A stretch of DNA of 64,000 nt from a bacterium (GTDB taxonomy: Bacteria; Desulfobacterota; DSWW01), in the NCBI GenBank assembly GCA_028277985.1, contig JANQFG010000277.1:62001-126000 (forward strand), given 5' to 3'. Made by a program: the position numbers and the translations under genes. Below are positions 1-64,000 of this stretch, piece by piece (position 1 is the first letter of the stretch; every line of letters begins with the position of its first letter). The notes beneath the pieces are model-generated. The model worked only from the letters and a program-made list of their open reading frames with translations, did no database searches and was not told the DNA's origin.

Positions 1-220
1 GGAATCAGACGCAATCGCTGTGCCAATGAACCGATCAAACGGCACGACCGGATGGACGAATGTTTCAGGGTGTTTCAGACCTTGGCTAAGAACTCTATCC
101 TGCTCGGGAATCGATGAGTCCTGACCCGGGACCCGGGGGCCGGGTAAGCCGGGGCACCGACCTGCGGGGAGACGAATCTGTCTGTGGGAAGAACAAAGTT
201 GTAAGAGAATGCTGTAGGCC

Positions 221-3200
221 TTACCCTCCTCCTTCCAGGATCTCGATGGCCGAGATCTTCGGGTTTTCCACTTCGTGGAGAAGCTGGATGTTCAGCTCGC
301 CGTCAACCACATCGGCCAGGAACGTCTGCATGGTTCCGATGAATAGATCACCGGTATCGGCAACGATGTCATAGTCGTCCAGCACCGTTGTACCCTCGAT
401 GGCCACATCGAAGACCCGCTCGCCGGCCCCCTGAATGCCGGTGTAGATCTCGGCGAAGTACAGGTTGACCTGATAGGTTCCGTCCGGAACCGGGAAGCTC
501 CACTCCTGCTCGTCCGGGAACGCGGAATCCCACCGCTCCGACTGGAACAGGGCCGGGGGCGCACTGGCCGAAACGGACCCGTCCAGGGTGATCGAGGCAC
601 CGGTGCTGAAAGTCGAGTTGCCGGCGGCACCTGTATTCACGTAGGGAGAAGGCGAGAAGAACTCATCCTCGCTCCAGTCCGGCTGGGACCCGTCTGCGGA
701 AGCAGTCTGCGATCCTCCGGCATTCACCCTGTAGAGCACATTGACCGCTTCAAAGGCCTGGCCCGAGAGATCCACGGTTGCGGCCGGGTTGTCCCCGGTG
801 TGCGAGATCGTTAGGGTTGCAGACTTGGGGCCCTCCGTCAGTGGCGAGAAGCTCACGTTCAACACAACGGGCGATCCGGGATCCAGTTGGAACGGAGGGA
901 TCAGGTCGACGCTGAACTCGGAAGCATCCGGCCCTGTGATCGTGAAGTCGGTCACGTCGAGAGGAGTATTGCCTGTGTTCGTCAGATCCACGGGGTTGGC
1001 AAGGGTCAGGCCCACCGCCTGTTGCCCGAAGTCGATCGAGCTGGGAGTTGCCTGCAGGATGGCTGCCAAGCCCTCTCCCTGTCCGCTCAGATCGACGGTT
1101 ACAGCCGGATTGTCCCCATCGTGAGAGATCGTGAGGGTTGCGGATTTGATTCCAGCCGTCTGCGGCAGGAATTCCAGGGTCAGCGTGACAGGTGTTCCCG
1201 GATCGACGCTGAAGGGCGGAACCAGGTCGAAGGAGAACTCGGACGCATCCGGACCGGAAATCGCAAGATCGGTCACGTTCAGACTCGTGTTGCCCGTGTT
1301 CGTCAGGACAACAGGATTGGTAAGGTTCGAGCCTACCAGCAGGAGACCGAAATCGATCGAGCTGGGGATCGCCTGCAGGATGGCCGAGAGCGCCTCTCCC
1401 TGTCCGCTCAGATCCACGGTTACGGCCGGATTGTCCCCATTGTGAGAGATGGTAAGGGTCGCGGACTTGGGTCCTGCCGAAAGGGGCGTGAAGCTCACCG
1501 TCAAGGTGACGGGTGCACCTGGAACAACCGGGAACGGCGGTGTCAGGTCGACGTCGAAATCGGGCGCGTCAGGACCGGTGATCGTCATGTCGGTCACGTC
1601 CAGGATCGTGTTGCCGGTATTCGTCAAGTCCACATTGCCGCTGCTAGAAGTCCCAACCAGCTGCTGGCCCAGATCCAGAAGTGCGGGATTGGCTGCGAGG
1701 ATTGCTGTTGGAGGCGGAGGTGTAGTGGACACGATCTCGATGGCCGAAATCTTCGGGTTCTGCACTTCGTGGAGGAGCGTGATGGTCAACTCTCCGTCGG
1801 TCACATCGGCCTGGAAGGATTTCATGGTTCCTATGAAGAGGTCGCCGGTGTCGGCAACGATGTCATAGTCGTCCAGGACAGTCGTGCCCTCGATGACCAC
1901 GTCGAAGACCCGGTCCCCTGCACCCAGAATGCCTGTGTAGATCTCGGCAAAGTAGAGGTTGACCTGATAGGTTCCGTCTGCCACCGGGAAGCTCCACTCC
2001 TGCTCCGCCGGAGCAGCCGAATCCCACCGCTCCGACTGGAACAGGGCGGCGGGTGCACTGGCCGGTACCGACCCGTCCGGGGTGATCGTGGCGCCGGTGA
2101 TGAAAGCCGTGTTGCCTGCGGCGCCGGTGTTCACGTAAGGAGAAGGAGACGAGAACAGATCCGTGTCCCAATCGGGCTGGGAGCCGTCTCCGGAAGGCTC
2201 CAGGGGTCCACCTGCGTTGACCCTGAAGAGCACATCGCCTGCCTCCAGGCCCTGACCGCTCAGATCCACGGTCACAGCCGGGTTGTCCCCTGTGTGGGAG
2301 ATCGTCAGGGTTGCAGTCTTGGGCCCTTCCGCGAGGGGCGAGAAGCTCACGTTCAGCGTCACGGGTGTCCCGGGATCGATCTGGAACGGCGGCGTGAGGT
2401 CGAAGCTGAACTCGCCGGCATCCGGCCCGGTGATCGCGAGGTCGGTCACGTCGAGGCTCGTATTGCCCGTGTTCGTCAGGTCCACAGGGTTGGAGAAGGT
2501 CGTGCCCACGGGCTGCTGGCCGAAGTCGATCGAGTTGGGGATCGCCTGCAGGATAGCTGCCAGTGCTTCGCCCTGGCCTGAGAGATCCACGGTTACATCC
2601 GGGTTGTCCCCTGTATGCGAGATCGTGAGCGTTGCCGACTTGGGCCCTGCGGTCAGGGGCGAGAAGTCCAGAGTCAGGGTGACGGGCGTGCCTGGTGCCA
2701 CCGGGAACGGCGGCGTCAGGTCGAAGCCGAACTCGGCTGCGTCCGGTCCTGTGATCGCAAGGCCGGTCACGTCCAGGGACGAGTTGCCAGTATTCGTCAA
2801 ATCCACGGGACTGGTCAAGGTAGAGCCCACTGCCAGCAGGCCGAAGTCAACGGAGCCGGGAGTTGCCTGCAGGACGGCAGTCAGCCCCGTGCCTTCGCCC
2901 GAGAGTCCCACGGTTACGTCCGGGTTGTCCCCTGTGTGGGAGATCGTTAGGGTTGCGGATTTGAGCCCTGATGTTTGAGGCGCGAAGCTCACGTTCAGCA
3001 GGACCGGTGTTCCCGGGTCGACGCTGAACGGAGGAACCAGGTCGAAGCTGAATTCGGAAGCGTCCGGCCCGGTGATCGCAAGGTCGGTCACGTCCAGGGA
3101 CGTGTTTCCTGTATTCGTAAGGGTCACGGGGTTGGAGGCATTCGAACCCACTGCCTGCTGGCCGAAATCGATCGAGCTGGGGATCGTTTGCAGGATGGCT

Positions 3201-6200
3201 GTCAGGGCCTCGCCCTGTCCGCTCAGATCCACGGTTACGGCCGGATTGTCCCCGGTATGCGAAATGGTAAGGGTTGCCGACTTGGGCCCTGCCGTAAGTG
3301 GCGCAAAGCTCACCGTCAGGGTGACAGGCGCACCTGGAACAACCGCGAACGGCGGAACCAGGTCGAGGCTGAAATCGGGCGCGTCCGGACCGGTGATCGT
3401 CATGTCGGTCACGTCCAAGGGCGTGTTACCCGTGTTCGTCAGATCGATCGGGCCGGAGGAAACGGAGCCCACCAGCTGCTGACCGAGATCGAGGAGCGCC
3501 GGATTGGCCGCGAGGTTTGCGGTCGGAGGCGGAGGCGTGCCGGAGAGAATCTCGATCGCGGAGATCTTCGGGTTCTCGAATTCGTGCAGCAGCTCTACAT
3601 TCAGCTCTCCGTCGATCACATCGACCAGGAAGGATCGCATGGTTCCGATGAAAAGGTCACCTGTTTCCGCAACGATGTCGAAATCGTCCAGCACCGTTGT
3701 CCCTTCGATGGCCACATCGAAGAATCGGCCGCCTGCACCCGGGATGCCGGTGTAGATCTCGGCGAAGTACAGGTTGACCCGGTAGGTTCCATCCGCCACC
3801 GGGAAGCTCCACTGCTGCTCCGCAGGCGCTGCCGAGTCCCATCGTTCCGACTGGAACAGGGCCGTGGGCGCGCCGGTCGGCACCGTGCCGTCCAGGGAGA
3901 TCGCGGCTCCGGTAGCGAAGACCGTATTGCCTGCGGCACCGGTATTCACATAGGGAGAGGGGGAGAAGAACAGGTCCTCGCTCCAGTCAGGCAGCGAGCC
4001 ATCGCCGGAGGGGGTCTGCGGTCCACCCGCATTCACCCGAAAGAGAACGCTGCCCGCTTCGACACCCTGTCCGCTCAGGTCCACGGTCACGGCCGGGTTG
4101 TCTCCGGTATGGGAGATGGTCAGGGTTGCAGACATGGACCCTTCGATCAGGGGCGAGAAGCTCACGTTCAAGGTGACCGGAGAACCGGGATCCACCTGGA
4201 AGGGCGGGGTCAGGTCGAAGCTGAACGCAGAGGCGTCCGGGCCGGTGATCGAGAGGTCGGTCACGTCCAGAGTCGTGTTGCCCGTGTTCGTCAGGTCCAC
4301 GGGATTGGAAAAGGTCGTACCCACCGACTGTTGACCGAAGTCGAGCGAAGCGGGAGTCGCCTGCAGGACGGCTGCCTGCGCCTCACCCTGTCCGCTCAGG
4401 TCCACGGTCATGGCCGGGTTGTCCCCAGTGTGCAAGATGGTAAGGGTTGCGGACTTGAGCCCCGCCGTTTGGGGCGTGAAATCCATCGTCAGGGTGACGG
4501 GTGTACCGGGGTTCACCTGGAACGGTGGAACCAGGTCGAAGCCGAACTCGGCTGCGTCCGGACCGGTGATCGTCAAGCCGGTCACGTTCAGGGGCGAGTT
4601 GCCCGTATTCGTAAGGACCACGGGATTGAAGGAAGTGAAGCCGACCGCCTGCTGGCCGAAATCGAGGAGCGTGGGAATGACCTGGAGGATCGCGGTAGGC
4701 CCCCCGGGGGAGCTTTCGAGGATTTCGATGGCTGAGATCTTTGCGTTGTCCACGATGGCGGTAAAGGAAATGTCGAGCACACCGTCGCTCACGTCGATAT
4801 CCGGGAAGCTCTTGATGAGTGCCTCGGCAGGGTTCACCTCGGCGAGGATATCGAACCCGAGCAAGCCTGCCTGGCCGTTTTCGATGTCGAAGTCGAACTC
4901 TCTGCTGCCGACGCCTCCCCCTCCTCCACCGGGCGCACCGAAGTAGATCTCGGCAAAATGGAGATTCACGACATACGTTCCGTTGGTGACCGGAACGGCG
5001 TAGCCGAAGGAAGCCCCGTATCGCTCGGAGTGATAGAGGATATCATCGGTCGTTCCCTCGATCGGTATCGGGTTGGAGTAGGGGGTGCTGAAACCTGTGA
5101 AGTACTGGTCCGCCTCCCAGACGACGCCGCCGGTGCTCACAGCAGGGCCACCCGTGTTGATGTTCATGAACGGCGAGGGCACGATGGAAGGATCGTATTC
5201 CAGTACGATGACTCTCGAGGACCGGCCGGCCATTCCATCTATGTCTCTGAGCGCGGCCATGATGTAGTTCAGGCCGCCATCCGGGTCCGAGTCCGTGAGA
5301 ACGATCGGTATGTCGAGGAAACCGGTGGGACCCACGGTCCCGTTGATCTCCTGCACCTCGATCGCGCTGTTCGCCTCGAAGGGATCCAGGTCATACCCTC
5401 CACCTGGAAGGCCCTGTGTGAACAGGGCGCCTTCAACCACGAGGAGGGATACATCCATCCCGCCCGGCCCGGTCACGCGGACCGTCTGCTGCGCGTTCGG
5501 GACCGTCACCGGATCGTCTGATATCCCGAGGACACTGATGCCGGCCCTGGGCGGGCCGACCCTTCGGACGATGTTCTCCGATCCGCTCAAGCTTCCTGGC
5601 GTCTGGAAGGTCTGAACGATGTGCGTGAACCCGTCATCAAACTGCATCGTCACGGTGGCACCGGCCATTTCCAGCCCGGACACGCTGCCCGACTCTCCGG
5701 GGCCCGGAGCGGGCGCACCCTTGATGCTCGTCGGGTCGTTGTCGATCGAGAAGGTGAAGACCTCGCCCGGATCGAAATCGGTGAACTGGATTTCCAGGAT
5801 GTCCCAGCCGTCGTCTCCGTCGATGCCGTTGTGGGGGCCCGCATAGCTGTGACCCGTCAGCCCCACACCCGGATCCGAGTCAACCGTGAAGCCCTTTGCC
5901 GTCGTGTCTCCGGCTGTTCCGTCCGGATCGAAGACCATGTCCGGGAAAATGGCCGTGGTGAGATCGATCTGCACCGTTGTGATCTGCTGTCCCTCCAGGG
6001 AGGTGTTCTCGATCAAAAACGACCCAGGGGAAAACGTGCTCGCATTGATACCCCCGGGAGGGATGATCTCGACCAACCCCTGGGAGGTTGCGGGCTCCAG
6101 GTACAGCTCGATGAAATCCCACGTTGCCGCGAAAGTTGCGGCGCCACGGGAAGTGGCGATCACGCCGACCGCCATCGTGTTCGGGCCGGTCAAGGCACTG

Positions 6201-8608
6201 AGGAGGGTTCCGCCCATCGCAAGGGGTGTGCCCAGCTGCGTCAGCGGGACCCCTTCGATCGCATAGCTCGGCTGCACGAATCCCGTTGCGGGATCGACGG
6301 TAAGGTAGAGATCGACGAAGGTGGATGCCAGAACACCGGCGGGGCTGAACTGAATGTCCTGCACAACCGTTCCATCCTGCTCGATGACGACCTGGATGCC
6401 TCCGCTCCCGCCGTTCGCGTTCAGCGCGAGCTTCACATAGTTGTCCTGATCCCCGGTACCCAGGTACATCCCCTGGGACTGGAAATCCTGCGGGGTCTGC
6501 CCATTGAAGAAGGGAGCCACGAGTCTCGTGAGGATCGTGAACGGACCGGTCTGATCCGTGAGGTTGATGCCGAACTGCATGGCGTTCGTCTGGCTGTTCA
6601 GGCTGCCCAGCGCGTCCCCTTGCGAAACCTGCTCGATCGTGAACAGGCCGGCTGCCCCGCCGGCCACGATGATGTCCGGATCGAACAGGTTGGCATAGTC
6701 GTCTCCGTTGGTCATCAGGCCCGTGAACCCAACACCGAAGAAGCCGGTACCGGGCTGCCCGTTGAAGAGCTGGAAGACCACGGGGGGATCCGTGGTTTGT
6801 CCGTTGTCCGGATCAATGGCAAAGGGGTCGGTGGTGTCGGGCACCCCGTCGTTGTCGTCATCCGGGTCATTCAGATCGGAGATGAAGTCGCCGTCATTGT
6901 CGGGCGGCTTGCTGGCGGCCGAACAGGGATCGGAGCCGTTGTCGATCTCGTCGGCATTGTTGTAGCCGTCCGAATCCTCGTCGAGAAGGGGGTCATAATT
7001 GCCGGTGCAGTTGCCGGGGCCCCCTCCGTCGTAATCATCCGGCTCGAAGACCGTGATCTTGTTGCCGGCATAGACCGCCACCCAGACCGTGCCGGGAAAG
7101 ATGTCCAGGTCACCCTGGGCCGTCACGTCCAGCGGGATGGGTCCGAAGTTGGAGGCGAACGCCAGCGGGCCGGCCACGAGCTGGTCTCCGGCCTGGTTGA
7201 GGGTCATCCGGTAGACGGTGTTGTCAAAAGAGGCCGTCAGCAGGTCGCCCTGCATCTGACCGCTGAAGTTGGAGGCCGTGTACTCGACCAGGCCATTGGT
7301 GGAGGTTACGAAGGTTGCCAGGGCACCATCTTCGACCCCGGGAAGAAGGAAGTCGCACTCCACAGGGTTTGCTTGGGAGGGTGGCACGGGTGGCCAGTCG
7401 GCCGTGGGGGAAGGGTCGAAGTTCCCCCCGTTGTCGTACCAGTAGAGCCCTGCGCCGCTCGGGTTTCCTCGAATCGGGGTCGGGTGCCCTCCGTAGTAGC
7501 CTTCGAAAGGAATGAAGTGAAAATTGTCCAGGTTGTTGACGAAGCCTGGCTCACCGATGACGTAATCGTTGGTGCAATTGCCCGCAGGGCCCTCGTTGTC
7601 GGGATGGCCTCCCCAGCCGCCGTTTGCACCGTTGTCCACGGTGTACATGCGGCCCTCTCTTCCGGGCGAGCTGGTGATGACCACGTCGTACACGTTGCGC
7701 CACCCCGGGGAGTAGATCTGAACCGGTCCGCCCGGGACGAGCTTGGCCTGGTTCAGGCCGTCGTTACCCCCGAAAGGATCCCCGGGATCCGAGCCGTCCG
7801 GGTTGTTGGCCCTGTCCGGATCGTCAAGGGTCGGAAGGTCGTATACATAGAATCTGTTGTTGGCTGCGTCGAACTGAACGGGGAGGGCCTCGATGGCGTC
7901 CAGGTCAACCGAAAGGATGGCTGCGGCCAGTGCATATTCCGTTGCAAAGGCGAAGTTGTTCGAGGGGGCGCCGGCATTGGTGTTCCCGCCGGAGGTTACA
8001 TAGAGGATGTTGTTGATTTCATCCAGTTGCATCCCGTTCTGCGAATGGTTCTCTTCGGAACGGGGCAGCCCGCTGACCAGGTCCAGCTTGTCCCAGTCCG
8101 ACCCGTTCCAATCGAGCCTCGAGATGACGCCCGAATTCGTGTCCAGGTTCGTGTCCGTGCCGCTGCCGCCGGCACCGATTCGAGGGTCGCTCGAGGTCAC
8201 GTACAGGACCGGGGCACTGGGGGTGCCGGTGACCAGCAGGCCCGTGACCTGCCGGCTGAACTCGGCACTCTGCGACCCATCGTCATCATGATTGACCATC
8301 TCCTGGATCAGGGTGATCGTTTCGGTTGCCGTGACCTGGTAATCACTCGGTCCGTTACGAGAGATCGTGTAGACCTGGATCGTTCCGTCCTGTTGGCCGG
8401 CGTAGAGCCTGCCGTCCGGACCGAACTGGAGCGTAGTCGGGTTGCTGGGATTCGCTCCCTGCAGGTCGCTTCCCGTAAAGCTGATCTGCGCGTGACCCGC
8501 ACCGGTAAACACGAGCATGAGGGCTGCCGTAACGGTTGCGGTGAATAGCCCGGACAAGAGGGCGTTCCTGGATGAGAACTTTGTTTTATCCACTGATGAT
8601 CTGAACAT
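221..8608 (-). CDS. Giant secreted multidomain protein (beta-propeller, TSP3, malectin-like and ASH/choice-of-anchor-D-like repeats)
   Basis: 2795 residues. A signal peptide ends near residue 41 (hydrophobic run, then GHAQ). Residues 42 to about 530 look like a glucose/sorbosone-dehydrogenase-type beta-propeller (YSPGWRN, MYTVDNGANGGWGG). Residues 524-603 are Asp-rich thrombospondin type 3-like calcium repeats (DEDSDGYNNADE, DDDNDGVPD). About 606-845 resembles a LamG-like sandwich. From about 1147 onward, four malectin-like domains of about 150 residues (FMNINTGGP, VNLHFAEIY, ISAIEI) alternate with nine ASH/choice-of-anchor-D-like repeats of about 105 residues (DFGQQAVG, LTNTGN, ATLTISHTGDNP) in groups of 2, 4 and 3. 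A GAGGAG ribosome site lies 9-14 bases before the ATG. No PEP-CTERM, LPXTG or T9SS tail is visible. A cell-surface or matrix role in carbohydrate or protein binding is inferred; the propeller may be non-catalytic. Confidence 0.85.
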   Translation of the reverse strand: MFRSSVDKTKFSSRNALLSGLFTATVTAALMLVFTGAGHAQISFTGSDLQGANPSNPTTLQFGPDGRLYAGQQDGTIQVYTISRNGPSDYQVTATETITLIQEMVNHDDDGSQSAEFSRQVTGLLVTGTPSAPVLYVTSSDPRIGAGGSGTDTNLDTNSGVISRLDWNGSDWDKLDLVSGLPRSEENHSQNGMQLDEINNILYVTSGGNTNAGAPSNNFAFATEYALAAAILSVDLDAIEALPVQFDAANNRFYVYDLPTLDDPDRANNPDGSDPGDPFGGNDGLNQAKLVPGGPVQIYSPGWRNVYDVVITSSPGREGRMYTVDNGANGGWGGHPDNEGPAGNCTNDYVIGEPGFVNNLDNFHFIPFEGYYGGHPTPIRGNPSGAGLYWYDNGGNFDPSPTADWPPVPPSQANPVECDFLLPGVEDGALATFVTSTNGLVEYTASNFSGQMQGDLLTASFDNTVYRMTLNQAGDQLVAGPLAFASNFGPIPLDVTAQGDLDIFPGTVWVAVYAGNKITVFEPDDYDGGGPGNCTGNYDPLLDEDSDGYNNADEIDNGSDPCSAASKPPDNDGDFISDLNDPDDDNDGVPDTTDPFAIDPDNGQTTDPPVVFQLFNGQPGTGFFGVGFTGLMTNGDDYANLFDPDIIVAGGAAGLFTIEQVSQGDALGSLNSQTNAMQFGINLTDQTGPFTILTRLVAPFFNGQTPQDFQSQGMYLGTGDQDNYVKLALNANGGSGGIQVVIEQDGTVVQDIQFSPAGVLASTFVDLYLTVDPATGFVQPSYAIEGVPLTQLGTPLAMGGTLLSALTGPNTMAVGVIATSRGAATFAATWDFIELYLEPATSQGLVEIIPPGGINASTFSPGSFLIENTSLEGQQITTVQIDLTTAIFPDMVFDPDGTAGDTTAKGFTVDSDPGVGLTGHSYAGPHNGIDGDDGWDILEIQFTDFDPGEVFTFSIDNDPTSIKGAPAPGPGESGSVSGLEMAGATVTMQFDDGFTHIVQTFQTPGSLSGSENIVRRVGPPRAGISVLGISDDPVTVPNAQQTVRVTGPGGMDVSLLVVEGALFTQGLPGGGYDLDPFEANSAIEVQEINGTVGPTGFLDIPIVLTDSDPDGGLNYIMAALRDIDGMAGRSSRVIVLEYDPSIVPSPFMNINTGGPAVSTGGVVWEADQYFTGFSTPYSNPIPIEGTTDDILYHSERYGASFGYAVPVTNGTYVVNLHFAEIYFGAPGGGGGGVGSREFDFDIENGQAGLLGFDILAEVNPAEALIKSFPDIDVSDGVLDISFTAIVDNAKISAIEILESSPGGPTAILQVIPTLLDFGQQAVGFTSFNPVVLTNTGNSPLNVTGLTITGPDAAEFGFDLVPPFQVNPGTPVTLTMDFTPQTAGLKSATLTILHTGDNPAMTVDLSGQGEAQAAVLQATPASLDFGQQSVGTTFSNPVDLTNTGNTTLDVTDLSITGPDASAFSFDLTPPFQVDPGSPVTLNVSFSPLIEGSMSATLTISHTGDNPAVTVDLSGQGVEAGSVLFRVNAGGPQTPSGDGSLPDWSEDLFFSPSPYVNTGAAGNTVFATGAAISLDGTVPTGAPTALFQSERWDSAAPAEQQWSFPVADGTYRVNLYFAEIYTGIPGAGGRFFDVAIEGTTVLDDFDIVAETGDLFIGTMRSFLVDVIDGELNVELLHEFENPKISAIEILSGTPPPPTANLAANPALLDLGQQLVGSVSSGPIDLTNTGNTPLDVTDMTITGPDAPDFSLDLVPPFAVVPGAPVTLTVSFAPLTAGPKSATLTISHTGDNPAVTVDLSGQGEALTAILQTIPSSIDFGQQAVGSNASNPVTLTNTGNTSLDVTDLAITGPDASEFSFDLVPPFSVDPGTPVLLNVSFAPQTSGLKSATLTISHTGDNPDVTVGLSGEGTGLTAVLQATPGSVDFGLLAVGSTLTSPVDLTNTGNSSLDVTGLAITGPDAAEFGFDLTPPFPVAPGTPVTLTLDFSPLTAGPKSATLTISHTGDNPDVTVDLSGQGEALAAILQAIPNSIDFGQQPVGTTFSNPVDLTNTGNTSLDVTDLAITGPDAGEFSFDLTPPFQIDPGTPVTLNVSFSPLAEGPKTATLTISHTGDNPAVTVDLSGQGLEAGDVLFRVNAGGPLEPSGDGSQPDWDTDLFSSPSPYVNTGAAGNTAFITGATITPDGSVPASAPAALFQSERWDSAAPAEQEWSFPVADGTYQVNLYFAEIYTGILGAGDRVFDVVIEGTTVLDDYDIVADTGDLFIGTMKSFQADVTDGELTITLLHEVQNPKISAIEIVSTTPPPPTAILAANPALLDLGQQLVGTSSSGNVDLTNTGNTILDVTDMTITGPDAPDFDVDLTPPFPVVPGAPVTLTVSFTPLSAGPKSATLTISHNGDNPAVTVDLSGQGEALSAILQAIPSSIDFGLLLVGSNLTNPVVLTNTGNTSLNVTDLAISGPDASEFSFDLVPPFSVDPGTPVTLTLEFLPQTAGIKSATLTISHDGDNPAVTVDLSGQGEGLAAILQATPSSIDFGQQAVGLTLANPVDLTNTGNTPLDVTDFTITGPDASEFSVDLIPPFQLDPGSPVVLNVSFSPLTEGPKSATLTISHTGDNPAATVDLSGQAFEAVNVLYRVNAGGSQTASADGSQPDWSEDEFFSPSPYVNTGAAGNSTFSTGASITLDGSVSASAPPALFQSERWDSAFPDEQEWSFPVPDGTYQVNLYFAEIYTGIQGAGERVFDVAIEGTTVLDDYDIVADTGDLFIGTMQTFLADVVDGELNIQLLHEVENPKISAIEILEGGG

Positions 8609-8882
8609 TGCTGGTGTCTCCTCAAGGTCTTGAAGCGCAACCGAAGGCGCCGAAAAGTTTCATTCTCGTAACTGGGTTTGCCGCCAAGCCGTTCTTCCGG
8701 TGTTAATCCCTACAACATTAATGGGATGTCTTTTCGGATCAAGAAGTCGCTGGGCTGTGAATGCTATTTTGGACCTGAAAACTCTTCGCTGCCGCTGGAT
8801 ACCTTCTGCCTGCCGTGTGCATCCATTAGCGTTAACAGGTAACGATTCTTACAGAGTGTGTTTTTTCGGGAACTTCTTATTC

Positions 8883-10253
8883 ATGGAAACAGCGGATGGC
8901 GGCTCCGTTCAGAGGCCCGGTCTTGACCGAAATCTGAATACAGGAATCCTCTTTGCAGTGTTTCTACCGGCGCTTGCTCTTCGGCTAGCTTTCATGCTCT
9001 ATTCCGGGGCGTACTCGTTCGAGACTGACTGGGCCTTCGGCTTCGAGACCGGAAGGATTGCCGACAACATTGTAAAAGGGCAGGGGTTCGCTTCTCCCTG
9101 CGGGGATCTGAGCGGATCTTCCGCATGGCTCATGCCGGTCTACCCATACCTGGTTGCCTTCGCTTTCAAGGTATTCGGAAGCTATTCGGAAGCTGCCGCC
9201 GTAGCGATCCTCGTCTTCAACAGCATCGCATCTGCATTGACCTGCGTTCTGATCTTTCTTGTGGCGGACCGTCTCTTCGGTCGAATCGCCGCCTACGCCG
9301 CCGCCGCTGCCTGGGCGGTGTTCCCCCCCTCCATCTGGCACTCGGTGAACTCGATATGGGATACGACCCTGTTCACACTCCTTTGCACGCTCGTTCTCTA
9401 TGTCTCCTTTCTGGTCACGGAGAAGGCGACCGTGAGAGTCGCGGTGCTCTACGGTCTCTTGCTGGGGGTGACGGCGCTGGTGAACGCCTCGATCATTGCA
9501 GTCCTGCCGTTCGCCTTCCTGTGGCTCCTCTGGAAGCTCGACACGGACTTTGTGAGGAAGACGCTTTTTCTCGGCACGGCCGCGTGCGTGTTCCTTGTTA
9601 CCCTGAGCCCTTGGCTTCTCAGGAACTATATGATATTCGGGCGATGGATGCTCAGGTCGAACTTCGGTCTTGAGCTGCGCATCGGGAACAATGAGCGAAC
9701 CTGGCAGGCCAGCAAGATGGACGGAAAGGAACGGGGAAGGCTGGTGCATTGGGTCCGGGAGCACCCTTGTCAGAAGGAAGAGGAACTCGATCTTCTCGCG
9801 AGACTCGGCGAGGTGGAATATGCGAAGATCAGCCAGGATGAGGCAATGAGTTTCATCAAGGAGAATCCGGAGAAGTTCGTGGATCTCACGGTAGCGCGCT
9901 TTCGCAATTTCTGGGTCGGGGATTTGAGGGCACCCAAGGAATATAAAGGTAACATCAAAATGCCCTTCTCCGTTTCGACCTTGAAGGACCTCAGCCTGCT
10001 GATCCCCTTGCCCTTCATGGTGTTCGGGATTCTGCGTGCCGTACAGCGAAAGACCCCGGTTCTTCTGCCCCTTTCATACCTTCTGTTCTTCCCGATGGTT
10101 TACTATATCGTGCACACACATTCTCACAGATATCGACATCCGATCGAACCGGTCATTATCATGTTCGGAGCCTATGGAGCTTGCTCCTTGGTCGCTCTGC
10201 TTGCGGCGCGAATGAGGAGAGGTGAACGGGAAATTCCGGGAGGAGGTCCCTGA
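8883..10253 (+). CDS. Membrane glycosyltransferase, GT39/ArnT-like (polyprenyl-phosphate sugar donor type)
   Basis: 456 residues with about ten hydrophobic segments. The N-terminal pattern is a transmembrane helix (about 20-40) followed by an acidic loop ([19 protein letters not shown]) and then TM-rich blocks, as in dolichyl-phosphate-mannose mannosyltransferase-like (GT39/PMT_2) enzymes, which move sugars from lipid carriers to acceptors on the outer face of the inner membrane. A soluble segment lies at about 245-340. The ATG at METADGG is chosen because the upstream in-frame 61 codons are Cys/Arg-rich and unlike a membrane protein. The stop overlaps the next start (TGATG), so the two genes are translationally coupled. 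The acceptor substrate cannot be read from sequence. Confidence 0.75.
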
Positions 10254-11440
10254 TGATTACCCAGACGACAACCGTGGCGGCCGAGTACGAGTCCACTGCG
10301 AAAGACGATTCCGTGAAGCTGAGCCTCGTGGTTCCCTGCTTCAACGAAGAAGACACCCTGGAGAAGTGCATCGCCCGGGTCAGGGAGATCGCGGATGGAT
10401 CCCTGTCGCTCGAGATCATCATCGTGGATGATTGTTCCACGGACCGGAGTCTTGCGATCGCCAAGGAGCTCGAGGCACGCTTCCCCGAGATTGTCGTGCT
10501 GAGGCATGAGAAGAACCAGGGAAAGGGCGCAGCCCTCCGGACGGGATTCAAGAAGGCGACAGGGGATTTCGTGGCCGTGCAGGATGCGGACCTGGAATAC
10601 GATCCGCAGGATCTGAAAAGGCTCGTGGTGCCCTTGAGGGAGGGCAAGGCGGACGTGGTGTTCGGGTCCCGGTTCTTTGCCACGGGCGTCCACAGAGTCC
10701 TCTATTTCTGGCATTCCCTGGGGAACCGCTTCCTGACCTTCCTCTCCAACATGCTCACCGACCTGAACCTCACCGACATGGAAACCTGCTACAAGGTGTT
10801 TCGGCGGGACGTGATTCAAGGGATCGAAATCCAGGAGAACCGATTCGGTTTCGAGCCCGAAATCGTGGCAAAGGTGGCCCAGTTGAGGCTTCGGATCTAT
10901 GAGATGGGCGTATCCTATTACGGGCGAACCTATGAAGAGGGAAAGAAGATCGGTGCCAAGGATGGGTTCCGGGCGATCTACTGCATCCTCCGATACAACA
11001 CGCACCGGGCGCCTCTGCCGATTCAGTTCCTATTCTACCTTCTGATCGGCGGCACGGCTGCGATTATCAACCTGCTCGTCTTCCTGGGATTGCTCTCCTC
11101 TGGGGCCGGTGTCAATCTCGCCGGGCCCGTCGCATTTATCGTCGCCGCGATTGTGAACTATCTCCTTTGCATCCTGATCCTGTTCAGGCACAGAGCCAGA
11201 TGGACGAGGCTGGGGGAGCAGGCTGTCTACTGGCTCGTGGTGGGCCTGGTCTGCCTCATCGATCTGGGGGCGACCCGGTCGCTCCTGGCCCTCGGGCTTG
11301 CGCCATGGTCCTCCAAGGCCCTGGCTTCCCTCATCGCAGTGATCCTGAACTTCGGTGGCAGGCGATTCTTTGTCTTTCCCGAGCCTTCCAGGGGCCCCTG
11401 GACGCCCCAGGAGCCCGGAGCCTCCCAGGAGAATTCGTAG
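10253..11440 (+). CDS. Family 2 glycosyltransferase (dolichol-phosphate-mannose synthase-like) fused to GtrA-like membrane domain
   Basis: 395 residues. Residues 22-250 form a GT2 domain of the DPM1/GtrB type: [16 protein letters not shown], then [12 protein letters not shown], then the metal-binding acidic motif [11 protein letters not shown]. Residues 258-375 hold four hydrophobic helices matching the GtrA-like family ([39 protein letters not shown]). Such proteins charge polyprenyl phosphate with a sugar and help flip it. That fits the upstream GT39-like gene, which would use the lipid-linked sugar; the two overlap by one base. A Gly/Pro-rich tail ends the protein. Confidence 0.88.
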
Positions 11441-11485
11441 GAGGAGAGGGCCGAATTCTCGGATCCTCCTGAGAGAATTCGTAGG
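11429..11485. repeat. Direct and inverted GAATTC-centred repeats able to form two exclusive hairpins
   Basis: GAGAATTCGTAGG occurs twice in direct orientation (11429-11441 and 11473-11485), with an inverted copy CGAATTCTC between (11452-11460). The middle arm can pair perfectly over 9 bp with either flank. AGGAGGA/TCCTCCT (11439-11445, 11464-11470) gives a further 7-bp dyad. The first copy overlaps the end of the GT2/GtrA gene. No T-run follows, so it is not an obvious terminator. Function unknown. Confidence 0.5.
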
Positions 11486-11602
11486 TCAGAACTCCCGGTA
11501 GCGAAGCTCGCGTGACCGAGTGTCTTCGGATTGACTTGGGACGGAGGAGTCGCATACACTTCGACCCGAATTTGACCGATTTCACCCGGGCGGGTCATAC
11601 GG

Positions 11603-12190
11603 ATGGCGAAAGGCAAGAAGAAGAAAAAGAAGAAGGGTGCGCGCGGCAGGGCCATTGCGCTGATCGTGTTTCTCCTCGCAGCAGGGGCCCTCGTCTGGGG
11701 CAGGCACGAACTCCTGTGGGGGGCCAGGGCGTATCTTCTTGGCGAGATCGACTACTTCAGGCTGACGGGTCAGGCGGATTTGCCCTCTCCCTCAAAGAGC
11801 GGTCCACAGCCGGCCGAAGCCCTGGGAATACCGGACTACAAGAATGCCCTGCGGTTTCCGCATGAGGGTGAGACCCTCACCTGCTATCGTATGGTGGACT
11901 TCGGGAACCGGTTGGTCGTGTGCTCGGGACAGGGTCTCAAGAGGCCGGAGGCGATTCAAGACATTATCCAGAATCGCAGTATCACGGGCACGCTGGAGAG
12001 TCTCAAAAAGAGCTCGCTCGACCTCCCTTTGCGCCGCGTCTTCCAGAAGGAGGGGGGCATACGGCTTCGGGAAGATGCGTTCCTGCTGCTCGAGGACAGG
12101 CTTCCCGTGCCTCCCCCGGTCAGGCTGGGAATTCTCGCCTTCTGCATGATTCTTTGCTGCCTTTCCGCCTACAAGCTCATCAAACCATAA
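11603..12190 (+). CDS. Hypothetical membrane protein with lysine-rich N-terminus
   Basis: 195 residues, not recognised. The first 16 residues are strongly basic (MAKGKKKKKKKGARGR), followed by a helix at 17-36 (AIALIVFLLAAGALVWG). Residues 40-170 are probably outside the cytoplasm, and a second hydrophobic segment at about 174-192 ends in a short basic tail. No catalytic motif is visible. It follows the glycosyltransferase pair on the same strand after 162 bases, so it could belong to the same unit, but its own ribosome site is poor. The run of AAG/AAA codons at the start lowers confidence in the exact start. Confidence 0.6.
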   Translation: MAKGKKKKKKKGARGRAIALIVFLLAAGALVWGRHELLWGARAYLLGEIDYFRLTGQADLPSPSKSGPQPAEALGIPDYKNALRFPHEGETLTCYRMVDFGNRLVVCSGQGLKRPEAIQDIIQNRSITGTLESLKKSSLDLPLRRVFQKEGGIRLREDAFLLLEDRLPVPPPVRLGILAFCMILCCLSAYKLIKP

Positions 12191-12301
12191 GGGCAGGATG
12201 GTTCCGAGGGGGAACGGGTGGCAAAAATGTCCCCAATGCGTTAGAATTATTGTGTAACAGCGCTACTTTGGATCACTTACAGATTTGGGAGGACAAGCCT
12301 C

Positions 12302-12520
12302 ATGAGAGAGCAGGTTCAGAAGTCGCTTGACAAGATTCGACCCATGCTGCAGGCGGACGGTGGGGATGTGGAGCTGGTGGACGTGGAAGACGGGATTGTA
12401 AAGCTTCGTCTCCAGGGTGCGTGTGCAGGCTGTCCCGGTGCCCAGATGACCCTGAAGATGGGCGTCGAGCGGCAGCTCAAGCAGGACATTCCAGAGGTGA
12501 AGGCGGTCGAGGCGGTTTAG
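12302..12520 (+). CDS. NifU C-terminal domain-like iron-sulfur scaffold protein (Nfu type)
   Basis: 72 residues, the whole length being one NifU-C domain: [20 protein letters not shown], then the CxxC cluster-binding motif [18 protein letters not shown]. Such proteins hold and transfer 4Fe-4S clusters to apo-enzymes in the cytoplasm. GGGAGGA lies 8-14 bases before the ATG. The gene stands alone between the membrane protein and the nrdJ promoter. Many iron-sulfur enzymes are encoded in this window. Confidence 0.93.
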
Positions 12521-12527
12521 CCGAAAA

Positions 12528-12586
12528 CGATGAACCATCGAGGCCGCCCCATCCCGTCGACCACGGGAATGAGCAAGGGTGGCCTC
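12528..12586 (+). other. Structured interval: two consecutive stem-loops downstream of the NifU-like gene
   Basis: CGATG/CATCG (12528-12540) forms a 5-bp hairpin. It is followed by GAGGCCGCCC paired with GGGTGGCCTC (12540-12549 with 12577-12586; 10 pairs including one G-U), enclosing an inner CCCGT/ACGGG hairpin (12553-12567). A terminator lies about 25 bases further on. This may be a folded 3' end or a small RNA. It matches no riboswitch consensus I know. Confidence 0.4.
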
Positions 12587-12612
12587 CGGGCGATTGCCTG
12601 AAAGCCCTCGGT

Positions 12613-12648
12613 GAACCTCTGAGAGGTCCATTAGAGGGTCTTTTTTTG
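12613..12648 (+). terminator. Rho-independent terminator after the NifU-like gene
   Basis: GAACCTCT pairs with AGAGGGTC (7 of 8 pairs), immediately followed by seven T residues. An alternative inner hairpin ACCTC/GAGGT overlaps the left arm. It separates the NifU-like gene from the nrdJ promoter. Confidence 0.65.
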
Positions 12649-12671
12649 TTCAAATCCAATGGGTTAGATCA

Positions 12672-12700
12672 TTGACACACACCATATATTGTAGTTAAAT
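12672..12700 (+). promoter_or_regulatory. Sigma-70 type promoter of nrdJ
   Basis: TTGACA (12672-12677), a 17-base spacer, then TTAAAT (12695-12700). Predicted transcription start is near 12707, giving a leader of about 95 bases with a GC-rich fold before the GTG start. An 8-bp perfect inverted repeat, CACACACC/GGTGTGTG (12676-12683 and 12720-12727), brackets the -10 region and start site and could be a second operator. Confidence 0.7.
12679..12694 (+). promoter_or_regulatory. Candidate NrdR operator box in the nrdJ promoter spacer
   Basis: ACACCATATATTGTAG agrees at about 13 of 16 positions with the NrdR box consensus acaCwAtATaTwGtgt. It fills the spacer between -35 and -10, a position expected for repression when dATP is high. 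NrdR sites usually occur in pairs about three helical turns apart; I do not see a clear second box. Confidence 0.6.
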
Positions 12701-12802
12701 GGTGGGTGGCACTAAATAAGGTGTGTGCGATTGCGGCTTGGGGGTTGTCGCGTCGCCTTCGGCTCCTCGCAATGCCCGCACCCCCAGGGCAGGAGACACG
12801 CA

Positions 12803-15214
12803 GTGGGAACGGTGAGCCATCTGGACAAGGGCCGGGAGAAGGGAACCGACGATAGCCTGAAGAAGGACGGACAGGCTGAGTCGGTCCCTGGAGTGGGCGA
12901 GTCAGATAGCCTCCGGCTTAGCGAGAACGCCATTCGGGTCCTCGAGAAGAGATACCTGAAGAAGGATGACCAGGGGCGGACCATCGAGACGCCGGAAGAG
13001 ATGTTCCGACGCGTGGCCCATGCGGTGGCCCAGGCGGATCTCCTCTATGGCGAGGAGCCGGATGCCCGGGAAGTCGAGAATCGGTTCTTCCAGATGATGA
13101 CCCGTCTGGAGATGATGCCCAACTCGCCGACCCTGATGAATGCGGGCCGCGAGCTGGGCCAGCTTTCCGCCTGCTTCGTGCTCCCTGTGGGCGATTCGAT
13201 GGACAGCATCTTCGCGGCTGTCAAGGATACGGCCCTGATTCACAAGAGCGGGGGTGGGACCGGCTTCTCGTTCTCCCGGGTGCGGCCCAAGAACGACCAG
13301 GTGCTCTCCACCAAGGGGGTCTCGAGCGGACCGATTTCGTTCATGACCGTCTTCGATGCGGCGACCGAGACGATCAAACAGGGCGGCATGCGAAGGGGCG
13401 CGAACATGGGTGTCCTGTCGGTGGAGCATCCGGACATCCTGGAGTTCATCACCTGCAAGCAGGACAGCCACCGACTGAACAACTTCAACCTCTCGGTGGC
13501 TCTGACGGAATCCTTTATGGAGGCGGTGGAGGCGGACGAGACGTACGCGCTGACCAACCCGAGGACCGGGGAGGTGACGGGCCGCTTGAGTGCTTGCGAG
13601 GTCTTCGACCGGATCGTGGAGTCGGCGTGGCGGAACGGAGAGCCGGGTATCCTGTTCATGGACCGGATCAACCGGGACAACCCGACTCCCGCGCTCGGAA
13701 CCATCGAAAGCACGAACCCCTGCGGCGAGCAGCCGCTCCTGCCCTTCGAGTCCTGCAACCTCGGATCGTTGAACCTGGCCCGGGTGGTCGGGGAAGACGG
13801 GAAGATCGATTGGGCAAGGCTCGAGAAGAACGTCCGCTCGAGCGTTCACTTTCTGGACAACGTGATCGATGTGAACCGCTACCCCCTTGAACAGATCGCG
13901 CAGATGTCCAGGGCGAACCGAAAGATCGGGCTCGGGGTGATGGGCTTTGCCGACCTGCTGATTCGACTCGGTATCCCCTACGATTCCGAGGAGGCGATCG
14001 AAACGGGGGAGCGGGTCATGGAGTTCATTGCCCGGCAGGCGGTGCATTCGTCAGAGGATCTCGCAGAGAAGCGTGGGCCTTTTCCCCGGTTCGAGCAGAG
14101 CATCTTTTCGGACGGGTGCCGCACGCCCCGGAGAAACGCGACCACCACGACGATTGCCCCAACGGGTACGATCAGCCTGATCTCCGGCTGTTCCAGCGGT
14201 ATCGAACCCCTCTTCGCCGTTGCCTTCGTGCGGCACGTCCTGGATGACGAACGCCTCATCGAGATTCACCCCCTCTTCGAGGAGATCGCCCGGAGGGAAG
14301 GATTCTATTCGGAGGCGCTCATCGAGAAGATCCTTGCGACAGGCAGCGTCCGGGGCCTGGAGGAGGTGCCGGAGCACTGGAGAAGGGTCTTCGTGACCTC
14401 CCATGACATATCACCGGAATGGCACATCCGCATGCAGGCGGCTTTCCAGAAGCATACGGAGAATTCGGTTTCCAAGACCGTGAATTTTTCGGCCGGGGCC
14501 ACCCAGGAGGATGTGCGTGAGGCTTTCTGGCAGGCCTACCGGCTGGGATGCAAGGGTGTTACGATCTACCGCGACCAGAGCCGTGAGCATCAGGTTCTCA
14601 GGAAGGGTGTCGACCGAACCGCTGCCCCAGCAGGGCCCAAGGAGGAGTACGGGCCCGAGGAGGAATCGGGGTCGGAAGCCCGGTTGACGCCGCGTCCGAG
14701 GCCGGAGTTCATGCAGGGCATCACGAAGCGGATGGACACGAGTTGTGGGGCCTTGTACGTAACGATCAATTGGGACGAAACAGGACGGCCCTTCGAGGTC
14801 TTTACCTCCATGGGAAAGGCGGGCGGCTGCGCATCCAGCCAGTCGGAGGCGATCGGCAGGCTCGCCTCTCTGGCACTGCGGTCCGGGGTTGACCCGGGAC
14901 AGGTGGCGCGCCAGCTTCGGGGAATCAGCTGCCATCTTCCGCGAGGATTGGGAAAGAAGAGGATTTCTTCCTGCGCGGATGCGGTGGCCCAGGCGCTGCA
15001 GTTCTTTCTCAACGGCAACCCTCAAACCTTTGCCGGGCCGGCAGACGCCCCGGGGTCGTACCAGGGTCCCGAGGATTCGGCATACCTGGACATCTCTGAG
15101 AAGGACGCCGGGATACTATTTCTGAGAGGGGCGTGTCCGGACTGTCAGGGCCCTCTGGAGAGGGAGGGTGGCTGCGCCGTGTGCAGGAATTGTGGGTACT
15201 CGGACTGCCTGTAG
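12803..15214 (+). CDS. nrdJ: Adenosylcobalamin-dependent (class II) ribonucleoside-diphosphate reductase
   Basis: 803 residues from a GTG start. AGGAG lies 7 bases before this GTG; the earlier in-frame ATG has no ribosome site and falls inside the leader. The enzyme reduces ribonucleotides to deoxyribonucleotides using a radical generated from B12. The catalytic motif NPCGEQ is at 305-310 (thiyl Cys307, Glu309). The redox pair is Cys124 (LSACFVLP) and Cys318 (ESCNLGS); the 11-residue gap between Cys307 and Cys318 matches known class II enzymes. KSGGGTGFSFSRVRP and GGMRRGANMGVL are conserved barrel segments. The C-terminus carries a Cys-rich zinc-ribbon-like tail (CPDCQGPL, CAVCRNCG) that would pass reducing equivalents. 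No ATP-cone is evident at the N-terminus. Confidence 0.96.
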   Translation: MGTVSHLDKGREKGTDDSLKKDGQAESVPGVGESDSLRLSENAIRVLEKRYLKKDDQGRTIETPEEMFRRVAHAVAQADLLYGEEPDAREVENRFFQMMTRLEMMPNSPTLMNAGRELGQLSACFVLPVGDSMDSIFAAVKDTALIHKSGGGTGFSFSRVRPKNDQVLSTKGVSSGPISFMTVFDAATETIKQGGMRRGANMGVLSVEHPDILEFITCKQDSHRLNNFNLSVALTESFMEAVEADETYALTNPRTGEVTGRLSACEVFDRIVESAWRNGEPGILFMDRINRDNPTPALGTIESTNPCGEQPLLPFESCNLGSLNLARVVGEDGKIDWARLEKNVRSSVHFLDNVIDVNRYPLEQIAQMSRANRKIGLGVMGFADLLIRLGIPYDSEEAIETGERVMEFIARQAVHSSEDLAEKRGPFPRFEQSIFSDGCRTPRRNATTTTIAPTGTISLISGCSSGIEPLFAVAFVRHVLDDERLIEIHPLFEEIARREGFYSEALIEKILATGSVRGLEEVPEHWRRVFVTSHDISPEWHIRMQAAFQKHTENSVSKTVNFSAGATQEDVREAFWQAYRLGCKGVTIYRDQSREHQVLRKGVDRTAAPAGPKEEYGPEEESGSEARLTPRPRPEFMQGITKRMDTSCGALYVTINWDETGRPFEVFTSMGKAGGCASSQSEAIGRLASLALRSGVDPGQVARQLRGISCHLPRGLGKKRISSCADAVAQALQFFLNGNPQTFAGPADAPGSYQGPEDSAYLDISEKDAGILFLRGACPDCQGPLEREGGCAVCRNCGYSDCL

Positions 15215-15313
15215 AGGGTGTCGGCCGACCCGGGCCCTCCGGGTTTGCGGACTCCCCGTCTCCATGTCGTTTCGATCCTCGCGATGTACGCAATTTTGCT
15301 GTGTTTCTCTTTT

Positions 15314-15342
15314 TTGAAACCCCCAGTGATGTCGGTTATAAT
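15314..15342 (+). promoter_or_regulatory. Near-consensus sigma-70 promoter upstream of tmk
   Basis: TTGAAA (15314-15319), a 17-base spacer, then the perfect -10 TATAAT (15337-15342). The predicted start near 15349 lies about 85-130 bases before the possible tmk starts. It would drive tmk, holB, ricT and probably tatD. Confidence 0.75.
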
Positions 15343-15481
15343 CAGAAAATTGCGACCCGATCCGGTCGGATCGGTGCGCGTGGGACACACATCGGCCCGG
15401 AGCTGCTCGAGGTTTCCGGGACTTCGGGAAGGCATGGGAACAACCAAGGAGCGGTCGGAGAACCGGAAGGCCTTGCGCGGG

Positions 15482-16132
15482 ATGTTCGTTACCTTCGAGG
15501 GCATCGAGGGTTGCGGCAAGACGACCCACATGGGTCTCGCGGCCGAGCGGCTTGCAACCGAAGGCTATCCGGCAGTCACGACCCGGGAACCCGGGGGCAC
15601 GCGGATCGGCGAGCAGATCCGCGCTGTGCTGCTCTCGCCCGAGCACGGGAATATGGGCCCCATGGCCGAACTCCTCCTCTATGAGGCCGCCAGGGCCCAG
15701 TTGATCGCGGAACGTGTCCGGCCGGAGCTCGAGGCGGGCAACCTGGTGCTCTGTGACCGGTACTTCGATGCCACTACGGCCTACCAGGGTTACGGCCGGG
15801 GTTTGGACCTGGACCTCATCGAGCGCCTGAACGAGGTGGCAGGGCAGGGAATCGAGCCGGATCTGACCATCCTGTTGGACTGTACCGTGGAAACCGGATT
15901 CGACAGGATCAGGAGCAGGTACCGGAGCCGCGCGAAAACAGGCGACGCCGAGGGCCCGGACCGAATGGAGACGGAGGACAGCGCCTTCCACGGTCGGATA
16001 CGGAAGGGGTATTTGACCCTTGCGGAGAAGCACGGCCACAGGATTCGTCTCCTGGATGCGTCGGGGGAGGTCGAAGAAGTGCACGGCAAGGTGATGGATT
16101 GCCTGCATGAAGCCCTGAAGGGACGATCATAA
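15482..16132 (+). CDS. tmk: Thymidylate kinase
   Basis: 216 residues from MFVTFEGIEGCGKTTH. The P-loop (GIEGCGKTT) starts at residue 6, followed by REPGGTRIGEQIR and the substrate-site CDRYFDATTAYQGYG. The enzyme phosphorylates dTMP to dTDP. An alternative ATG at 15434 adds 16 residues (MGTTKERSEN...) with a GGAAGG very close to it. The shorter form matches the usual family length and has GGAAGG about 11 bases upstream. The gene lies just downstream of nrdJ, another dNTP gene, and 2 bases from holB. Confidence 0.93.
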   Translation: MFVTFEGIEGCGKTTHMGLAAERLATEGYPAVTTREPGGTRIGEQIRAVLLSPEHGNMGPMAELLLYEAARAQLIAERVRPELEAGNLVLCDRYFDATTAYQGYGRGLDLDLIERLNEVAGQGIEPDLTILLDCTVETGFDRIRSRYRSRAKTGDAEGPDRMETEDSAFHGRIRKGYLTLAEKHGHRIRLLDASGEVEEVHGKVMDCLHEALKGRS

Positions 16133-16134
16133 GA

Positions 16135-17157
16135 ATGCCCTTTGAAGAAATACTCGGTCAGGAACGGGCCAAACGCGTTCTGACGAGAGCACTCGCCCAG
16201 AACAAGATGCCTCATGCATACCTTTTCTACGGTGCGGAGGGCCTGGGCAGGTTCAAGACGGCCCTCGCCCTTGCCGAAGTATTGATGTGTAAGCAAGGGG
16301 AGGGGGATGCTTGTGGAGAATGCTCCACCTGCAAGCGGGTAGCCGGGGAGAAACACCCGGATCTGATCGTGGTCAGGCCGGAATCCCGAAAGGGAACCAA
16401 GGAGTGGATAATCGACCCCGATCTTGGTACGATCCGGATCGAGCAGATTCGGGAGTTCCAGAGATGGATTTCAGTGAGGAGCTTCGAGGGCGGATGGAAA
16501 ATCGGGATCTTCCTAGGGGCGGACAAGATGAACCAGGCTGCCTCGAATGCCTTGTTGAAGACCCTGGAGGAACCCCCTCCGTCAAGCCTCCTCGTGCTGG
16601 TGAGCCCCACGCGGGGACAGCTTTTGCCGACCATCGTTTCTCGATGTCAACCCGTGCATTTTGCCCCACTCCCACCCGAGGATCTGGAGGCATTCCTGTC
16701 GGAGCGGCTGGAACTCGCGGAGGAGGAACTGCCCCTGGTTTCGGCACTGTCAGGGGGTTGCCCCGGCAAAGCGCTTAAGATGGATCCCGAGTGGGTCACG
16801 GAGGTGAGGAGAGAGTGGCTCGACCGCCTACGAGCGTTCCTGGTGTCGGGGCCGCAAGCGGAGTTGACCGGCTTTGCCGAGGAGCTGGTCCAGTCGGAAC
16901 ATCTTCTTGATGTTCTGGATCTCTATGAGAGCTGGTACAGGGACCTTCTGGTGAGCAGAACCGACCAGCCGGAACGGATCATCAACCGAGACTACATGGA
17001 GGAGATCGCAGAGGCCTCTGAAGAACAAGAGCCGAAAGAGACGGTCTACAGAATCGAAGCCATTCGGCGGGCGAGGAGGGATTTTCTGGGACCGTTTCAT
17101 CTGAACAGGCACTCTGTGATGGAGGGCCTGCTCCTGAAGCTCTCTGGATATATATAG
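16135..17157 (+). CDS. holB: DNA polymerase III delta' subunit
   Basis: 340 residues. The clamp-loader fold is shown by ILGQERAKRVLTRAL, the P-loop-like GAEGLGRFKTAL with Arg in place of the usual Lys, four zinc-site cysteines (C in MCKQG, then CGEC and CKRV), NALLKTLEEPP and the SRCQPVHF sensor region. Delta' is a non-hydrolysing clamp-loader subunit, so a changed P-loop is tolerated. The order tmk-holB-ricT is a known bacterial arrangement. It starts 2 bases after tmk. Confidence 0.92.
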   Translation: MPFEEILGQERAKRVLTRALAQNKMPHAYLFYGAEGLGRFKTALALAEVLMCKQGEGDACGECSTCKRVAGEKHPDLIVVRPESRKGTKEWIIDPDLGTIRIEQIREFQRWISVRSFEGGWKIGIFLGADKMNQAASNALLKTLEEPPPSSLLVLVSPTRGQLLPTIVSRCQPVHFAPLPPEDLEAFLSERLELAEEELPLVSALSGGCPGKALKMDPEWVTEVRREWLDRLRAFLVSGPQAELTGFAEELVQSEHLLDVLDLYESWYRDLLVSRTDQPERIINRDYMEEIAEASEEQEPKETVYRIEAIRRARRDFLGPFHLNRHSVMEGLLLKLSGYI

Positions 17158-17170
17158 GAGAACACTTCCG

Positions 17171-18016
17171 ATGAACAAGAATCATCAACCGAACACCACA
17201 GACCCCACGGTCTATGAGATCGTGAATGTAAGGTTTGCAGATCTACCCAACACCTACAGCTACAACCGAAACCAACTCAACCTGAAGAACGGGGACGTCG
17301 TTGTCGCGGAGACGGATCGAGGCGACGGAGTGGGAACAGTCGTGATCGATGCCGTGGAGACTTGTTGTGCCGCGCCGCTGGAATCCTTGAAGAGGATTCT
17401 GCGGAAGGCAAGCCACAAGGATATCGAGAGGGAGGGCGAGCGCAAGGATCTGGAGAGGAGGGCCTATCAGCTCTGCTTGACCAAGGCGAGCGATCTCAAA
17501 CTGGAGATGAACCTGGTCACGGTGCAGTACTTCTTCGACAGGAGCAAGGCGATCTTCTACTTCACGGCGGACGGCAGGATCGATTTTCGGGAATTGGTCA
17601 AGAGCCTCGCCAAGTTGCTCAACACCCGGATCGAGATGCGACAGATCGGCGTTCGAGACAAGGCGCGGCTCGTCGGGGGGATCGGCTGTTGTGGGCGGGA
17701 GTTGTGCTGCCAAAGCTTCCTGCAGGATTTCGAACCGGTGTCCGTGCGGATGGCCAAGGACCAGAACCTGCCCCTGAACCCTTCGAAGATTTCCGGCGTT
17801 TGCGGCCGACTGATGTGCTGCCTGACGTTCGAGCATGCCACCTACAAGAAGATGAGCAAGGCCTTGCCCAAATGCGGGAAGAAGGTCCGTGTCGGATCGG
17901 AACGGGGCAAGGTGACCCGACAGAACCCCTTGGACGGAACGGTCACCGTGGAGCTGGAAGGTGGCAAGGAAGTCGAGGTGGGCCCCCACGAGTTCAAGCA
18001 CGATTCGGGGAACTGA
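17171..18016 (+). CDS. ricT: RicT/YaaT-like PSP1-domain protein
   Basis: 281 residues. The PSP1 C-terminal domain spans about 70-160. The diagnostic cysteine block follows (GGIGCCGRELCCQSF, then GVCGRLMCCLTFEH). In Bacillus, RicT (YaaT) works with RicA and RicF, binds iron-sulfur clusters and promotes RNase Y-dependent mRNA maturation. In proteobacteria the role is less defined. AGGAG lies 10 bases before the ATG, 13 bases after holB. The symbol is by homology only. Confidence 0.9.
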   Translation: MNKNHQPNTTDPTVYEIVNVRFADLPNTYSYNRNQLNLKNGDVVVAETDRGDGVGTVVIDAVETCCAAPLESLKRILRKASHKDIEREGERKDLERRAYQLCLTKASDLKLEMNLVTVQYFFDRSKAIFYFTADGRIDFRELVKSLAKLLNTRIEMRQIGVRDKARLVGGIGCCGRELCCQSFLQDFEPVSVRMAKDQNLPLNPSKISGVCGRLMCCLTFEHATYKKMSKALPKCGKKVRVGSERGKVTRQNPLDGTVTVELEGGKEVEVGPHEFKHDSGN

Positions 18017-18046
18017 GTGGCCGTCTAGCGCTTGAACGGAAGCAGC

Positions 18047-18865
18047 ATGACAACACCTAAAGCAATGCTGATCGATTCCCATGCCCATTTGGATGCAAGG
18101 GCTTTCGATCCCGACCGTCGTCAGGTGATCGAACGGGCCCGGGAAGCCGGGCTCGCCGCCGTGATCACCGTCGGCGTGGGAGAGACCCTTTCCGAGATCG
18201 AGGGGGCCGTGGCCCTGACAGACGAATGGGAAGGAATTTTCGCAACCGTCGGTGTCCATCCCCATGATGCCCAGAGGATAGAGCCTGCGTGGTACGGGCG
18301 GATCGAGGAACTGGCTCGGCACCCGAAGGTGGTCGGGATCGGCGAGACCGGGCTCGACTATCACTACATGCACTCTCCAAAGGAAGTCCAGCGGAATGCC
18401 TTCGAGCGATTCCTGCGGCTGGGACACGAGACGGGCCTCCCGGTGGTGGTGCACACACGTGAGGCGGACGAGGATACGCTTGCCCTTCTGCGGGACGCTG
18501 TGGAAGATCGGGGAGAGCCTCTCTGCGGGGTCGTTCACTGTTTTTCCGGTGACTATCCCCTGGCGAGGAACGTGCTCGACCTGGGCCTTCACATCTCCTT
18601 TACCGGGGTCATCACCTTTGCGAAAGCGGAGCCTCTTCGGGAGGTGCTGAAGAAGATCCCTCTCGAAAGGGTACTGCTCGAGACGGATTGCCCCTACCTC
18701 TCCCCTGTGCCCTTCCGAGGAAAAAGAAACGAGCCGGCCCGCGTGGTCCATGTGGCCGAGACGGTGGCCGAGGTCTACGGACGCCCGGTCGAAGAAGTCG
18801 CAAGGATGACGACCGATAACGTGGTACGTCTCTTCCGGCTTCCCGCAGGATTGCTGGAATCCTGA
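18047..18865 (+). CDS. tatD: TatD family metal-dependent deoxyribonuclease
   Basis: 272 residues. Metal-binding motifs in order: DSHAHLD near the start, GIGETGLDYHY, HTREADEDT, VHCFSGD and LLETDCPYLSP. The TIM-barrel amidohydrolase fold is a 3'-5' DNA/RNA exonuclease in characterised members. The ATG at MTTPKAM is preferred over a TTG five codons earlier. It is the last gene of the tmk-holB-ricT-tatD unit. Confidence 0.92.
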   Translation: MTTPKAMLIDSHAHLDARAFDPDRRQVIERAREAGLAAVITVGVGETLSEIEGAVALTDEWEGIFATVGVHPHDAQRIEPAWYGRIEELARHPKVVGIGETGLDYHYMHSPKEVQRNAFERFLRLGHETGLPVVVHTREADEDTLALLRDAVEDRGEPLCGVVHCFSGDYPLARNVLDLGLHISFTGVITFAKAEPLREVLKKIPLERVLLETDCPYLSPVPFRGKRNEPARVVHVAETVAEVYGRPVEEVARMTTDNVVRLFRLPAGLLES

Positions 18866-19309
18866 GACCAGCAGGCGCAGGCATTGGGCCGCACATTTAT
18901 CTGTCCCGTAACATCGTTTCTCGCTTTCCCCTTCCCATCGTTCGACAGATATTCCGATATGCGTTTTGAACGAGCCTGCTTCGACAGACGATCTCATCGC
19001 CTTTGAACAAGTCCGGAAGTGGGCTGTGTCAAGGATCGGAAAGTACAATATCGTAAGTCTGACGGACCATCGTAGCTTCCAACTACCGACACGTGCGCAT
19101 GGACGATTCGTTTTTTTTCCCTCGCTGTTTCCTTTCTCCTTTCGCTCCTTGCACTTGATGAGTTCTTTTCTTTAGAACAACGTGGATCCCCGCCTGGCAC
19201 GCCCTTTGCTGTATCCGAGTGCACACAGTCAGAGGTTCGAAATCCGATTAGGCCTGCAAGCCTCTTGGGATTCCATCTTCCACGTTAACGCAGCAAGGGA
19301 GGCCATATC
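18866..19309. other. Intergenic region with no recognised feature
   Basis: 444 bases between tatD and the PKD protein. It holds a pyrimidine-rich tract (about 19110-19175) and a ribosome site AAGGGAGG before the next gene. No terminator, riboswitch or tRNA could be supported. Confidence 0.5.
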
Positions 19310-20878
19310 ATGTCAACGTTCTATTCGACTCCACCGCGGAAGCATCGTGCTTCCGCCCCTTCTTTCTCTATCGTCTGGTTCGGCCTGGTGGCCATGGCCC
19401 TTTTGCTTCTTTGCCCGACAAAGGCTTTTCCCGCCGTCGATATCCAGCTTACGTGGGACGCGAACAGCGAGCCGGATCTTGCGGGTTACAGGCTTTTCAT
19501 GCGGGGTGAGGGGGAATCCTACGACTACTCTTCGCCCGACTGGGAAGGGACGGCTACCACTTACACGTTCCAAGGCCTCGACGAAACCCAGAATTATTAC
19601 TTCGTGGCGAGAGCCTTTGATACCTCGAACAACGAGAGTGGTGATTCCATTGAGGAGTCCTACCAGGCGGCAAACATTCCGCCCGTTGCGGATGCCGGGC
19701 CGGACCGGACGGTGGGCGAGGGCGATGCGGTGACGCTCGACGGCTCCAATTCGTCGGATACGGACGGGAGTATCGTCGCCTACGATTGGGTCCAGACCGT
19801 CGGAACCACGGTGAGCCTGTCGGATCCTTCCTCGGCGACACCCTGGTTCAATGCGCCCTTTGTCTCCGCAGGCGGTGAAGCTCTGACCTTTGAGTTGACC
19901 GTGGAGGACGACGGAGGTCTTACGGCAACGGATACGGTGATCGTCAACGTGTCGAACGTGAATCAGGCGCCCACCGCAGATTCGGGTCCGGATCAGACGG
20001 TAGGTGAGGCAGAGAGTGTCACCCTCGACGGATCGAACTCCACCGACCCGGATGGGACCATTGTCGGCTATTCCTGGACCCAGACAGGGGGTGTCGCTGT
20101 ATCGCTTTCGGATCCCCTCTCGGCGCAGCCGGTCTTCACCGCGCCGGATGTCGGACCCGGAGGAGCATCCCTGACCTTCCAGTTGACCGTGACGGACGAC
20201 GGTGGTCTTCAAGCCTCTGACTCCTGCATCGTGAACGTCTCGTGGGTGAATCTTGCGCCTACGGCCGACGCGGGGATCGACCTGACTGTTGGAGAGGGGG
20301 TCCTGGTGGTCCTGGACGGGTCCGGATCGAGCGACCCGGACGACGGCATCGCCTCCTACCTGTGGAACCAGACCGCCGGAACATCGGTTACCCTTTCCGA
20401 CCCGACCTCTCAGGCACCTCAGTTCACGGCCCCTTATGTGGGCGTGGCTGGGGAGGCGCTGACCTTCCAGCTGACCGTGACGGACAGCGGCGGGTTGTCG
20501 GACACCGACACCGTGATCATCAATGTCTCGGATTTGAACCAGGCGCCGACCGCGGATGCGGGCTCGGACCAGGCGGTGGAAGAGGGAGAAGTGGTCACAC
20601 TGTCCGGGTCCGGATCGTCGGATGTGGATGGGACGATTGACTCCTACGCGTGGACCCAGACGAGCGGGCCTTCGGTCTCGCTATCCGATCCTTCGTCCGA
20701 AGCGCCGACCTTCTCGGCCCCGAGTGTCGGACCGAGCGGCGCGTCCCTGACCTTCCAGCTGACCGTCACGGATGATGGCGGCCTTCAGTCTACGGACAGC
20801 TGCGTGGTGAGTGTCTCCTGGATCGACGATGTTCCGCCGGCCCCTCCGGGCGGCCTCGAGGTGACGGACGTCCAGTGA
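19310..20878 (+). CDS. Secreted protein with fibronectin III-like domain and four PKD/REJ-like repeats
   Basis: 522 residues. A signal peptide of about 43 residues ends AFPA. A fibronectin III-like domain follows (QLTWDANSEPDLAGYRLF to about 120). Then come four PKD-like repeats of about 95 residues starting near 123, 218, 314 and 410, each with ADAGPDxTV, LDGSxSxDxDG and LTFQLTVTDDGGL. The last residues, PPAPPGGLEVTDVQ, look like the opening strand of another fibronectin III domain that is then cut off by the stop. Likely an extracellular adhesion or scaffold protein. AAGGGAGG precedes the ATG; a strong terminator follows. Confidence 0.85.
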   Translation: MSTFYSTPPRKHRASAPSFSIVWFGLVAMALLLLCPTKAFPAVDIQLTWDANSEPDLAGYRLFMRGEGESYDYSSPDWEGTATTYTFQGLDETQNYYFVARAFDTSNNESGDSIEESYQAANIPPVADAGPDRTVGEGDAVTLDGSNSSDTDGSIVAYDWVQTVGTTVSLSDPSSATPWFNAPFVSAGGEALTFELTVEDDGGLTATDTVIVNVSNVNQAPTADSGPDQTVGEAESVTLDGSNSTDPDGTIVGYSWTQTGGVAVSLSDPLSAQPVFTAPDVGPGGASLTFQLTVTDDGGLQASDSCIVNVSWVNLAPTADAGIDLTVGEGVLVVLDGSGSSDPDDGIASYLWNQTAGTSVTLSDPTSQAPQFTAPYVGVAGEALTFQLTVTDSGGLSDTDTVIINVSDLNQAPTADAGSDQAVEEGEVVTLSGSGSSDVDGTIDSYAWTQTSGPSVSLSDPSSEAPTFSAPSVGPSGASLTFQLTVTDDGGLQSTDSCVVSVSWIDDVPPAPPGGLEVTDVQ

Positions 20879-20929
20879 TGCCGGGTGTTGCGTGAGCCTG
20901 TTCGCGCAGAAACAGAAACAGAAAAAACA

Positions 20930-20962
20930 AAAGGCGGCCTTTGAAGGGCCGCCTTTGTTTTT
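20930..20962 (+). terminator. Rho-independent terminator after the PKD protein gene
   Basis: AAAGGCGGCC (20930-20939) and GGCCGCCTTT (20947-20956) form a perfect 10-bp stem with a 7-base loop, followed by GTTTTTC. An A-rich run on the left makes it potentially usable in both directions, though the facing SDR gene ends about 95 bases away. Confidence 0.9.
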
Positions 20963-21030
20963 CTTAAACCCGGATGTTGCGAGCGCAGCGAAGCAGTCTC
21001 CGGGCAGAAGCGGTGGGGAGGATCGGTGCC

Positions 21031-21058
21031 TGACCCCCGACCCCTGATCCCTGAACCC
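21031..21058. repeat. TGACCCC-type degenerate short repeat
   Basis: Four units of a 7-8 base motif (TGACCCCC GACCCC TGATCCC TGAACCC) abut the stop codon of the SDR gene. Similar arrays lie at 50661-50686, 50875-50902 and 53401-53431. Confidence 0.6.
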
Positions 21059-21960
21059 TAGCTGTAGTGCTTCATGATCTCCATGGACTGATCCATCACG
21101 TTCGAGAGCTGCTTCAGATTCTCTTTGTCCGTGATCTTTCCCCAGTTTTCGGCCACGGCCTCAGGCGTCGAAGGATCGGGCCCGAGGAAGACGCCGTCGT
21201 TGACAAGGATTTTCGCGGACTGGACCAGACCGGCCCCGGCGCAGAGGATCTGTCCCGTGTCCTGGCAGGACTCGGAGCACAGATACAGCACCACGGGGGT
21301 CACGTACTGGGGATTGAGCTTCTCGAAGACCTCGGGCGGCATGATGTCCTCGGTCATCCGGGTGCCGGCCACGGGGGCGATCGTGTTGCACTTGATGTTG
21401 TACTTCTCGCCCTCGATCCGGAGCGAGTTCTGAAGGCCCACCAGGCCCAGTTTGGCTGCGCCGTAGTTCGTCTGCCCGAAATTGCCGAACAGGCCGGTCC
21501 CGGAGGTGGTCATGACGATTCGGCCGTAGCCGTTCTCCCGCATGTTGAGAAACGCGGGCTGGGTCACGTTGTACGCGCCCTTCAGGTGTACCGCGATGAC
21601 CGGGTCCCAGAGATCTTCCTCCATCTTGGTGAAGCTCTTGTCCCGCAGGATTCCGGCGTTGTTGACAACGATGTCCACCTTGCCGAATGCATCGATCGCC
21701 TGCTTGACCAAGTTGGCTCCGCCCTCACGGGTGTGCACGCCGTCGTAGTTCGCAACCGCCTCTCCGCCGCCGGCCTTGATCTCAGCGACCACGTCGTCGG
21801 CCATCGTGTTGCCGCCGCCGGTCCCGTCCCGGGATCCTCCAAAATCATTCACCACCACCTTGGCCCCACGCTTGCCGAGCTCCAGGGCATAGGTCTTTCC
21901 CAGGCCTCCGCCGGCGCCTGTAACAATAGCAACTCGTCCCGTGTAATCGATCTTTGACAT
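21058..21960 (-). CDS. Short-chain dehydrogenase, (3R)-hydroxyacyl-CoA dehydrogenase type (MFE-2-like)
   Basis: 300 residues. The Rossmann motif TGAGGGLGKTYALEL lies near residue 15, followed by the long insert VVVNDFGGSRDGTGGG typical of the peroxisomal multifunctional enzyme 2 family. NNAGILRD comes next, then the catalytic Ser-Tyr-Lys (TTSGTGLFGN, NYGAAKLG). Family members oxidise or reduce 3-hydroxyacyl-CoA with NAD(P). The C-terminal 50 residues (GVFLGPDPSTPEAVAENWGKI) also fit this subgroup. GGAGGGG precedes the ATG. It stands alone; a link to the acyl-CoA dehydrogenase elsewhere in the window is possible but not shown. Confidence 0.9.
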   Translation of the reverse strand: MSKIDYTGRVAIVTGAGGGLGKTYALELGKRGAKVVVNDFGGSRDGTGGGNTMADDVVAEIKAGGGEAVANYDGVHTREGGANLVKQAIDAFGKVDIVVNNAGILRDKSFTKMEEDLWDPVIAVHLKGAYNVTQPAFLNMRENGYGRIVMTTSGTGLFGNFGQTNYGAAKLGLVGLQNSLRIEGEKYNIKCNTIAPVAGTRMTEDIMPPEVFEKLNPQYVTPVVLYLCSESCQDTGQILCAGAGLVQSAKILVNDGVFLGPDPSTPEAVAENWGKITDKENLKQLSNVMDQSMEIMKHYS

Positions 21961-22116
21961 GATTCCCCTCCATTATTCGAGGTGTTCGCAGTTCAGAAGG
22001 CCTTGCACAGCTCTTCCGGTAAACCATTACTGTTAAACGTATATGGGGCGGATGTCAAGCAGACAGACCGTTTCAAAACAAATAACAATGTCTTCGGAAA
22101 TTGGAGGCGAAGGGGA

Positions 22117-24201
22117 CTAGGTCCCCCCGAGTGCCTCTGCGGAGCGGAGCAGAAGGATCCACCTCACCATGGTTTCCCGGTATTCATCCATCTGCTCGAG
22201 GCCGGCCGACTCGACCCGGTCGAGTATCCCCTGATACGCGGCTTCGGCCTGTCTGCCCAGTTCCTGAAGTGCTGCGTCCTCGCTCCGTCCGGCCGACTCG
22301 ATCCGGGTCTCGAGGAGATAGGCAATCTTCCCGTCGTCGATTCCCTCCCTGACGGCCTCATACTCCGGCGTGAGAATCGGGCCGTCGGTACCCGGATATG
22401 CCACCATGACCTCGGGGCGGCCTGCGGAAGTGTCGATGTCGCTGTAAGGATCACCGTTCGCGTTCTCAGAGGTCTGGAATGTCCAGGGCACGATTCCAAC
22501 ATAGTCTGTCTTCACGTGACCGAGGCCGAATGCTCTTCGAAGACCCTCCGCGTCGTCTACACTGGCGGGCAGGGTTGTGGCCTGATTCGGATACTGCCAG
22601 TGTTGCCCCTTGCCGGGCCGCGGACCGCCGAGTGTGATGTCCGCTGCCCAAGGTGCGTCTGTCCAGACACTGATTGCGGTCTTCTCGTTCATTTCCCCGA
22701 TGGCGTTCAGGAGGCTTCCTGCTATCTCCATTCGGCTGGGGCCGCCCATGTCATCCTGCACCTCGTCTCCGGGCATCCAGTAAAAGTCCATGAAAGGCAT
22801 CTCCGGGATCTGCGACCGGGCATGTGAGATGATCTCTTTCATCAGCGCCGGATGATGCTCCGGGTCGAACCCTAGGCTGGAACCCGCCCAGCCCGGCTTG
22901 GCGGCCTGAACCAGATGTCCACAGTAGTAGATGAAGGGGCCGGTGAATCCGATCTCGGTGAAAGCCTTCGCAGCCGCCCGGAGGTCGCTGAGGTCAGGGC
23001 GGCCGTCCGGGGTTCTCCGGAAGACGAAAGGTGAATGGGGAATGACGGTCGTCAATCCGTGCTCTTTGAAGGAGCGGTAGATCTTCACTCCGTTTTCATA
23101 GACGGTCTGCTTTTCTTCGGCCGTCAGGTCCTGGGCGGTCATCTCCTGAAACACGTAGGTCATGTCGAAGCCGTATTCCTTGTCGGGCCTCTCGACCAGT
23201 TCCAAGGGTAGGACCTTCGCGGTCAGTGGGACTTCGGTTCGACCGAGCTCGGATAGGATGCTTACCGTCCCATGATACTCTGCAGGTTCGGTCGCTGCGG
23301 GAGCATGAAGGGTCAGCCAGTACCTCCTGGATTGCTGATCACCCACCGAAGTGACGCTCTGTTCCCTGAGAAGGCGAGGTCGCATCTCGTAGGCATCCCC
23401 GGCCATGCTTTTGATTCGGGGCACGGTTTCTACGACATGGATCTTCACTTCGGGCAGAAGTTCCCCTCGATCCGAAACGAGCCGGGTGATCTCTACACGG
23501 ACCTTTTCGAGATTCCTGAGGCCGTAGAGGGAAAAGGTGATCGGCTCGAAATCGTTTCGTGCGAGCCGGACCGAAAGACCGGTGAGGAGATCCGGTGGCT
23601 GGGGCGCCGAGTTGGGGTAAACGTATCGGAAGGGGTGCCGATGCCAGAGGATGAACCCCCGCCGCCTGTCCTTCTCGGTCGGGCTTACCCCGAGTCGGTC
23701 GGCCGGGGGAGGCTCTCGTGGGATCGACAGGGGCTGCATCCAGTTGTACCTGTCGACGTTTTCCCTGGGGCCGATCGTTTCGATGCTCCGAATTCTCTGC
23801 TGGGTCCCCGCAATCCTGTCGCCCGAGGGGCGGTCGACCAGATCGATGCGAAGATCATAATCGCCGGCAGGAACCTTGTAGGGTAAGTAGAAGACCAGGT
23901 TGCCGCCGAGGTGATCCAGTCTCGGCGCTGTGAAATCGGCGAATCGGGTGCCTTTGTGGGAAAGGGCCCCATACGCCCGCGTACCCCCTGGCCCCGATGG
24001 CAGGTTCCCGGAAACGGTGAAGCCCACGATCAGCTTCAATCTGGTTTCAACCCGATCCAGGACAAGAATCCTGTGGGACAGATGTGTGCTCGAGATTCGA
24101 ATCTTCACGCGGTCTCGCGAGATGCAGGCACTCGAAAGGACAAGACCCATGAACAGGAGCGCAAGCAGGAAGGCTGCACGACCCGGGGATATTCTCTCCA
24201 T
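22117..24201 (-). CDS. Lipoprotein, GH123/DUF4091-like
   Basis: 694 residues from MERISPGRAAFLLAL. The N-terminus is a lipoprotein signal (GLVLSSAC, lipobox SSAC at about residues 23-26). CCGGAGGGA lies before this ATG; the longer upstream frame is not supported. The middle part (FEPITFSLYGLRNLEKVRVE) and the C-terminal TIM-barrel-like part (GFTGPFIYYCGH, FYWMPGDEVQDD) resemble glycoside hydrolase family 123/DUF4091 proteins, as does the ending VMVAYPGTDGPILTPEYEA with EGIDDGKIAYLL. In GH123 a neighbouring D-E pair acts in substrate-assisted catalysis; GDEVQDD could carry an equivalent Asp-Glu, but I cannot confirm it. Probably outer-membrane anchored and acting on a glycan. Confidence 0.75.
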   Translation of the reverse strand: MERISPGRAAFLLALLFMGLVLSSACISRDRVKIRISSTHLSHRILVLDRVETRLKLIVGFTVSGNLPSGPGGTRAYGALSHKGTRFADFTAPRLDHLGGNLVFYLPYKVPAGDYDLRIDLVDRPSGDRIAGTQQRIRSIETIGPRENVDRYNWMQPLSIPREPPPADRLGVSPTEKDRRRGFILWHRHPFRYVYPNSAPQPPDLLTGLSVRLARNDFEPITFSLYGLRNLEKVRVEITRLVSDRGELLPEVKIHVVETVPRIKSMAGDAYEMRPRLLREQSVTSVGDQQSRRYWLTLHAPAATEPAEYHGTVSILSELGRTEVPLTAKVLPLELVERPDKEYGFDMTYVFQEMTAQDLTAEEKQTVYENGVKIYRSFKEHGLTTVIPHSPFVFRRTPDGRPDLSDLRAAAKAFTEIGFTGPFIYYCGHLVQAAKPGWAGSSLGFDPEHHPALMKEIISHARSQIPEMPFMDFYWMPGDEVQDDMGGPSRMEIAGSLLNAIGEMNEKTAISVWTDAPWAADITLGGPRPGKGQHWQYPNQATTLPASVDDAEGLRRAFGLGHVKTDYVGIVPWTFQTSENANGDPYSDIDTSAGRPEVMVAYPGTDGPILTPEYEAVREGIDDGKIAYLLETRIESAGRSEDAALQELGRQAEAAYQGILDRVESAGLEQMDEYRETMVRWILLLRSAEALGGT

Positions 24202-24515
24202 GTGGTATCCCTCCGGAGTCTCTTTTCGGAACCGTCTGCCGGGAGAATCGTCCTGGTTTCCTCCCCGGCAGGATACTATCTCCAAGCCGCGACTTCTAGC
24301 GAGCGATGAGCGCACAAGAGGCTGCCGCAGGCGCTCCCCAGCGCCTCCTGTTCTGCTGTTAATAATATGTTGAAGACTCAAGGGTGGTTGGAAGAATATC
24401 TTGACAATGTCGTTCATTTTCATATTATAAGTATTTAGAATTGATCGGAAAAATTCTGGGCCACGAAGACGGGGGCCGAATCCAAGCAAAAAAGACCTGC
24501 CTGTGAATAACAGTC
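24202..24515. other. Divergent intergenic region between the lipoprotein and the ExeA-like gene
   Basis: 314 bases. It holds the promoter of the rightward ATPase gene and a local AT-rich stretch (about 24358-24440) in otherwise GC-rich DNA. No promoter for the leftward lipoprotein gene could be defined. Confidence 0.5.
24401..24428 (+). promoter_or_regulatory. Sigma-70 promoter of the ExeA-like gene
   Basis: TTGACA (24401-24406), a 16-base spacer, then TATTAT (24423-24428), inside an AT-rich patch. The predicted start is about 80 bases before the ATG. Confidence 0.65.
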
Positions 24516-26411
24516 ATGTATGAATCCTTCTTTGGCCTCGATGAGAAGCCCTTCAACCTGACCCCGGATCCCAGGTACTTCTACCTGTCCGAGAGTCATC
24601 GCGAGGCCCTGTCTGCTCTGATCTATGGGATTCGCGAAAGGGCCGGTTTGATCACGCTCACCGGGCCCGTGGGCGTGGGCAAGACCATGATCCTGGCTTC
24701 GTTCCTCGATCAGATCCGTGAGCATGCCGAGGCCGCTGCGTTCTCCGGTGTTGTTTCAGGTGAGAGGATCGAATTCCTCAAGGATCTGTGCCTGCTGCTC
24801 GGGATTTCTCCTGAGCAGGATTCCTTGTTCGGCGTGTCCCACGCGATCAAGGAGTTCTGCATCCAGACGGCTGAAGAAGGCAGGAATGTGGTTGTCCTGG
24901 TCGACGAGGCTCAGGATCTGGGCCTGCAGGAGTTGGAGCATTTCCGCCATCTGAGCAATGTGGAAGTCCCCGAGGCGAAGCTCGTCCAGATCGTGCTGGC
25001 CGGCACGGACCGGCTGGATGAAAGGCTCAAGGACAAGAGCCTGGAGGCACTGTGGCAAAGGGTCGCGATCCGGTGTGCGATCAAGCCGATCGAGCCCGAA
25101 GAGACGATCGACTACATCTTCCACCGCATGGGCGTGGCCGGAAGCTCCTCGGGCGAGCTGTTTTCGAACGACGCGCTCCGACGGATCGTGGACTACTCGC
25201 GTGGTGTCCCGCGGCTGATCAACCTGGTGTGCAATCAGGCCATGATCTCCGCCTATTCTGCGGGAAGAATTCCGGTCGATGAGGACGCAGTGCTGGAGGC
25301 GCTGGAAGAACTGGGAGGTGAAGATTCAGGGGTTGGGACAGGGCCAGGGGGAACGGTCGGTCCGGACGAAATCCGGGGGATGGTGGAGACGGTGTCCCCC
25401 CCCGGTGGAGAAGGCGCCGTCGCTTCGGAGGGTGAGGAGACTGCCGATGCGGACGATCCTGATGATTCTCCCAAGAAGGCGGAAGGCGGGGAAGTGGAGG
25501 GGATCACCGTTCCGATGAGCCGACCGCAGGGTTTCTCGTTCTGGCACCACTCCGGTAGGAGGTTCGCCATCGCCCTCGTTCTCGTCGCCCTGCTCGTGAT
25601 GGTGGGCGTCGTCATGACCATAGGTTTTCCGAAGACCGGGGATGTCGTTGTCGATCCGGTTGGCGCCAGTCTGTCGGAGAGATCGGGCGAGGGTCCGGCA
25701 ACCCGCGTGCGGGTGAAGATGGAGCCCCGGCACGCGATGCCCAGAGGGGGTGACGGGCCGGAGGTCCGGGAAGACGGCTCCATAGAGATGCCTGCCGGGC
25801 TCCTGCCGCTCCGCTGGTCCGAGGCTGAAGAAGCTGCAGCCAGGGTGAACCGGTCGCTCGATCCGCATGAGGCCGATTTCGAGGTGACGGCGACCTCGAA
25901 GGACGGTGGGCCTCCGGAGAAAGAGAAGAAGACGGTCCCTGCCAAGGATGTGGCGGGAATCGCGCTCGAGCATTACGGTCGGCTGGATTCCGAGGTTCTC
26001 AGGGTTCTCCGGGAGAAGAATCCCCAGATACGTGACTGGAACAACCTGACCCCGAATATGCAACTCGTCCTTCCCGACATGCCTGAGCCGAAGAACGGGG
26101 GGGCGGACTTCTACACGATACAAGTGGGCGCATTCAAGGAAGAAGCCGGGGCATCGCAAAGGCTTTCCGACCTCGCCGAGAAGAGACTCCAGAATCTCTT
26201 CCTCATCCGGGGTGGCGTGGGGGATCGGTTCACCTTTGTCTGTGTCGGGGTTTTCGAATCCGGACAGCAGTCCTCGATTGGAATCGACAGATTGAAAGCC
26301 TGGGGTTTTGAGGATGCGTTCCCCGTCCGGATCAAGGGGAAGCGTCTCGAAGATATCGTGCAGCCATATGCAGGGCTTGCTTCCGGCCAGAGGGTCTTTC
26401 CCGGTACCTGA
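24516..26411 (+). CDS. ExeA/GspA-like AAA ATPase with transmembrane helix, LysM and SPOR domains
   Basis: 631 residues. The start MYESFFGLDEKPFNLTPDPR is the hallmark of the ExeA family. Walker A is GPVGVGKT (about 49-56) and Walker B VVLVDEAQD (about 125). A low-complexity acidic linker spans 270-340, with a single transmembrane helix at about 349-371. A LysM-like domain lies at about 472-518 (VAGIALEHYGRLDSEVLR, NNLTPNMQLVLP) and a SPOR domain at 527-607 (YTIQVGAFKEEAGASQRL). ExeA/GspA drives insertion of secretin or other complexes through peptidoglycan. The LysM and SPOR parts would bind peptidoglycan in the periplasm while the ATPase stays inside. It runs convergently, 11 bases apart, into the zinc-ribbon/TPR gene. 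Confidence 0.9.
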   Translation: MYESFFGLDEKPFNLTPDPRYFYLSESHREALSALIYGIRERAGLITLTGPVGVGKTMILASFLDQIREHAEAAAFSGVVSGERIEFLKDLCLLLGISPEQDSLFGVSHAIKEFCIQTAEEGRNVVVLVDEAQDLGLQELEHFRHLSNVEVPEAKLVQIVLAGTDRLDERLKDKSLEALWQRVAIRCAIKPIEPEETIDYIFHRMGVAGSSSGELFSNDALRRIVDYSRGVPRLINLVCNQAMISAYSAGRIPVDEDAVLEALEELGGEDSGVGTGPGGTVGPDEIRGMVETVSPPGGEGAVASEGEETADADDPDDSPKKAEGGEVEGITVPMSRPQGFSFWHHSGRRFAIALVLVALLVMVGVVMTIGFPKTGDVVVDPVGASLSERSGEGPATRVRVKMEPRHAMPRGGDGPEVREDGSIEMPAGLLPLRWSEAEEAAARVNRSLDPHEADFEVTATSKDGGPPEKEKKTVPAKDVAGIALEHYGRLDSEVLRVLREKNPQIRDWNNLTPNMQLVLPDMPEPKNGGADFYTIQVGAFKEEAGASQRLSDLAEKRLQNLFLIRGGVGDRFTFVCVGVFESGQQSSIGIDRLKAWGFEDAFPVRIKGKRLEDIVQPYAGLASGQRVFPGT

Positions 26412-26422
26412 CCCCGGTTATG

Positions 26423-27775
26423 CTAAGAGCGATCCGACTGGGAGGACATGAGCACCCTGATCCTTTCCCGGGCGGTCGGGAATTCCGGGTCGATCTCCAG
26501 CGCGCTACGGTAGGCGTTGTAGGCGCTGCTGTTGTCGCCCTTCATCTCATAGATCCCCCCGAGTTCGCAGAAGGCGGCCCTCTGCTCTTCCCTGGGCAGC
26601 CTTTCAGACATATCGTCGAGAATCCAGCGATACAGGTCCTGGGCCATCGTATAGTCCTTGAGGGATGCGAACGTCCTGCTCAGGGCCAGCAGGGCCTCGG
26701 CTTTCTCCTCTCCCCGGTCGGCCGCCGTCTCGAGTGAAGACAGGGCACGCCGAATCCTCCAGAAGGCGATCTGTCCCTTCGCGTCTTCTTTGAGGGAGGC
26801 GAAGGCCGTGTTCGCCTTGCCGTAGTCTTCTTCCCTTACGTATGCCTTCCCCAGTACGTACCGGGAGAGCGAAAAAGAAGGATCTTGCAGGCCCACATCC
26901 TCCAATATGCGGATGACCTTCTGATCGTCATAGTAGGCCTGTTCGAAGAAGACGGCCTCCACGAGCCTTACCCAGGGATTTTCCGGGTCCTGACCGAGGG
27001 CCTGGTCGAGGAAGGACTGTGAGCGGTCCAGAAGGCCTTTCTTGAGATAGTATGCGCTCAGAAAGGCGAGCCCTGGGCCGCAGAGGCTCTCTTTCTGGAG
27101 CCCATCGGCGGCAAACTCGAAGGTAGGCTCCAGACCGCAGACAGGTGTCGGCGCCGTTTCGAGAATCAGGTACGAGATCCAGGCGGGGTAGGTCTCGCAG
27201 GCATCCTGATCTCCTGTATCGCGGGGGTCGGTCGGGGGACGGGGAAGCAGACCACAAGCGGTCCTGACATCGGATTCGGGAGACCAGAAGGCTCGCACCA
27301 ACAAGCTCTCGGCAGGCGGCTCGGGCGATACGGTCGGAGCGTTGGATTCTACGGGAGATGCCCCGGGCTTCCGGGGTGTTTCCGGCAGAGAAGAGACCGA
27401 TGAGGAGAGGGATTGCCCGGGTTCCCCTCCGGATGGCAGGGAATGCAGAGCGGGCCCCTGTGCGGGCCCCCAGGGCCCGGACAAGAGGATGCCCGCAAGG
27501 GCCAACAGCAGACAGCAAGTCGGTACCAGAGTCCAGAAGAGAAGGAATCCGGGCCTGCTCACGTCGCGGCCGTACCGACGGGGTGAGTTCTCCATCCCAA
27601 CCGACGGAGCGGAATCCTTCGGAGGCTGACCGCTCGAAGGCTGTTTCGATGGACCGGTCGGATCGAAGACAAACACACCCCCGCAGGCCGGGCACTCGAG
27701 CCTGGCCCTTGCAGGGGGGATTCTTTCTGCGTCGAGGTTGAATTGCCTTCTGCAGTGTGGGCAGGGAAGGAGCAT
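26423..27775 (-). CDS. MJ0042-type zinc-ribbon, single-pass membrane protein with TPR repeats
   Basis: 450 residues. The N-terminal zinc ribbon has CxxC pairs at Cys5/8 and Cys28/31 (CPHC, CPAC), then a Pro/Ser-rich linker and a transmembrane helix at 77-98. The C-terminal half is helical with TPR-like units (LAFLSAYYLKKGLLDRSQSF, ALGQDPENPWVRLVEAVFF, ELGGIYEMKGDNSSAYNAYR). The topology places the zinc ribbon in the cytoplasm and TPRs in the periplasm. It begins 6 bases after the FHA gene stop, so the two form an operon. A role in assembling an envelope complex with the facing ExeA-like ATPase is inferred. Confidence 0.8.
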   Translation of the reverse strand: MLLPCPHCRRQFNLDAERIPPARARLECPACGGVFVFDPTGPSKQPSSGQPPKDSAPSVGMENSPRRYGRDVSRPGFLLFWTLVPTCCLLLALAGILLSGPWGPAQGPALHSLPSGGEPGQSLSSSVSSLPETPRKPGASPVESNAPTVSPEPPAESLLVRAFWSPESDVRTACGLLPRPPTDPRDTGDQDACETYPAWISYLILETAPTPVCGLEPTFEFAADGLQKESLCGPGLAFLSAYYLKKGLLDRSQSFLDQALGQDPENPWVRLVEAVFFEQAYYDDQKVIRILEDVGLQDPSFSLSRYVLGKAYVREEDYGKANTAFASLKEDAKGQIAFWRIRRALSSLETAADRGEEKAEALLALSRTFASLKDYTMAQDLYRWILDDMSERLPREEQRAAFCELGGIYEMKGDNSSAYNAYRSALEIDPEFPTARERIRVLMSSQSDRS

Positions 27776-27781
27776 GTTTTC

Positions 27782-28711
27782 TCACGCTGTAGCTTCGCGG
27801 GCGTATTCCACCTGCATCTTGATCTTGCCGAGGCTGAGGACATCACCGTCCTTCAACTCCGCCTTGTCCTTCTTCACACCGTTTACACGGCAGCTTCCCT
27901 GTTTCTCGACGGTCTCGATGAAATGCTTCCCGTCCTTGTAGACGATTCTCGCGTGAAGCCTCGCGATTCCTGCATCTGCGAGTCGAATGTCTATGTCCGG
28001 CGAACTGCCGACGGTGACTTCCCTGCGGATCAGCGGGAATCGTTCTCCCCGGCGGCTTCCATCCAGAGCAACCAGGTAGCCGAACACGTCGTCGCGCAAA
28101 GACAGAGAGCTGCTCACTACCGGGGAATCCTCGTCGGCAGAGGATTCATCCTCCTCCAGGACGAGGAAATCATCCTGGTCCTGATCCGGTTCGTCCCCTG
28201 CTCCTTCGCCTTCCCCTTCCTCGGGCGGTGTTTCCTGTGCGAGCAGACCCACCTGCTCGAACCTGCGAACGAGCTCCTGCGTCTCGGCGAGCTCCCTGGT
28301 GATCTCGAGCAGCTCTTCCTTGAGCTCCGTCCTCGACTCCTGGACCTCTTCCTCCGGGAACTCGCCGACACGGACCCGGAAATCGAGTTCCTCGAGCCGG
28401 TCCGACTCCTTCCGGCATCTTTCGTTCAGGGTTCTTCGTTTCTCAAGAATCGTATCGAGCTCGTTTCGTAGGAATTCCTTCTGCTCCTGCTGCTCCTGGT
28501 CGAGAGTCTCGCTTCTCTCTTCGTACTCCCCCTTCACCCTTGCATAGATATGGGGCCGTACGGTGTGGCGGTTTCGTTCCGCGTTTCTGGCCAGCAGGGC
28601 GTATCGGTTGCACTCGGAGACGAGCGCGCCGTAGGTCTCCAGGCGTCTCAAGATGTCCGACGTGTCCGCGTTCTCGTTCACCGGTCGATCCTGATTGGAC
28701 GAGGGCATCAC
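27782..28711 (-). CDS. FHA-domain protein with N-terminal coiled coil
   Basis: 309 residues. Residues 25-160 are a charged, heptad-rich coiled coil. An acidic linker follows (EGEGEGAGDEPDQDQDDF). Residues 210-305 are an FHA domain with the phosphothreonine-binding layout VTVGSSPDIDIRL, then GIARLHARIV and GSCRVNGV. FHA domains read Ser/Thr phosphorylation, but no kinase gene is in this window. No signal peptide or membrane segment, so it is cytoplasmic and could meet the zinc-ribbon end of its operon partner. Confidence 0.88.
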   Translation of the reverse strand: MMPSSNQDRPVNENADTSDILRRLETYGALVSECNRYALLARNAERNRHTVRPHIYARVKGEYEERSETLDQEQQEQKEFLRNELDTILEKRRTLNERCRKESDRLEELDFRVRVGEFPEEEVQESRTELKEELLEITRELAETQELVRRFEQVGLLAQETPPEEGEGEGAGDEPDQDQDDFLVLEEDESSADEDSPVVSSSLSLRDDVFGYLVALDGSRRGERFPLIRREVTVGSSPDIDIRLADAGIARLHARIVYKDGKHFIETVEKQGSCRVNGVKKDKAELKDGDVLSLGKIKMQVEYAREATA

Positions 28712-28734
28712 CTTTTCCCTTCGAGAAGATGAGA

Positions 28735-28767
28735 GGTTTCACGCGAATACGTGAAAGTATAGAAACC
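28735..28767. repeat. Nested inverted repeats upstream of the FHA gene
   Basis: TTTCACG/CGTGAAA (28737-28743, 28750-28756) is a perfect 7-bp stem with a 6-base loop. GGTTTC/GAAACC (28735-28740, 28762-28767) shares its left arm. It lies in the FHA gene's promoter region and downstream of the 852-residue gene. It could be an operator or a weak transcription stop; no T-run follows on the minus strand. Confidence 0.4.
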
Positions 28768-28860
28768 CGGGCTATGGAGGTCAAGAGAAAAGGGTTGGCT
28801 CTTTGTATGTGGAGTAGTCAGAAGTTATTTGAGCTGGAAACGATCCGGGGTGCTCGCCCT

Positions 28861-31419
28861 TCAGGTCAGAGGCTGTCCGTCCGCGTCTATGTCCCGGTCG
28901 ACGGCACTGACCGATTTGTGAGTGACCCGGCCGCTTTCGACCCCGCGAACCAGACCGATGGAGCACCGCAGAAGCTCCGACAGGACGAGGCCCATGATCT
29001 CCCCCGGAACGCCGTAGTAGAGGAAGTTGATCGGCATGAGGTTGCCCAGGAAGCAGATCTCTTTCCGGTCCTCCTTTCCGGCCCCGGTCCGGTCGGTCGT
29101 AAAGGTGAATCGATAGGTCTGCCCGAGCAGCTTCCCGGTCTGCGGGTCGTTGAGCTCGTCGCCTTCGATCCTGCAGGGAACACCGCGAACCGTCGGATTC
29201 CGGACCTTGAGCAGTTCTTCCAGCCTTTCGGAGACGTTCTCGAACTCGATCGTTTTCGTGGATCCGCTGACCAGATAGTAGGAGGACGCCCTTCCCTCGG
29301 TGAGGAGCATCTCCATGTCCTCCCAGAGGAAAGCAGGCTGACCCGTCACACCGATCACCAGGTCCGCGTCCAGCACCCTCTGTCTGGGCAGGTCCTGGAA
29401 CCTGGACGCGAGGTTCCCTGTCCCGTGCCCTGACGGCGATCCATCGGTCCTGATATCCACTTCCAGGCAGGCGCGAGAGTCCTGCCCGCTGTGCCTTGAT
29501 TCCAGCTGGGAGACGAGATGCCCTCCGATGGCCCCTCTTGCACCGATGACCACCGCCTTTCGCATGCTCAATACCTTGCCCTGGGCGTGAAGGACCGATT
29601 CGATGGCCGAGAGGATCGAGGCTGCCACCTCACTCGCCTCTTCTGTAACTTTCAGGTTCGACACGGCGATGCTGAAGGTGGGTCGCGCGAGCCGCCCTGT
29701 TTTGCCGAGGACCTTCTCCAGTCTGTCGAGCCCGTTCTTGGTGTGCTCGACCGCACCCACGACCCACCTGTCGAGTGCTTCGGCCAGATCCTGTTCCACC
29801 AGGTCACCGGCGCGCTCGGGGCTGGGGACGTCGTTTTCCTCGAGCAGCGCCTTCAGGGTGCCTCCTTCCGAGACCTTCTCGCTGAGGGCCGGGGTCAGAT
29901 ATCCCCCGTCCTCGATGATGAGGCACCGGCTGTCCTCCTGTGCGGTCCTCAACAGCAATTCGAGAAACAGACGGGTCGCGGTCTCGACCATGGCCTGCAT
30001 ATACCCCGGCCGATCCCGGTGAAATCTCTCGTCAAGATTCTGCAAACCGTCGATACCGGAGAACCTGGGACTCAAGACAAAATAGCCTTCCACCGACAGG
30101 GGATCCTCGACATTGTTCAGGGAATGGCACCGGAAGTGGTCCTGGTCGAGATTGAGCAGGGCCTCGAGGAAGTCGGAAGGCACCGATTCACCGTAATGAA
30201 CGAACAGGGTGAACACGTTCCGCGCGCCCAGCCGTCGAAGTGCCGCAATGAAGCCGAGAATCTCGGCGGTCACATGATGGATCAGCAGGATGTTCAGCCC
30301 CTCGAGCGGTCGTTCGGTCTCCTTGCGTGCGACGATCTCCTCCAGGGGGGGCATGCGGCGGAGGTACTCATCCAGGTCGAGGCTTCGTCTCCGATGCCCG
30401 AAGGTCACCCAGAAGGAGCGGCCCAGCTGAGACAGGTCGAGGTGACAGTGCGTATCGCCGAAGTCCACCCGAATCGTCTCTCCGTCCTCGAGGAGATTTC
30501 TCACCGTGTGGTCTTCCATGAGAAGGAGGATCTTCTTGAAGATCGCGCTCAACTGGTCCGGCTCCATGGCGCGAAAGATCTCGACGTAGTTCTCGGCCCA
30601 GGACAGCTGGATGGCATCCAGCCGGTCGAACCCGGCATCCGTAAGACGACCGAAAATGAAACTGTCGGTCCTCTTCACCTCCGAGTAGGTGCGTTTCCCG
30701 AGGCTGGCCTGCCAACGAACCTGCTCGCAGAGCATGCTCGAGATGCGGGTGGCGCCTGCGATGAAGGTTCTTCCTTCCGGGTTTTCCACGATCTCGTGCG
30801 GGAAAGTGGCGAGATCGAGACGCTTTCGGTCGAGCCCTTCGAAGATGGCGCGCAGGAAATACTTGTCCGGCTTCTTGGTTGATCGAAGCCGCTCGAGGAT
30901 GACGCGATACGGATAATCTCCCTCCCCGCGCCTTCTCAGGTGCTGGAACACCAGGGCCCTTGACTCGGCCTGCGGGTCCTCCGGGTAGATGTGCTTCCGC
31001 CAGCGTCTCATCTGGAGGGAGCCGAAAACGGTCGTGACGTCTTCGATGAAGGCATCCCTTTCCGGGATGATATGCTCGAAGACCTCGTAGTCTCCGGAGA
31101 TCTTGATGTACTCGACCTGCAGGGCGGCCAGTTCCGGGGCCTCGGTTCGCTTGACCCGTTTTTCCACCTCGATGTCGATCCGGTCCAGGTGGTATCGATT
31201 GATGATCTTCTCGGCGATGTCCCTGGAGAGAATGGAAAGCCCGAAAAAGATCGGCAGGTCCGCGAGGTCGATCCGGAGGGTGTCTCCCTCCCTAACGAGG
31301 GGCAACTCGAGAGAGGTTGGGATCAACAGACGCGAGCCCTCTGCCTTTTCCGCTGTTTCCTGTTCGTCCATGTTCATGAAGTCCTGTCCCGCCGGGGGTA
31401 GGCCCTTTGTTCCGTTCAT
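28861..31419 (-). CDS. Large protein of unknown function with adenosylhomocysteinase-like C-terminal half
   Basis: 852 residues from MNGTKGLPPAG; GGAAGGG is upstream and the UDP-glucose dehydrogenase stop is 7 bases before. The first 370 residues match nothing I recognise (charged, mostly helical, no membrane segment). From about 373 the sequence resembles S-adenosylhomocysteine hydrolase: LEGLNILLIHHVTAEILGF recalls the substrate-domain HVTAET segment, and EHTKNGLDRLEKV the EETTTGVHRL segment. A Rossmann NAD site VVIGARGAIGGHL follows at about 618. The catalytic Lys/Asp/Cys set of true SahH is not evident, so the reaction is unknown. It is last in an operon of UDP-sugar enzymes. I am sure it is a real gene and unsure of its function. 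Confidence 0.75.
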   Translation of the reverse strand: MNGTKGLPPAGQDFMNMDEQETAEKAEGSRLLIPTSLELPLVREGDTLRIDLADLPIFFGLSILSRDIAEKIINRYHLDRIDIEVEKRVKRTEAPELAALQVEYIKISGDYEVFEHIIPERDAFIEDVTTVFGSLQMRRWRKHIYPEDPQAESRALVFQHLRRRGEGDYPYRVILERLRSTKKPDKYFLRAIFEGLDRKRLDLATFPHEIVENPEGRTFIAGATRISSMLCEQVRWQASLGKRTYSEVKRTDSFIFGRLTDAGFDRLDAIQLSWAENYVEIFRAMEPDQLSAIFKKILLLMEDHTVRNLLEDGETIRVDFGDTHCHLDLSQLGRSFWVTFGHRRRSLDLDEYLRRMPPLEEIVARKETERPLEGLNILLIHHVTAEILGFIAALRRLGARNVFTLFVHYGESVPSDFLEALLNLDQDHFRCHSLNNVEDPLSVEGYFVLSPRFSGIDGLQNLDERFHRDRPGYMQAMVETATRLFLELLLRTAQEDSRCLIIEDGGYLTPALSEKVSEGGTLKALLEENDVPSPERAGDLVEQDLAEALDRWVVGAVEHTKNGLDRLEKVLGKTGRLARPTFSIAVSNLKVTEEASEVAASILSAIESVLHAQGKVLSMRKAVVIGARGAIGGHLVSQLESRHSGQDSRACLEVDIRTDGSPSGHGTGNLASRFQDLPRQRVLDADLVIGVTGQPAFLWEDMEMLLTEGRASSYYLVSGSTKTIEFENVSERLEELLKVRNPTVRGVPCRIEGDELNDPQTGKLLGQTYRFTFTTDRTGAGKEDRKEICFLGNLMPINFLYYGVPGEIMGLVLSELLRCSIGLVRGVESGRVTHKSVSAVDRDIDADGQPLT

Positions 31420-31426
31420 GCCCTTC

Positions 31427-32800
31427 CTAGTGTTTGAGAAAAGGCTTCCCAATTCCGAAGACGTTGTAGCCCAAGCTGAACAGCTTCCTGTGATCCAGGA
31501 TGTTCCTTCCGTCAAAGATGAAAGCCGGGTGCACCATGGTCTGAAAGATCTTCTCGTAGTCCAGATCCTTGTAGAGATCCCACTCGGTCAGGATCGCGAT
31601 CGCATGGGCTCCCTCGGCCGCCTTGTAGGGGTCGGTCTCGAAGGTCACGTTCTCCGATTCGTCTTCCAGATCTTTCCTGGCGTTTTCGAGAGCCTTCGGG
31701 TCGGAGATGACCACATGGGCCCTTTCTTCGAGCAGTCCCCTTGCAACATAGATCGCGGGCGATTCCCGCGTGTCGCCCGTGTTCGCCTTGAAAGCGAAAC
31801 CGAAGAGCGCGATACGCTTGCCCGCCACCGTGTTGAAGAGGCTTGAGAGCATGTTCCGAACGAATCGTTGCTCCTGCCACTCGTTCATCTCGACGACCGA
31901 TCTCCAGTAATCCGCAACCGCATCGAGCCCGTAGCCCTGGCATATGTAGACGAGATTCAGGATGTCCTTGCGAAAACAGGATCCGCCGAATCCGACACTC
32001 GCCTTCAGGAAGTCGGGGCCGATCCTGGAATCCGTTCCGATCGCATAGGCCACCTGATCGATGTCCGCCTCGGTTGCTTCACAAAGTGCAGAGAAGGAGT
32101 TGATGGAGGATATCCGCTGGGCCAGGAACGCGTTGGAAGCGAGTTTCGAGAGCTCGGAGCTCCAGACATTCGATTCGATGATCTTCTCTCGCGGGACCCA
32201 ATGAGCGTAGATCGCCACGATCTCCTCCCGGGCACGGATGCCTTCCGCCGTTTCCCTGGAGCCGATGAGCACTCGATCCGGCTTTTCCAGGTCACGGATC
32301 GCGGTGCCTTCCGCGAGGAACTCGGGATTGGAGACGACCTCGAGGCTGGCGTCGTGGGTCTTGCCGTTGAAGATCCGCTTCATGGCCGCGGCCGTGCGGA
32401 CGGGCAGGGTGGATTTCTCGACGATGACCTTTCTGCCTTCTGCATTGGCGAGGATCTGCCGGGCCGTCTTCTCCCAGTACTGGAGATCTGCGGCCATCCC
32501 CGCGCCCTGGCCGAAAGTCTTCGTGGGGGTATTCACCGACACGAAGATGATATCCGCTTCCCGGATGCCTTTCTCTATGTCCGAGGAGAAGTACAGGTTC
32601 TTGTTGCGCGTCCTATGCACCAGTTCGTCCAGGCCGGGTTCGTATATGGGCAGACGGTCGCTGTTCCAGGCCTCTATCTTGTTCTTGTCTATGTCGACGA
32701 CCGTTACCCTGTACTCAGGGCACTTGGCCGCGATTACGGTCATGGTGGGGCCACCTACGTAGCCTGCGCCGATGCACAGTATGTTCTTGCCGGCACTCAT
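31427..32800 (-). CDS. ugd: UDP-glucose 6-dehydrogenase (eukaryote-like subtype)
   Basis: 457 residues from [20 protein letters not shown], whose ATG overlaps the epimerase stop (ATGA). The NAD-binding site is GAGYVG, then [21 protein letters not shown], as in animal and plant UGDH. The catalytic Cys is in [11 protein letters not shown]. It oxidises UDP-glucose twice to UDP-glucuronate. The adjoining epimerase would convert that product to UDP-galacturonate. Confidence 0.93.
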
Positions 32801-33855
32801 GGTGCCCCCCCGTAGAACGAAAGGTACCACTCCACGAATCGCTTAACGCCTTGCTCGATGGGAACGCTCGGGGAATAGCCGAAATCCCTTGCCAGATCAT
32901 CCACGTCCGCCCAGGTGGCCGGGACATCCCCGGGTTGCAGGGGCAGGAAGTTCTTCTTCGCCTCCCGGTCGAGGCACGCTTCGATGCAGCCTATGAAATC
33001 CAGCAGCGCGACTGGAGAGTTGTTGCCGATGTTGTACACCTTGTAGGGAGCCGGCGAGCTGGTCGGATCCGGGTCCCTGCCGCTCCAGGCTTCGTTGCCT
33101 CCGGGCGGCCGGTCGAGCACCTTGATCGTGCCGGTCACGATGTCGTCGACATAGGTGAAATCCCTTTTCATCTCCCCCTGGTTGAAGACGTCGATCGGCC
33201 TGTCCTCGAGGATCGCCTTGGTGAACAGAAACAGGGCCATGTCCGGCCTTCCCCACGGCCCGTACACGGTGAAGTACCTGAGTCCGGTGGTAGGAATGCC
33301 GTAGAGATGGCTGTAGGTGTGGGCCATGAGCTCGTTCGACTTCTTCGTGGCGGCGTACAGGGACACGGGATGGTCGACATTGTGTCTCGTGGAAAAGGGG
33401 TAAGTTTCGTTGAGGCCGTACACCGAGCTGGAAGATGCATACACGAGGTGCTTGATCCCGTGGTGCCGGCAGGATTCCAGGATGTTCTGGAATCCGATGA
33501 TGTTCGACCGGATATACGCATCCGGATTGACGAGCGAATACCGGACGCCCGCCTGCGCCGCCAGATGGCAGACCGCTTCGAAGCGCTCTTGCCGAAAGAG
33601 GGCTTCGAGCGAGTCCTTGTCTTCGAGATGTGCTCGAATGAACCGGTATCCCGGGTATCGCCGGCTCTGGGCGAGTCTGTCGGTGTCTGCGGCGGACCGT
33701 TCGATGCCGTCCTTTTCGAGACGTCCCAGCTTCAGGTTGACGTCGTAGTAGTCATTGATATTGTCCAGACCGACGACATCGTCACCCCTTGCAGCGAGAC
33801 TTGCAGCCGCAAAGGATCCGATGAATCCGGCTGCGCCTGTTACGAGGATTTTCAT
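32797..33855 (-). CDS. UDP-glucuronate 4-epimerase (extended SDR)
   Basis: 352 residues. The Rossmann motif [10 protein letters not shown] is at the start. [17 protein letters not shown] is the signature of the UDP-glucuronate/galacturonate epimerase subgroup, with SSSSVYG and the catalytic [23 protein letters not shown] is also typical. It interconverts UDP-glucuronate and UDP-galacturonate, feeding polysaccharide synthesis. Coupled by a 4-base overlap to the UDP-glucose dehydrogenase. Confidence 0.92.
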
Positions 33856-33974
33856 GGTCTCAAGCCTCTTGAGAGAGCTGCGGTCGGGGTCCTGGCCCGA
33901 GACTTCCTGTCGGCCCGGACGGATACACCCATAAAGGATCGGCCGGTTCCAAGTTTTTTATTAATTCTAAAGGG

Positions 33975-34961
33975 TTATATTTCTTGAGCCGAGCGCTGAA
34001 GCAGGAGGGCCGCTGCCCCGTAGATGCCGACGTCCTGGTCCAGCTCGGCCCTCACGACGCCCGTCTCAGAAGCGAAAGGATTGATGGTCCGTCGCGGAAG
34101 CTCCCTTCGGATCGGCTCGAACAGGGTTTCGCCGACGCGCGCTACGCCTCCCCCGATCACGATGATGTCGGGATCGAGCATGCTGACAACACTGCCCAGC
34201 CAGACGCCCAGGCGAGTCCCCGCGTCTTCGATGACCCCGAGGGAGAAGGCGTCTCCTCTCTCAGCCGCCTTCGCCAGGTGTTTCATCGTCAGGCTGTTCC
34301 AGGCGCCGCCCGTCTCCTGCTCCAGCAGGGGAGGCTTCTCATCGAGCGTAGCCAGAGCCTTCCTTGCCCGCCTTGCCACCGAGGTTCCCGAGGCATAGGA
34401 CTCTATGCAGCCTGTGTTTCCGCACTTGCACACGGCGTCCGCATCCTCGAACTGGATCGTCATGTGACCTCCCTCTCCGGCCATCCCGTTCTTGCCGTGA
34501 AGAATTCGACGATTCCAAATGATGCCCGTCCCGATCCCCGTGCTGACCGTGGCATAGAAGACCCGCTCGAATCCTTTTCCAGCGCCCCACAGGGCCTCCG
34601 CGAGGCCGGCGGCATTCGCGTCGTTGTCCATCCAGACCCGAATGCCGAAGCGCTCCTCGAGCAGGTCCCGGAGCGCCAGGTTCTCCCACCCCTCCAGGTT
34701 CGGAGGGTTGAAGAGGATGCCCGCTTCGATGTCCATCGGACCGGGGGCGCAGACCCCGATGCCGGAAATCTCGGCATCCTTCTCTTTTGCGCGTTGCAGG
34801 AGTGCCTCGATCACGCGGATCATCTGTCCGCTCGAATGATCAAAACCGCGCGACTGTTCTGTGGGGCGTTCTTCTCGTGCCACCAGGTCTCCGGCCCGGG
34901 TGAGAAGGCCGCCTGCGATCTTCGTGCCTCCGATATCCAGGCCCAGAATCAGCGGTTCCAT
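33975..34961 (-). CDS. ROK family sugar kinase (glucokinase-like)
   Basis: 328 residues. The ATP phosphate-binding motif is LGLDIGGTKIAGGLL. Sugar-binding NDANAAGLAE and the ROK signature with zinc ligands AVCKCGNTGCIESYASG follow. The family phosphorylates glucose or a related hexose; glucokinase is most likely because the UDP-glucose dehydrogenase downstream needs glucose phosphate-derived substrate. A ROK repressor is excluded because there is no N-terminal HTH. The gap to the epimerase is 119 bases. Confidence 0.9.
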   Translation of the reverse strand: MEPLILGLDIGGTKIAGGLLTRAGDLVAREERPTEQSRGFDHSSGQMIRVIEALLQRAKEKDAEISGIGVCAPGPMDIEAGILFNPPNLEGWENLALRDLLEERFGIRVWMDNDANAAGLAEALWGAGKGFERVFYATVSTGIGTGIIWNRRILHGKNGMAGEGGHMTIQFEDADAVCKCGNTGCIESYASGTSVARRARKALATLDEKPPLLEQETGGAWNSLTMKHLAKAAERGDAFSLGVIEDAGTRLGVWLGSVVSMLDPDIIVIGGGVARVGETLFEPIRRELPRRTINPFASETGVVRAELDQDVGIYGAAALLLQRSAQEI

Positions 34962-35472
34962 GGGTTTCGTCCCTCAAGCCGATGACGCCTCGGAATTGCC
35001 GCCTATTGTATTCATTTTTGCGGTACGAGGAAAACCCCTTTTCTGCAAAGGGAATTTTCTACCGGAAAGCGACAATATCAAATTTCGTTGTATTTATTCG
35101 ATTGTTCCGGCCTCGGTTGCCCGTTTGAGCCACCCGGCGGCCCGGGAGCCTCCGCCCGAGGGGATTCGTGTGGATATCGAACCGGAATCCCGCCGGATGT
35201 GAAAGCAGGAAGTGGATGCCAAGCGGCTGTCCTGAATCGGAAAACTACTCTAAATTAGCCACTTAGAAGGATTGTATAGGACGAGACCGGGAGCGCGGGG
35301 ATCGGCGGATCAGGGGCTTCAGACCCTCTTTTTCCCGTGTTCGGCGGGTGGTGAAGTTTTTTCTTGACACAAAGAAGGGGCTTTTGTACTGTTTACCCTG
35401 ATCGGGTGCCACCTTCTTACGAGCCCCGCTCGGGCGCATTCAGGAATCATCCAGAAATGGAAGGTAGGGAAG
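34962..35472. other. Divergent intergenic region between ROK kinase and MerR-type regulator
   Basis: 511 bases. The right end holds the MerR promoter and ribosome site. A second AT-rich spot (about 35010-35100) could hold the leftward kinase promoter, but no clear boxes are seen. No gene is evident. Confidence 0.5.
35364..35392 (+). promoter_or_regulatory. Sigma-70 promoter of the MerR-ParA operon
   Basis: TTGACA (35364-35369), a 17-base spacer, then TACTGT (35387-35392), about 80 bases before the MerR ATG. The -10 is weak, which suits a regulated promoter. Confidence 0.6.
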
Positions 35473-35949
35473 ATGCCCTCGGAACAGCTTTATTTCCGGA
35501 GAGGAGATCTCTGCAGGATCATCAACCTTACGCCCCGGCAGGTCCAGTACTGGGAAAAGACGGGTCTGCTTGGGCCTACCTACCGGACCAAGGGGGGACA
35601 CGGTAGGTACAGCTTCCAAGATCTGATTGCCTATAAGACGGCCAAACGCCTCCTTGATGCAGGCGTGCCCCTGCAACGCATTCGGAAGAGCGTTGCCTCT
35701 CTTCAGAAGATCCTGCCCTCGATCAAGAGACCCCTGGTGGAACTCACGCTCGTGGCCACCGGAGATCTCATCCTCGTATTTTACCAGGATACGGCCTTCG
35801 AAGCCGTTTCAGGACAACAGTGGATCATCCACGTGGCCGAGTTGGAGACAGAGGCCTTACGGTGGATGAAGCAGGCGAAGAAGATCAGTCGGTACCGAAG
35901 AGTCAGTGTGCCCAAGCAATCCGGACGGGACCTCCTGAAAACGGTTTAA
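35473..35949 (+). CDS. MerR-family transcriptional regulator
   Basis: 158 residues. The winged HTH at about 7-70 reads YFRRGDLCRIINLTPRQVQYW, then GHGRYSFQDLIAYKTAKRLL, the layout of MerR DNA-binding domains. The C-terminal part has no metal-binding cysteines, so it is not a classical metal sensor. A central strand-rich stretch (LTLVATGDLILVFYQD) might bind a ligand. It is the first gene of the unit with the ParA-type ATPase, 84 bases downstream, and probably regulates it. Confidence 0.88.
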   Translation: MPSEQLYFRRGDLCRIINLTPRQVQYWEKTGLLGPTYRTKGGHGRYSFQDLIAYKTAKRLLDAGVPLQRIRKSVASLQKILPSIKRPLVELTLVATGDLILVFYQDTAFEAVSGQQWIIHVAELETEALRWMKQAKKISRYRRVSVPKQSGRDLLKTV

Positions 35950-36033
35950 ACGGCCCCTGAAAGGGATGCAGACGGAGACCTCTTAGGCGGATGAGGACAG
36001 TCTTCCTTGTTGGGGGACAAGAGGGGGCGGGCC

Positions 36034-37143
36034 ATGAGAGTTCTCAGCGTCATCAACCAGAAGGGGGGATGCGGGAAGACCACTACGGCCATCAATCTGG
36101 CCGCCTGCCTGGCGAAGAAGGAAAGAAGGGTCCTTCTCGTTGATATGGACCCCCAGGGCCACTCTGCCGCGGGCCTGAATGCCGCAGACGTAGCGGTGCA
36201 CCGAGACCTTCGAAGCGCCATGCTGAACCTCTACGACGAGCCGATTCAGCTACCCGAAGTCATCACGCCTGTCGATACACATCTGGACCTCGTTCCGTCC
36301 ATGCTCTCCCTGGTGGCACTCGAGCAGGAACTCATCGGTGCCACGGATCGGGAGAGGAGGCTGAAAGACATCTTGGATCGCGGGGGTGATGTCTATGATT
36401 ACGTACTGGTCGACTCCCCGCCCAACCTGGGTGTGCTCACGATCAATGCCCTCGCAGCGAGCCACGAGGTCCTGATCCCTGTCGATACCGGGACGTTTTC
36501 ACTGCACGGTATGCGAAGGATTTTTCAGGTGGTCGACCTGATAGAGGAGCGCATGGGAAGGCCCCCTGATGTGAGCATCCTGATGACCTTCTACGATCGG
36601 AGAGTCAGGCTTGCCAGGACGATCGAATGGCAGCTGGAGGAGCATTTTCCCGGCAAGGTGTTGAAGACGAGGATCCGAACGAACATACATTTGAAAGAGG
36701 CGGCCAGCTACGGAATGCCGATCGTCCGGTACCGTCCGAACAGCCTTGGATCCTGGGACTATCAAGACCTCACCGAAGAGTTGCTGGCAAGAGAGATGCC
36801 GATTCAGCTGGAGGCGCCGGAGGAAGTCGAAGTCGAGCCTGTCGCGGAGGAACCGACGCCGCCGACCGGCCAGACAGGAAGGACTCGCGAAGTCTTCTTC
36901 TGCGTGAGCGCTCCCAGGGCGAGCAAGGTCTTTGTTGCCGGCGAGTTCAACAACTGGCGTTTGGATTCGAATGCGAGCCTGGAGAGGGACGAGGAGGGGG
37001 TCTGGAGAAGAAGGGTGCCCCTGCCTCCGGGCAGATACCAGTACAAATACTATGTGGATGGAGAATGGGTCGTGGACCCTGAGAATCCCCTCAGGATCGT
37101 GACCGAGAGCGGAATCGTAAATTCCCTGATCAAGGTGAAGTAG
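36034..37143 (+). CDS. ParA/MinD-type ATPase fused to a C-terminal glycogen-binding-like (AMPK-beta/CBM48) domain
   Basis: 369 residues from MRVLSVINQKGGCGKTTTA; GAGGGGG precedes this ATG. Deviant Walker A KGGCGKTT at 10-17, Walker A' VDMDPQGHSAAGL, and Walker B VLVDSPPNLG place it in the ParA/Soj/MinD family. An acidic Pro-rich linker lies at about 250-282. Residues 284-369 form an early-set/CBM48 domain: VFVAGEFNNW, PPGRYQYKYYVDGEWVVDP, with the W, K and W positions used by AMPK-beta glycogen-binding modules. The usual ParA role is moving cargo (DNA, proteins) by ATP-driven dimerisation on a surface. The added domain suggests a cargo or signal linked to polysaccharide, which is inference. 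No ParB gene is nearby. Confidence 0.88.
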   Translation: MRVLSVINQKGGCGKTTTAINLAACLAKKERRVLLVDMDPQGHSAAGLNAADVAVHRDLRSAMLNLYDEPIQLPEVITPVDTHLDLVPSMLSLVALEQELIGATDRERRLKDILDRGGDVYDYVLVDSPPNLGVLTINALAASHEVLIPVDTGTFSLHGMRRIFQVVDLIEERMGRPPDVSILMTFYDRRVRLARTIEWQLEEHFPGKVLKTRIRTNIHLKEAASYGMPIVRYRPNSLGSWDYQDLTEELLAREMPIQLEAPEEVEVEPVAEEPTPPTGQTGRTREVFFCVSAPRASKVFVAGEFNNWRLDSNASLERDEEGVWRRRVPLPPGRYQYKYYVDGEWVVDPENPLRIVTESGIVNSLIKVK

Positions 37144-37163
37144 GCCTTAGCGAATAGCCTCCT

Positions 37164-38144
37164 GTGAAGAAGCTCGGAAACTTCCCGAAAGAAAACCACG
37201 AGAGAAAGCAACTCGAGGAGATTGCACACCTCTATTTCTCCTCTCCTTCGCCCAAGACCGAGGCGCCAAAGAAGCAGGTAAAGAGTGAGAGGTCCGCCGA
37301 GACCTTCTCGCCCTTTCCACGAGCGCTGTTCGTCCAGTGCGTGGCCGGCCAGCCTGAGCGAGGCCTGTCCACCTGGTTTCTATTCAATCTCGCCGTCATG
37401 CTGAAGATCCTGAACGGGCCCGTTCTGGTGATAGGCTCCCCACGGCTGTACGAGAACCGCTTTCGTTTCGGTTTCCGACCCGACCGTGAGAGGCTGAGGG
37501 TCGATCAAGGGTTGCAGATTCCCTCGGGGAGCTTCGGGCCGATGGGTGTTTGTCTTCTGGACGGCCGCGTGCTCTGGAGGGGGGATAGACGCGAAGGGCA
37601 GGTGCCCACGGTCGACCCATTGGCGGGCAAGCAGGTCGCGTTCCGCTACATCCTGTCCGACGAGGTCCGGCCGGGCCGAGTCTTCGGATCGTTGCCCCGT
37701 CTCAAGGTTTTTTTCGTGACTCCTGCCACAACGACCCCGACCCTGCTGGACCGGGAAATGGGGGAGGATGATCGGTTTGCCTCGGACCCGGGCCATGCGG
37801 GAATCGTGGTTGCGGGTGCCGGGTGTGCGGAAGAAGGGGATGCCCTCTACAACTACTGGCGGGACAGGATCGAGGAGAGGTGCGACCTCGAGGTGGCCGT
37901 GGAAAACTTCGGTATGCTTCCTTCCGAGGCCGGTGCCGGATCTCCGAGCGCTGCCGGCCCGTCAGGCAACCCCGGGGATGCATCGCTGAGGAATCGGGGT
38001 CGGGTCCCAGGAGACCCGTTTCGCGAGGAGAGAATGCCCGGTGTGGGTATTCTCGAAGATCCTGCCGGCGCTCAAACCCGATTCTGTCATGCGACGGCTG
38101 CCCTGATCCGCGACAAACGCTCCGAACTTCTTCCCGCCGCCTGA
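37164..38144 (+). CDS. Unknown protein resembling a P-loop ATPase with a lost P-loop
   Basis: 326 residues from a GTG with no good ribosome site, 20 bases after the ParA fusion gene, so the start is uncertain. Residues 52-85 look like the first strand, P-loop and helix of a MinD/FlhG-like ATPase, but the loop reads AGQPERGLST where SGKGGVGKST is expected: the catalytic Lys is Leu. Downstream VLVIGSPRLYENRF could match strand 2. The C-terminal 70 residues are Gly/Pro-rich. No other domain is recognised. As an inactive ParA-like partner it could pair with the upstream ATPase. Confidence 0.6.
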   Translation: MKKLGNFPKENHERKQLEEIAHLYFSSPSPKTEAPKKQVKSERSAETFSPFPRALFVQCVAGQPERGLSTWFLFNLAVMLKILNGPVLVIGSPRLYENRFRFGFRPDRERLRVDQGLQIPSGSFGPMGVCLLDGRVLWRGDRREGQVPTVDPLAGKQVAFRYILSDEVRPGRVFGSLPRLKVFFVTPATTTPTLLDREMGEDDRFASDPGHAGIVVAGAGCAEEGDALYNYWRDRIEERCDLEVAVENFGMLPSEAGAGSPSAAGPSGNPGDASLRNRGRVPGDPFREERMPGVGILEDPAGAQTRFCHATAALIRDKRSELLPAA

Positions 38145-38175
38145 ACATGGATCAGGTCCCCGACGTCTGCTTCCA

Positions 38176-38904
38176 CTACCATCGCTCCGCATGCACCTGT
38201 TCTGCAGGTACGCCCATTGCCTCGAGGTGCGATTCGACCTGCTCCATCAAGCCCCTCGGCGCGCAGAGATAGTAGACCCGATTCAAGGGTCTTTCGATAC
38301 GCTCTTCAAGGAAGGCCCGGTCCCATGGATGGGATGCCGGGGCCGGAGGGTTCCGCTCTCCCCCGGGCCCGGTATAGGTGAGCCAGCAGGAAAAGCCTGG
38401 GCTTCGATTCGCCCAGGTCTTCATCTCTTCTCCGTAAATCACCTGCTCCGGAGCAGGGAAGCTTGCGAAGAGACTGATCGCCTCCCCCAGCCCCTCTTCC
38501 ATGCAGAACCGGATCATGCTCCGGATCGGCGCGATTCCGATGCCCCCTGCAAAAAACACGGGTCCGTGTCCGACCGGCTCCTCCAAGGTGAAAGTGCCCA
38601 CGGGCCGGGTTGTTTCGACCCAGTCGCCCTCGGCGAGGGTGTGCATTCTGTCCGACACGGTCCCCTGCCTGAGGATCGTGATTTCCAGGCAATCGTCTCC
38701 GGGTGAACCGGACAGTGAGAAATGCCGCCACTTCTCGTGTTCGGGATCGGAGAGGCCCTGCCGCGCCGGGCGGACCCCCATGTGCTGCCCCGGGCGGAAA
38801 CGGAATGGCATTTCCGACTCTTCCGGTCGGAGGCGAAAACTCTTGACACGAGGCGATTCAGGGATGATCCGATCCACCTGGAATCGAAAGGTCTCGTCGG
38901 TCAT
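38176..38904 (-). CDS. FAD/NAD(P)-binding ferredoxin reductase-like oxidoreductase
   Basis: 242 residues. FAD-binding RHFSLSGSP (RxxS motif) lies near 65 and the NAD(P) site FFAGGIGIAPIRSM near 120. The C-terminal YYLCAPRGLMEQVESHL is the usual CGP-like end with Ala for Gly. No 2Fe-2S domain is present. AAGGAA is placed before the ATG at MTDETFRF; an ATG 7 codons earlier overlaps that site. It is divergent from the corrinoid methyltransferase operon, so it could supply electrons for cobalt reduction; this link is inference. Confidence 0.85.
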   Translation of the reverse strand: MTDETFRFQVDRIIPESPRVKSFRLRPEESEMPFRFRPGQHMGVRPARQGLSDPEHEKWRHFSLSGSPGDDCLEITILRQGTVSDRMHTLAEGDWVETTRPVGTFTLEEPVGHGPVFFAGGIGIAPIRSMIRFCMEEGLGEAISLFASFPAPEQVIYGEEMKTWANRSPGFSCWLTYTGPGGERNPPAPASHPWDRAFLEERIERPLNRVYYLCAPRGLMEQVESHLEAMGVPAEQVHAERW

Positions 38905-39064
38905 CAATTTTTCCTTATGCCGCATTTATGCTAATATGGCGAACTTCCGAGTCCGCTTACCCCATCAGCGTCTCTTTTTCGATTCCATGGGTTCCGAAAG
39001 GTTGCTTGCAAGCTCGGAATCGCTGGAACATCCCGCTTCAAGAGCAGGAATGGAGCCATCCCAA

Positions 39065-40222
39065 ATGAAGAATCCGATGAAACTCCTCGAAACGCTTCTG
39101 GAAGGTCGAATGCCCCCACTCACCGACATCCCTGAGCCGCTGCTCGACGCGGTGGCCTCGTTTTCCAGCATGCGCGGTCGTTGGTCGTCCCTCACCACGG
39201 TCGAGCGGGTCCTGACATCCTTCCGTCACAAGCAGCCTGACCGTGTGCCGGCGACCCCGGTCATTTGTGCTGCGGGGCGACAGGTCAAGGGAATCCCCTG
39301 GCCGGAGTTCGCCACGAACGCGGAGAAGTCGGCAGACGTATACATGGCGGGCATGGAATTCGTGGGTGGTGATTTTCTCATTCTGCTCTGGGACCTTTCC
39401 GTGGAGGCGGAGGATTTCGGCCAGAAGATCATCTACCCGGAGAATTCGACGCCACTGCCTGACTACGACGACCCCGTGGTCAAGGATGTGGATGACTATG
39501 AGAAGATCAAAGCCGTCGACTTCTCCAAGGCGACACGCATGCAGGAGTTCGTCAAGCTGTGCCGGATCATGGTGAACCGGGTCGGTTTCAGGGCGGTGCT
39601 GAGCGGCTTCGTGTTCGGCCCTCTCGGCGTCTTGAGCATGATGCGCGGTGCCGAGCGGATGTTCAGGGATTGTGTGCTCTATCCAAAGAAAGTGATCAAG
39701 GCCTGCGAGGCGATCAACCAGACCCTGCTCGAGTTTGTCCAGGCCCAGTGCGAGACGGGTTTGCCCGCAGTATGCATCGACACCCTCTTCGCCTCTGCCA
39801 ACGGCCTGTCCAAGCAACTCTGGGAGGAGATAGAGGGCCCCTTTGCTCGGGAGATCAGCCAGGTGATCAGGAAGAACGGTCTTTCCGTGGCGATACACAA
39901 CTGCGGGCACGACCTCTATTTCGATGCCCAGATTCGGTCCATGGAGCCGGATGCGATCAGTTTTGCCCACTTGCCCGATGACTGCAAGACACCCAAAGAT
40001 CTCAAGGAGCGATACGGAGACCAGGTCACGCTGGTCGGGTATATCCCGACGCCACTATTGGCGGAAGGAACTCCGCAGCAGGTCATGGACGCTTGCCGAA
40101 AGCAGATCGACGTGCTGGCCAAGGACGGCGGTTACATTCTGGCTCCGGGATGCGAGTATCCGCCGAACATCTCCCTGACGAACGCGTTCTCGATCATGAA
40201 GGCGGCCGAGATATACGGATAG
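39065..40222 (+). CDS. Uroporphyrinogen decarboxylase-like corrinoid methyltransferase (MtaA/CmuA type)
   Basis: 385 residues from MKNPMKLLETLL (GGAG 9 bases upstream); an ATG 15 bases earlier is possible. The URO-D fold begins around TTVERVLTSFRHKQPDRVPATP. The zinc-site pattern of methylcobalamin:thiol or methyl-substrate transferases is visible: AIHNCGHD and, near the end, LAPGCEYPPN. Arg/Asp residues needed for porphyrin decarboxylation at the N-terminus are not obvious. With the corrinoid protein 15 bases downstream it would move a methyl group between substrate or thiol and cobalamin. The substrate is unknown. Confidence 0.88.
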   Translation: MKNPMKLLETLLEGRMPPLTDIPEPLLDAVASFSSMRGRWSSLTTVERVLTSFRHKQPDRVPATPVICAAGRQVKGIPWPEFATNAEKSADVYMAGMEFVGGDFLILLWDLSVEAEDFGQKIIYPENSTPLPDYDDPVVKDVDDYEKIKAVDFSKATRMQEFVKLCRIMVNRVGFRAVLSGFVFGPLGVLSMMRGAERMFRDCVLYPKKVIKACEAINQTLLEFVQAQCETGLPAVCIDTLFASANGLSKQLWEEIEGPFAREISQVIRKNGLSVAIHNCGHDLYFDAQIRSMEPDAISFAHLPDDCKTPKDLKERYGDQVTLVGYIPTPLLAEGTPQQVMDACRKQIDVLAKDGGYILAPGCEYPPNISLTNAFSIMKAAEIYG

Positions 40223-40237
40223 AAGGAGGCAGACAAG

Positions 40238-40906
40238 GTGGCAAAGCCGAAAGTGTTGAAGCAGATCGAAGAGGTCATCCTGTCGCGAAGTCCGGATCGG
40301 GTCGACAAGGTCTTTGGGACGATCGACCTGGAGTCTGTCTCGCCCGCCGAGGTCCTGGCGGCCATGACAGCCGGCATGGAGAAGGCTCGCAGGAAGCTCA
40401 AGGAAGGGGAGTGTTCAATCCCGGAATTTCTGCTCTGCATCGACGCCTTCCGAAAAGGGGTGGGTCTTCTGAAAGACTCGAATGCGGATGGGTTGAGCAA
40501 GGACGAGGGCGTGGTGATCGGCGTGGTGGAGGGCGATGCACACGACATGGGCAAGAACATCGTGGCCGGAGTCCTGGAGGCCGCAGGGTACCGGGTGCAC
40601 GATTTGGGCAAGAACGTACCCAAAGACAAATTCCTGGAAGCCCTCGACGAGACCGGGGCTACTCTGCTGGCCCTTTCCACGATGATGTCGACTCCGATCG
40701 ACAACATGAGAGATGTGATTCGCTGGGTACGGAAGCTTCATCCCGAGGTGAAGATCCTGGTCGGGGGGGCTCCGTTCGACGAAAGGCTTGCCCGGGCCAT
40801 CGGCGCGGACGGTTACGCAGAGGGCGCACCGGATGTGCCGGAAGAGGCAGAGAGGGTTCTGGCGCTGAGAGAGCGCCCCATACAGATTCCGGTAGTCGCA
40901 AAGTAG
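40238..40906 (+). CDS. Corrinoid (B12-binding) methyltransferase protein, MtaC/MtbC type
   Basis: 222 residues from GTG; AAGGAGG lies 8 bases upstream. The N-terminal helical cap domain spans about 1-85 and the B12-binding Rossmann domain 90-222. The cobalt-ligating motif GDAHDMGKNIV (DxHxxG) is clear, as are LALSTMMSTPIDNM and ILVGGAPFDERLARAIGADG. It carries the methyl group on cobalt between two methyltransferases. Only one methyltransferase is adjacent; the partner may be elsewhere or be the same protein. Confidence 0.95.
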   Translation: MAKPKVLKQIEEVILSRSPDRVDKVFGTIDLESVSPAEVLAAMTAGMEKARRKLKEGECSIPEFLLCIDAFRKGVGLLKDSNADGLSKDEGVVIGVVEGDAHDMGKNIVAGVLEAAGYRVHDLGKNVPKDKFLEALDETGATLLALSTMMSTPIDNMRDVIRWVRKLHPEVKILVGGAPFDERLARAIGADGYAEGAPDVPEEAERVLALRERPIQIPVVAK

Positions 40907-40914
40907 TCCATGAG

Positions 40915-41628
40915 ATGAAGTCCGAAAGAGTAGACCTTTCGCTCCCGCCCCCTGCAGACATTCTTCCGGATGTGATCCGCCAGGTCGGGTACCCTTCTCC
41001 CGATGATTTGAAGGAGGACATGCTCGGCGAGGTCGAGCGGGCGATCCGGGACGGGCTCGAGATCGTCCGTCCGGATTCACTCTACAGGACGACGCCGTTT
41101 CTTCGGCTGGAAAAGGACCTGCTCGTGGGGGAGGGCGTCGAAGTCCGCAGCCAGCGTTGGGTCCACCTGATGAAACGGCTGCGTGACCCGGAGGTCATCT
41201 GCTGTTTCGTGGTTACGACCGGCCTGGCACTGGAGGAGGCGATCAATGATATGCAAGGGAAGTCGCTGTTTGACGCCTATCTCCTGGATGCGGTCGGGTC
41301 GGTCGTGATCGAACGATTGACCGATCAGATGGAGCGGCACGTTTCCGGGCTTCTCGGGGCTGAGGGCTATCAGACAACCGCGAGATTCAGCCCCGGGTAT
41401 TGCGATTGGGACCTGAGTGAGGGACAGGAGGAACTCTTTCGCTTCCTTTCGCCCGAGTCCGTGGGCGTGAAGCGAACCTCTGCCGGGATGATGATCCCCC
41501 AGAAGTCGATTTCTGCGACCCTGGTGGGTGCACGGGAGGTTTCGTTGAGAAGCCCCTGCCCCTTCTGTTCGAAGGGGGATTGTCCTTACCGAAGAGAAAG
41601 AGAGGAGAGAGGGCCGAGCCATGGTTGA
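40915..41628 (+). CDS. MetH activation domain-like corrinoid reactivation protein
   Basis: 237 residues. It resembles the vitamin B12-dependent methionine synthase activation domain: FSPGYCDWDLSEGQEELFRF and KRTSAGMMIPQKSISATLVG match the SAM-binding signature (RPAPGYPAC...) of that fold. It ends with a cysteine motif, CPFCSKGDCPYRRE. It lies 8 bases after the corrinoid protein and overlaps the next gene by 8 bases. The likely job is reductive methylation or reactivation of oxidised cob(II)alamin on the neighbouring corrinoid protein. Confidence 0.85.
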   Translation: MKSERVDLSLPPPADILPDVIRQVGYPSPDDLKEDMLGEVERAIRDGLEIVRPDSLYRTTPFLRLEKDLLVGEGVEVRSQRWVHLMKRLRDPEVICCFVVTTGLALEEAINDMQGKSLFDAYLLDAVGSVVIERLTDQMERHVSGLLGAEGYQTTARFSPGYCDWDLSEGQEELFRFLSPESVGVKRTSAGMMIPQKSISATLVGAREVSLRSPCPFCSKGDCPYRREREERGPSHG

Positions 41629-43852
41629 AGAGAAGACCACCTACTGCAGGATCTGTGAGCCTATGTGCGGACTCAAGGTGCAATTGGAAGGCAGTCGCGT
41701 GCTGTCCGTCCGTGGTGACCCCGGCCATCCCCTCTCCAAAGGCTGGCTGTGCAGACGGGGAGTTGCCTTCGGCGAGCTTCACAACGACCCGGACCGACTG
41801 CGTCAGCCGCTTCGAAAGGCCGCAAAGGGCTTCGAGGAAGTGCCCTGGGATACTGCCCTCGACGAGGTGGCGCAGAAGCTCGGCAGGATTCGAGACGCGC
41901 ACGGTCCTCAATCCGTTGCCGTGTACAACGGAAACCCGATGGCCTTCTGCACCTATGGGACAATCAGCGTTCCGATGTTCGTGGCGGCTCTCGGGACGCG
42001 CCAGTTCTTCACGGCAGGCTCCCAGGACTGCAACAACAAGTTTGCTGCATCCGAAAGGGTCTTCGGCTCACCCATGATGCAACCGATTCCGGACCTGGAT
42101 AACGTGCACTACCTCTTGATCATCGGGGCCAACCCGGCGGTCTCCGGCATGAGTGTGGTCCAGGTGCCCCGGACCGTCGAGACCCTGAAGAACGTTCGCA
42201 AGAGGGGTGGAGAGGTCGTCGTGGTCGATCCCAGGAGGACGGAAACGGCGAAACTCGCATCCGAACACCTGTTCATCCGTCCGGACACGGACTGCTTCCT
42301 GCTGCTCTCCCTGCTGTGGGTCCTGATCGAAAAAGGAAGAGTGGATGACCGATGGGTCGAGGCGGACCCGGAGGGATTCGCCGCACTCAAAGAGGTCGTG
42401 AATCAGTGGCCGCCCGAAAGAACAGAGCCTCTGACCGGAATTCCAAAGGGGAAGGTCGAAGAGATTGCCTTGCGCCTTGCAGGGCCCCGGCCCGCTGCCG
42501 TCTACGGAAGTATCGGCATCAACCTGGGGCGACACGGAACGCTCAATTACTGGCTCCTCCTCGTTCTGAACCTGCTCAGCGGACACTTCGATCGACAGGG
42601 AGGGGCATTCCTGAGTCGCGGTCTCGTCAATGTGGACAAGCTCTACCGGCGGGCACTGAGGGGGCACGACATACGGTCCACCATCGGCGACTTCGAGCCG
42701 ATTCTCGGGACCTATCCGGCTACCGTGATGGCGCCGGAGATCCTGGCAGAGAGAAGGGCCGGCATCCGAGCCCTCGTCGTGATTGCGGGCAACCCGCTTT
42801 TGAGCGTGCCGAACGAAAAGCATCTCAAGGAGGCGTTCGGCAAGCTGGATCTTCTGGTCTGTCTGGATATCTACAAGAACGAAACAGGGGCCTTCGCCGA
42901 TTACCTGCTGCCCTGTACGGATTTCTTCGAAAGGGAAGACATCAATCTTTCTCATGCCACGCTGCAGCTTCGGCCGTATGCGACCCTGACGCGGGCCGTG
43001 GTCGAGCCGGATGGCGAGCAGCGGCCGGAGTGGCAGATACTGGAGGATCTGGCAGAGCGAATGAGCTTGGACATGTGGGGTGGCGGTGTCGGGCATGCGA
43101 TCCGTCTTGCGAGCGGTACACCGGCGCTGAGCGGCCTGCTCGATGACTGCAAGCACGGCGACCGGGTGATCATGGCAAAAGCGATGATCAAGATGATTCT
43201 GCGCCTCATGGGGCAGGTCGACCTGAAGACGCTCGAGACTGCGGACCCGGGCGTCCTTCTCAAGCCGAACGAGTTCGGCAAGCTCGTGCCCGGCCGTAAG
43301 AAGTGGGGGAAGGGCCTCCGCGTTTCTCTGGCTCCGAGCGACCTGCTTCGGGAGGCCTGGAAGCTGGATGCGGCCCTTGACCTTCGCGCGGCCGAGGGAG
43401 GCGAGTTTCTTCTGATCGGAAAGCGCGAGAGGCACACGCACAACACCTGGGTGCACAACGCAGACAGCCTGATGGGCGGTGAAACGACGAACTACCTGTA
43501 CATGCACCCGGAAGACGCGGCCGGCAAGGGGATCGCAGAGGGCGATCGCGCAAGTGTGCGGAGCCTGGAGGGGGAACGACTCGAGGTGCCATGCCGACTC
43601 TCTTCCGACATGATGCCCGGGGTTGTCGCCCTGCCGCATGGATGGGGACACCGGTACGCTGCCGGATGGCGCAGAGCCAACAAGCGGCCGGGGGTGAACG
43701 TGAATCGACTGGCCACGGACTCGGTGTGGAAGATCGAGCCGATTGCGGGCATGTCCTGGATGACCGGGATCCCCGTGTATGTGAACAAGGTAAAGGCTAG
43801 AAAGACGAAGGCGAAAGGCGCAAGGACCAAGGGGAACACGAAAGCAAGGTAG
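41621..43852 (+). CDS. Molybdopterin oxidoreductase (DMSO reductase superfamily) with N-terminal 4Fe-4S site
   Basis: 743 residues. The 4Fe-4S motif is YCRICEPMCGL with a fourth Cys at GWLCRRG. The molybdopterin domains follow (LLIIGANPAVSG, VVVVDPRRTETAKLA, YGSIGINLGRHG, LVVIAGNPLLSVPN). The metal-ligand region reads GSQDCNNK, where the Cys could ligate Mo or W. The C-terminal pterin domain includes THNTWVHN and VVALPHGWGH. There is no Tat signal, so it is cytoplasmic. Being inside the corrinoid operon, it may oxidise or dehydrate the substrate or feed electrons. It does not match formate dehydrogenase motifs. The last 20 residues are Lys/Arg/Ala-rich. Confidence 0.9.
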   Translation: MVEEKTTYCRICEPMCGLKVQLEGSRVLSVRGDPGHPLSKGWLCRRGVAFGELHNDPDRLRQPLRKAAKGFEEVPWDTALDEVAQKLGRIRDAHGPQSVAVYNGNPMAFCTYGTISVPMFVAALGTRQFFTAGSQDCNNKFAASERVFGSPMMQPIPDLDNVHYLLIIGANPAVSGMSVVQVPRTVETLKNVRKRGGEVVVVDPRRTETAKLASEHLFIRPDTDCFLLLSLLWVLIEKGRVDDRWVEADPEGFAALKEVVNQWPPERTEPLTGIPKGKVEEIALRLAGPRPAAVYGSIGINLGRHGTLNYWLLLVLNLLSGHFDRQGGAFLSRGLVNVDKLYRRALRGHDIRSTIGDFEPILGTYPATVMAPEILAERRAGIRALVVIAGNPLLSVPNEKHLKEAFGKLDLLVCLDIYKNETGAFADYLLPCTDFFEREDINLSHATLQLRPYATLTRAVVEPDGEQRPEWQILEDLAERMSLDMWGGGVGHAIRLASGTPALSGLLDDCKHGDRVIMAKAMIKMILRLMGQVDLKTLETADPGVLLKPNEFGKLVPGRKKWGKGLRVSLAPSDLLREAWKLDAALDLRAAEGGEFLLIGKRERHTHNTWVHNADSLMGGETTNYLYMHPEDAAGKGIAEGDRASVRSLEGERLEVPCRLSSDMMPGVVALPHGWGHRYAAGWRRANKRPGVNVNRLATDSVWKIEPIAGMSWMTGIPVYVNKVKARKTKAKGARTKGNTKAR

Positions 43853-43875
43853 AAATACCCAGGAATGAGGGTGAG

Positions 43876-43920
43876 ATGAAGACCGTGGACGTGACAATCG
43901 ATGGAGGGTATGTAAGATGA
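43876..43920 (+). CDS. Possible 14-codon leader ORF coupled to the acyl-CoA dehydrogenase gene
   Basis: ATG to TGA encodes MKTVDVTIDGGYVR. A GAGGG-like ribosome site lies just upstream. Its TGA overlaps the dehydrogenase ATG (ATGA), and the dehydrogenase's GGAGGG site lies inside it. It could be a translational coupling leader or chance. Confidence 0.3.
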   Translation: MKTVDVTIDGGYVR

Positions 43921-45767
43921 GCCTGCTGGTAGACGAAAGAGATGTGCGATTCGTGCTGTTCGATCAGCTCGAGATCAGTGAACTGACGAAGAAGGAGGCC
44001 TTTCAAGAGCACTCCGACGAGGTCTTTCAGATGGTGCTCACCGAGGCCCATCGTGTCGCCGAGAATGTGCTGGCCCCGGCGAATGTGGAGGGAGATCGGA
44101 CGGGCGCACAATACGAAGACGGAAAGGTGACCGTTCCGGCTTCTTATCAGGCATGCTATCAGGCGATGTGCGAGGGCGGGTGGATTTGCCCGACGGATGA
44201 TGCGGAGGTCGGGGGGCAGGGTCTTCCCACATCCCTCTGTACGGCGGCCTACGAAATATTCTTCGCCGCCAACTGTGCCTTCACTCTCTACCCGACGCTG
44301 AACCACGGGGCGGGGAAGCTGGTGGAGAAGCACGGCACGGATGAGCAAAAGGCCATGTACCTGGAGAAGCTCTACTATGGCGAGTGGGCAGGGACCATGT
44401 GCCTGACCGAGCCGGGCGCGGGCAGCGACCTGGGCGTACTCAAGACCAAGGCGACCCGGAATCCGGACGGCACATTCCAGATCCAGGGCACCAAGCAGTT
44501 CATCACCGCCGGCGAGCACGACCTCGCGGAAAACATCATCCACCCGGTTCTTGCCCGCATCGAGGGTGACCCGATGGGCAGCAAGGGAATTTCCATTTTT
44601 CTCGTGCCCAAGTACCGGGTCAACCCGGACGGCTCCCTGGGAGAGTTGAACGACGTGGAATGCACCGGGATCGAGCACAAGATGGGCATCAAGGGGTCGG
44701 CGACCTGTACCCTCTATTTCGGCGAGAATGGAAATTGCGTGGGGGAGCTGCTGGGTGCCGAACGACAGGGGCTGCCCATCATGTTCATCATGATGAATGA
44801 AGAGCGACTCAACGTGGGACTTCAGGGGCAGGGAATCGGGTCGACGGCCTACCTGTACGCACTGAAGTTCGCCAAGGAGCGTATGCAGGGACAGGCGATG
44901 GCGGCCGGCAAGGGGGGCGCCGATCAGGTTGCGATCATCGAGCATCCGGACGTGAGACGCATGCTGCTCTGGATGAAGGCCTACGTGGAAGGCTTGCGTG
45001 CCCTGATGTACTACACGGGCTACTGTATCGACCGGGAGCGGGCTGCAACGGACGAAGAGGAGAAGCATCGCTGGGAGGTGTTGACGGAACTCCTGACCCC
45101 CGTCTGCAAGGCCTACGGAAGTGACATGTCCTACGATGTTTGCGAGCAGGCGATCCAGGTGCACGGCGGCTACGGTTTCTGTTCCGAGTATCCCGTGGAG
45201 CAGTTTGCACGGGACTGTAAGATAGCCTCCATCTACGAGGGTACGAACGGCATCCAGGCGATGGATCTGCTCAGCCGAAAGATCCTTCGTGACAAGGGGG
45301 CCGGGGTGAAGGCCCTGATGGGCGAAATGATGCCCGTGGTGGAGCGCACGAAGGCCCATCCGGTTCTCGGATCGTATGCCGCAACGGTCGAGAAGAGCTA
45401 CGGATGGCTTCAGGACGCGCTCAAGCACGTCACTTCGGTTGTGGCGGGCGGGGAGATCCCGGCAGGCTTCCTGGAGTCTGTGCCTCTTCTCGAGATCTTC
45501 GGGGATGTGCTGTTGGGCTGGTTCCACCTGTGGCAGGCGGAGATTGCCGCCGGAAAGATCACGAAACTCTACGAGGAGGCCGGTGCTTCGACCAAGGAGG
45601 CGCAACTGAGCCTGGTCGAGAAGAATCCGGACGCGGCCTTTCTGGAGGGGAAGCTCGCAACGGCAAAGTTCTACATCGGGCGACTGCTTCCGATCGTGGT
45701 GGGCAAAGTGGAAGCGATCAAGCAGAAGGAGACCGCACCCCTGGAGATCCCGGACGCCGCGTTCTGA
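43917..45767 (+). CDS. Acyl-CoA dehydrogenase, long form (DmdC/AcdA-like with C-terminal extension)
   Basis: 616 residues, longer than the common 380-residue enzymes. FAD and substrate motifs: MCLTEPGAGSDLGVLKTKA, ITAGEHDLAENIIH and HKMGIKGSATCTLYF. IYEGTNGIQAMDLLSRKI and IQVHGGYGFCSEYPVEQF match the subgroup that includes 3-methylmercaptopropionyl-CoA dehydrogenase (DmdC). The C-terminal 130 residues form the extra helical domain of that subgroup. It introduces a 2,3 double bond in an acyl-CoA. It is the last gene of the methyltransferase unit, 64 bases after the molybdo-enzyme. Confidence 0.9.
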   Translation: MSLLVDERDVRFVLFDQLEISELTKKEAFQEHSDEVFQMVLTEAHRVAENVLAPANVEGDRTGAQYEDGKVTVPASYQACYQAMCEGGWICPTDDAEVGGQGLPTSLCTAAYEIFFAANCAFTLYPTLNHGAGKLVEKHGTDEQKAMYLEKLYYGEWAGTMCLTEPGAGSDLGVLKTKATRNPDGTFQIQGTKQFITAGEHDLAENIIHPVLARIEGDPMGSKGISIFLVPKYRVNPDGSLGELNDVECTGIEHKMGIKGSATCTLYFGENGNCVGELLGAERQGLPIMFIMMNEERLNVGLQGQGIGSTAYLYALKFAKERMQGQAMAAGKGGADQVAIIEHPDVRRMLLWMKAYVEGLRALMYYTGYCIDRERAATDEEEKHRWEVLTELLTPVCKAYGSDMSYDVCEQAIQVHGGYGFCSEYPVEQFARDCKIASIYEGTNGIQAMDLLSRKILRDKGAGVKALMGEMMPVVERTKAHPVLGSYAATVEKSYGWLQDALKHVTSVVAGGEIPAGFLESVPLLEIFGDVLLGWFHLWQAEIAAGKITKLYEEAGASTKEAQLSLVEKNPDAAFLEGKLATAKFYIGRLLPIVVGKVEAIKQKETAPLEIPDAAF

Positions 45768-45799
45768 AATAATCGTTCGGCTCCGCGAAAACTGTTGCC

Positions 45800-45826
45800 C
45801 CTGTCCCCGCCCGTGGCGGGGACAGG
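45800..45826. repeat. GGGGACAG-type palindrome
   Basis: CCTGTCCCCGCC and GGCGGGGACAGG form a perfect 12-bp stem with a 3-base loop. A degenerate copy (GGGGGCAGGCTTCGCAGGA) follows about 65 bases later. Related GGGGACAG/CTGTCCCC dyads lie at 50611-50653 and 62539-62596. Confidence 0.7.
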
Positions 45827-45909
45827 CTTCGAGGGGATTTCACGGGCATGATGTGCTGAGGGATTCCTGCTCCCGCCTAGGAATTGCGGGGGCAGGCTTC
45901 GCAGGAATG

Positions 45910-45945
45910 AAGAAAGGGAGTCCTCTAAGGACTCCCTTTCTTGTT
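45910..45945. terminator. Bidirectional Rho-independent terminator between the acyl-CoA dehydrogenase and hsp20
   Basis: A 14-bp perfect stem (AAGAAAGGGAGTCC with GGACTCCCTTTCTT) and a 5-base loop lie between two convergent genes. The A-rich left and T-rich right ends allow use from both sides. Confidence 0.85.
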
Positions 45946-45968
45946 GAGTGTGTTCGCATGTGCGAGGC

Positions 45969-46418
45969 TTAGTGGATCTCGATCTCCTTGACTTCCTTCT
46001 CCTTCTTCGCGTTTCTCGGGAGGGTGATTCGGAGGACACCGTCCTTCATTTCCGCTTTCACCTTCTCTTCCATCACGTCCTCGGGAAGGGCAAAGGACCG
46101 GGTGAAGCTTCCTCTGCGGGTCTCGATACTCCTCCAGCCTTCCTCCTCGTCCTGATCCCACTTCTCTTCCTTGTGCTCCGCATGCAGTTTCAACACACCG
46201 TCCACGATCTCAGCCTTCACCTCGTCCCTGCCGTACCCCGGGAACTCCCCTCGAACGAGGTAGTTATTCTCGTTCTCCTTGACATTGATCTTTGGCTCTT
46301 CCACCTTCAGATCACGGAAGTTCTCGAAGAAATCACCGAAGAAATCGTGGCTCCAGAGGCTGGGAAACGGATCTTCCCTGCGCCGCATGGCCCTGAATGG
46401 TCTGTATCGAACGAGCAT
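45969..46418 (-). CDS. Small heat shock protein (Hsp20/alpha-crystallin)
   Basis: 149 residues. The alpha-crystallin domain spans about 38-140: PKINVKENENNYLVRGEFPG, then SFTRSFALPEDV and GVLRITLPRN. The IxI-type tail is EIEIH. The N-terminus contains the usual FPSLWSHDFFGDFFENF aromatic stretch. It is an ATP-independent chaperone. GGAGGAGG precedes the ATG. Single gene between a terminator and the hotdog gene. Confidence 0.95.
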   Translation of the reverse strand: MLVRYRPFRAMRRREDPFPSLWSHDFFGDFFENFRDLKVEEPKINVKENENNYLVRGEFPGYGRDEVKAEIVDGVLKLHAEHKEEKWDQDEEEGWRSIETRRGSFTRSFALPEDVMEEKVKAEMKDGVLRITLPRNAKKEKEVKEIEIH

Positions 46419-46580
46419 GGTACTTTCCTCCTCCTATGAACTACATGTACATCGTTGTTGTCTTCGTGGCGCCACCCTTTCCGGCTTTCCTTTTCGGAAA
46501 AAGGGTAAGCACACTTCCGGAAGAGTCAAGTCCGTTTCGGATGAAGACCATCTGTTCAGCTACCACAGGTTACAGAGAAG

Positions 46581-47573
46581 TCACTCACCCGCGGGCCCGA
46601 ACCATCGGTCCATCCATTCGGCCGGCCTCAAGTGTTTCCTCATCTCCTGGGTCAGATCCGGCATGGCCAGCCACTGTCCGGTGGCCCGTATGATGGGGGG
46701 AAGATCCCCTTCGCCCATCGGAAGGATTCCTCCCTCGGCGAACCAGAACATCCGGTTCGGGTTCTTTCCTCTCGTGCCGGAACAGAGTCCGTAGCAGAGC
46801 ATCTTTTCGCTCCGGTCCACAGGCCGAAGAAAGTCCACGTCCAGCTTGACGGTCATGCCCCCGTGCCGCGCCTCGACGAATCCCCCCCATCCCATCGTTT
46901 CGTCCAGGATGGCTGCCAGGACCCCGGGATGAATCATCGCCTCATCGAGCTGGAACCGGGAGACCTCGTTCTGGTCGTCCGGGTCCAGGCCGATGGATGT
47001 GAAAACGATCTGCGTTCCCTTTGCTTCCAGGCAGTAAAATCGCCTGGTCAAGCCGGGGTGCTCCCGCTCGGAGCCGCACACGAAACAGTTCGTCGCGTAA
47101 GGCAGGGGCAGCACATTGTCTTTTGTGTCGGTGCCGATTGCTTCCATCGCCTCCGTGAGGTTGTCCAGATGCCGGGGCGCGGTTTCCTCCGACGCGGGGG
47201 GCGGACCCATCGTGGCAGAAAAAGAAGGTGCTTCTTCCCCGACCTTGGTGATCGCCGTGTGGATGGCCGTTCCTTCCTTCTGCGCTGTAATTCTCAACTC
47301 GTCACCCAACGAGACGGTGGGGCCTCCCCATCGGAAGGATGCGCGCACCGGGAATTGCCCAGGGGAGAAGAGGGTGCGATTCATCCCGTGGTGGGCGAGT
47401 TCCAGAACCAGAGACATGAGAATGCCGCCGTGGGGAACACCGAGCCATCCCTCATGGCGCTTGTCCAGGGTGAGGGTCACTTGCGCCCCGTCCGGCTCTC
47501 CTTCGATCGTCGTCGTAAGAAACCGAATTCCCTCCGTGTCGGAAGGTCTCTGCTGTCCTTCTTCATGTTCCAT
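46581..47573 (-). CDS. Double hotdog-fold thioesterase-like protein
   Basis: 330 residues. The first hotdog-like unit has WLGVPHGGILMSLVLELAHH (about 45-65). The second has the long helix HPGVLAAILDETMGWGGFVE (about 215-235), each followed by a strand pattern as in the PaaI/4HBT family. A CFVCGSERE segment sits between the two, typical of PaaI-like proteins with this arrangement. The expected substrate is an acyl-CoA; the catalytic Asp/Glu is probably in AAILDETMG. No operon partner. The same DNA read in the plus direction is open for 363 codons, which is a shadow. Confidence 0.8.
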   Translation of the reverse strand: MEHEEGQQRPSDTEGIRFLTTTIEGEPDGAQVTLTLDKRHEGWLGVPHGGILMSLVLELAHHGMNRTLFSPGQFPVRASFRWGGPTVSLGDELRITAQKEGTAIHTAITKVGEEAPSFSATMGPPPASEETAPRHLDNLTEAMEAIGTDTKDNVLPLPYATNCFVCGSEREHPGLTRRFYCLEAKGTQIVFTSIGLDPDDQNEVSRFQLDEAMIHPGVLAAILDETMGWGGFVEARHGGMTVKLDVDFLRPVDRSEKMLCYGLCSGTRGKNPNRMFWFAEGGILPMGEGDLPPIIRATGQWLAMPDLTQEMRKHLRPAEWMDRWFGPAGE

Positions 47574-47720
47574 GGGTCCGCTTCCTCTTTGTGGAAGGTG
47601 GTCTGTATTCGGGAAAGCTCCTGTTACGATGGCTTTGCTTTTTCCGGACGATTCATTAGACTACCATGTCGTACCAACAAGGGTGTTTTCGCGCCTTCGT
47701 CCCCAAAAGGAGTGAATCCA

Positions 47721-49403
47721 ATGGAAAGGATGGTGTCTGTCAGTCCGGAAGGGGAATCCTTTCCCCTGCCCAACGAGGAAGATTATTCCAGGGAATTCGA
47801 GAGGCTGCAAGCTCTCGCGGCCGAGCAACGAGAGAAAGGCAGAGAGATCGTCGTTGTGGTCGGCATCGGCTTTGTCGGGGCCGTGATGGCCGCTGTGGTG
47901 GCGGACGCCGAGGACGATACGGGCGAGCCGAACAAATTCGTTATCGGTATGCAGCGACCGAGCGTGCGAAGCTTCTGGAAGATACCGTTGATGAACCGGG
48001 GGGTGCCCCCGGTGACCTCGGAAGATCCACAGGTGGAAGTCTTGATCGGTCGGTGCGTGACCGAGAAGAAGACGCTTACAGCGACCTACACGTATGACGC
48101 GCTCCGGTTGGCCGACGTCGTCGTCGTGGACGTACAGTGCGACTACATCAAGGAGTCCCTGGGGGATGTGGAAGTCGGCAACGCGGACATGATCGAGCTG
48201 GAAAAGGCTTTCGAGGTGATCGGTGACAAGATCCCGGCCGAAGCCCTTGTCCTGATCGAGACGACGGTGGCGCCCGGCACGACAGAGCAGATTGCCTATC
48301 CGATCCTGCGCAAGGCGTTCCGCCGAAGGGGACTCGAGACGGAGCCGGTCCTGGCGCACAGCTACGAGAGGGTGATGCCGGGACGCGACTATGTCGACAG
48401 CGTTCGAAACTTCTGGAGGGTTTGCGCGGGCGTCAACGAGGTCTCGAAGCAGAGGGTCGAGTCGTTCCTGAAGGACGTTATCAACACGGAAGAGTATCCG
48501 ATGGTCGTCCTCGATCGACCCGTGGAGAGCGAGACGGCGAAGGTCGTGGAGAATTGCTTTCGAGCGACCATGCTGGCCTTTATGGACGAATGGTCGACCT
48601 TTGCGGAAAGAAACGGTGTCGACATCATCAAGGTGATCGAGGCGATCAAGGTGCGGCCCACACACAGCAACATTCTCTTTCCGGGGCCCGGGATCGGCGG
48701 CTATTGTCTTCCCAAGGATGGGGGGCTCGGCATCTGGGCCTACAAGAGCATCTTCGGCTTCGAGGATTCCCTGTTCAAGATCACCCCGATGGCCATCGAC
48801 GTGAACGACACGCGGGCCCTGCATGTTGCGCAGCTGGTGCGCGACGCGCTCCGCAACATGAATCGGCCCCTGGCAGCTGCCGACGTTCTCGTCCTGGGGG
48901 CATCCTACAGAGAGGATGTGGGTGACACGCGTTACAGCGGATCCGAGCTCGTCGTTCGGAAGCTCTCCGAGATGGGGGCGGAACCGCGAGTTCACGATCC
49001 GTACGTGGCGCACTGGTGGGAGTTCGAGAAGCAGGACGTATACCCGAGACCCGGCTACAGCTGGGCGAGGTTCTTCCGGAACCAGGAGAAGCTCGAGGAC
49101 CTGCGGGTCATTCAGGATCTCCCCGACGCCCTGCGGGACGTGGATGCCGTGGTCTTCGCGGTCCGTCACAGGCACTACCTGGAGCTCGAGCCGGACGACG
49201 TCGTGAAATGGGCCGGCGGGCCGATCGCGGTGATCGACTGCTTCGGGATCCTGGACGACGAGAAGATTCGGCGCTACTTCGAGCTGGATTGCGAGGTGAA
49301 GGGCCTCGGCAGGGGCCACATCAAGCGCATCAAGGACAGCGTTCGAGATGCGAAGTGGCAGTCCCTCCAAGTTCGTTCCGGTAACAACCCAGGGAGCGAG
49401 TAG
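47721..49403 (+). CDS. Nucleotide-sugar dehydrogenase (UDP-glucose/GDP-mannose DH family), extended
   Basis: 560 residues from MERMVSVSPEG; AGGAG lies 8 bases upstream. The family norm is about 430, and the extra length is at the N-terminus (about 40) and in inserts. The NAD site is VVVGIGFVGAVMAAVVAD at 45-62. Catalytic Cys is in GPGIGGYCLPKDGG. ETTVAPGTTEQI and VENCFRATMLAFMDEWSTF are also family features. It is distinct from the ugd-type enzyme at 31-33 kb. Substrate unknown; the C-terminal HIKRIK tail is unusual. Confidence 0.85.
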   Translation: MERMVSVSPEGESFPLPNEEDYSREFERLQALAAEQREKGREIVVVVGIGFVGAVMAAVVADAEDDTGEPNKFVIGMQRPSVRSFWKIPLMNRGVPPVTSEDPQVEVLIGRCVTEKKTLTATYTYDALRLADVVVVDVQCDYIKESLGDVEVGNADMIELEKAFEVIGDKIPAEALVLIETTVAPGTTEQIAYPILRKAFRRRGLETEPVLAHSYERVMPGRDYVDSVRNFWRVCAGVNEVSKQRVESFLKDVINTEEYPMVVLDRPVESETAKVVENCFRATMLAFMDEWSTFAERNGVDIIKVIEAIKVRPTHSNILFPGPGIGGYCLPKDGGLGIWAYKSIFGFEDSLFKITPMAIDVNDTRALHVAQLVRDALRNMNRPLAAADVLVLGASYREDVGDTRYSGSELVVRKLSEMGAEPRVHDPYVAHWWEFEKQDVYPRPGYSWARFFRNQEKLEDLRVIQDLPDALRDVDAVVFAVRHRHYLELEPDDVVKWAGGPIAVIDCFGILDDEKIRRYFELDCEVKGLGRGHIKRIKDSVRDAKWQSLQVRSGNNPGSE

Positions 49404-49675
49404 CCCATTTTTGTCACCGGCCGGCAGCTCGTCCGGACTCCGGCCGGCGCCCGGAAGGTCGGTTCCGGCCCTCCCCTTTCTGCATGATTTTCAATATTTA
49501 TTAGGGGGTTAGGCTCGACCTCCCTCTTTCCTCCCGGATTTCCTTTCCTGCCTGCGGATGAAGAATCCCCCTTGGTCCGATTCTTGCTGTTTCCTCATGC
49601 CGGACAACGAATTCCCGTTCCTCTGCACGGATTGGCAGGGGATCATCACTCGGTTGTGTGAGGAGGTATCAGACC

Positions 49676-50587
49676 ATGAAAGGAACTGTCGTGAGGAAAC
49701 CTTTTTCAGCAATCTCCGGATTGCTCCTTTGCCTGGCCCTGGCGCTCGGCCCGGTCGGCTGCCAGGATGCGATCTGGGTCTTGCCGGAGAACGGATCGGT
49801 CAAACAGGGGCCCTTTGACGTGGAGGTCTACTGGTCGTCGGAAATGGTGGCTTCCACGCTCCAGGTTTCGATGAACCAGGTCGAGATTACCCCCAATCTG
49901 TCTCCCGCCTCCAGCGTGAGCATCACTCCGGATGTTGAAATCGCAGGGGTGATGGGGATGTGGATTCATCCGTTCCCGGGCAGGCAAGTGCTCACCGCGC
50001 AGATGCTGGACACATACGGATTGCCGCACGGGGTTACGTCGATCTTCACGTCGACTTCGACCGCCCCTCGTCAGGACTTCGAGGGGGGGCTCATGGTGTT
50101 CGAGTGTTTGAACAGCTTCGTCAACTCCCCCATACAGATTCCGGGTATCGACCTGGATCTCGGCTTCTCCGAGGGGATCTGCATGATGATGCCGATCAGC
50201 GGTCTGTTCCCGTCCGGGGATTCCGCCTTCCCGGTCGTTTCCGATCCTCTTCCAGTGCTGTACGGCCTCTTCCCGAAATCGGTGACCTACGACGTGGACG
50301 CTTCGATTCCGAACGGGATTTCCGTCTCGCCTGTCGAGGTGGGTCTCTCCTTGGATTTCGATCCTGCAGACCCCACCCAGGAGGGGAATGTCTGTGAAGC
50401 CTCCTTCGTGATGGCAGGGACGATTCTGCCGGTTGACCCGGCTATTTCCGGTCTCTTTCACGCGGGCATGGTCCAGACCTTGAGGGAAGTGTCCCTTTCC
50501 CTCGTCTCGGAAGGTGAGTGCGTGAACCTGTTCACCTCCCCGGCGGATGTGGATGTCATGACCTTCAACTACGCTGCCAGGAAATAG
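49676..50587 (+). CDS. Hypothetical exported protein, probably a lipoprotein
   Basis: 303 residues from the ATG at MKGTVVRKPFSAISG; AGGAGG lies 9 bases upstream. A hydrophobic signal peptide ends LGPVGCQ, a lipoprotein-type cysteine with a non-ideal -3 residue. The rest is beta-rich without recognised domains; it carries paired cysteines (FECLNSF, EGICMMM, NVCEASF, EGECVNL). Likely periplasmic or surface. No neighbour suggests a role. Confidence 0.7.
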   Translation: MKGTVVRKPFSAISGLLLCLALALGPVGCQDAIWVLPENGSVKQGPFDVEVYWSSEMVASTLQVSMNQVEITPNLSPASSVSITPDVEIAGVMGMWIHPFPGRQVLTAQMLDTYGLPHGVTSIFTSTSTAPRQDFEGGLMVFECLNSFVNSPIQIPGIDLDLGFSEGICMMMPISGLFPSGDSAFPVVSDPLPVLYGLFPKSVTYDVDASIPNGISVSPVEVGLSLDFDPADPTQEGNVCEASFVMAGTILPVDPAISGLFHAGMVQTLREVSLSLVSEGECVNLFTSPADVDVMTFNYAARK

Positions 50588-51063
50588 TACGCCCAACAGC
50601 CCGACCCCCCTCGGGGACAGCCGCCTGTGCAGGAACCAGGCCGCTGTCCCCGATTTGCGTTCAGGGGTCAGGGAACAGGGATCAGTTGTCAGCCCCCACT
50701 CCCCCTCCTCATTCTCCCGACCGCCAGATGCGTCGGCAAGAAGCCCTCTCGCGCCCACGAACGAAATCCTCTCGCTTCAGGTTGGGCGCAGACACAAGGC
50801 AGGGTTTTTCGGGCAAGACATCCTACCGCCAAACCATGGCTGCAATCGATCGCCCACAAACCCCAGAGTTCTCCTGACCTCTGACCCCCGACCCCTGACC
50901 CCTTTCTCCGCGTCTTCGCTTTCGGCGGCGATCTGTTGTGTTTCTTCTGTCCCACCGACTATGATGGGCACTGTCCGGCCGTTCGGGACCGATACGGGAA
51001 GGCATTGCATAAACCTCTCGGCATTGTTCATGAAATGTTCGGACTAGTGCGCGGAGGATTTGT
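50588..51063. other. Repeat-bearing intergenic region
   Basis: 476 bases without a credible gene. It contains an 11-bp inverted repeat TCGGGGACAGC/GCTGTCCCCGA (50611-50621, 50643-50653), two TGACCCC-type arrays in opposite orientation (50661-50686 and 50875-50902), and a GGAGG ribosome site before the next gene. The short ORFs here are unlike real genes. Confidence 0.6.
50611..50653. repeat. GGGGACAG inverted repeat
   Basis: TCGGGGACAGC and GCTGTCCCCGA form 11 perfect pairs around a 21-base loop, directly after the lipoprotein gene. Same core as the dyads near 45.8 and 62.5 kb. Confidence 0.65.
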
Positions 51064-53412
51064 ATGAGCTGCGTTGCCATGGTGCTGGCCATGGTGGTGA
51101 TGGGGGTCATCTTTCTCGTTTCCCAGGTGCTGATTCTTCGCGAATTCCTGCTGGCCTTTCATGGAAACGAATTCGTCATCGGCATCGTTCTGGGTAACTG
51201 GCTCCTGCTCGAGGCCCTGGGCAGTTGGGTGTCAGGGCGGAGAGCAGATTCTTCCAAAGACCCGCTCGGTGCCTTCGCCAGGATTCAGACGGCGCTCTCC
51301 CTGTTGCTCCCCCTCACCCTGCTGCTGATTCGAGCGAATCGGTTCTTCCTGGGAAAGTCCCCCTGGGAGGTCGTGAGCTACCTCGAGATCTGGGGAGGGT
51401 CTCTTGCCGTTCTCGGGCCGCTCGGGGTTCTCAATGGCGCGGCCTTCGCCTATGGCTGCCGACTCATGGCGACCCGGGATCAGGCTGGGCGGTACGCGTC
51501 CGGAAGGGTGTACGCATTGGAGTCGCTGGGAGCCTTCCTGGGGGGGCTCGCCTTCAGCTTTCTTCTCGTGGGCCGTGTCCATTCCATCAAGATTGCGCTG
51601 CTTCTCGGTGCGGTGAGCATGGGCGTCCTTCTGCTCCTCATTCGGACCGGAGGGCGGGGAGGGGACTCGCCCGGAACAGAAGACCGGACCGCTCGCGTTC
51701 ACCCCCTGCACCAAGCCGTGTGTCTGTTGTTGACGGTTGTCTTCGTCGTCGGGGCGGTCTCTCCGCTGGGCGACCGACTCCACCTGCGGGTCATGAAACT
51801 GCGATGGAGCCCGCTGGAGATGCTGGAAAGCGACGACTCCATTTATGGCAACGTGGCAGTGCTCCGACTCGATGAGCAGCGTATGGTCTACCAGAACGGG
51901 ATCCCCTCCATCACGTTTCCCTATCCTGACCAGGCTGCCCTGGAGACCCTGGTTCACATACCCCTCCTGGCTCATCCGGATCCGAAGAGAGTTCTGCTGG
52001 TGGGGGGCGGAGTGGGAGGAGCGCTTGCCGAAGCGCAGAAGCATCCACTGGAAGCCCTGTACTACACCGAAATGGATCCCCTGCTCATCCGGATGGTAGA
52101 GAAGCATGCCACGCCGCCCGTGCTGAGCGAGTTGAATGATTCCCGCACGCGGATTCTGCTCGAGGACGGGAGGTCTTTTCTCCGCAGGACCGACAGGAAG
52201 GTGGATTCGGTGATCCTCCATATGCCGGATCCGGGGACGCTCCAGATGAACCGGTTCTTCACGGAAGAGTTCTTTCGCCTTGTCCGCAAGGTCCTCAGGC
52301 CGGGGGGGCTCCTTGCGCTCTCGATGCCCGGCTCGTCCTCCTATCTGAGCGAGGAAATCCTCCGGCTGAATCGGTGTGTTCGAGACACCCTGGACAGAGT
52401 CTTTCCGCACGTAAGGGCCCTGCCCGGCGACCGGGTCCTGTTTCTTGCATCCAGGGACGTGCCTGTCGCTTCCCTGACGCCGGCACTTCTTGCCGACAGG
52501 CTCGATGAGAGAGGAGTCGAGACGTCCGTGGTAAGGCCCTACTATCTGGCTTATCTGATGGATCCATGGCAGGGCAGATGGCTGCGCACCGGCCTGGAGA
52601 GTGCAACAGGGACTCGAACGAACCGTGACCTGACGGCGTCCCTGCTCTACTACATGCTCGCGTACCGAAACGCAGAGGTACAGCCGGGTCTCCGTGGGGT
52701 CTTCCCTTTGGTCGAGAAGTTTCGGTTCGTGTTGCTGCTGACCGCCCTGATGGCCATGACCCTGCCTTTTGCCCTCTTCAGGGGCGGAGGCGGCAGCGAC
52801 GGCACCCGGTCACTCTACTATGCGGTGTTCAGCACAGGGTTTGTGGGGATGGCCGTCGAGATGACCGTCCTTCTCGCCTTTCAATCCATCTACGGGTATC
52901 TCTATGAGTGGATCGGACTCTTGATCGCCTCCTTCATGGCGGGCCTTGCCTCGGGCGCGTTTCTCCTGACAAGGATGATGTCAAGGGTCCGCAGGGGAGT
53001 CCGACTCCTCTTACGGTTAGAGGGCCTGCACCTCGCTTTCGTGCTGGCTGCAGCCTGGGGGATCGTAGCCTTGCACCGCCTGGTTCTCGGGAACACGGTC
53101 GTGATGGATACACCGAAGCTTGTTCTTCTTGGCATCAACCTGGTGGCCGGGGTCTTGGTGGGTGCGGAGTTTCCCCTTGCGAATCGCGAAGCAGTGGTTC
53201 GAACCGGGAGGGGCAGCGCCGTCGTGGGAGGAAAGCTCTACGCACTGGATCTTGCGGGGGCCTGGCTTGGTGCCCTGCTGGTCAGCGTGATGCTCGTTCC
53301 GTTGATCGGTATCCGAAACACCCTGCTCTTTGCGGCCGCTCTCAAGGCCTGGAGCCTGTTCTTCCTTTACCGTGACCGCATCCGGATAGGAAGCGTGGGG
53401 CCTGATCCCTGA
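51064..53412 (+). CDS. Polytopic membrane protein with central spermidine-synthase-like methyltransferase-fold domain
   Basis: 782 residues. The N-terminal membrane block spans about 1-250 with seven or so helices (VFLVSQ-like start GVIFLVSQVLILREFLLAF). The central soluble Rossmann domain at 260-510 resembles spermidine synthase: DDSIYGNVAVLR, VLLVGGGVGGALAEAQKHP, YYTEMDPLLIRMVEKH and ILLEDGRSFLRR. The C-terminal membrane block spans 555-780. The domain order is TM-enzyme-TM, as in bacterial fused spermidine-synthase-like membrane proteins of unknown substrate. The GGGVGG loop lacks some polyamine-site acids, so true polyamine synthesis is doubtful. The last residues (GPDP) are encoded by a TGATCCC repeat. 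Confidence 0.85.
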   Translation: MSCVAMVLAMVVMGVIFLVSQVLILREFLLAFHGNEFVIGIVLGNWLLLEALGSWVSGRRADSSKDPLGAFARIQTALSLLLPLTLLLIRANRFFLGKSPWEVVSYLEIWGGSLAVLGPLGVLNGAAFAYGCRLMATRDQAGRYASGRVYALESLGAFLGGLAFSFLLVGRVHSIKIALLLGAVSMGVLLLLIRTGGRGGDSPGTEDRTARVHPLHQAVCLLLTVVFVVGAVSPLGDRLHLRVMKLRWSPLEMLESDDSIYGNVAVLRLDEQRMVYQNGIPSITFPYPDQAALETLVHIPLLAHPDPKRVLLVGGGVGGALAEAQKHPLEALYYTEMDPLLIRMVEKHATPPVLSELNDSRTRILLEDGRSFLRRTDRKVDSVILHMPDPGTLQMNRFFTEEFFRLVRKVLRPGGLLALSMPGSSSYLSEEILRLNRCVRDTLDRVFPHVRALPGDRVLFLASRDVPVASLTPALLADRLDERGVETSVVRPYYLAYLMDPWQGRWLRTGLESATGTRTNRDLTASLLYYMLAYRNAEVQPGLRGVFPLVEKFRFVLLLTALMAMTLPFALFRGGGGSDGTRSLYYAVFSTGFVGMAVEMTVLLAFQSIYGYLYEWIGLLIASFMAGLASGAFLLTRMMSRVRRGVRLLLRLEGLHLAFVLAAAWGIVALHRLVLGNTVVMDTPKLVLLGINLVAGVLVGAEFPLANREAVVRTGRGSAVVGGKLYALDLAGAWLGALLVSVMLVPLIGIRNTLLFAAALKAWSLFFLYRDRIRIGSVGPDP

Positions 53413-53431
53413 CCCCCGATCCCTGATCCCC
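53401..53431. repeat. TGACCCC-type degenerate repeat overlapping a stop codon
   Basis: CCTGATCCC TGACCCCC GATCCC TGATCCCC supplies the last codons and TGA of the membrane protein gene, and continues into a short CCCCG/CGGGG hairpin before the convergent methyltransferase gene. Confidence 0.6.
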
Positions 53432-53444
53432 GGCTGAGGCGGGG

Positions 53445-54089
53445 TCAAGGGGGGATTCTTATCCAGGCAATCTGGAGCACGTAGTCGTCCGGCACGATGG
53501 TGAACGATTCCAGTTCCATCCCGGCGTCCTTCTCCACGAGGATTCTCAATGCGGCCTCCCACGTGGGAAAGCTTTCAACCGATAGCTCTTCCCCGACGGC
53601 AGTGGTGTAGCACATCCGGCTGTCTTCCGGATAGCGATCGGCCGGAAGGTTGGCGCGACGCCAGCACGCCATGCCCATCGTGGCCCCGGGTGACAGCACA
53701 CGGAAGAGCTCCTGAATCCATTCCCCAGGGCTCTGAATGTGATCGATCAGCAACCCGCACCAGAGAAAGTCGAAGCATCCGTCCCGAAAGGGAAGCGTGC
53801 GAGCGTCGAGGCAGGTTGCCGCACCGCCCCGGGTCTCCTTGATATGCAGAAGCATGTCGAAGACGAGATCCGCGGCAACCATGAGGGGTGCGGACCCGAC
53901 CCGGACGACCGGTTCGGGCCCACATCCAAGATCGAGCACCCTGCGGGGTTTCGCTTCCCTGATGCGGCGAGCCACGACCCGTGTCTGGACGGACAGGCCC
54001 TCGGCCGTGATCGGATGATGCTGCGGATCCGCGTATTCGCCCCACACCTTCTCATAGAAGTCTTGTACGGAAAGGGTCTTAGGCTCCAT
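53445..54089 (-). CDS. Class I SAM-dependent methyltransferase
   Basis: 214 residues. SAM-binding motif I is RRVLDLGCGPEPVVRVG (about 50-65); motif II is VAADLVFDML, followed by LPFRDGCFDFLWCGLLIDHI. This is the Methyltransf_11/UbiE-like pattern. Substrate unknown. It is convergent with the preceding gene, only 32 bases apart. Confidence 0.85.
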   Translation of the reverse strand: MEPKTLSVQDFYEKVWGEYADPQHHPITAEGLSVQTRVVARRIREAKPRRVLDLGCGPEPVVRVGSAPLMVAADLVFDMLLHIKETRGGAATCLDARTLPFRDGCFDFLWCGLLIDHIQSPGEWIQELFRVLSPGATMGMACWRRANLPADRYPEDSRMCYTTAVGEELSVESFPTWEAALRILVEKDAGMELESFTIVPDDYVLQIAWIRIPP

Positions 54090-54417
54090 GTTGTGGATGT
54101 CCCCGAAGCGCTGGCGGGAGGTTGATCACAATGGGACCATAGTAGACGAGCCCGGAATGGCAAGACAAGCAGCCTTTGTCTCTCGAATGTGTCGGCCTGA
54201 AGGAACGCAGCGAGGAGGTGTCGGAAGCCTGTCTGCGGCGAGGCACGGAAACAGTGCGTAACTGGCAGTAACAGAAGCGTTTTTTGACTTTTCTCCGGTT
54301 TGCTGTTAGGATACGACCCCGGCGCCACAGAATGACGGCCTTTCACTGGGGCGAAGGCGAATCACTTAAGCCAGGCTCCATGAAACGTATGAGACGCAAA
54401 ACCGAATGGGAGGCACG
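54090..54417. other. Divergent intergenic region with promoter of the cytochrome operon
   Basis: 328 bases. The right part holds the promoter and ribosome site of the NarI-like gene. GTAAC occurs twice just upstream of the -35 (54258-54274) and might be an activator site. No promoter for the leftward methyltransferase is clear. Confidence 0.5.
54284..54312 (+). promoter_or_regulatory. Sigma-70 promoter of the cytochrome b/cytochrome c3/PfkB operon
   Basis: TTGACT (54284-54289), 17-base spacer, TAGGAT (54307-54312). Leader of about 100 bases. Confidence 0.6.
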
Positions 54418-55071
54418 ATGGATCTCTATGAACTGGCCAGGGGGCCGCTGGCATGGGTCGCTCTCCTTGTCTTTGCCTTGGGAAGCCTCTATCGGCTGGT
54501 GGCCGCGTTGATCGCCTCAGGGGGGAGCCGGGGGCCGGGCAAAGATTCGTACACGGGGAAAAGGATTCAATCCATCCTTCAGGGGCTCATTCCTTTTGGG
54601 ACGGTGATCTCGAGAAAGAACCCCGTCCTGACGGTTGTGACTTTCGTATTCCACGTTTGCCTGATCGTGACTCCGATCGTCCTTCTTGCCCATGCTGTGC
54701 TCTGGTACGAATCCTGGAAAATCCATCTCTGGAGTCCGCCCGAGAGCGTGACCGACATGATGACCGTCCTGGTCCTTCTGGCCTGTGTCTTCTTTCTGAT
54801 CCGCAGGCTCACGGTGACGGAGGTGAAGAGTGTGACCGGGCCGTCGGATGTTCTGCTGCTGGCCCTGATTGCCCTGACCTTTCTCACCGGGTTTCTCGCT
54901 TATCATCAGTGGGGTCCTTACAGAACGTTACTCATTGCTCACATGCTTTCCGGCGAGCTCGTGCTGATCGCGATTCCATTCACCCGGTTGAGTCACATGT
55001 TGCTGTTCGCATTCACCCGGGCTCATGTGGGATCTGAATTCGGCCATGTCATCACGTCGAAGGACTTGTGA
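54418..55071 (+). CDS. NarI/TmcC-like membrane cytochrome b subunit
   Basis: 217 residues with about five transmembrane helices. His residues that could bind heme b lie in VFHVCLIV, LLAHAVLWYESW, AYHQWGPYRTLLIAHMLSGEL and RLSHMLLF, the layout of nitrate reductase gamma-like (NarI/DsrM) quinone-reactive subunits. GGGAGG precedes the ATG at MDLYELARGP; a 4-codon longer form exists. The next gene, a cytochrome c3, would exchange electrons with it on the periplasmic side, as in the Tmc complex of sulfate reducers. That parallel is inference. Confidence 0.8.
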   Translation: MDLYELARGPLAWVALLVFALGSLYRLVAALIASGGSRGPGKDSYTGKRIQSILQGLIPFGTVISRKNPVLTVVTFVFHVCLIVTPIVLLAHAVLWYESWKIHLWSPPESVTDMMTVLVLLACVFFLIRRLTVTEVKSVTGPSDVLLLALIALTFLTGFLAYHQWGPYRTLLIAHMLSGELVLIAIPFTRLSHMLLFAFTRAHVGSEFGHVITSKDL

Positions 55072-55152
55072 CATTCGTGTCCGCAGGATGCGGCACGATA
55101 AATGGACTTCTTCCCTTATTACGGAATAGAGCACAGAACAGTGGGGTGGGCG

Positions 55153-55590
55153 ATGCACAAGAAGAACCGGGTCCTCTTTCCGGGAATCATCGGATGGCTG
55201 GTCTTTTCCCTCTTCTTCGGAAGCGGGGTCGCGGCTCAGGAAGAATCGTACGAGCTGGCCCATGAGGATGTCTTTGGGCCTTTGCAGAGGCCTTCTGTCC
55301 ATTTCCCCCATGATCGACACATGGATGCCCTGGACGAAGAGGGCTGCGGCATCTGTCACCACGTGTTCGACAAGGAGAAGGGCGAGCTGGTACCCGTGGA
55401 TGATCCGGACGCGGGGTGTACAGAGTGCCATGGCTCCAAGAAGGACGGCAGCGTTCCTGCCCTGCGCGAGGCCTTTCATGGAAGCTGCAATGTCTGTCAC
55501 CGAGACGTGAACCGGGTGGGAGAGGCGAGCCCGCCGGTTGCGTGCGGTGAGTGTCACAAGAAGAAGAACGGAGCGGGACAAGAAAGGTGA
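55153..55590 (+). CDS. Periplasmic tetraheme cytochrome c3
   Basis: 145 residues from MHKKNRVLFPG, with a signal peptide ending GVAAQE. Four CxxCH heme motifs: CGICH, CTECH, CNVCH and CGECH. Axial-ligand histidines precede them (HFPHDRHMD). Size and spacing fit cytochrome c3 (class III), an electron shuttle between hydrogenase or other periplasmic enzymes and membrane complexes. Encoded 81 bases after the NarI-like subunit. Its TGA overlaps the GTG of the next gene. Confidence 0.92.
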   Translation: MHKKNRVLFPGIIGWLVFSLFFGSGVAAQEESYELAHEDVFGPLQRPSVHFPHDRHMDALDEEGCGICHHVFDKEKGELVPVDDPDAGCTECHGSKKDGSVPALREAFHGSCNVCHRDVNRVGEASPPVACGECHKKKNGAGQER

Positions 55591-56459
55591 AACCCTCCTC
55601 GGGAGGCCCTGGCTTCCTCTCGATCGGACACGTGACCCACGATCTTGTGGAAGGGGGAATCCAACTCGGCGGGGCTGCACTCTACTCTTCGCTGACAGCC
55701 TACCATCTGGGCAAGCATACATCCCTCCTCACCTCCTGCGGCGAAGACTTCGCCGGCAAGGGAACACTGGAAGCACTCGAGACCAAGGCAATTCCATCCC
55801 CGGCGACATCCACGTTTCGAAATCTCTATGAAGGCAACGTTCGAGTCCAGTACGTTACCGAAGTCGCCGCGTCGTTGGACACACGCCATCTGCCCGCGGC
55901 GTGGGAGAATGCCGGGGTCGTATATCTCTGCCCGGTGCTCCAGGAGGTCTCTCCGAATTTGGTCGGGCGGTTTTCCTGCTCGATCGTTGGAGTCGCTCCT
56001 CAGGGGTGGATGCGACAGTGGGACGAGACCGGCAGGATTCGTCCGAAGAGATTGAAGGGGGTGCAAACCCTGCTCGGCCATGCCCGAATGGTGATCGTCA
56101 GCGAGCAGGACATCGAAGGAAACGAGGATACCTTGGAGGAGTTCCGGAGAGTCACGCCAATCGTGATTCTGACTCGCGCGCAAGAGGGGGCGGTCATCTA
56201 CACCCCGGAACGAACGGTCGTCCTCGGATCCTATTCCGCAAAGGAGAGAGACCCGACAGGAGCAGGCGATTGTTTCGGCGCCGCCTTCCTCATGCGGTAC
56301 GCTGAGACGGGGGGGGATGTGGTAGAAGCAGGGCGATTCGCTTCCTGTGTGGGATCCTTCGTCGTCGAGGGGGCAGGAATCGGAGGGATCCCTACCAGGG
56401 AGGACGTAGCGGCCAGGATGAAAGCTCAGGTCCTGTCCGTGAGGATCACGCCGGGTTGA
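55587..56459 (+). CDS. PfkB-family carbohydrate/nucleoside kinase
   Basis: 290 residues from a GTG overlapping the cytochrome stop (GTGA). N-terminal GHVTHDLVEGGIQLGGAALY fits the family start, and the C-terminal DPTGAGDCFGAAFLMRYAE is the PfkB signature 2 with the catalytic Asp. IVSEQDIEGNEDTLEEF lies between. The substrate is unknown. An ATP-dependent kinase translationally coupled to a cytochrome is unexpected; they may simply share a transcript. Confidence 0.85.
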   Translation: MKPSSGGPGFLSIGHVTHDLVEGGIQLGGAALYSSLTAYHLGKHTSLLTSCGEDFAGKGTLEALETKAIPSPATSTFRNLYEGNVRVQYVTEVAASLDTRHLPAAWENAGVVYLCPVLQEVSPNLVGRFSCSIVGVAPQGWMRQWDETGRIRPKRLKGVQTLLGHARMVIVSEQDIEGNEDTLEEFRRVTPIVILTRAQEGAVIYTPERTVVLGSYSAKERDPTGAGDCFGAAFLMRYAETGGDVVEAGRFASCVGSFVVEGAGIGGIPTREDVAARMKAQVLSVRITPG

Positions 56460-56489
56460 GCGCCGGAAGCTTTGGCTCGCTTCCGGCGC
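56460..56489. terminator. Hairpin between convergent PfkB and HdrD-like genes
   Basis: GCGCCGGAAGC/GCTTCCGGCGC is a perfect 11-bp stem with an 8-base loop, starting at the PfkB stop. No good T-run follows on either side, so it is a weak or Rho-assisted stop. Confidence 0.5.
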
Positions 56490-56531
56490 CCCCTCGACGA
56501 GAGTTGTTTCTTGTTCGGTTCGCCGTTCCTA

Positions 56532-58142
56532 TTAATGGAAATCCCACTCGTGGAAGGGCTCTTTCAGGTCGACCATTGCATTCACGATGAGCTCGACCAG
56601 ACCGCCGTACATGATGCTGCAGCGGTCCCAAGCCTCGAAGTGCTCGAGCAGGTCACGGAACTGACCCTTGCAGTTGGAGCACGGTGCGCACAGATACTTC
56701 TGCGTCTCCGGCTCGATGCAATCCTGGAAGGCATCCAGAACCTGCTTGAATTTCATTCGCCCCGAAATCTTGTTTCTCCAGTCCGGGAAGTTGGCGCTCT
56801 GCATGATGGCGAATCCGCTGCCACCTCCGCAGCAGTAGTTTTCTACACCGTTGGGAGTCATTTCACGGAACTGAGGACAGAGCTTGTGCAGGATGCGCCT
56901 CTGTGGCTGAACGATTCCCATGTTCCTCACGATGTTGCACGGATCGTGCATGGTGACCGGAAAGTCGTTTCGTGAAGGGTCGAACTTTATTTTGCCGCTG
57001 AAGACGATTTCCTCGAGCAACGGAAAACAGCTTTCTCTGGGCAGGTTCATGTCCCCGACGAAAATTCGGTCAGAGATCGGCATGAAGGCCTTGTGAGCGT
57101 GCCCGCACTCGCCCTGCAGGATCTTTTTCACTCCAAGGTCCTTGGCGATCGTTGCATGAGTCAGCGCGATACGGGCGAGCTGGACGTCGTCGTAGAACAG
57201 GCCGTAGTTCACCGAATCGTATCCGAGCATTTCACTCGACAGGGTCCAGTCTATGCCGGCCGCTTCGAAAAGAATGGTGAATGCCTGCAGGTTCTCCGGC
57301 CAGGAGAGAAACTCGCCTGCATTGTGCATGACAAGATACTCGGCCCCCTTCTTGTCGATGGGAACCTTGAGCTGTAGGCCGGTCTTCTCCTCGATGTCCT
57401 CTTCTGCGAACTCGATGACATCCATGAACGCTTGGGGGTTCATGCCGGTGGAGGATCCGGTTTCCAGCTGTTTGACCGTTCCTGATTTGTGGAGCTCGAC
57501 CACATTGATTCCGAGTTCCTGGCTGAAGAGCTTTCGAATCTCGCGATTGATCAGTCCGTTGTCCACACCGATGGGGCAGGTCTGGGCGCAGCGCCTGCAC
57601 AGCGTGCACCGATAAGAAAGCTCGGCCAGACGGGCAACCACATTCCAGTTCAGGTCGATGTCGTTTCCGCGGAACTTGGGGAGGATCTTCCCGCCGGGCT
57701 TCAGATACTTGTTGATGATCTTTCGAAGGGCCTCGGCGCGGAAGGTGGGCCGGTAGATGTCCTGGTTGCCGCTGGCGGTATAGACCGGGCAGGCATCGTT
57801 GCAGGTCTGGCACTTCACGCAGTTTTCCATGGACAGCAGCAGGGGCTGGAGAAAGGTCCAGTTGTTCTCCTTGGTCAGCAGCTTGGCCAGACCTTCGAGA
57901 AAACGGGCCACCTTCTGGTCCTTCTCTTCCTGGCTGTCCGGCTTGGTCAGCTGGACGGAGATGATTCCGTCCAGGGTGGCTTCCAGACGGCCCTTCTGCT
58001 CGTCCGTGAGTTGCTGGACCTCTTCATCGTCCCAGTTCTCGTAGGGTGGTGGAAGCTTTAGGAAGGCCTCGGTGTTCAATTCCGCCAACTGGGGGTCGGA
58101 ATTGGACAGATCCTCTATCTTGACCTCTTTTGTCGCTTTCAT
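56532..58142 (-). CDS. HdrD/DsrK/TmcB-like iron-sulfur oxidoreductase
   Basis: 536 residues. Two ferredoxin-type motifs: CVKCQTCNDACPVY near 108 and CTLCRRCAQTCPIG near 180. Two CCG-type cysteine clusters follow: HDPCNIVRNMG with NYCCGGGSGF, and LCAPCSNCKGQ. This matches the catalytic subunit of heterodisulfide reductase-like complexes (HdrD, DsrK, TmcB). It accepts electrons from a membrane cytochrome b and reduces a thiol/disulfide-type or ferredoxin partner in the cytoplasm. It overlaps the cytochrome b gene by four bases (ATGA). Confidence 0.92.
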   Translation of the reverse strand: MKATKEVKIEDLSNSDPQLAELNTEAFLKLPPPYENWDDEEVQQLTDEQKGRLEATLDGIISVQLTKPDSQEEKDQKVARFLEGLAKLLTKENNWTFLQPLLLSMENCVKCQTCNDACPVYTASGNQDIYRPTFRAEALRKIINKYLKPGGKILPKFRGNDIDLNWNVVARLAELSYRCTLCRRCAQTCPIGVDNGLINREIRKLFSQELGINVVELHKSGTVKQLETGSSTGMNPQAFMDVIEFAEEDIEEKTGLQLKVPIDKKGAEYLVMHNAGEFLSWPENLQAFTILFEAAGIDWTLSSEMLGYDSVNYGLFYDDVQLARIALTHATIAKDLGVKKILQGECGHAHKAFMPISDRIFVGDMNLPRESCFPLLEEIVFSGKIKFDPSRNDFPVTMHDPCNIVRNMGIVQPQRRILHKLCPQFREMTPNGVENYCCGGGSGFAIMQSANFPDWRNKISGRMKFKQVLDAFQDCIEPETQKYLCAPCSNCKGQFRDLLEHFEAWDRCSIMYGGLVELIVNAMVDLKEPFHEWDFH

Positions 58143-59068
58143 GCTTTTTCCTCCTTGGGGAGTTCAGTGGCAACGGTCGCCCAGGGTTTTCCGGTCTGAA
58201 TGTGGGGTCCGCCCCAAGACACGCCGAAATTGAGTACCTCTTTGATGCTGTCTTCCATTTCGCCCCCAGGCAGGTTGGGAGAGTCCTCCCACCTTACCTT
58301 GTGGTACGTGAAATACTTCGCAAAGAAATGGGTCATCCGGGTAAAGGGCATGTAGAGCAGGAAGAGTGAGAATAGAACCAACTGGAGCAGCACCGGCGCG
58401 GGGGCGCCCTCCAGGGTCTTGAGTGTAAGCAGAGACTGAGCCACCCCGCGGCTCATCGCGAAGGTCTGATCCGCAAACAGCCACACGAGCAGGCTGCACG
58501 CGAGCAGAACGAGAATGTAGCCCAGGTTGCAGAAATCCGCCGGGGTTGTCATCGCCTTCAGGGACGGGTCGTTCAGCCGCTTTGCGAGGAGGCCGACGCA
58601 TCCGACGAGCGCGAGGGTCAGACCGCTGTACCCGGCGAGAATGGTGGCATAGAAGATCGCCTTGCCGATCAGGGGCGCAGAGGATCCGGCAACCGTGATT
58701 CCGATCATCTCCGCGAGCCCTCCCACCACGAGCAGGCCGATGAGTCCTACCAGGAGATAGAGGCCCAGGTGGAAGGGGTAGGAAGCGTACCACAGGCTTC
58801 GGTTATGGTGGTAGACGCCCTTGAGCAGAAGAATCTCTTCCCCCATGGCCATGAGCTCTGAAACCAGGCTCTTCTTGATGGGCTTGTTCCACCATTCCAC
58901 CTCCTCGAAGTAGGATCCCCCGTACTCCTTCTTCTCCGCCTCATGAGATACGGGATACAACTCCCATCGGAGATGGATCGGTGTCGTCGCGTACTTCTTG
59001 ATTCTCAGGACTGTGGCCACCACGAACACGACCACGGCCACGTAGAGCATAATCTGGACCCATAGCAT
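58139..59068 (-). CDS. DsrM/NarI-like membrane cytochrome b subunit
   Basis: 309 residues. An N-terminal helix (MLWVQIMLYVAVVVFVVATV) is followed by a soluble loop to about 85, then five further helices. Histidines in VYHHNRSLWYASYPFHLGLY and FTRMTHFFAKYFTYHK could ligate hemes b. Pairs of this protein with an HdrD-like partner form quinone- or periplasm-linked redox complexes (DsrMK, TmcBC, HdrED). AAAAGGAGGAAG precedes the ATG. A 12-base tandem repeat (TTAACCCGTTTC) lies 60-85 bases upstream. Confidence 0.9.
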   Translation of the reverse strand: MLWVQIMLYVAVVVFVVATVLRIKKYATTPIHLRWELYPVSHEAEKKEYGGSYFEEVEWWNKPIKKSLVSELMAMGEEILLLKGVYHHNRSLWYASYPFHLGLYLLVGLIGLLVVGGLAEMIGITVAGSSAPLIGKAIFYATILAGYSGLTLALVGCVGLLAKRLNDPSLKAMTTPADFCNLGYILVLLACSLLVWLFADQTFAMSRGVAQSLLTLKTLEGAPAPVLLQLVLFSLFLLYMPFTRMTHFFAKYFTYHKVRWEDSPNLPGGEMEDSIKEVLNFGVSWGGPHIQTGKPWATVATELPKEEKA

Positions 59069-59123
59069 CGTTTTCTTCCTCCTTTTCTAGATCTCGAATT
59101 GTTTGCTTTTCGGCTCTGGTCCG

Positions 59124-59148
59124 ATTAACCCGTTTCTTAACCCGTTTC
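59124..59148. repeat. 12-base tandem repeat at the end of the EBP-1 gene
   Basis: TTAACCCGTTTC occurs twice in tandem, overlapping the EBP-1 stop codon and lying upstream of the DsrM-like gene. It may be a regulatory site or chance. Confidence 0.35.
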
Positions 59149-60534
59149 CTTTGGCTCTTCTCTATTCTTGTCGGGGGGAGTCGTGTAGTCGAGTCCCATC
59201 CGTTTCATCTTTCGCCAGAGCGTGGTGCGGTCCATGCCCAGTTCCTGGGCTGCGCGCTTCCGGCTCCATTGGTTGCGCACCAGCACGGCCAGGATCGCTT
59301 CCTTTTCTTGGTTGGAAGGGTCTTCTCCGCCTCGCGTCTGTGCCTCGCGAGAGCCGCCGCCGGATCTTCCCTCCCCGATGAGCCGACGAGGAAGGTCTCT
59401 CGTCATGAGGGTCTTCCCTTTGGCCGCCTTATAGGCTTCCTCCAGGAGCTCCCTCAATTCGCTCAGATTACCGGCAAAGGGGTAATCCTGAAGAACAAGC
59501 GAGGCCTTCTCGTCTATGTCGTGTACCTCCTTTCCCTTTTCCAGGCTCAGTTGCCAGAGGATATCCCTTGCCAGGAACGGGATGTCCTCCTTCCGTTCGC
59601 GCAAGGGCGGCGCGTAAACCTTGAAGACATTCAGACAATAGTAGAGGTTCTCTCTGAAGGTGCCTTCCTTGACCTTGGTTTCCAGATCGGTTTCCGTTGA
59701 GGCAATCAGGCGAATGTCCAGTTCCACAGCCGATTCGGCACCCACCGGGAGGTACACACCCTTTTCCATGGCCCTGAAGAAACCGACTTGAAGCGGATAA
59801 GGCAGGTCTTCGATGCCCTCCATGAAGACCGTGCCCAGGTGTGCCCTTTCCAGCAGACCCTTCTTTCGGGGGCCTTCCCGGTCGTCCAACTCCAGGTCAG
59901 GCCCCAGAAGCTCCTTCGTGAGGCTCTCCTCGCTTCTCCCCTTGCAGGAGACGTGGAAGAACGGTCCCTCCGCCCGGTCGCTGAGACTGTGTATGGCTTT
60001 TGCCAATAACCTCTTCCCGGTGCCCGGCTCTCCCTGAAGAAGGACCGGGGAGTCGCCCTTGGCGAGGTCGGGAAGGATTTCGAGCACCTGCGTGAGTCGA
60101 CGGTCCTTGCCGATCTTTTTCCGAAGCTCGAAGAGAACGAGTTCCTCCTGCACCTCTTCGTTGGGTCGGTCGATTACGTGAAACGTCTGCAACCCCCCGA
60201 CGATCGCACCCACGTCGTCCCGCAAAGGCGAGGTCTGAATGCGAATGGACAGGGGCTTGTTGGAGCGATCCAGTACGTTGACCTGGTGGTCGAATGATTC
60301 CTTACCGGTGGTCATGGATCGCTTGATAGAGCACGTGGACTGGCAGATTTCCGGCCGAAACACCTCGTAGCAGGTCTTGCCTACTGCCTGCTGTCGGCTG
60401 TAGCCGGTGATCTCTTCCGCCTTCTGGTTGAAATAGGTGATCCTGCAGTCCTGGCCGATCGCAAAGACCCCTTCCGGGATGTTCTCGAGAATCTGCAGGG
60501 GATTCATTGTCTTGCTCATTCGCGAAAACCGCAT
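59137..60534 (-). CDS. PAS/AAA+ sigma-54 regulator homologue lacking key motifs (EBP-1)
   Basis: 465 residues from the ATG at MRFSRMSKTMNPLQ, 19 bases after the predicted sigma-54 start site. A PAS domain lies at about 12-110 (IPEGVFAIGQDCRITYFNQK, with Cys pair EICQSTC). The AAA+ domain keeps Walker A GEPGTGKRLL. GAFTGA is gone: the region reads ELLGPDLELDDREGPRKK. Walker B is GTVFMEGIED instead of GTLFLDEIGD, and the usual LYYRLNV arginine is Cys (LYYCLNV). A Fis-type HTH ends it (KRAAQELGMDRTTLWRKM). Probably unable to remodel sigma-54 holoenzyme alone; may act as a partner or repressor of EBP-2. Confidence 0.9.
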   Translation of the reverse strand: MRFSRMSKTMNPLQILENIPEGVFAIGQDCRITYFNQKAEEITGYSRQQAVGKTCYEVFRPEICQSTCSIKRSMTTGKESFDHQVNVLDRSNKPLSIRIQTSPLRDDVGAIVGGLQTFHVIDRPNEEVQEELVLFELRKKIGKDRRLTQVLEILPDLAKGDSPVLLQGEPGTGKRLLAKAIHSLSDRAEGPFFHVSCKGRSEESLTKELLGPDLELDDREGPRKKGLLERAHLGTVFMEGIEDLPYPLQVGFFRAMEKGVYLPVGAESAVELDIRLIASTETDLETKVKEGTFRENLYYCLNVFKVYAPPLRERKEDIPFLARDILWQLSLEKGKEVHDIDEKASLVLQDYPFAGNLSELRELLEEAYKAAKGKTLMTRDLPRRLIGEGRSGGGSREAQTRGGEDPSNQEKEAILAVLVRNQWSRKRAAQELGMDRTTLWRKMKRMGLDYTTPPDKNREEPKETG

Positions 60535-60563
60535 CGTTGTTTCCGGTGGAAGGGATGCAACAG

Positions 60564-60579
60564 AGCAAGAAGGATGCCA
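60564..60579 (-). promoter_or_regulatory. Sigma-54 (-24/-12) promoter of EBP-1
   Basis: Read on the minus strand: TGGCATCCTTCTTGCT, which matches TGGCAcg-N4-TTGCw with GG at -24 and GC at -12 exactly 12 bases apart. Predicted start near 60553. This supports the EBP-1 start at 60534 and excludes the longer upstream frame. Confidence 0.75.
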
Positions 60580-60670
60580 GACGGGATGCAACGTTATTTT
60601 TTCTATGGTATTGGACAAGTTAGGCCGATTCATGCCGCATGGAGGTTCCATGGGAAGTTGCCGGGTTGTT

Positions 60671-60763
60671 GAAACAAAATGAAACATTTGGGTGATCTTC
60701 CCCTTGTAACGCGCTTCTGTGCGCCGTTTGAAACAAAACGAAACATTAGAAACAAAACGTTTC
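60671..60763. promoter_or_regulatory. Phased GAAACA repeats, candidate enhancer sites
   Basis: GAAACAAAAT GAAACATT at 60671-60688, then GAAACA at 60730, 60740 and 60749, closing with an inverted GTTTC at 60759-60763. Units are spaced 9-10 bases (one helical turn). They lie about 90-185 bases upstream of the sigma-54 promoter, the usual place for activator binding. A related element lies at 62205-62226. Confidence 0.6.
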
Positions 60764-60778
60764 GGGAAGCAGAAGCTT

Positions 60779-62164
60779 TCAAGATGCGATCTGAAACTTT
60801 CGGAGCTTTCTCCAGAGGGTGGTCCGGCTGATCCCCAGTGCTGAGGCAGTCGCCTGGCGGTTCCACCGGTTCGCCTTGAGCGCCAGGAGGAGTTCTTCTC
60901 GTTCCATCTGCCTGGGTTCGTCTACGGGGGTGGTCGCTTCCCTGGGTGGAGGTGCCTCTTCCTTGTTTCGAAGCAAGTAGAGCGGGAAATGGCGAGGCTC
61001 GATCTGAGAGCTCTTGCATACGATCGTTGCGTATTCAAGGATGTTCTCCAACTCCCGTATGTTGCCCGGGTAATCATACCCCAGTAATACCTCTTCTGCA
61101 GCGGACGACAGCCCGTTGATGCCTTTCTGACGTTTGAGATTCAGTCTCTTCAAGAAATGCCTTATGAGCAGCTGGATGTCCTCCCTTCGCTGACGCAGGG
61201 GCGGGACCTCGATCTGCACCACGTTGATCCTGTAAAAGAGATCCTCTCGGAATCGACCCTTCCGGATCTGCTCGAACAGCTCCTTGTTCGTTGCCGTGAT
61301 GATGCGTACGTCCGCCTTGAGCGTCTCTGTGCTTCCGAGGGGCTGGTACTCTCCGTTTTCAAGCACGCGCAGAAGCTTCACCTGTATATCCAGTGGGAGG
61401 TCCCCGATTTCGTCGAGGAACAGGGTCCCCCCTTCTGCGAGGGCGAAACGGCCCGGCTTGTGGTGTCTGGCGTCGGTGAAGGCACCCTTTCGATATCCGA
61501 AGAGCTCCGACTCGATCAGGGTCTCCGGGAGGGCGCCGCAGTTGACGGCGATGAAAGGGCCTTCTTTTCTTCTGCTCAGCTCGTGAATGGCCCGCGCGAG
61601 GAGCTCCTTCCCCGTGCCGCTCTCCCCACTCAACAGGATCGGAGAATCGCTCAGGGCGAGGTCCTTCAGATGTCTCAGAATGGCGAGCATGCGGGCGTTG
61701 TTCGTTACGATGTTCTTGAAAGAGTACCGTTCCTCGGTCTCCATCTGGTAGGCCTTGATGATGGACAGATCGCGGAACGTCTCCACGGCTCCCACAATCT
61801 TCCCTTCTTTGTCCTTGATCGGGGCCGTGCTCACCGATACGGGGATCTGCCTCCCCCACTTGCTCGTGATGACTACCTCGAGATTCGAGATGTTCTTTTT
61901 CTGCCGCAAGGTCTGATCGAGGGGACAGGCGTCTGTTCCGCAAAGATCGGTCTGGAAGATGCTTCGACAGGGCCTACCGAGCACCTCTTCCTTGCTGTAC
62001 CCCGTAATCTGTTCTGCGGCGCGGTTGAACCAGGCGATCATCCCGTCCTTGTCCATCGTAATGATGCCGTCGACCACGTGGTCCAGGATCGTGCGGCAGG
62101 GCGCTGGACATTCCTTTTCCATGCAGTTCAACGCGTTTTCGAAGCAGTAGGCCGTGTTGTTCAC
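60779..62164 (-). CDS. PAS-domain sigma-54-dependent transcriptional activator (EBP-2)
   Basis: 461 residues from a GTG with GAGAGGGG 7 bases upstream. The more upstream ATGs lack ribosome sites and overlap a repeat. An N-terminal Cys-rich stretch (CFENALNCMEKECPAPC) leads to a PAS domain (IITMDKDGMIAWFNRAAEQI, with CGTDACPL). The AAA+ core is complete: GESGTGKELLARAI, the loop GAFTDA (variant of GAFTGA), GTLFLDEIGDLP and FREDLFYRINV. A Fis-type HTH ends it (ATASALGISRTTLWRKLRKF). It activates sigma-54 promoters in response to a PAS-sensed signal, possibly redox or metal through the cysteines. Paralogous to EBP-1 downstream. Confidence 0.92.
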   Translation of the reverse strand: MNNTAYCFENALNCMEKECPAPCRTILDHVVDGIITMDKDGMIAWFNRAAEQITGYSKEEVLGRPCRSIFQTDLCGTDACPLDQTLRQKKNISNLEVVITSKWGRQIPVSVSTAPIKDKEGKIVGAVETFRDLSIIKAYQMETEERYSFKNIVTNNARMLAILRHLKDLALSDSPILLSGESGTGKELLARAIHELSRRKEGPFIAVNCGALPETLIESELFGYRKGAFTDARHHKPGRFALAEGGTLFLDEIGDLPLDIQVKLLRVLENGEYQPLGSTETLKADVRIITATNKELFEQIRKGRFREDLFYRINVVQIEVPPLRQRREDIQLLIRHFLKRLNLKRQKGINGLSSAAEEVLLGYDYPGNIRELENILEYATIVCKSSQIEPRHFPLYLLRNKEEAPPPREATTPVDEPRQMEREELLLALKANRWNRQATASALGISRTTLWRKLRKFQIAS

Positions 62165-62233
62165 AGCGGGTCCCCTCTCCTGAGCAACGATTTGTCGTCC
62201 CATATGATACAAAATGAATCAAAATGTTGCAAC

Positions 62234-62377
62234 CCCGGTCACTGTATCAAAATTCCGTCTTCTTGGGCGACGTCGCCCCCCCTCTCTACTCTCCAGTGTA
62301 ACGCACTAAGGCTTCTGCTGAGGTATTGTGCGAGCAAAGTCGCCCTGCGAAGACGGAATTTTGATACAGTGACCGGG
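62234..62377 (+). repeat. Hairpin element copy 1: conserved core in 29-bp private inverted arms
   Basis: Outer arms 62234-62262 and 62349-62377 are perfect reverse complements over 29 bp (CCCGGTCACTGTATCAAAAT...). The interior is 86 bases. Its core (62265-62345) begins with the palindrome GGGCGACGTCGCCC and ends GCGAGCAAAGTCGCCC. The core is about 80% identical to the inverted core of copy 2, but the arms are unrelated to those of copy 2. Confidence 0.9.
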
Positions 62378-62538
62378 CGAGAGGCCCCGCCCCACCTCCC
62401 ACGGTTTGCTTCGTCGCCCCCGCCTTCCATGGGTGGCCGTAAGGTTGGCCCAGCGTCCTGTTCTGTCTGGAGGCCCCTCCCCGCGCACCGGGATAGCTGC
62501 TGGTGCGAGAAAAGCCTTCGGAATCACTGTCTTCAATC

Positions 62539-62596
62539 GGGGACAGCCACTCAATAACACGCTTCCTCGTTTTCGTATTAATTGGTGGCTGTCCCC
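62539..62596. repeat. GGGGACAGCCAC inverted repeat
   Basis: GGGGACAGCCAC (62539-62550) and GTGGCTGTCCCC (62585-62596) are a perfect 12-bp dyad with a 34-base AT-rich loop. Resembles REP-like palindromes moved by REP-associated tyrosine transposases, none of which is encoded here. Confidence 0.7.
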
Positions 62597-62734
62597 AGTT
62601 TCTCCAGTTTCTCAGTTTCTGGTGCCCAGTTTCTGCTGCTGCAGGTAGAGGGGTCGAGTGGGGATCTGCGACGCGAGATTGGCGGGTTCTTACGAGAATT
62701 CTTGTCGGAGTACCCCGAAAGCGGTCAAGGGTCT

Positions 62735-62887
62735 CAGTGTAGCCCATGGGGTCGATAAACGATTTGCGCCGGGCGACTTTGCTCGCACAGTATCTCAGCA
62801 GAGGCCTTCGCGGACTACAGGGGAGAGTAGAAACGGGGGGGCGACGTCGCCCAAGCAAACCGTTTATCGACCCCATGGGCTACACTG
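62735..62887 (-). repeat. Hairpin element copy 2: conserved core in 33-bp private inverted arms
   Basis: Outer arms 62735-62767 and 62855-62887 pair over 33 bp with one mismatch (CAGTGTAGCCCATGGGGTCG...). The interior is 87 bases. Its core (62771-62852) is the reverse complement of the copy 1 core with about 13 changes and one indel. As in copy 1, two to three unpaired bases separate arm and core on each side. Confidence 0.9.
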
Positions 62888-62937
62888 AAGAGCAGAATCC
62901 TTCTGGGGACGGCAAGCGTTGTTTCGAGCTAGCCCGC

Positions 62938-63939
62938 TTACGAGTCTTCTTCGATCATCTCCACCGATTCCTCTGCAACCTCTGCAACGTTCGGGTCCGG
63001 GTCCTTGCAGAGCTTCTTCAGTGCGGGCAGCGCTTTCGGATCCCCTATCTTGCCGAGCAGATCGGCGATGTCCCCACGCACCGAGGCATGCTCTGACTCG
63101 AGGTAGGGGAGAAGAGGGTCGACAAGTCGATCGAGACACCTCGGATCCGTTTCGAGCGCTTCCTCCATGGCGACGAGCAGGGCGATTCGTTCCTCGAAGG
63201 TGGATTCCCCCAGGTCGCTGGCCAGGAAACTGGGGTCGCCACCCCCTGCAATCCACTCTGCCGCCTCCAGGGCGCCCCCACCCTCTTTGATCTGTTTTCG
63301 GATCTTCTCGTGAAGAATCGATGTGGAATCCGCAGAGCCGAGGATCGAGGACAGCTTCTCCTCATCCAGGCCGCCTACGTAGCGTAGTTCCTGATCGATC
63401 AGGAGGGTCGGTACCGACTGTACGTTGTGCTGCTCCGCCAGGTCGGTGTGGAGCATCGCCTCGAATAGATGTGCCGACAGATTCGGCAGCTTCCTGGCAA
63501 GCGCATGAACCGTACGGACTGCGTGTGGGCAATTGGGGCAATGAGCGGAAACGAAGAGTAGCATCTCGTGGGGCGGTCCCGATTCCCCGGGCCCTGCCGA
63601 ACCGGCCTTCTCGGGGGCTGCTTCAGAAGCAGCGTCCCAGAGCAAATCTCGGAACACGGGTAGCTCCGGGCCTTCAGGCACGAAGTGATAGTGGACATGG
63701 GAGGAGGATCTCGTGGTCAGGGAGAGGGAAGGCAGGAAAGGCTGATCTCCGCCCTCCTCGGTTTCAAAGACAAGTCGGCCTCGTGCCTCTTTGGTGAGCG
63801 CCTCCACCCAGCCCTCCATTGCCTGGCGAGCCTTCTCCTCGCCGCCGTGGTGGTGCTGCAACGTCAGTGTCTCCGGCAGGGAGGAGAACGGCCCGTCTCG
63901 ATCGAGGCCGTTGGGCGCGGATGTGTCGGGAGTTTTCAT
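62938..63939 (-). CDS. Thioredoxin-fold protein with C-terminal HEAT-like repeats
   Basis: 333 residues. Residues 30-120 form a divergent first thioredoxin-like unit. A second unit has the redox motif CPNC (about 134-137; FVSAHCPNCPHAVRTV) and the cis-Pro segment VQSVPTLLID, as in glutaredoxin-like/PDO or AhpF N-terminal domains. Residues about 240-333 are HEAT-like helical pairs (LLPYLESEHASVRGDIADLL, GDPKALPALKKLCKDPDP). No signal peptide, so cytoplasmic. It may reduce disulfides in a partner bound by the HEAT part. Stands alone near the window end. Confidence 0.8.
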   Translation of the reverse strand: MKTPDTSAPNGLDRDGPFSSLPETLTLQHHHGGEEKARQAMEGWVEALTKEARGRLVFETEEGGDQPFLPSLSLTTRSSSHVHYHFVPEGPELPVFRDLLWDAASEAAPEKAGSAGPGESGPPHEMLLFVSAHCPNCPHAVRTVHALARKLPNLSAHLFEAMLHTDLAEQHNVQSVPTLLIDQELRYVGGLDEEKLSSILGSADSTSILHEKIRKQIKEGGGALEAAEWIAGGGDPSFLASDLGESTFEERIALLVAMEEALETDPRCLDRLVDPLLPYLESEHASVRGDIADLLGKIGDPKALPALKKLCKDPDPNVAEVAEESVEMIEEDS

Positions 63940-64000
63940 CTGTTCACCTGTGCGTTCTTTGTGTGGGACCTTGAATCATGTCGGGATAGGATCAGAAGTC

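Follow-up and report, generated by a model that had tools for sequence, protein, structure and literature searches.

The window analysed here is a stretch of 64,000 nt from a draft genome of the phylum Desulfobacterota (designated G000). Near its right end, a PAS/sigma-54 activator gene (60779-62212, minus strand) and a thioredoxin/HEAT-repeat gene (62938-63939, minus strand) are separated by an interval that contains two hairpin sequences (Table 1). As reported in the preliminary description, which was made from the letters of the window, the two lie in opposite orientation, each within inverted arms of its own. The arms of copy 1 are 100% complementary and enclose 86 nt; those of copy 2 are 97% complementary and enclose 87 nt. 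The cores, inverted relative to each other, are 82% identical in a gap-free alignment of 74 nt. Folding scores lie far below those of shuffled sequences (z -8.8 for copy 1 and -10.5 for copy 2, with none of 200 shuffles as good in either case). Copy 1 is devoid of the outer arms, about 50 bp long, of the full element (see below). The end of copy 2 adjoins the TAA (62938-62940) that terminates the thioredoxin/HEAT-repeat gene, as in many other members of the family, and nearly fits the stop-codon pattern described below. Between the copies, a different inverted repeat (GGGGACAGCCAC...GTGGCTGTCCCC, 62539-62596), conserved at the orthologous locus of the congeneric genome G002, may be a member of another, REP-like family of repeats; direct repeats, short and imperfect, occur around CCCAGTTTCTG at 62591-62639.

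Table 1. Components of the two hairpin copies, in window coordinates.
Feature	Position	Strand	Remark
Copy 1, left arm	62234-62262		29 nt, perfect complement of right arm
Copy 1, long-form core (TTGGGCGACGTCGCCC...GCGAGCAAAGTCGCCCTGC)	62263-62348	+	opposite (-) strand presumed to fold
Copy 1, right arm	62349-62377		
Copy 2, outer arm	62684-62733		decayed, alignable to 62889-62937 (global arm alignment); boundaries approximate
Copy 2, inner arm	62734-62767		34 nt, one mismatch against 62855-62888
Copy 2, long-form core (minus strand reads TTGGGCGAC...)	62768-62854	-	
Copy 2, second inner arm	62855-62888		
Copy 2, other outer arm	62889-62937		from global arm alignment

The element is not confined to these two copies. 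A search of the genome with the core alone returned 16 full and several partial copies. Nearly all the full copies carry complementary arms of their own, approximately 26-36 bp long, in keeping with the preliminary description; in two of them (L016 and L057) the arms have decayed. Two partial copies (L018, 1441-1500, and L019, 34-93) are interrupted at one shared position of the core by the same foreign sequence (ttgaaaaaagagtaacctacctc...), as though the hairpin repeat were a target for a second mobile element. A covariance model of the long core (R1) detected nothing in congeneric genomes at an E-value of 0.01 under strict filters, because the congeners carry a short core; a second model (R2) corrected this result. 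It was the ortholog of copy 1, found at the same place in G002 (contig C91) and endowed with a 40-nt core, that led to the much larger short-core family. With a covariance model built from 32 short-form copies, the search of the genome and its relatives that the preliminary description had proposed revealed the element dispersed in three congeneric genomes, with about 40 copies in G000, 110 in G001 and 73 in G002. None of 56 genomes from other genera of the phylum carried it under stricter filters, which leave weak copies elsewhere possible. A scan of 84,980 GTDB genomes for the core pattern gave 20 hits, none of them backed by the covariance model, and viral, phage and plasmid collections contained no match to the element. 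E-values of these purpose-built models are rough; all genomes are draft assemblies, and the loci analysed below are a subset of the copies.

The usual form of the family has a core of about 40 nt, the window cores being a long variant with some 46 extra nt. An intact element spans approximately 206 bp and is almost fully self-complementary, with the layout GTGGGGTGACcTGGAAATaTCGCTATGTTTC-...-GGTGCTGTCCcGGGTTCCCTCTCCGATTTGC around the core TTGGGCTCCGTC...AAGTCGCCCGGC. An arm consensus, GCAAATC(TCCGA)GGGAACCC-GGACAGCACCG, is clear in G001 and G002, where conserved outer arms extend the element to its full size. The near-complete palindrome ends in terminal inverted repeats (GTGGGGTGAC...GTCaCCCCAC; termini also given as GTGGGGTGAC...GTCACCCCAC). 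In G001, two or three elements are clustered in single intergenic regions, some of them in tandem (L094:1245-1735, L220, L222 and L232). The preliminary description held that the arms of the two window copies share no sequence. A comparison of one copy with the other almost bears this out, with matches at 12 of 29 aligned positions. Most copies in the congeners, however, share the same arm sequences, an outcome named beforehand as one that would refute the preliminary reading, and the arms of both window copies match the family consensus, at 16 of 32 positions for copy 2 (shuffle p 0.0006) and at 13 of 29 for copy 1 (shuffle p 0.03), so they are to be regarded as diverged relatives and not as independent sequences. 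Copy 1 differs from its G002 ortholog by six compensatory pair changes. The orthologous gap in G002 is without copy 2, the empty site there not being clean.

The hairpin element is mobile. The element at locus L140 of G001 is absent from the orthologous site of G002, where the flanks are joined between positions 149 and 150 of contig C424, and is absent from G000 as well (C239). Conversely, the L141 element of G002 is missing from both G001 (C279) and G000 (C50). Comparison with these empty sites, another of the checks originally proposed, identifies the whole palindrome as the inserted unit; together with the copy numbers, it bears out the idea that the element has spread. At L141, TA is present on either side of the insert and once in the empty G001 site. 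Insertion took place inside the TA of a neighboring gene's stop codon, which the element's terminal base restores. The element had been set apart from ordinary MITEs for want of direct target duplications; a TA duplication is seen at L141, the cleanest site, and none is evident at L140. Among 105 copies examined, stop codons of open frames of at least 100 codons (called simply as open frames) fall at offsets -82/-81 in 28, as opposed to 0-4 at other offsets, and a TA peak is found at the left terminus in 21. Hence about a quarter of the copies start exactly at the stop codon of the adjacent gene, a preference confined to one end of the element, and at two sites the element end itself supplies the neighbor's stop codon. 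Reuse of stop codons as landing sites allows elements to fill compact genomes while leaving the genes unbroken. At three sites occupied in two species (L089/L182, L167/L214 and L093/L220), the arms are not mutual best matches, which suggests repeated independent insertions at one stop codon. We assume that a transposase acting in trans moves the element. A search of the draft genomes for transposases of the DDE_3 family yielded a single gene, in G001 (L250), lacking the element's termini.

The family is short, non-coding and dispersed in many copies, bears terminal inverted repeats, and has occupied and empty orthologous sites. It fits best among the MITE-like repeats, as a new palindromic family of the same general kind as ERIC, Correia and RUP. 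Correia (NEMIS) elements of Neisseria are likewise small, palindromic and non-autonomous, with a proposed RNA hairpin, and their short and long forms differ by an internal stretch of about 50 bp, as against about 46 nt here (PMC2229807). The likeness is one of form and apparently not of sequence. Correia elements are known to contain an IHF site and to be processed by RNase III; comparable covariation of the arms is not described for them in the part of PMC2229807 drawn on here. RUP of Streptococcus pneumoniae, mobilised by IS630-Spn1, resembles the family in being small, intergenic and non-coding, with about 100 copies and a TA target; however, RUP copies are highly conserved and their termini match an IS of the same genome (PMC2229807), while hairpin-family copies have diverged and no such IS was found for them. 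ERIC/RU-1 and YPAL/RU-2 of enterobacteria are also dispersed, palindromic and intergenic, and can be co-transcribed as hairpins (PMC2229807). The present family was found in one genus only and shows no similarity to the ERIC copies of E. coli: blastn of the 207-bp element against 20,395 E. coli records, including all complete genomes, gave no match at E 1e-3. Group II introns, retrons, attC sites and IS605-type elements were considered less likely readings, no protein partner or matching ends having been seen; the empty sites resemble those of a TA-targeting element. No description of the family, or of its pattern of change in a bacterial mobile repeat, was found in the literature searched, which lay mostly outside subscription journals.

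Concerted evolution of the two arms is unusually clear in this family. In an alignment of 32 copies, two-sided changes occur in 33 of 35 arm pairs and amount to 233 cells, against 55.8 (about 56) after shuffling and 40-71 in slid controls; 88.9% of arm cells are paired. These data fit well the suggestion, made at the outset, of a structure that goes on pairing although the sequence of its stem can vary freely. Pairs of copies occupying the same site in different species give 36 two-sided versus 22 one-sided changes. Since stop codons are recurrent targets, these pairs were tested for vertical descent. Four of them (L001/L091, L179/L200, L176/L218 and L151/L191) are reciprocal best arm matches, L207/L184 becomes one once the outer arms are included, and L168/L170 comes close. 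The 36:22 count may thus be partly non-vertical, owing to the three same-site pairs without a best arm match; the four strict reciprocal pairs alone contribute 16 two-sided changes. A possible core inversion between species (L148/L221) was also examined, but the arms proved too different to settle it. Analysis of the core alone with RNAalifold gave no covariation.

The nature of the changes bears on how pairing is maintained. Restoration by way of tolerated G-U states would be expected to leave mainly transitions among the two-sided changes. Double changes in same-site pairs comprise 11 transitions and 13 transversions, close to the proportion in the flanks (273:275). This absence of a transition excess means that the two-sided changes carry no signature of G-U intermediates, which favours copying from arm to arm. 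Measured against the consensus, which also counts inherited subfamily differences as changes, there are 197 transitions and 406 transversions among the double changes, the figures for one-sided states being 59 and 40. Template switching has been described as both a maker and a keeper of hairpins (PMC8794818; PMC8604942). The correction of quasipalindromes or RNA stems by this route predicts that arms become homogenised, that compensatory changes span several bases and that stems lengthen, all of which is observed here, although the published cases concern RNA genes and coding genes of yeast (PMC8794818; PMC8604942) and not mobile repeats of bacteria present in a hundred replicate copies.

Other features point to a role for one strand. 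One-sided G-U wobbles favour the bottom strand over the top by 63 to 19 (p 1e-6), or by 50 to 19 once identical contexts are collapsed (p 0.0002). The first copies alone, with 9 wobbles on the bottom strand, 2 on the top and 16 other mismatches, gave too small a sample for a verdict, and the direction became clear with the larger set. The asymmetry suggests that one strand is the folding form, as RNA or single-stranded DNA (in copy 1 this would be the minus strand), and the folding strand may be under some selection. A 3x3 internal loop adjoining the core (TCC/TCC on the top strand, GGA/GGA on the bottom) is kept in at least 65 copies, three looking overwritten. Purine mismatches of the GGA/GGA type could stabilise RNA or single-stranded DNA.

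These observations could also be accounted for if the family were a functional RNA module, for example a 3'-end or processing structure of mRNAs made from the bottom strand, whose pairing is kept by purifying selection and compensatory mutations. The bottom-strand wobble excess speaks for it, as do the conserved purine-purine loop, the invariant inner helix (GGGC/GCCC), the prevalence of GG and AG among bottom-strand mismatches, the tendency to adjoin stop codons in a single orientation, and the folding of long-form copies, far better than that of shuffles. Yet double changes outnumber intermediates, with no transition bias relative to flanks. Moreover, copies with a stop codon on their left would transcribe the top strand, the one with fewer wobbles, and still the bias is unchanged (14:4 in these copies, 49:15 in the others); orientations relative to context are mixed. 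Copy 1 continues to pair despite loss of its outer arms in G000 and G002 and of the core center in G002. A search of Rfam 15 gave no match above gathering score, only spurious sub-threshold hits to eukaryotic microRNA hairpins such as any long hairpin gives. On balance, we regard a selected RNA as possible but rather improbable.

Far less plausible is the initial idea that insertion duplicates the neighboring strand in inverted form, the arms representing each copy's own target flank. Cores L006 and L007 are near-identical with very different arms, as this idea would have it. At both ends of several loci (for example L005, L142, L161 and L174), complementarity seems, by eye, to reach from a few to about 14 bp into locus-specific flank, so that sequence past one end recurs inverted past the other. 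Locus-specific complementarity of this kind appears, however, to be what template switching would produce in extending palindromes. The arms belong to a palindrome of about 206 bp whose consensus is common to the whole family, and they diverged in place later, orthologous copies at one site differing in their arms; duplication of the flank is largely refuted because both clean empty sites lack arm sequence. An assembly artefact or a chance inverted duplication unique to the locus, which the use of draft assemblies and the proximity of some copies to contig ends might bring to mind, can practically be dismissed: over 100 copies, set in different flanks, occur in three assemblies made independently, some positions are orthologous between species, and the shuffle controls speak against it as well.

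The account that we consider probable combines membership in a genus-restricted, palindromic MITE-like family with template switching as the main driver of arm pairing. Both hairpins would be copies of one non-autonomous element confined to the genus, which inserts preferentially next to stop codons, with TA duplication at one clear site. The window copies represent the long-core variant, copy 1 having lost its outer arms. After insertion, arms would drift approximately like the surrounding DNA while staying complementary, a change in one arm often being copied into the other, presumably by replication template switching within the hairpin, as in quasipalindrome correction. Two findings run against copying: the internal loop is retained in at least 65 copies, while unrestricted copying between the arms would be expected to remove it more frequently, and the wobble asymmetry, which RNA selection would predict, calls for an extra assumption under template switching. 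We nonetheless judge it more likely that template switching is the main driver, accompanied by some selection or strand-specific folding. That copies of the palindrome, even those without ends, are kept self-complementary by strand-specific, hairpin-templated DNA copying is put forward more tentatively, its likelihood falling somewhat short of even.

The origin and upkeep of long perfect stems has been called an open question (PMC8794818), and this family offers a good natural experiment on how perfect pairing is preserved in long hairpins. It supplies more than 100 copies, same-site orthologs in related species and empty sites; therefore, template switching can be tested against compensatory selection on DNA that is probably non-functional. 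If strand-specific copying does operate, mutation alone would yield RNA-like covariation over a hundred loci, and covariation would not suffice to demonstrate an RNA under selection. The family also cautions that a bacterial repeat may covary strongly with no functional RNA behind it.
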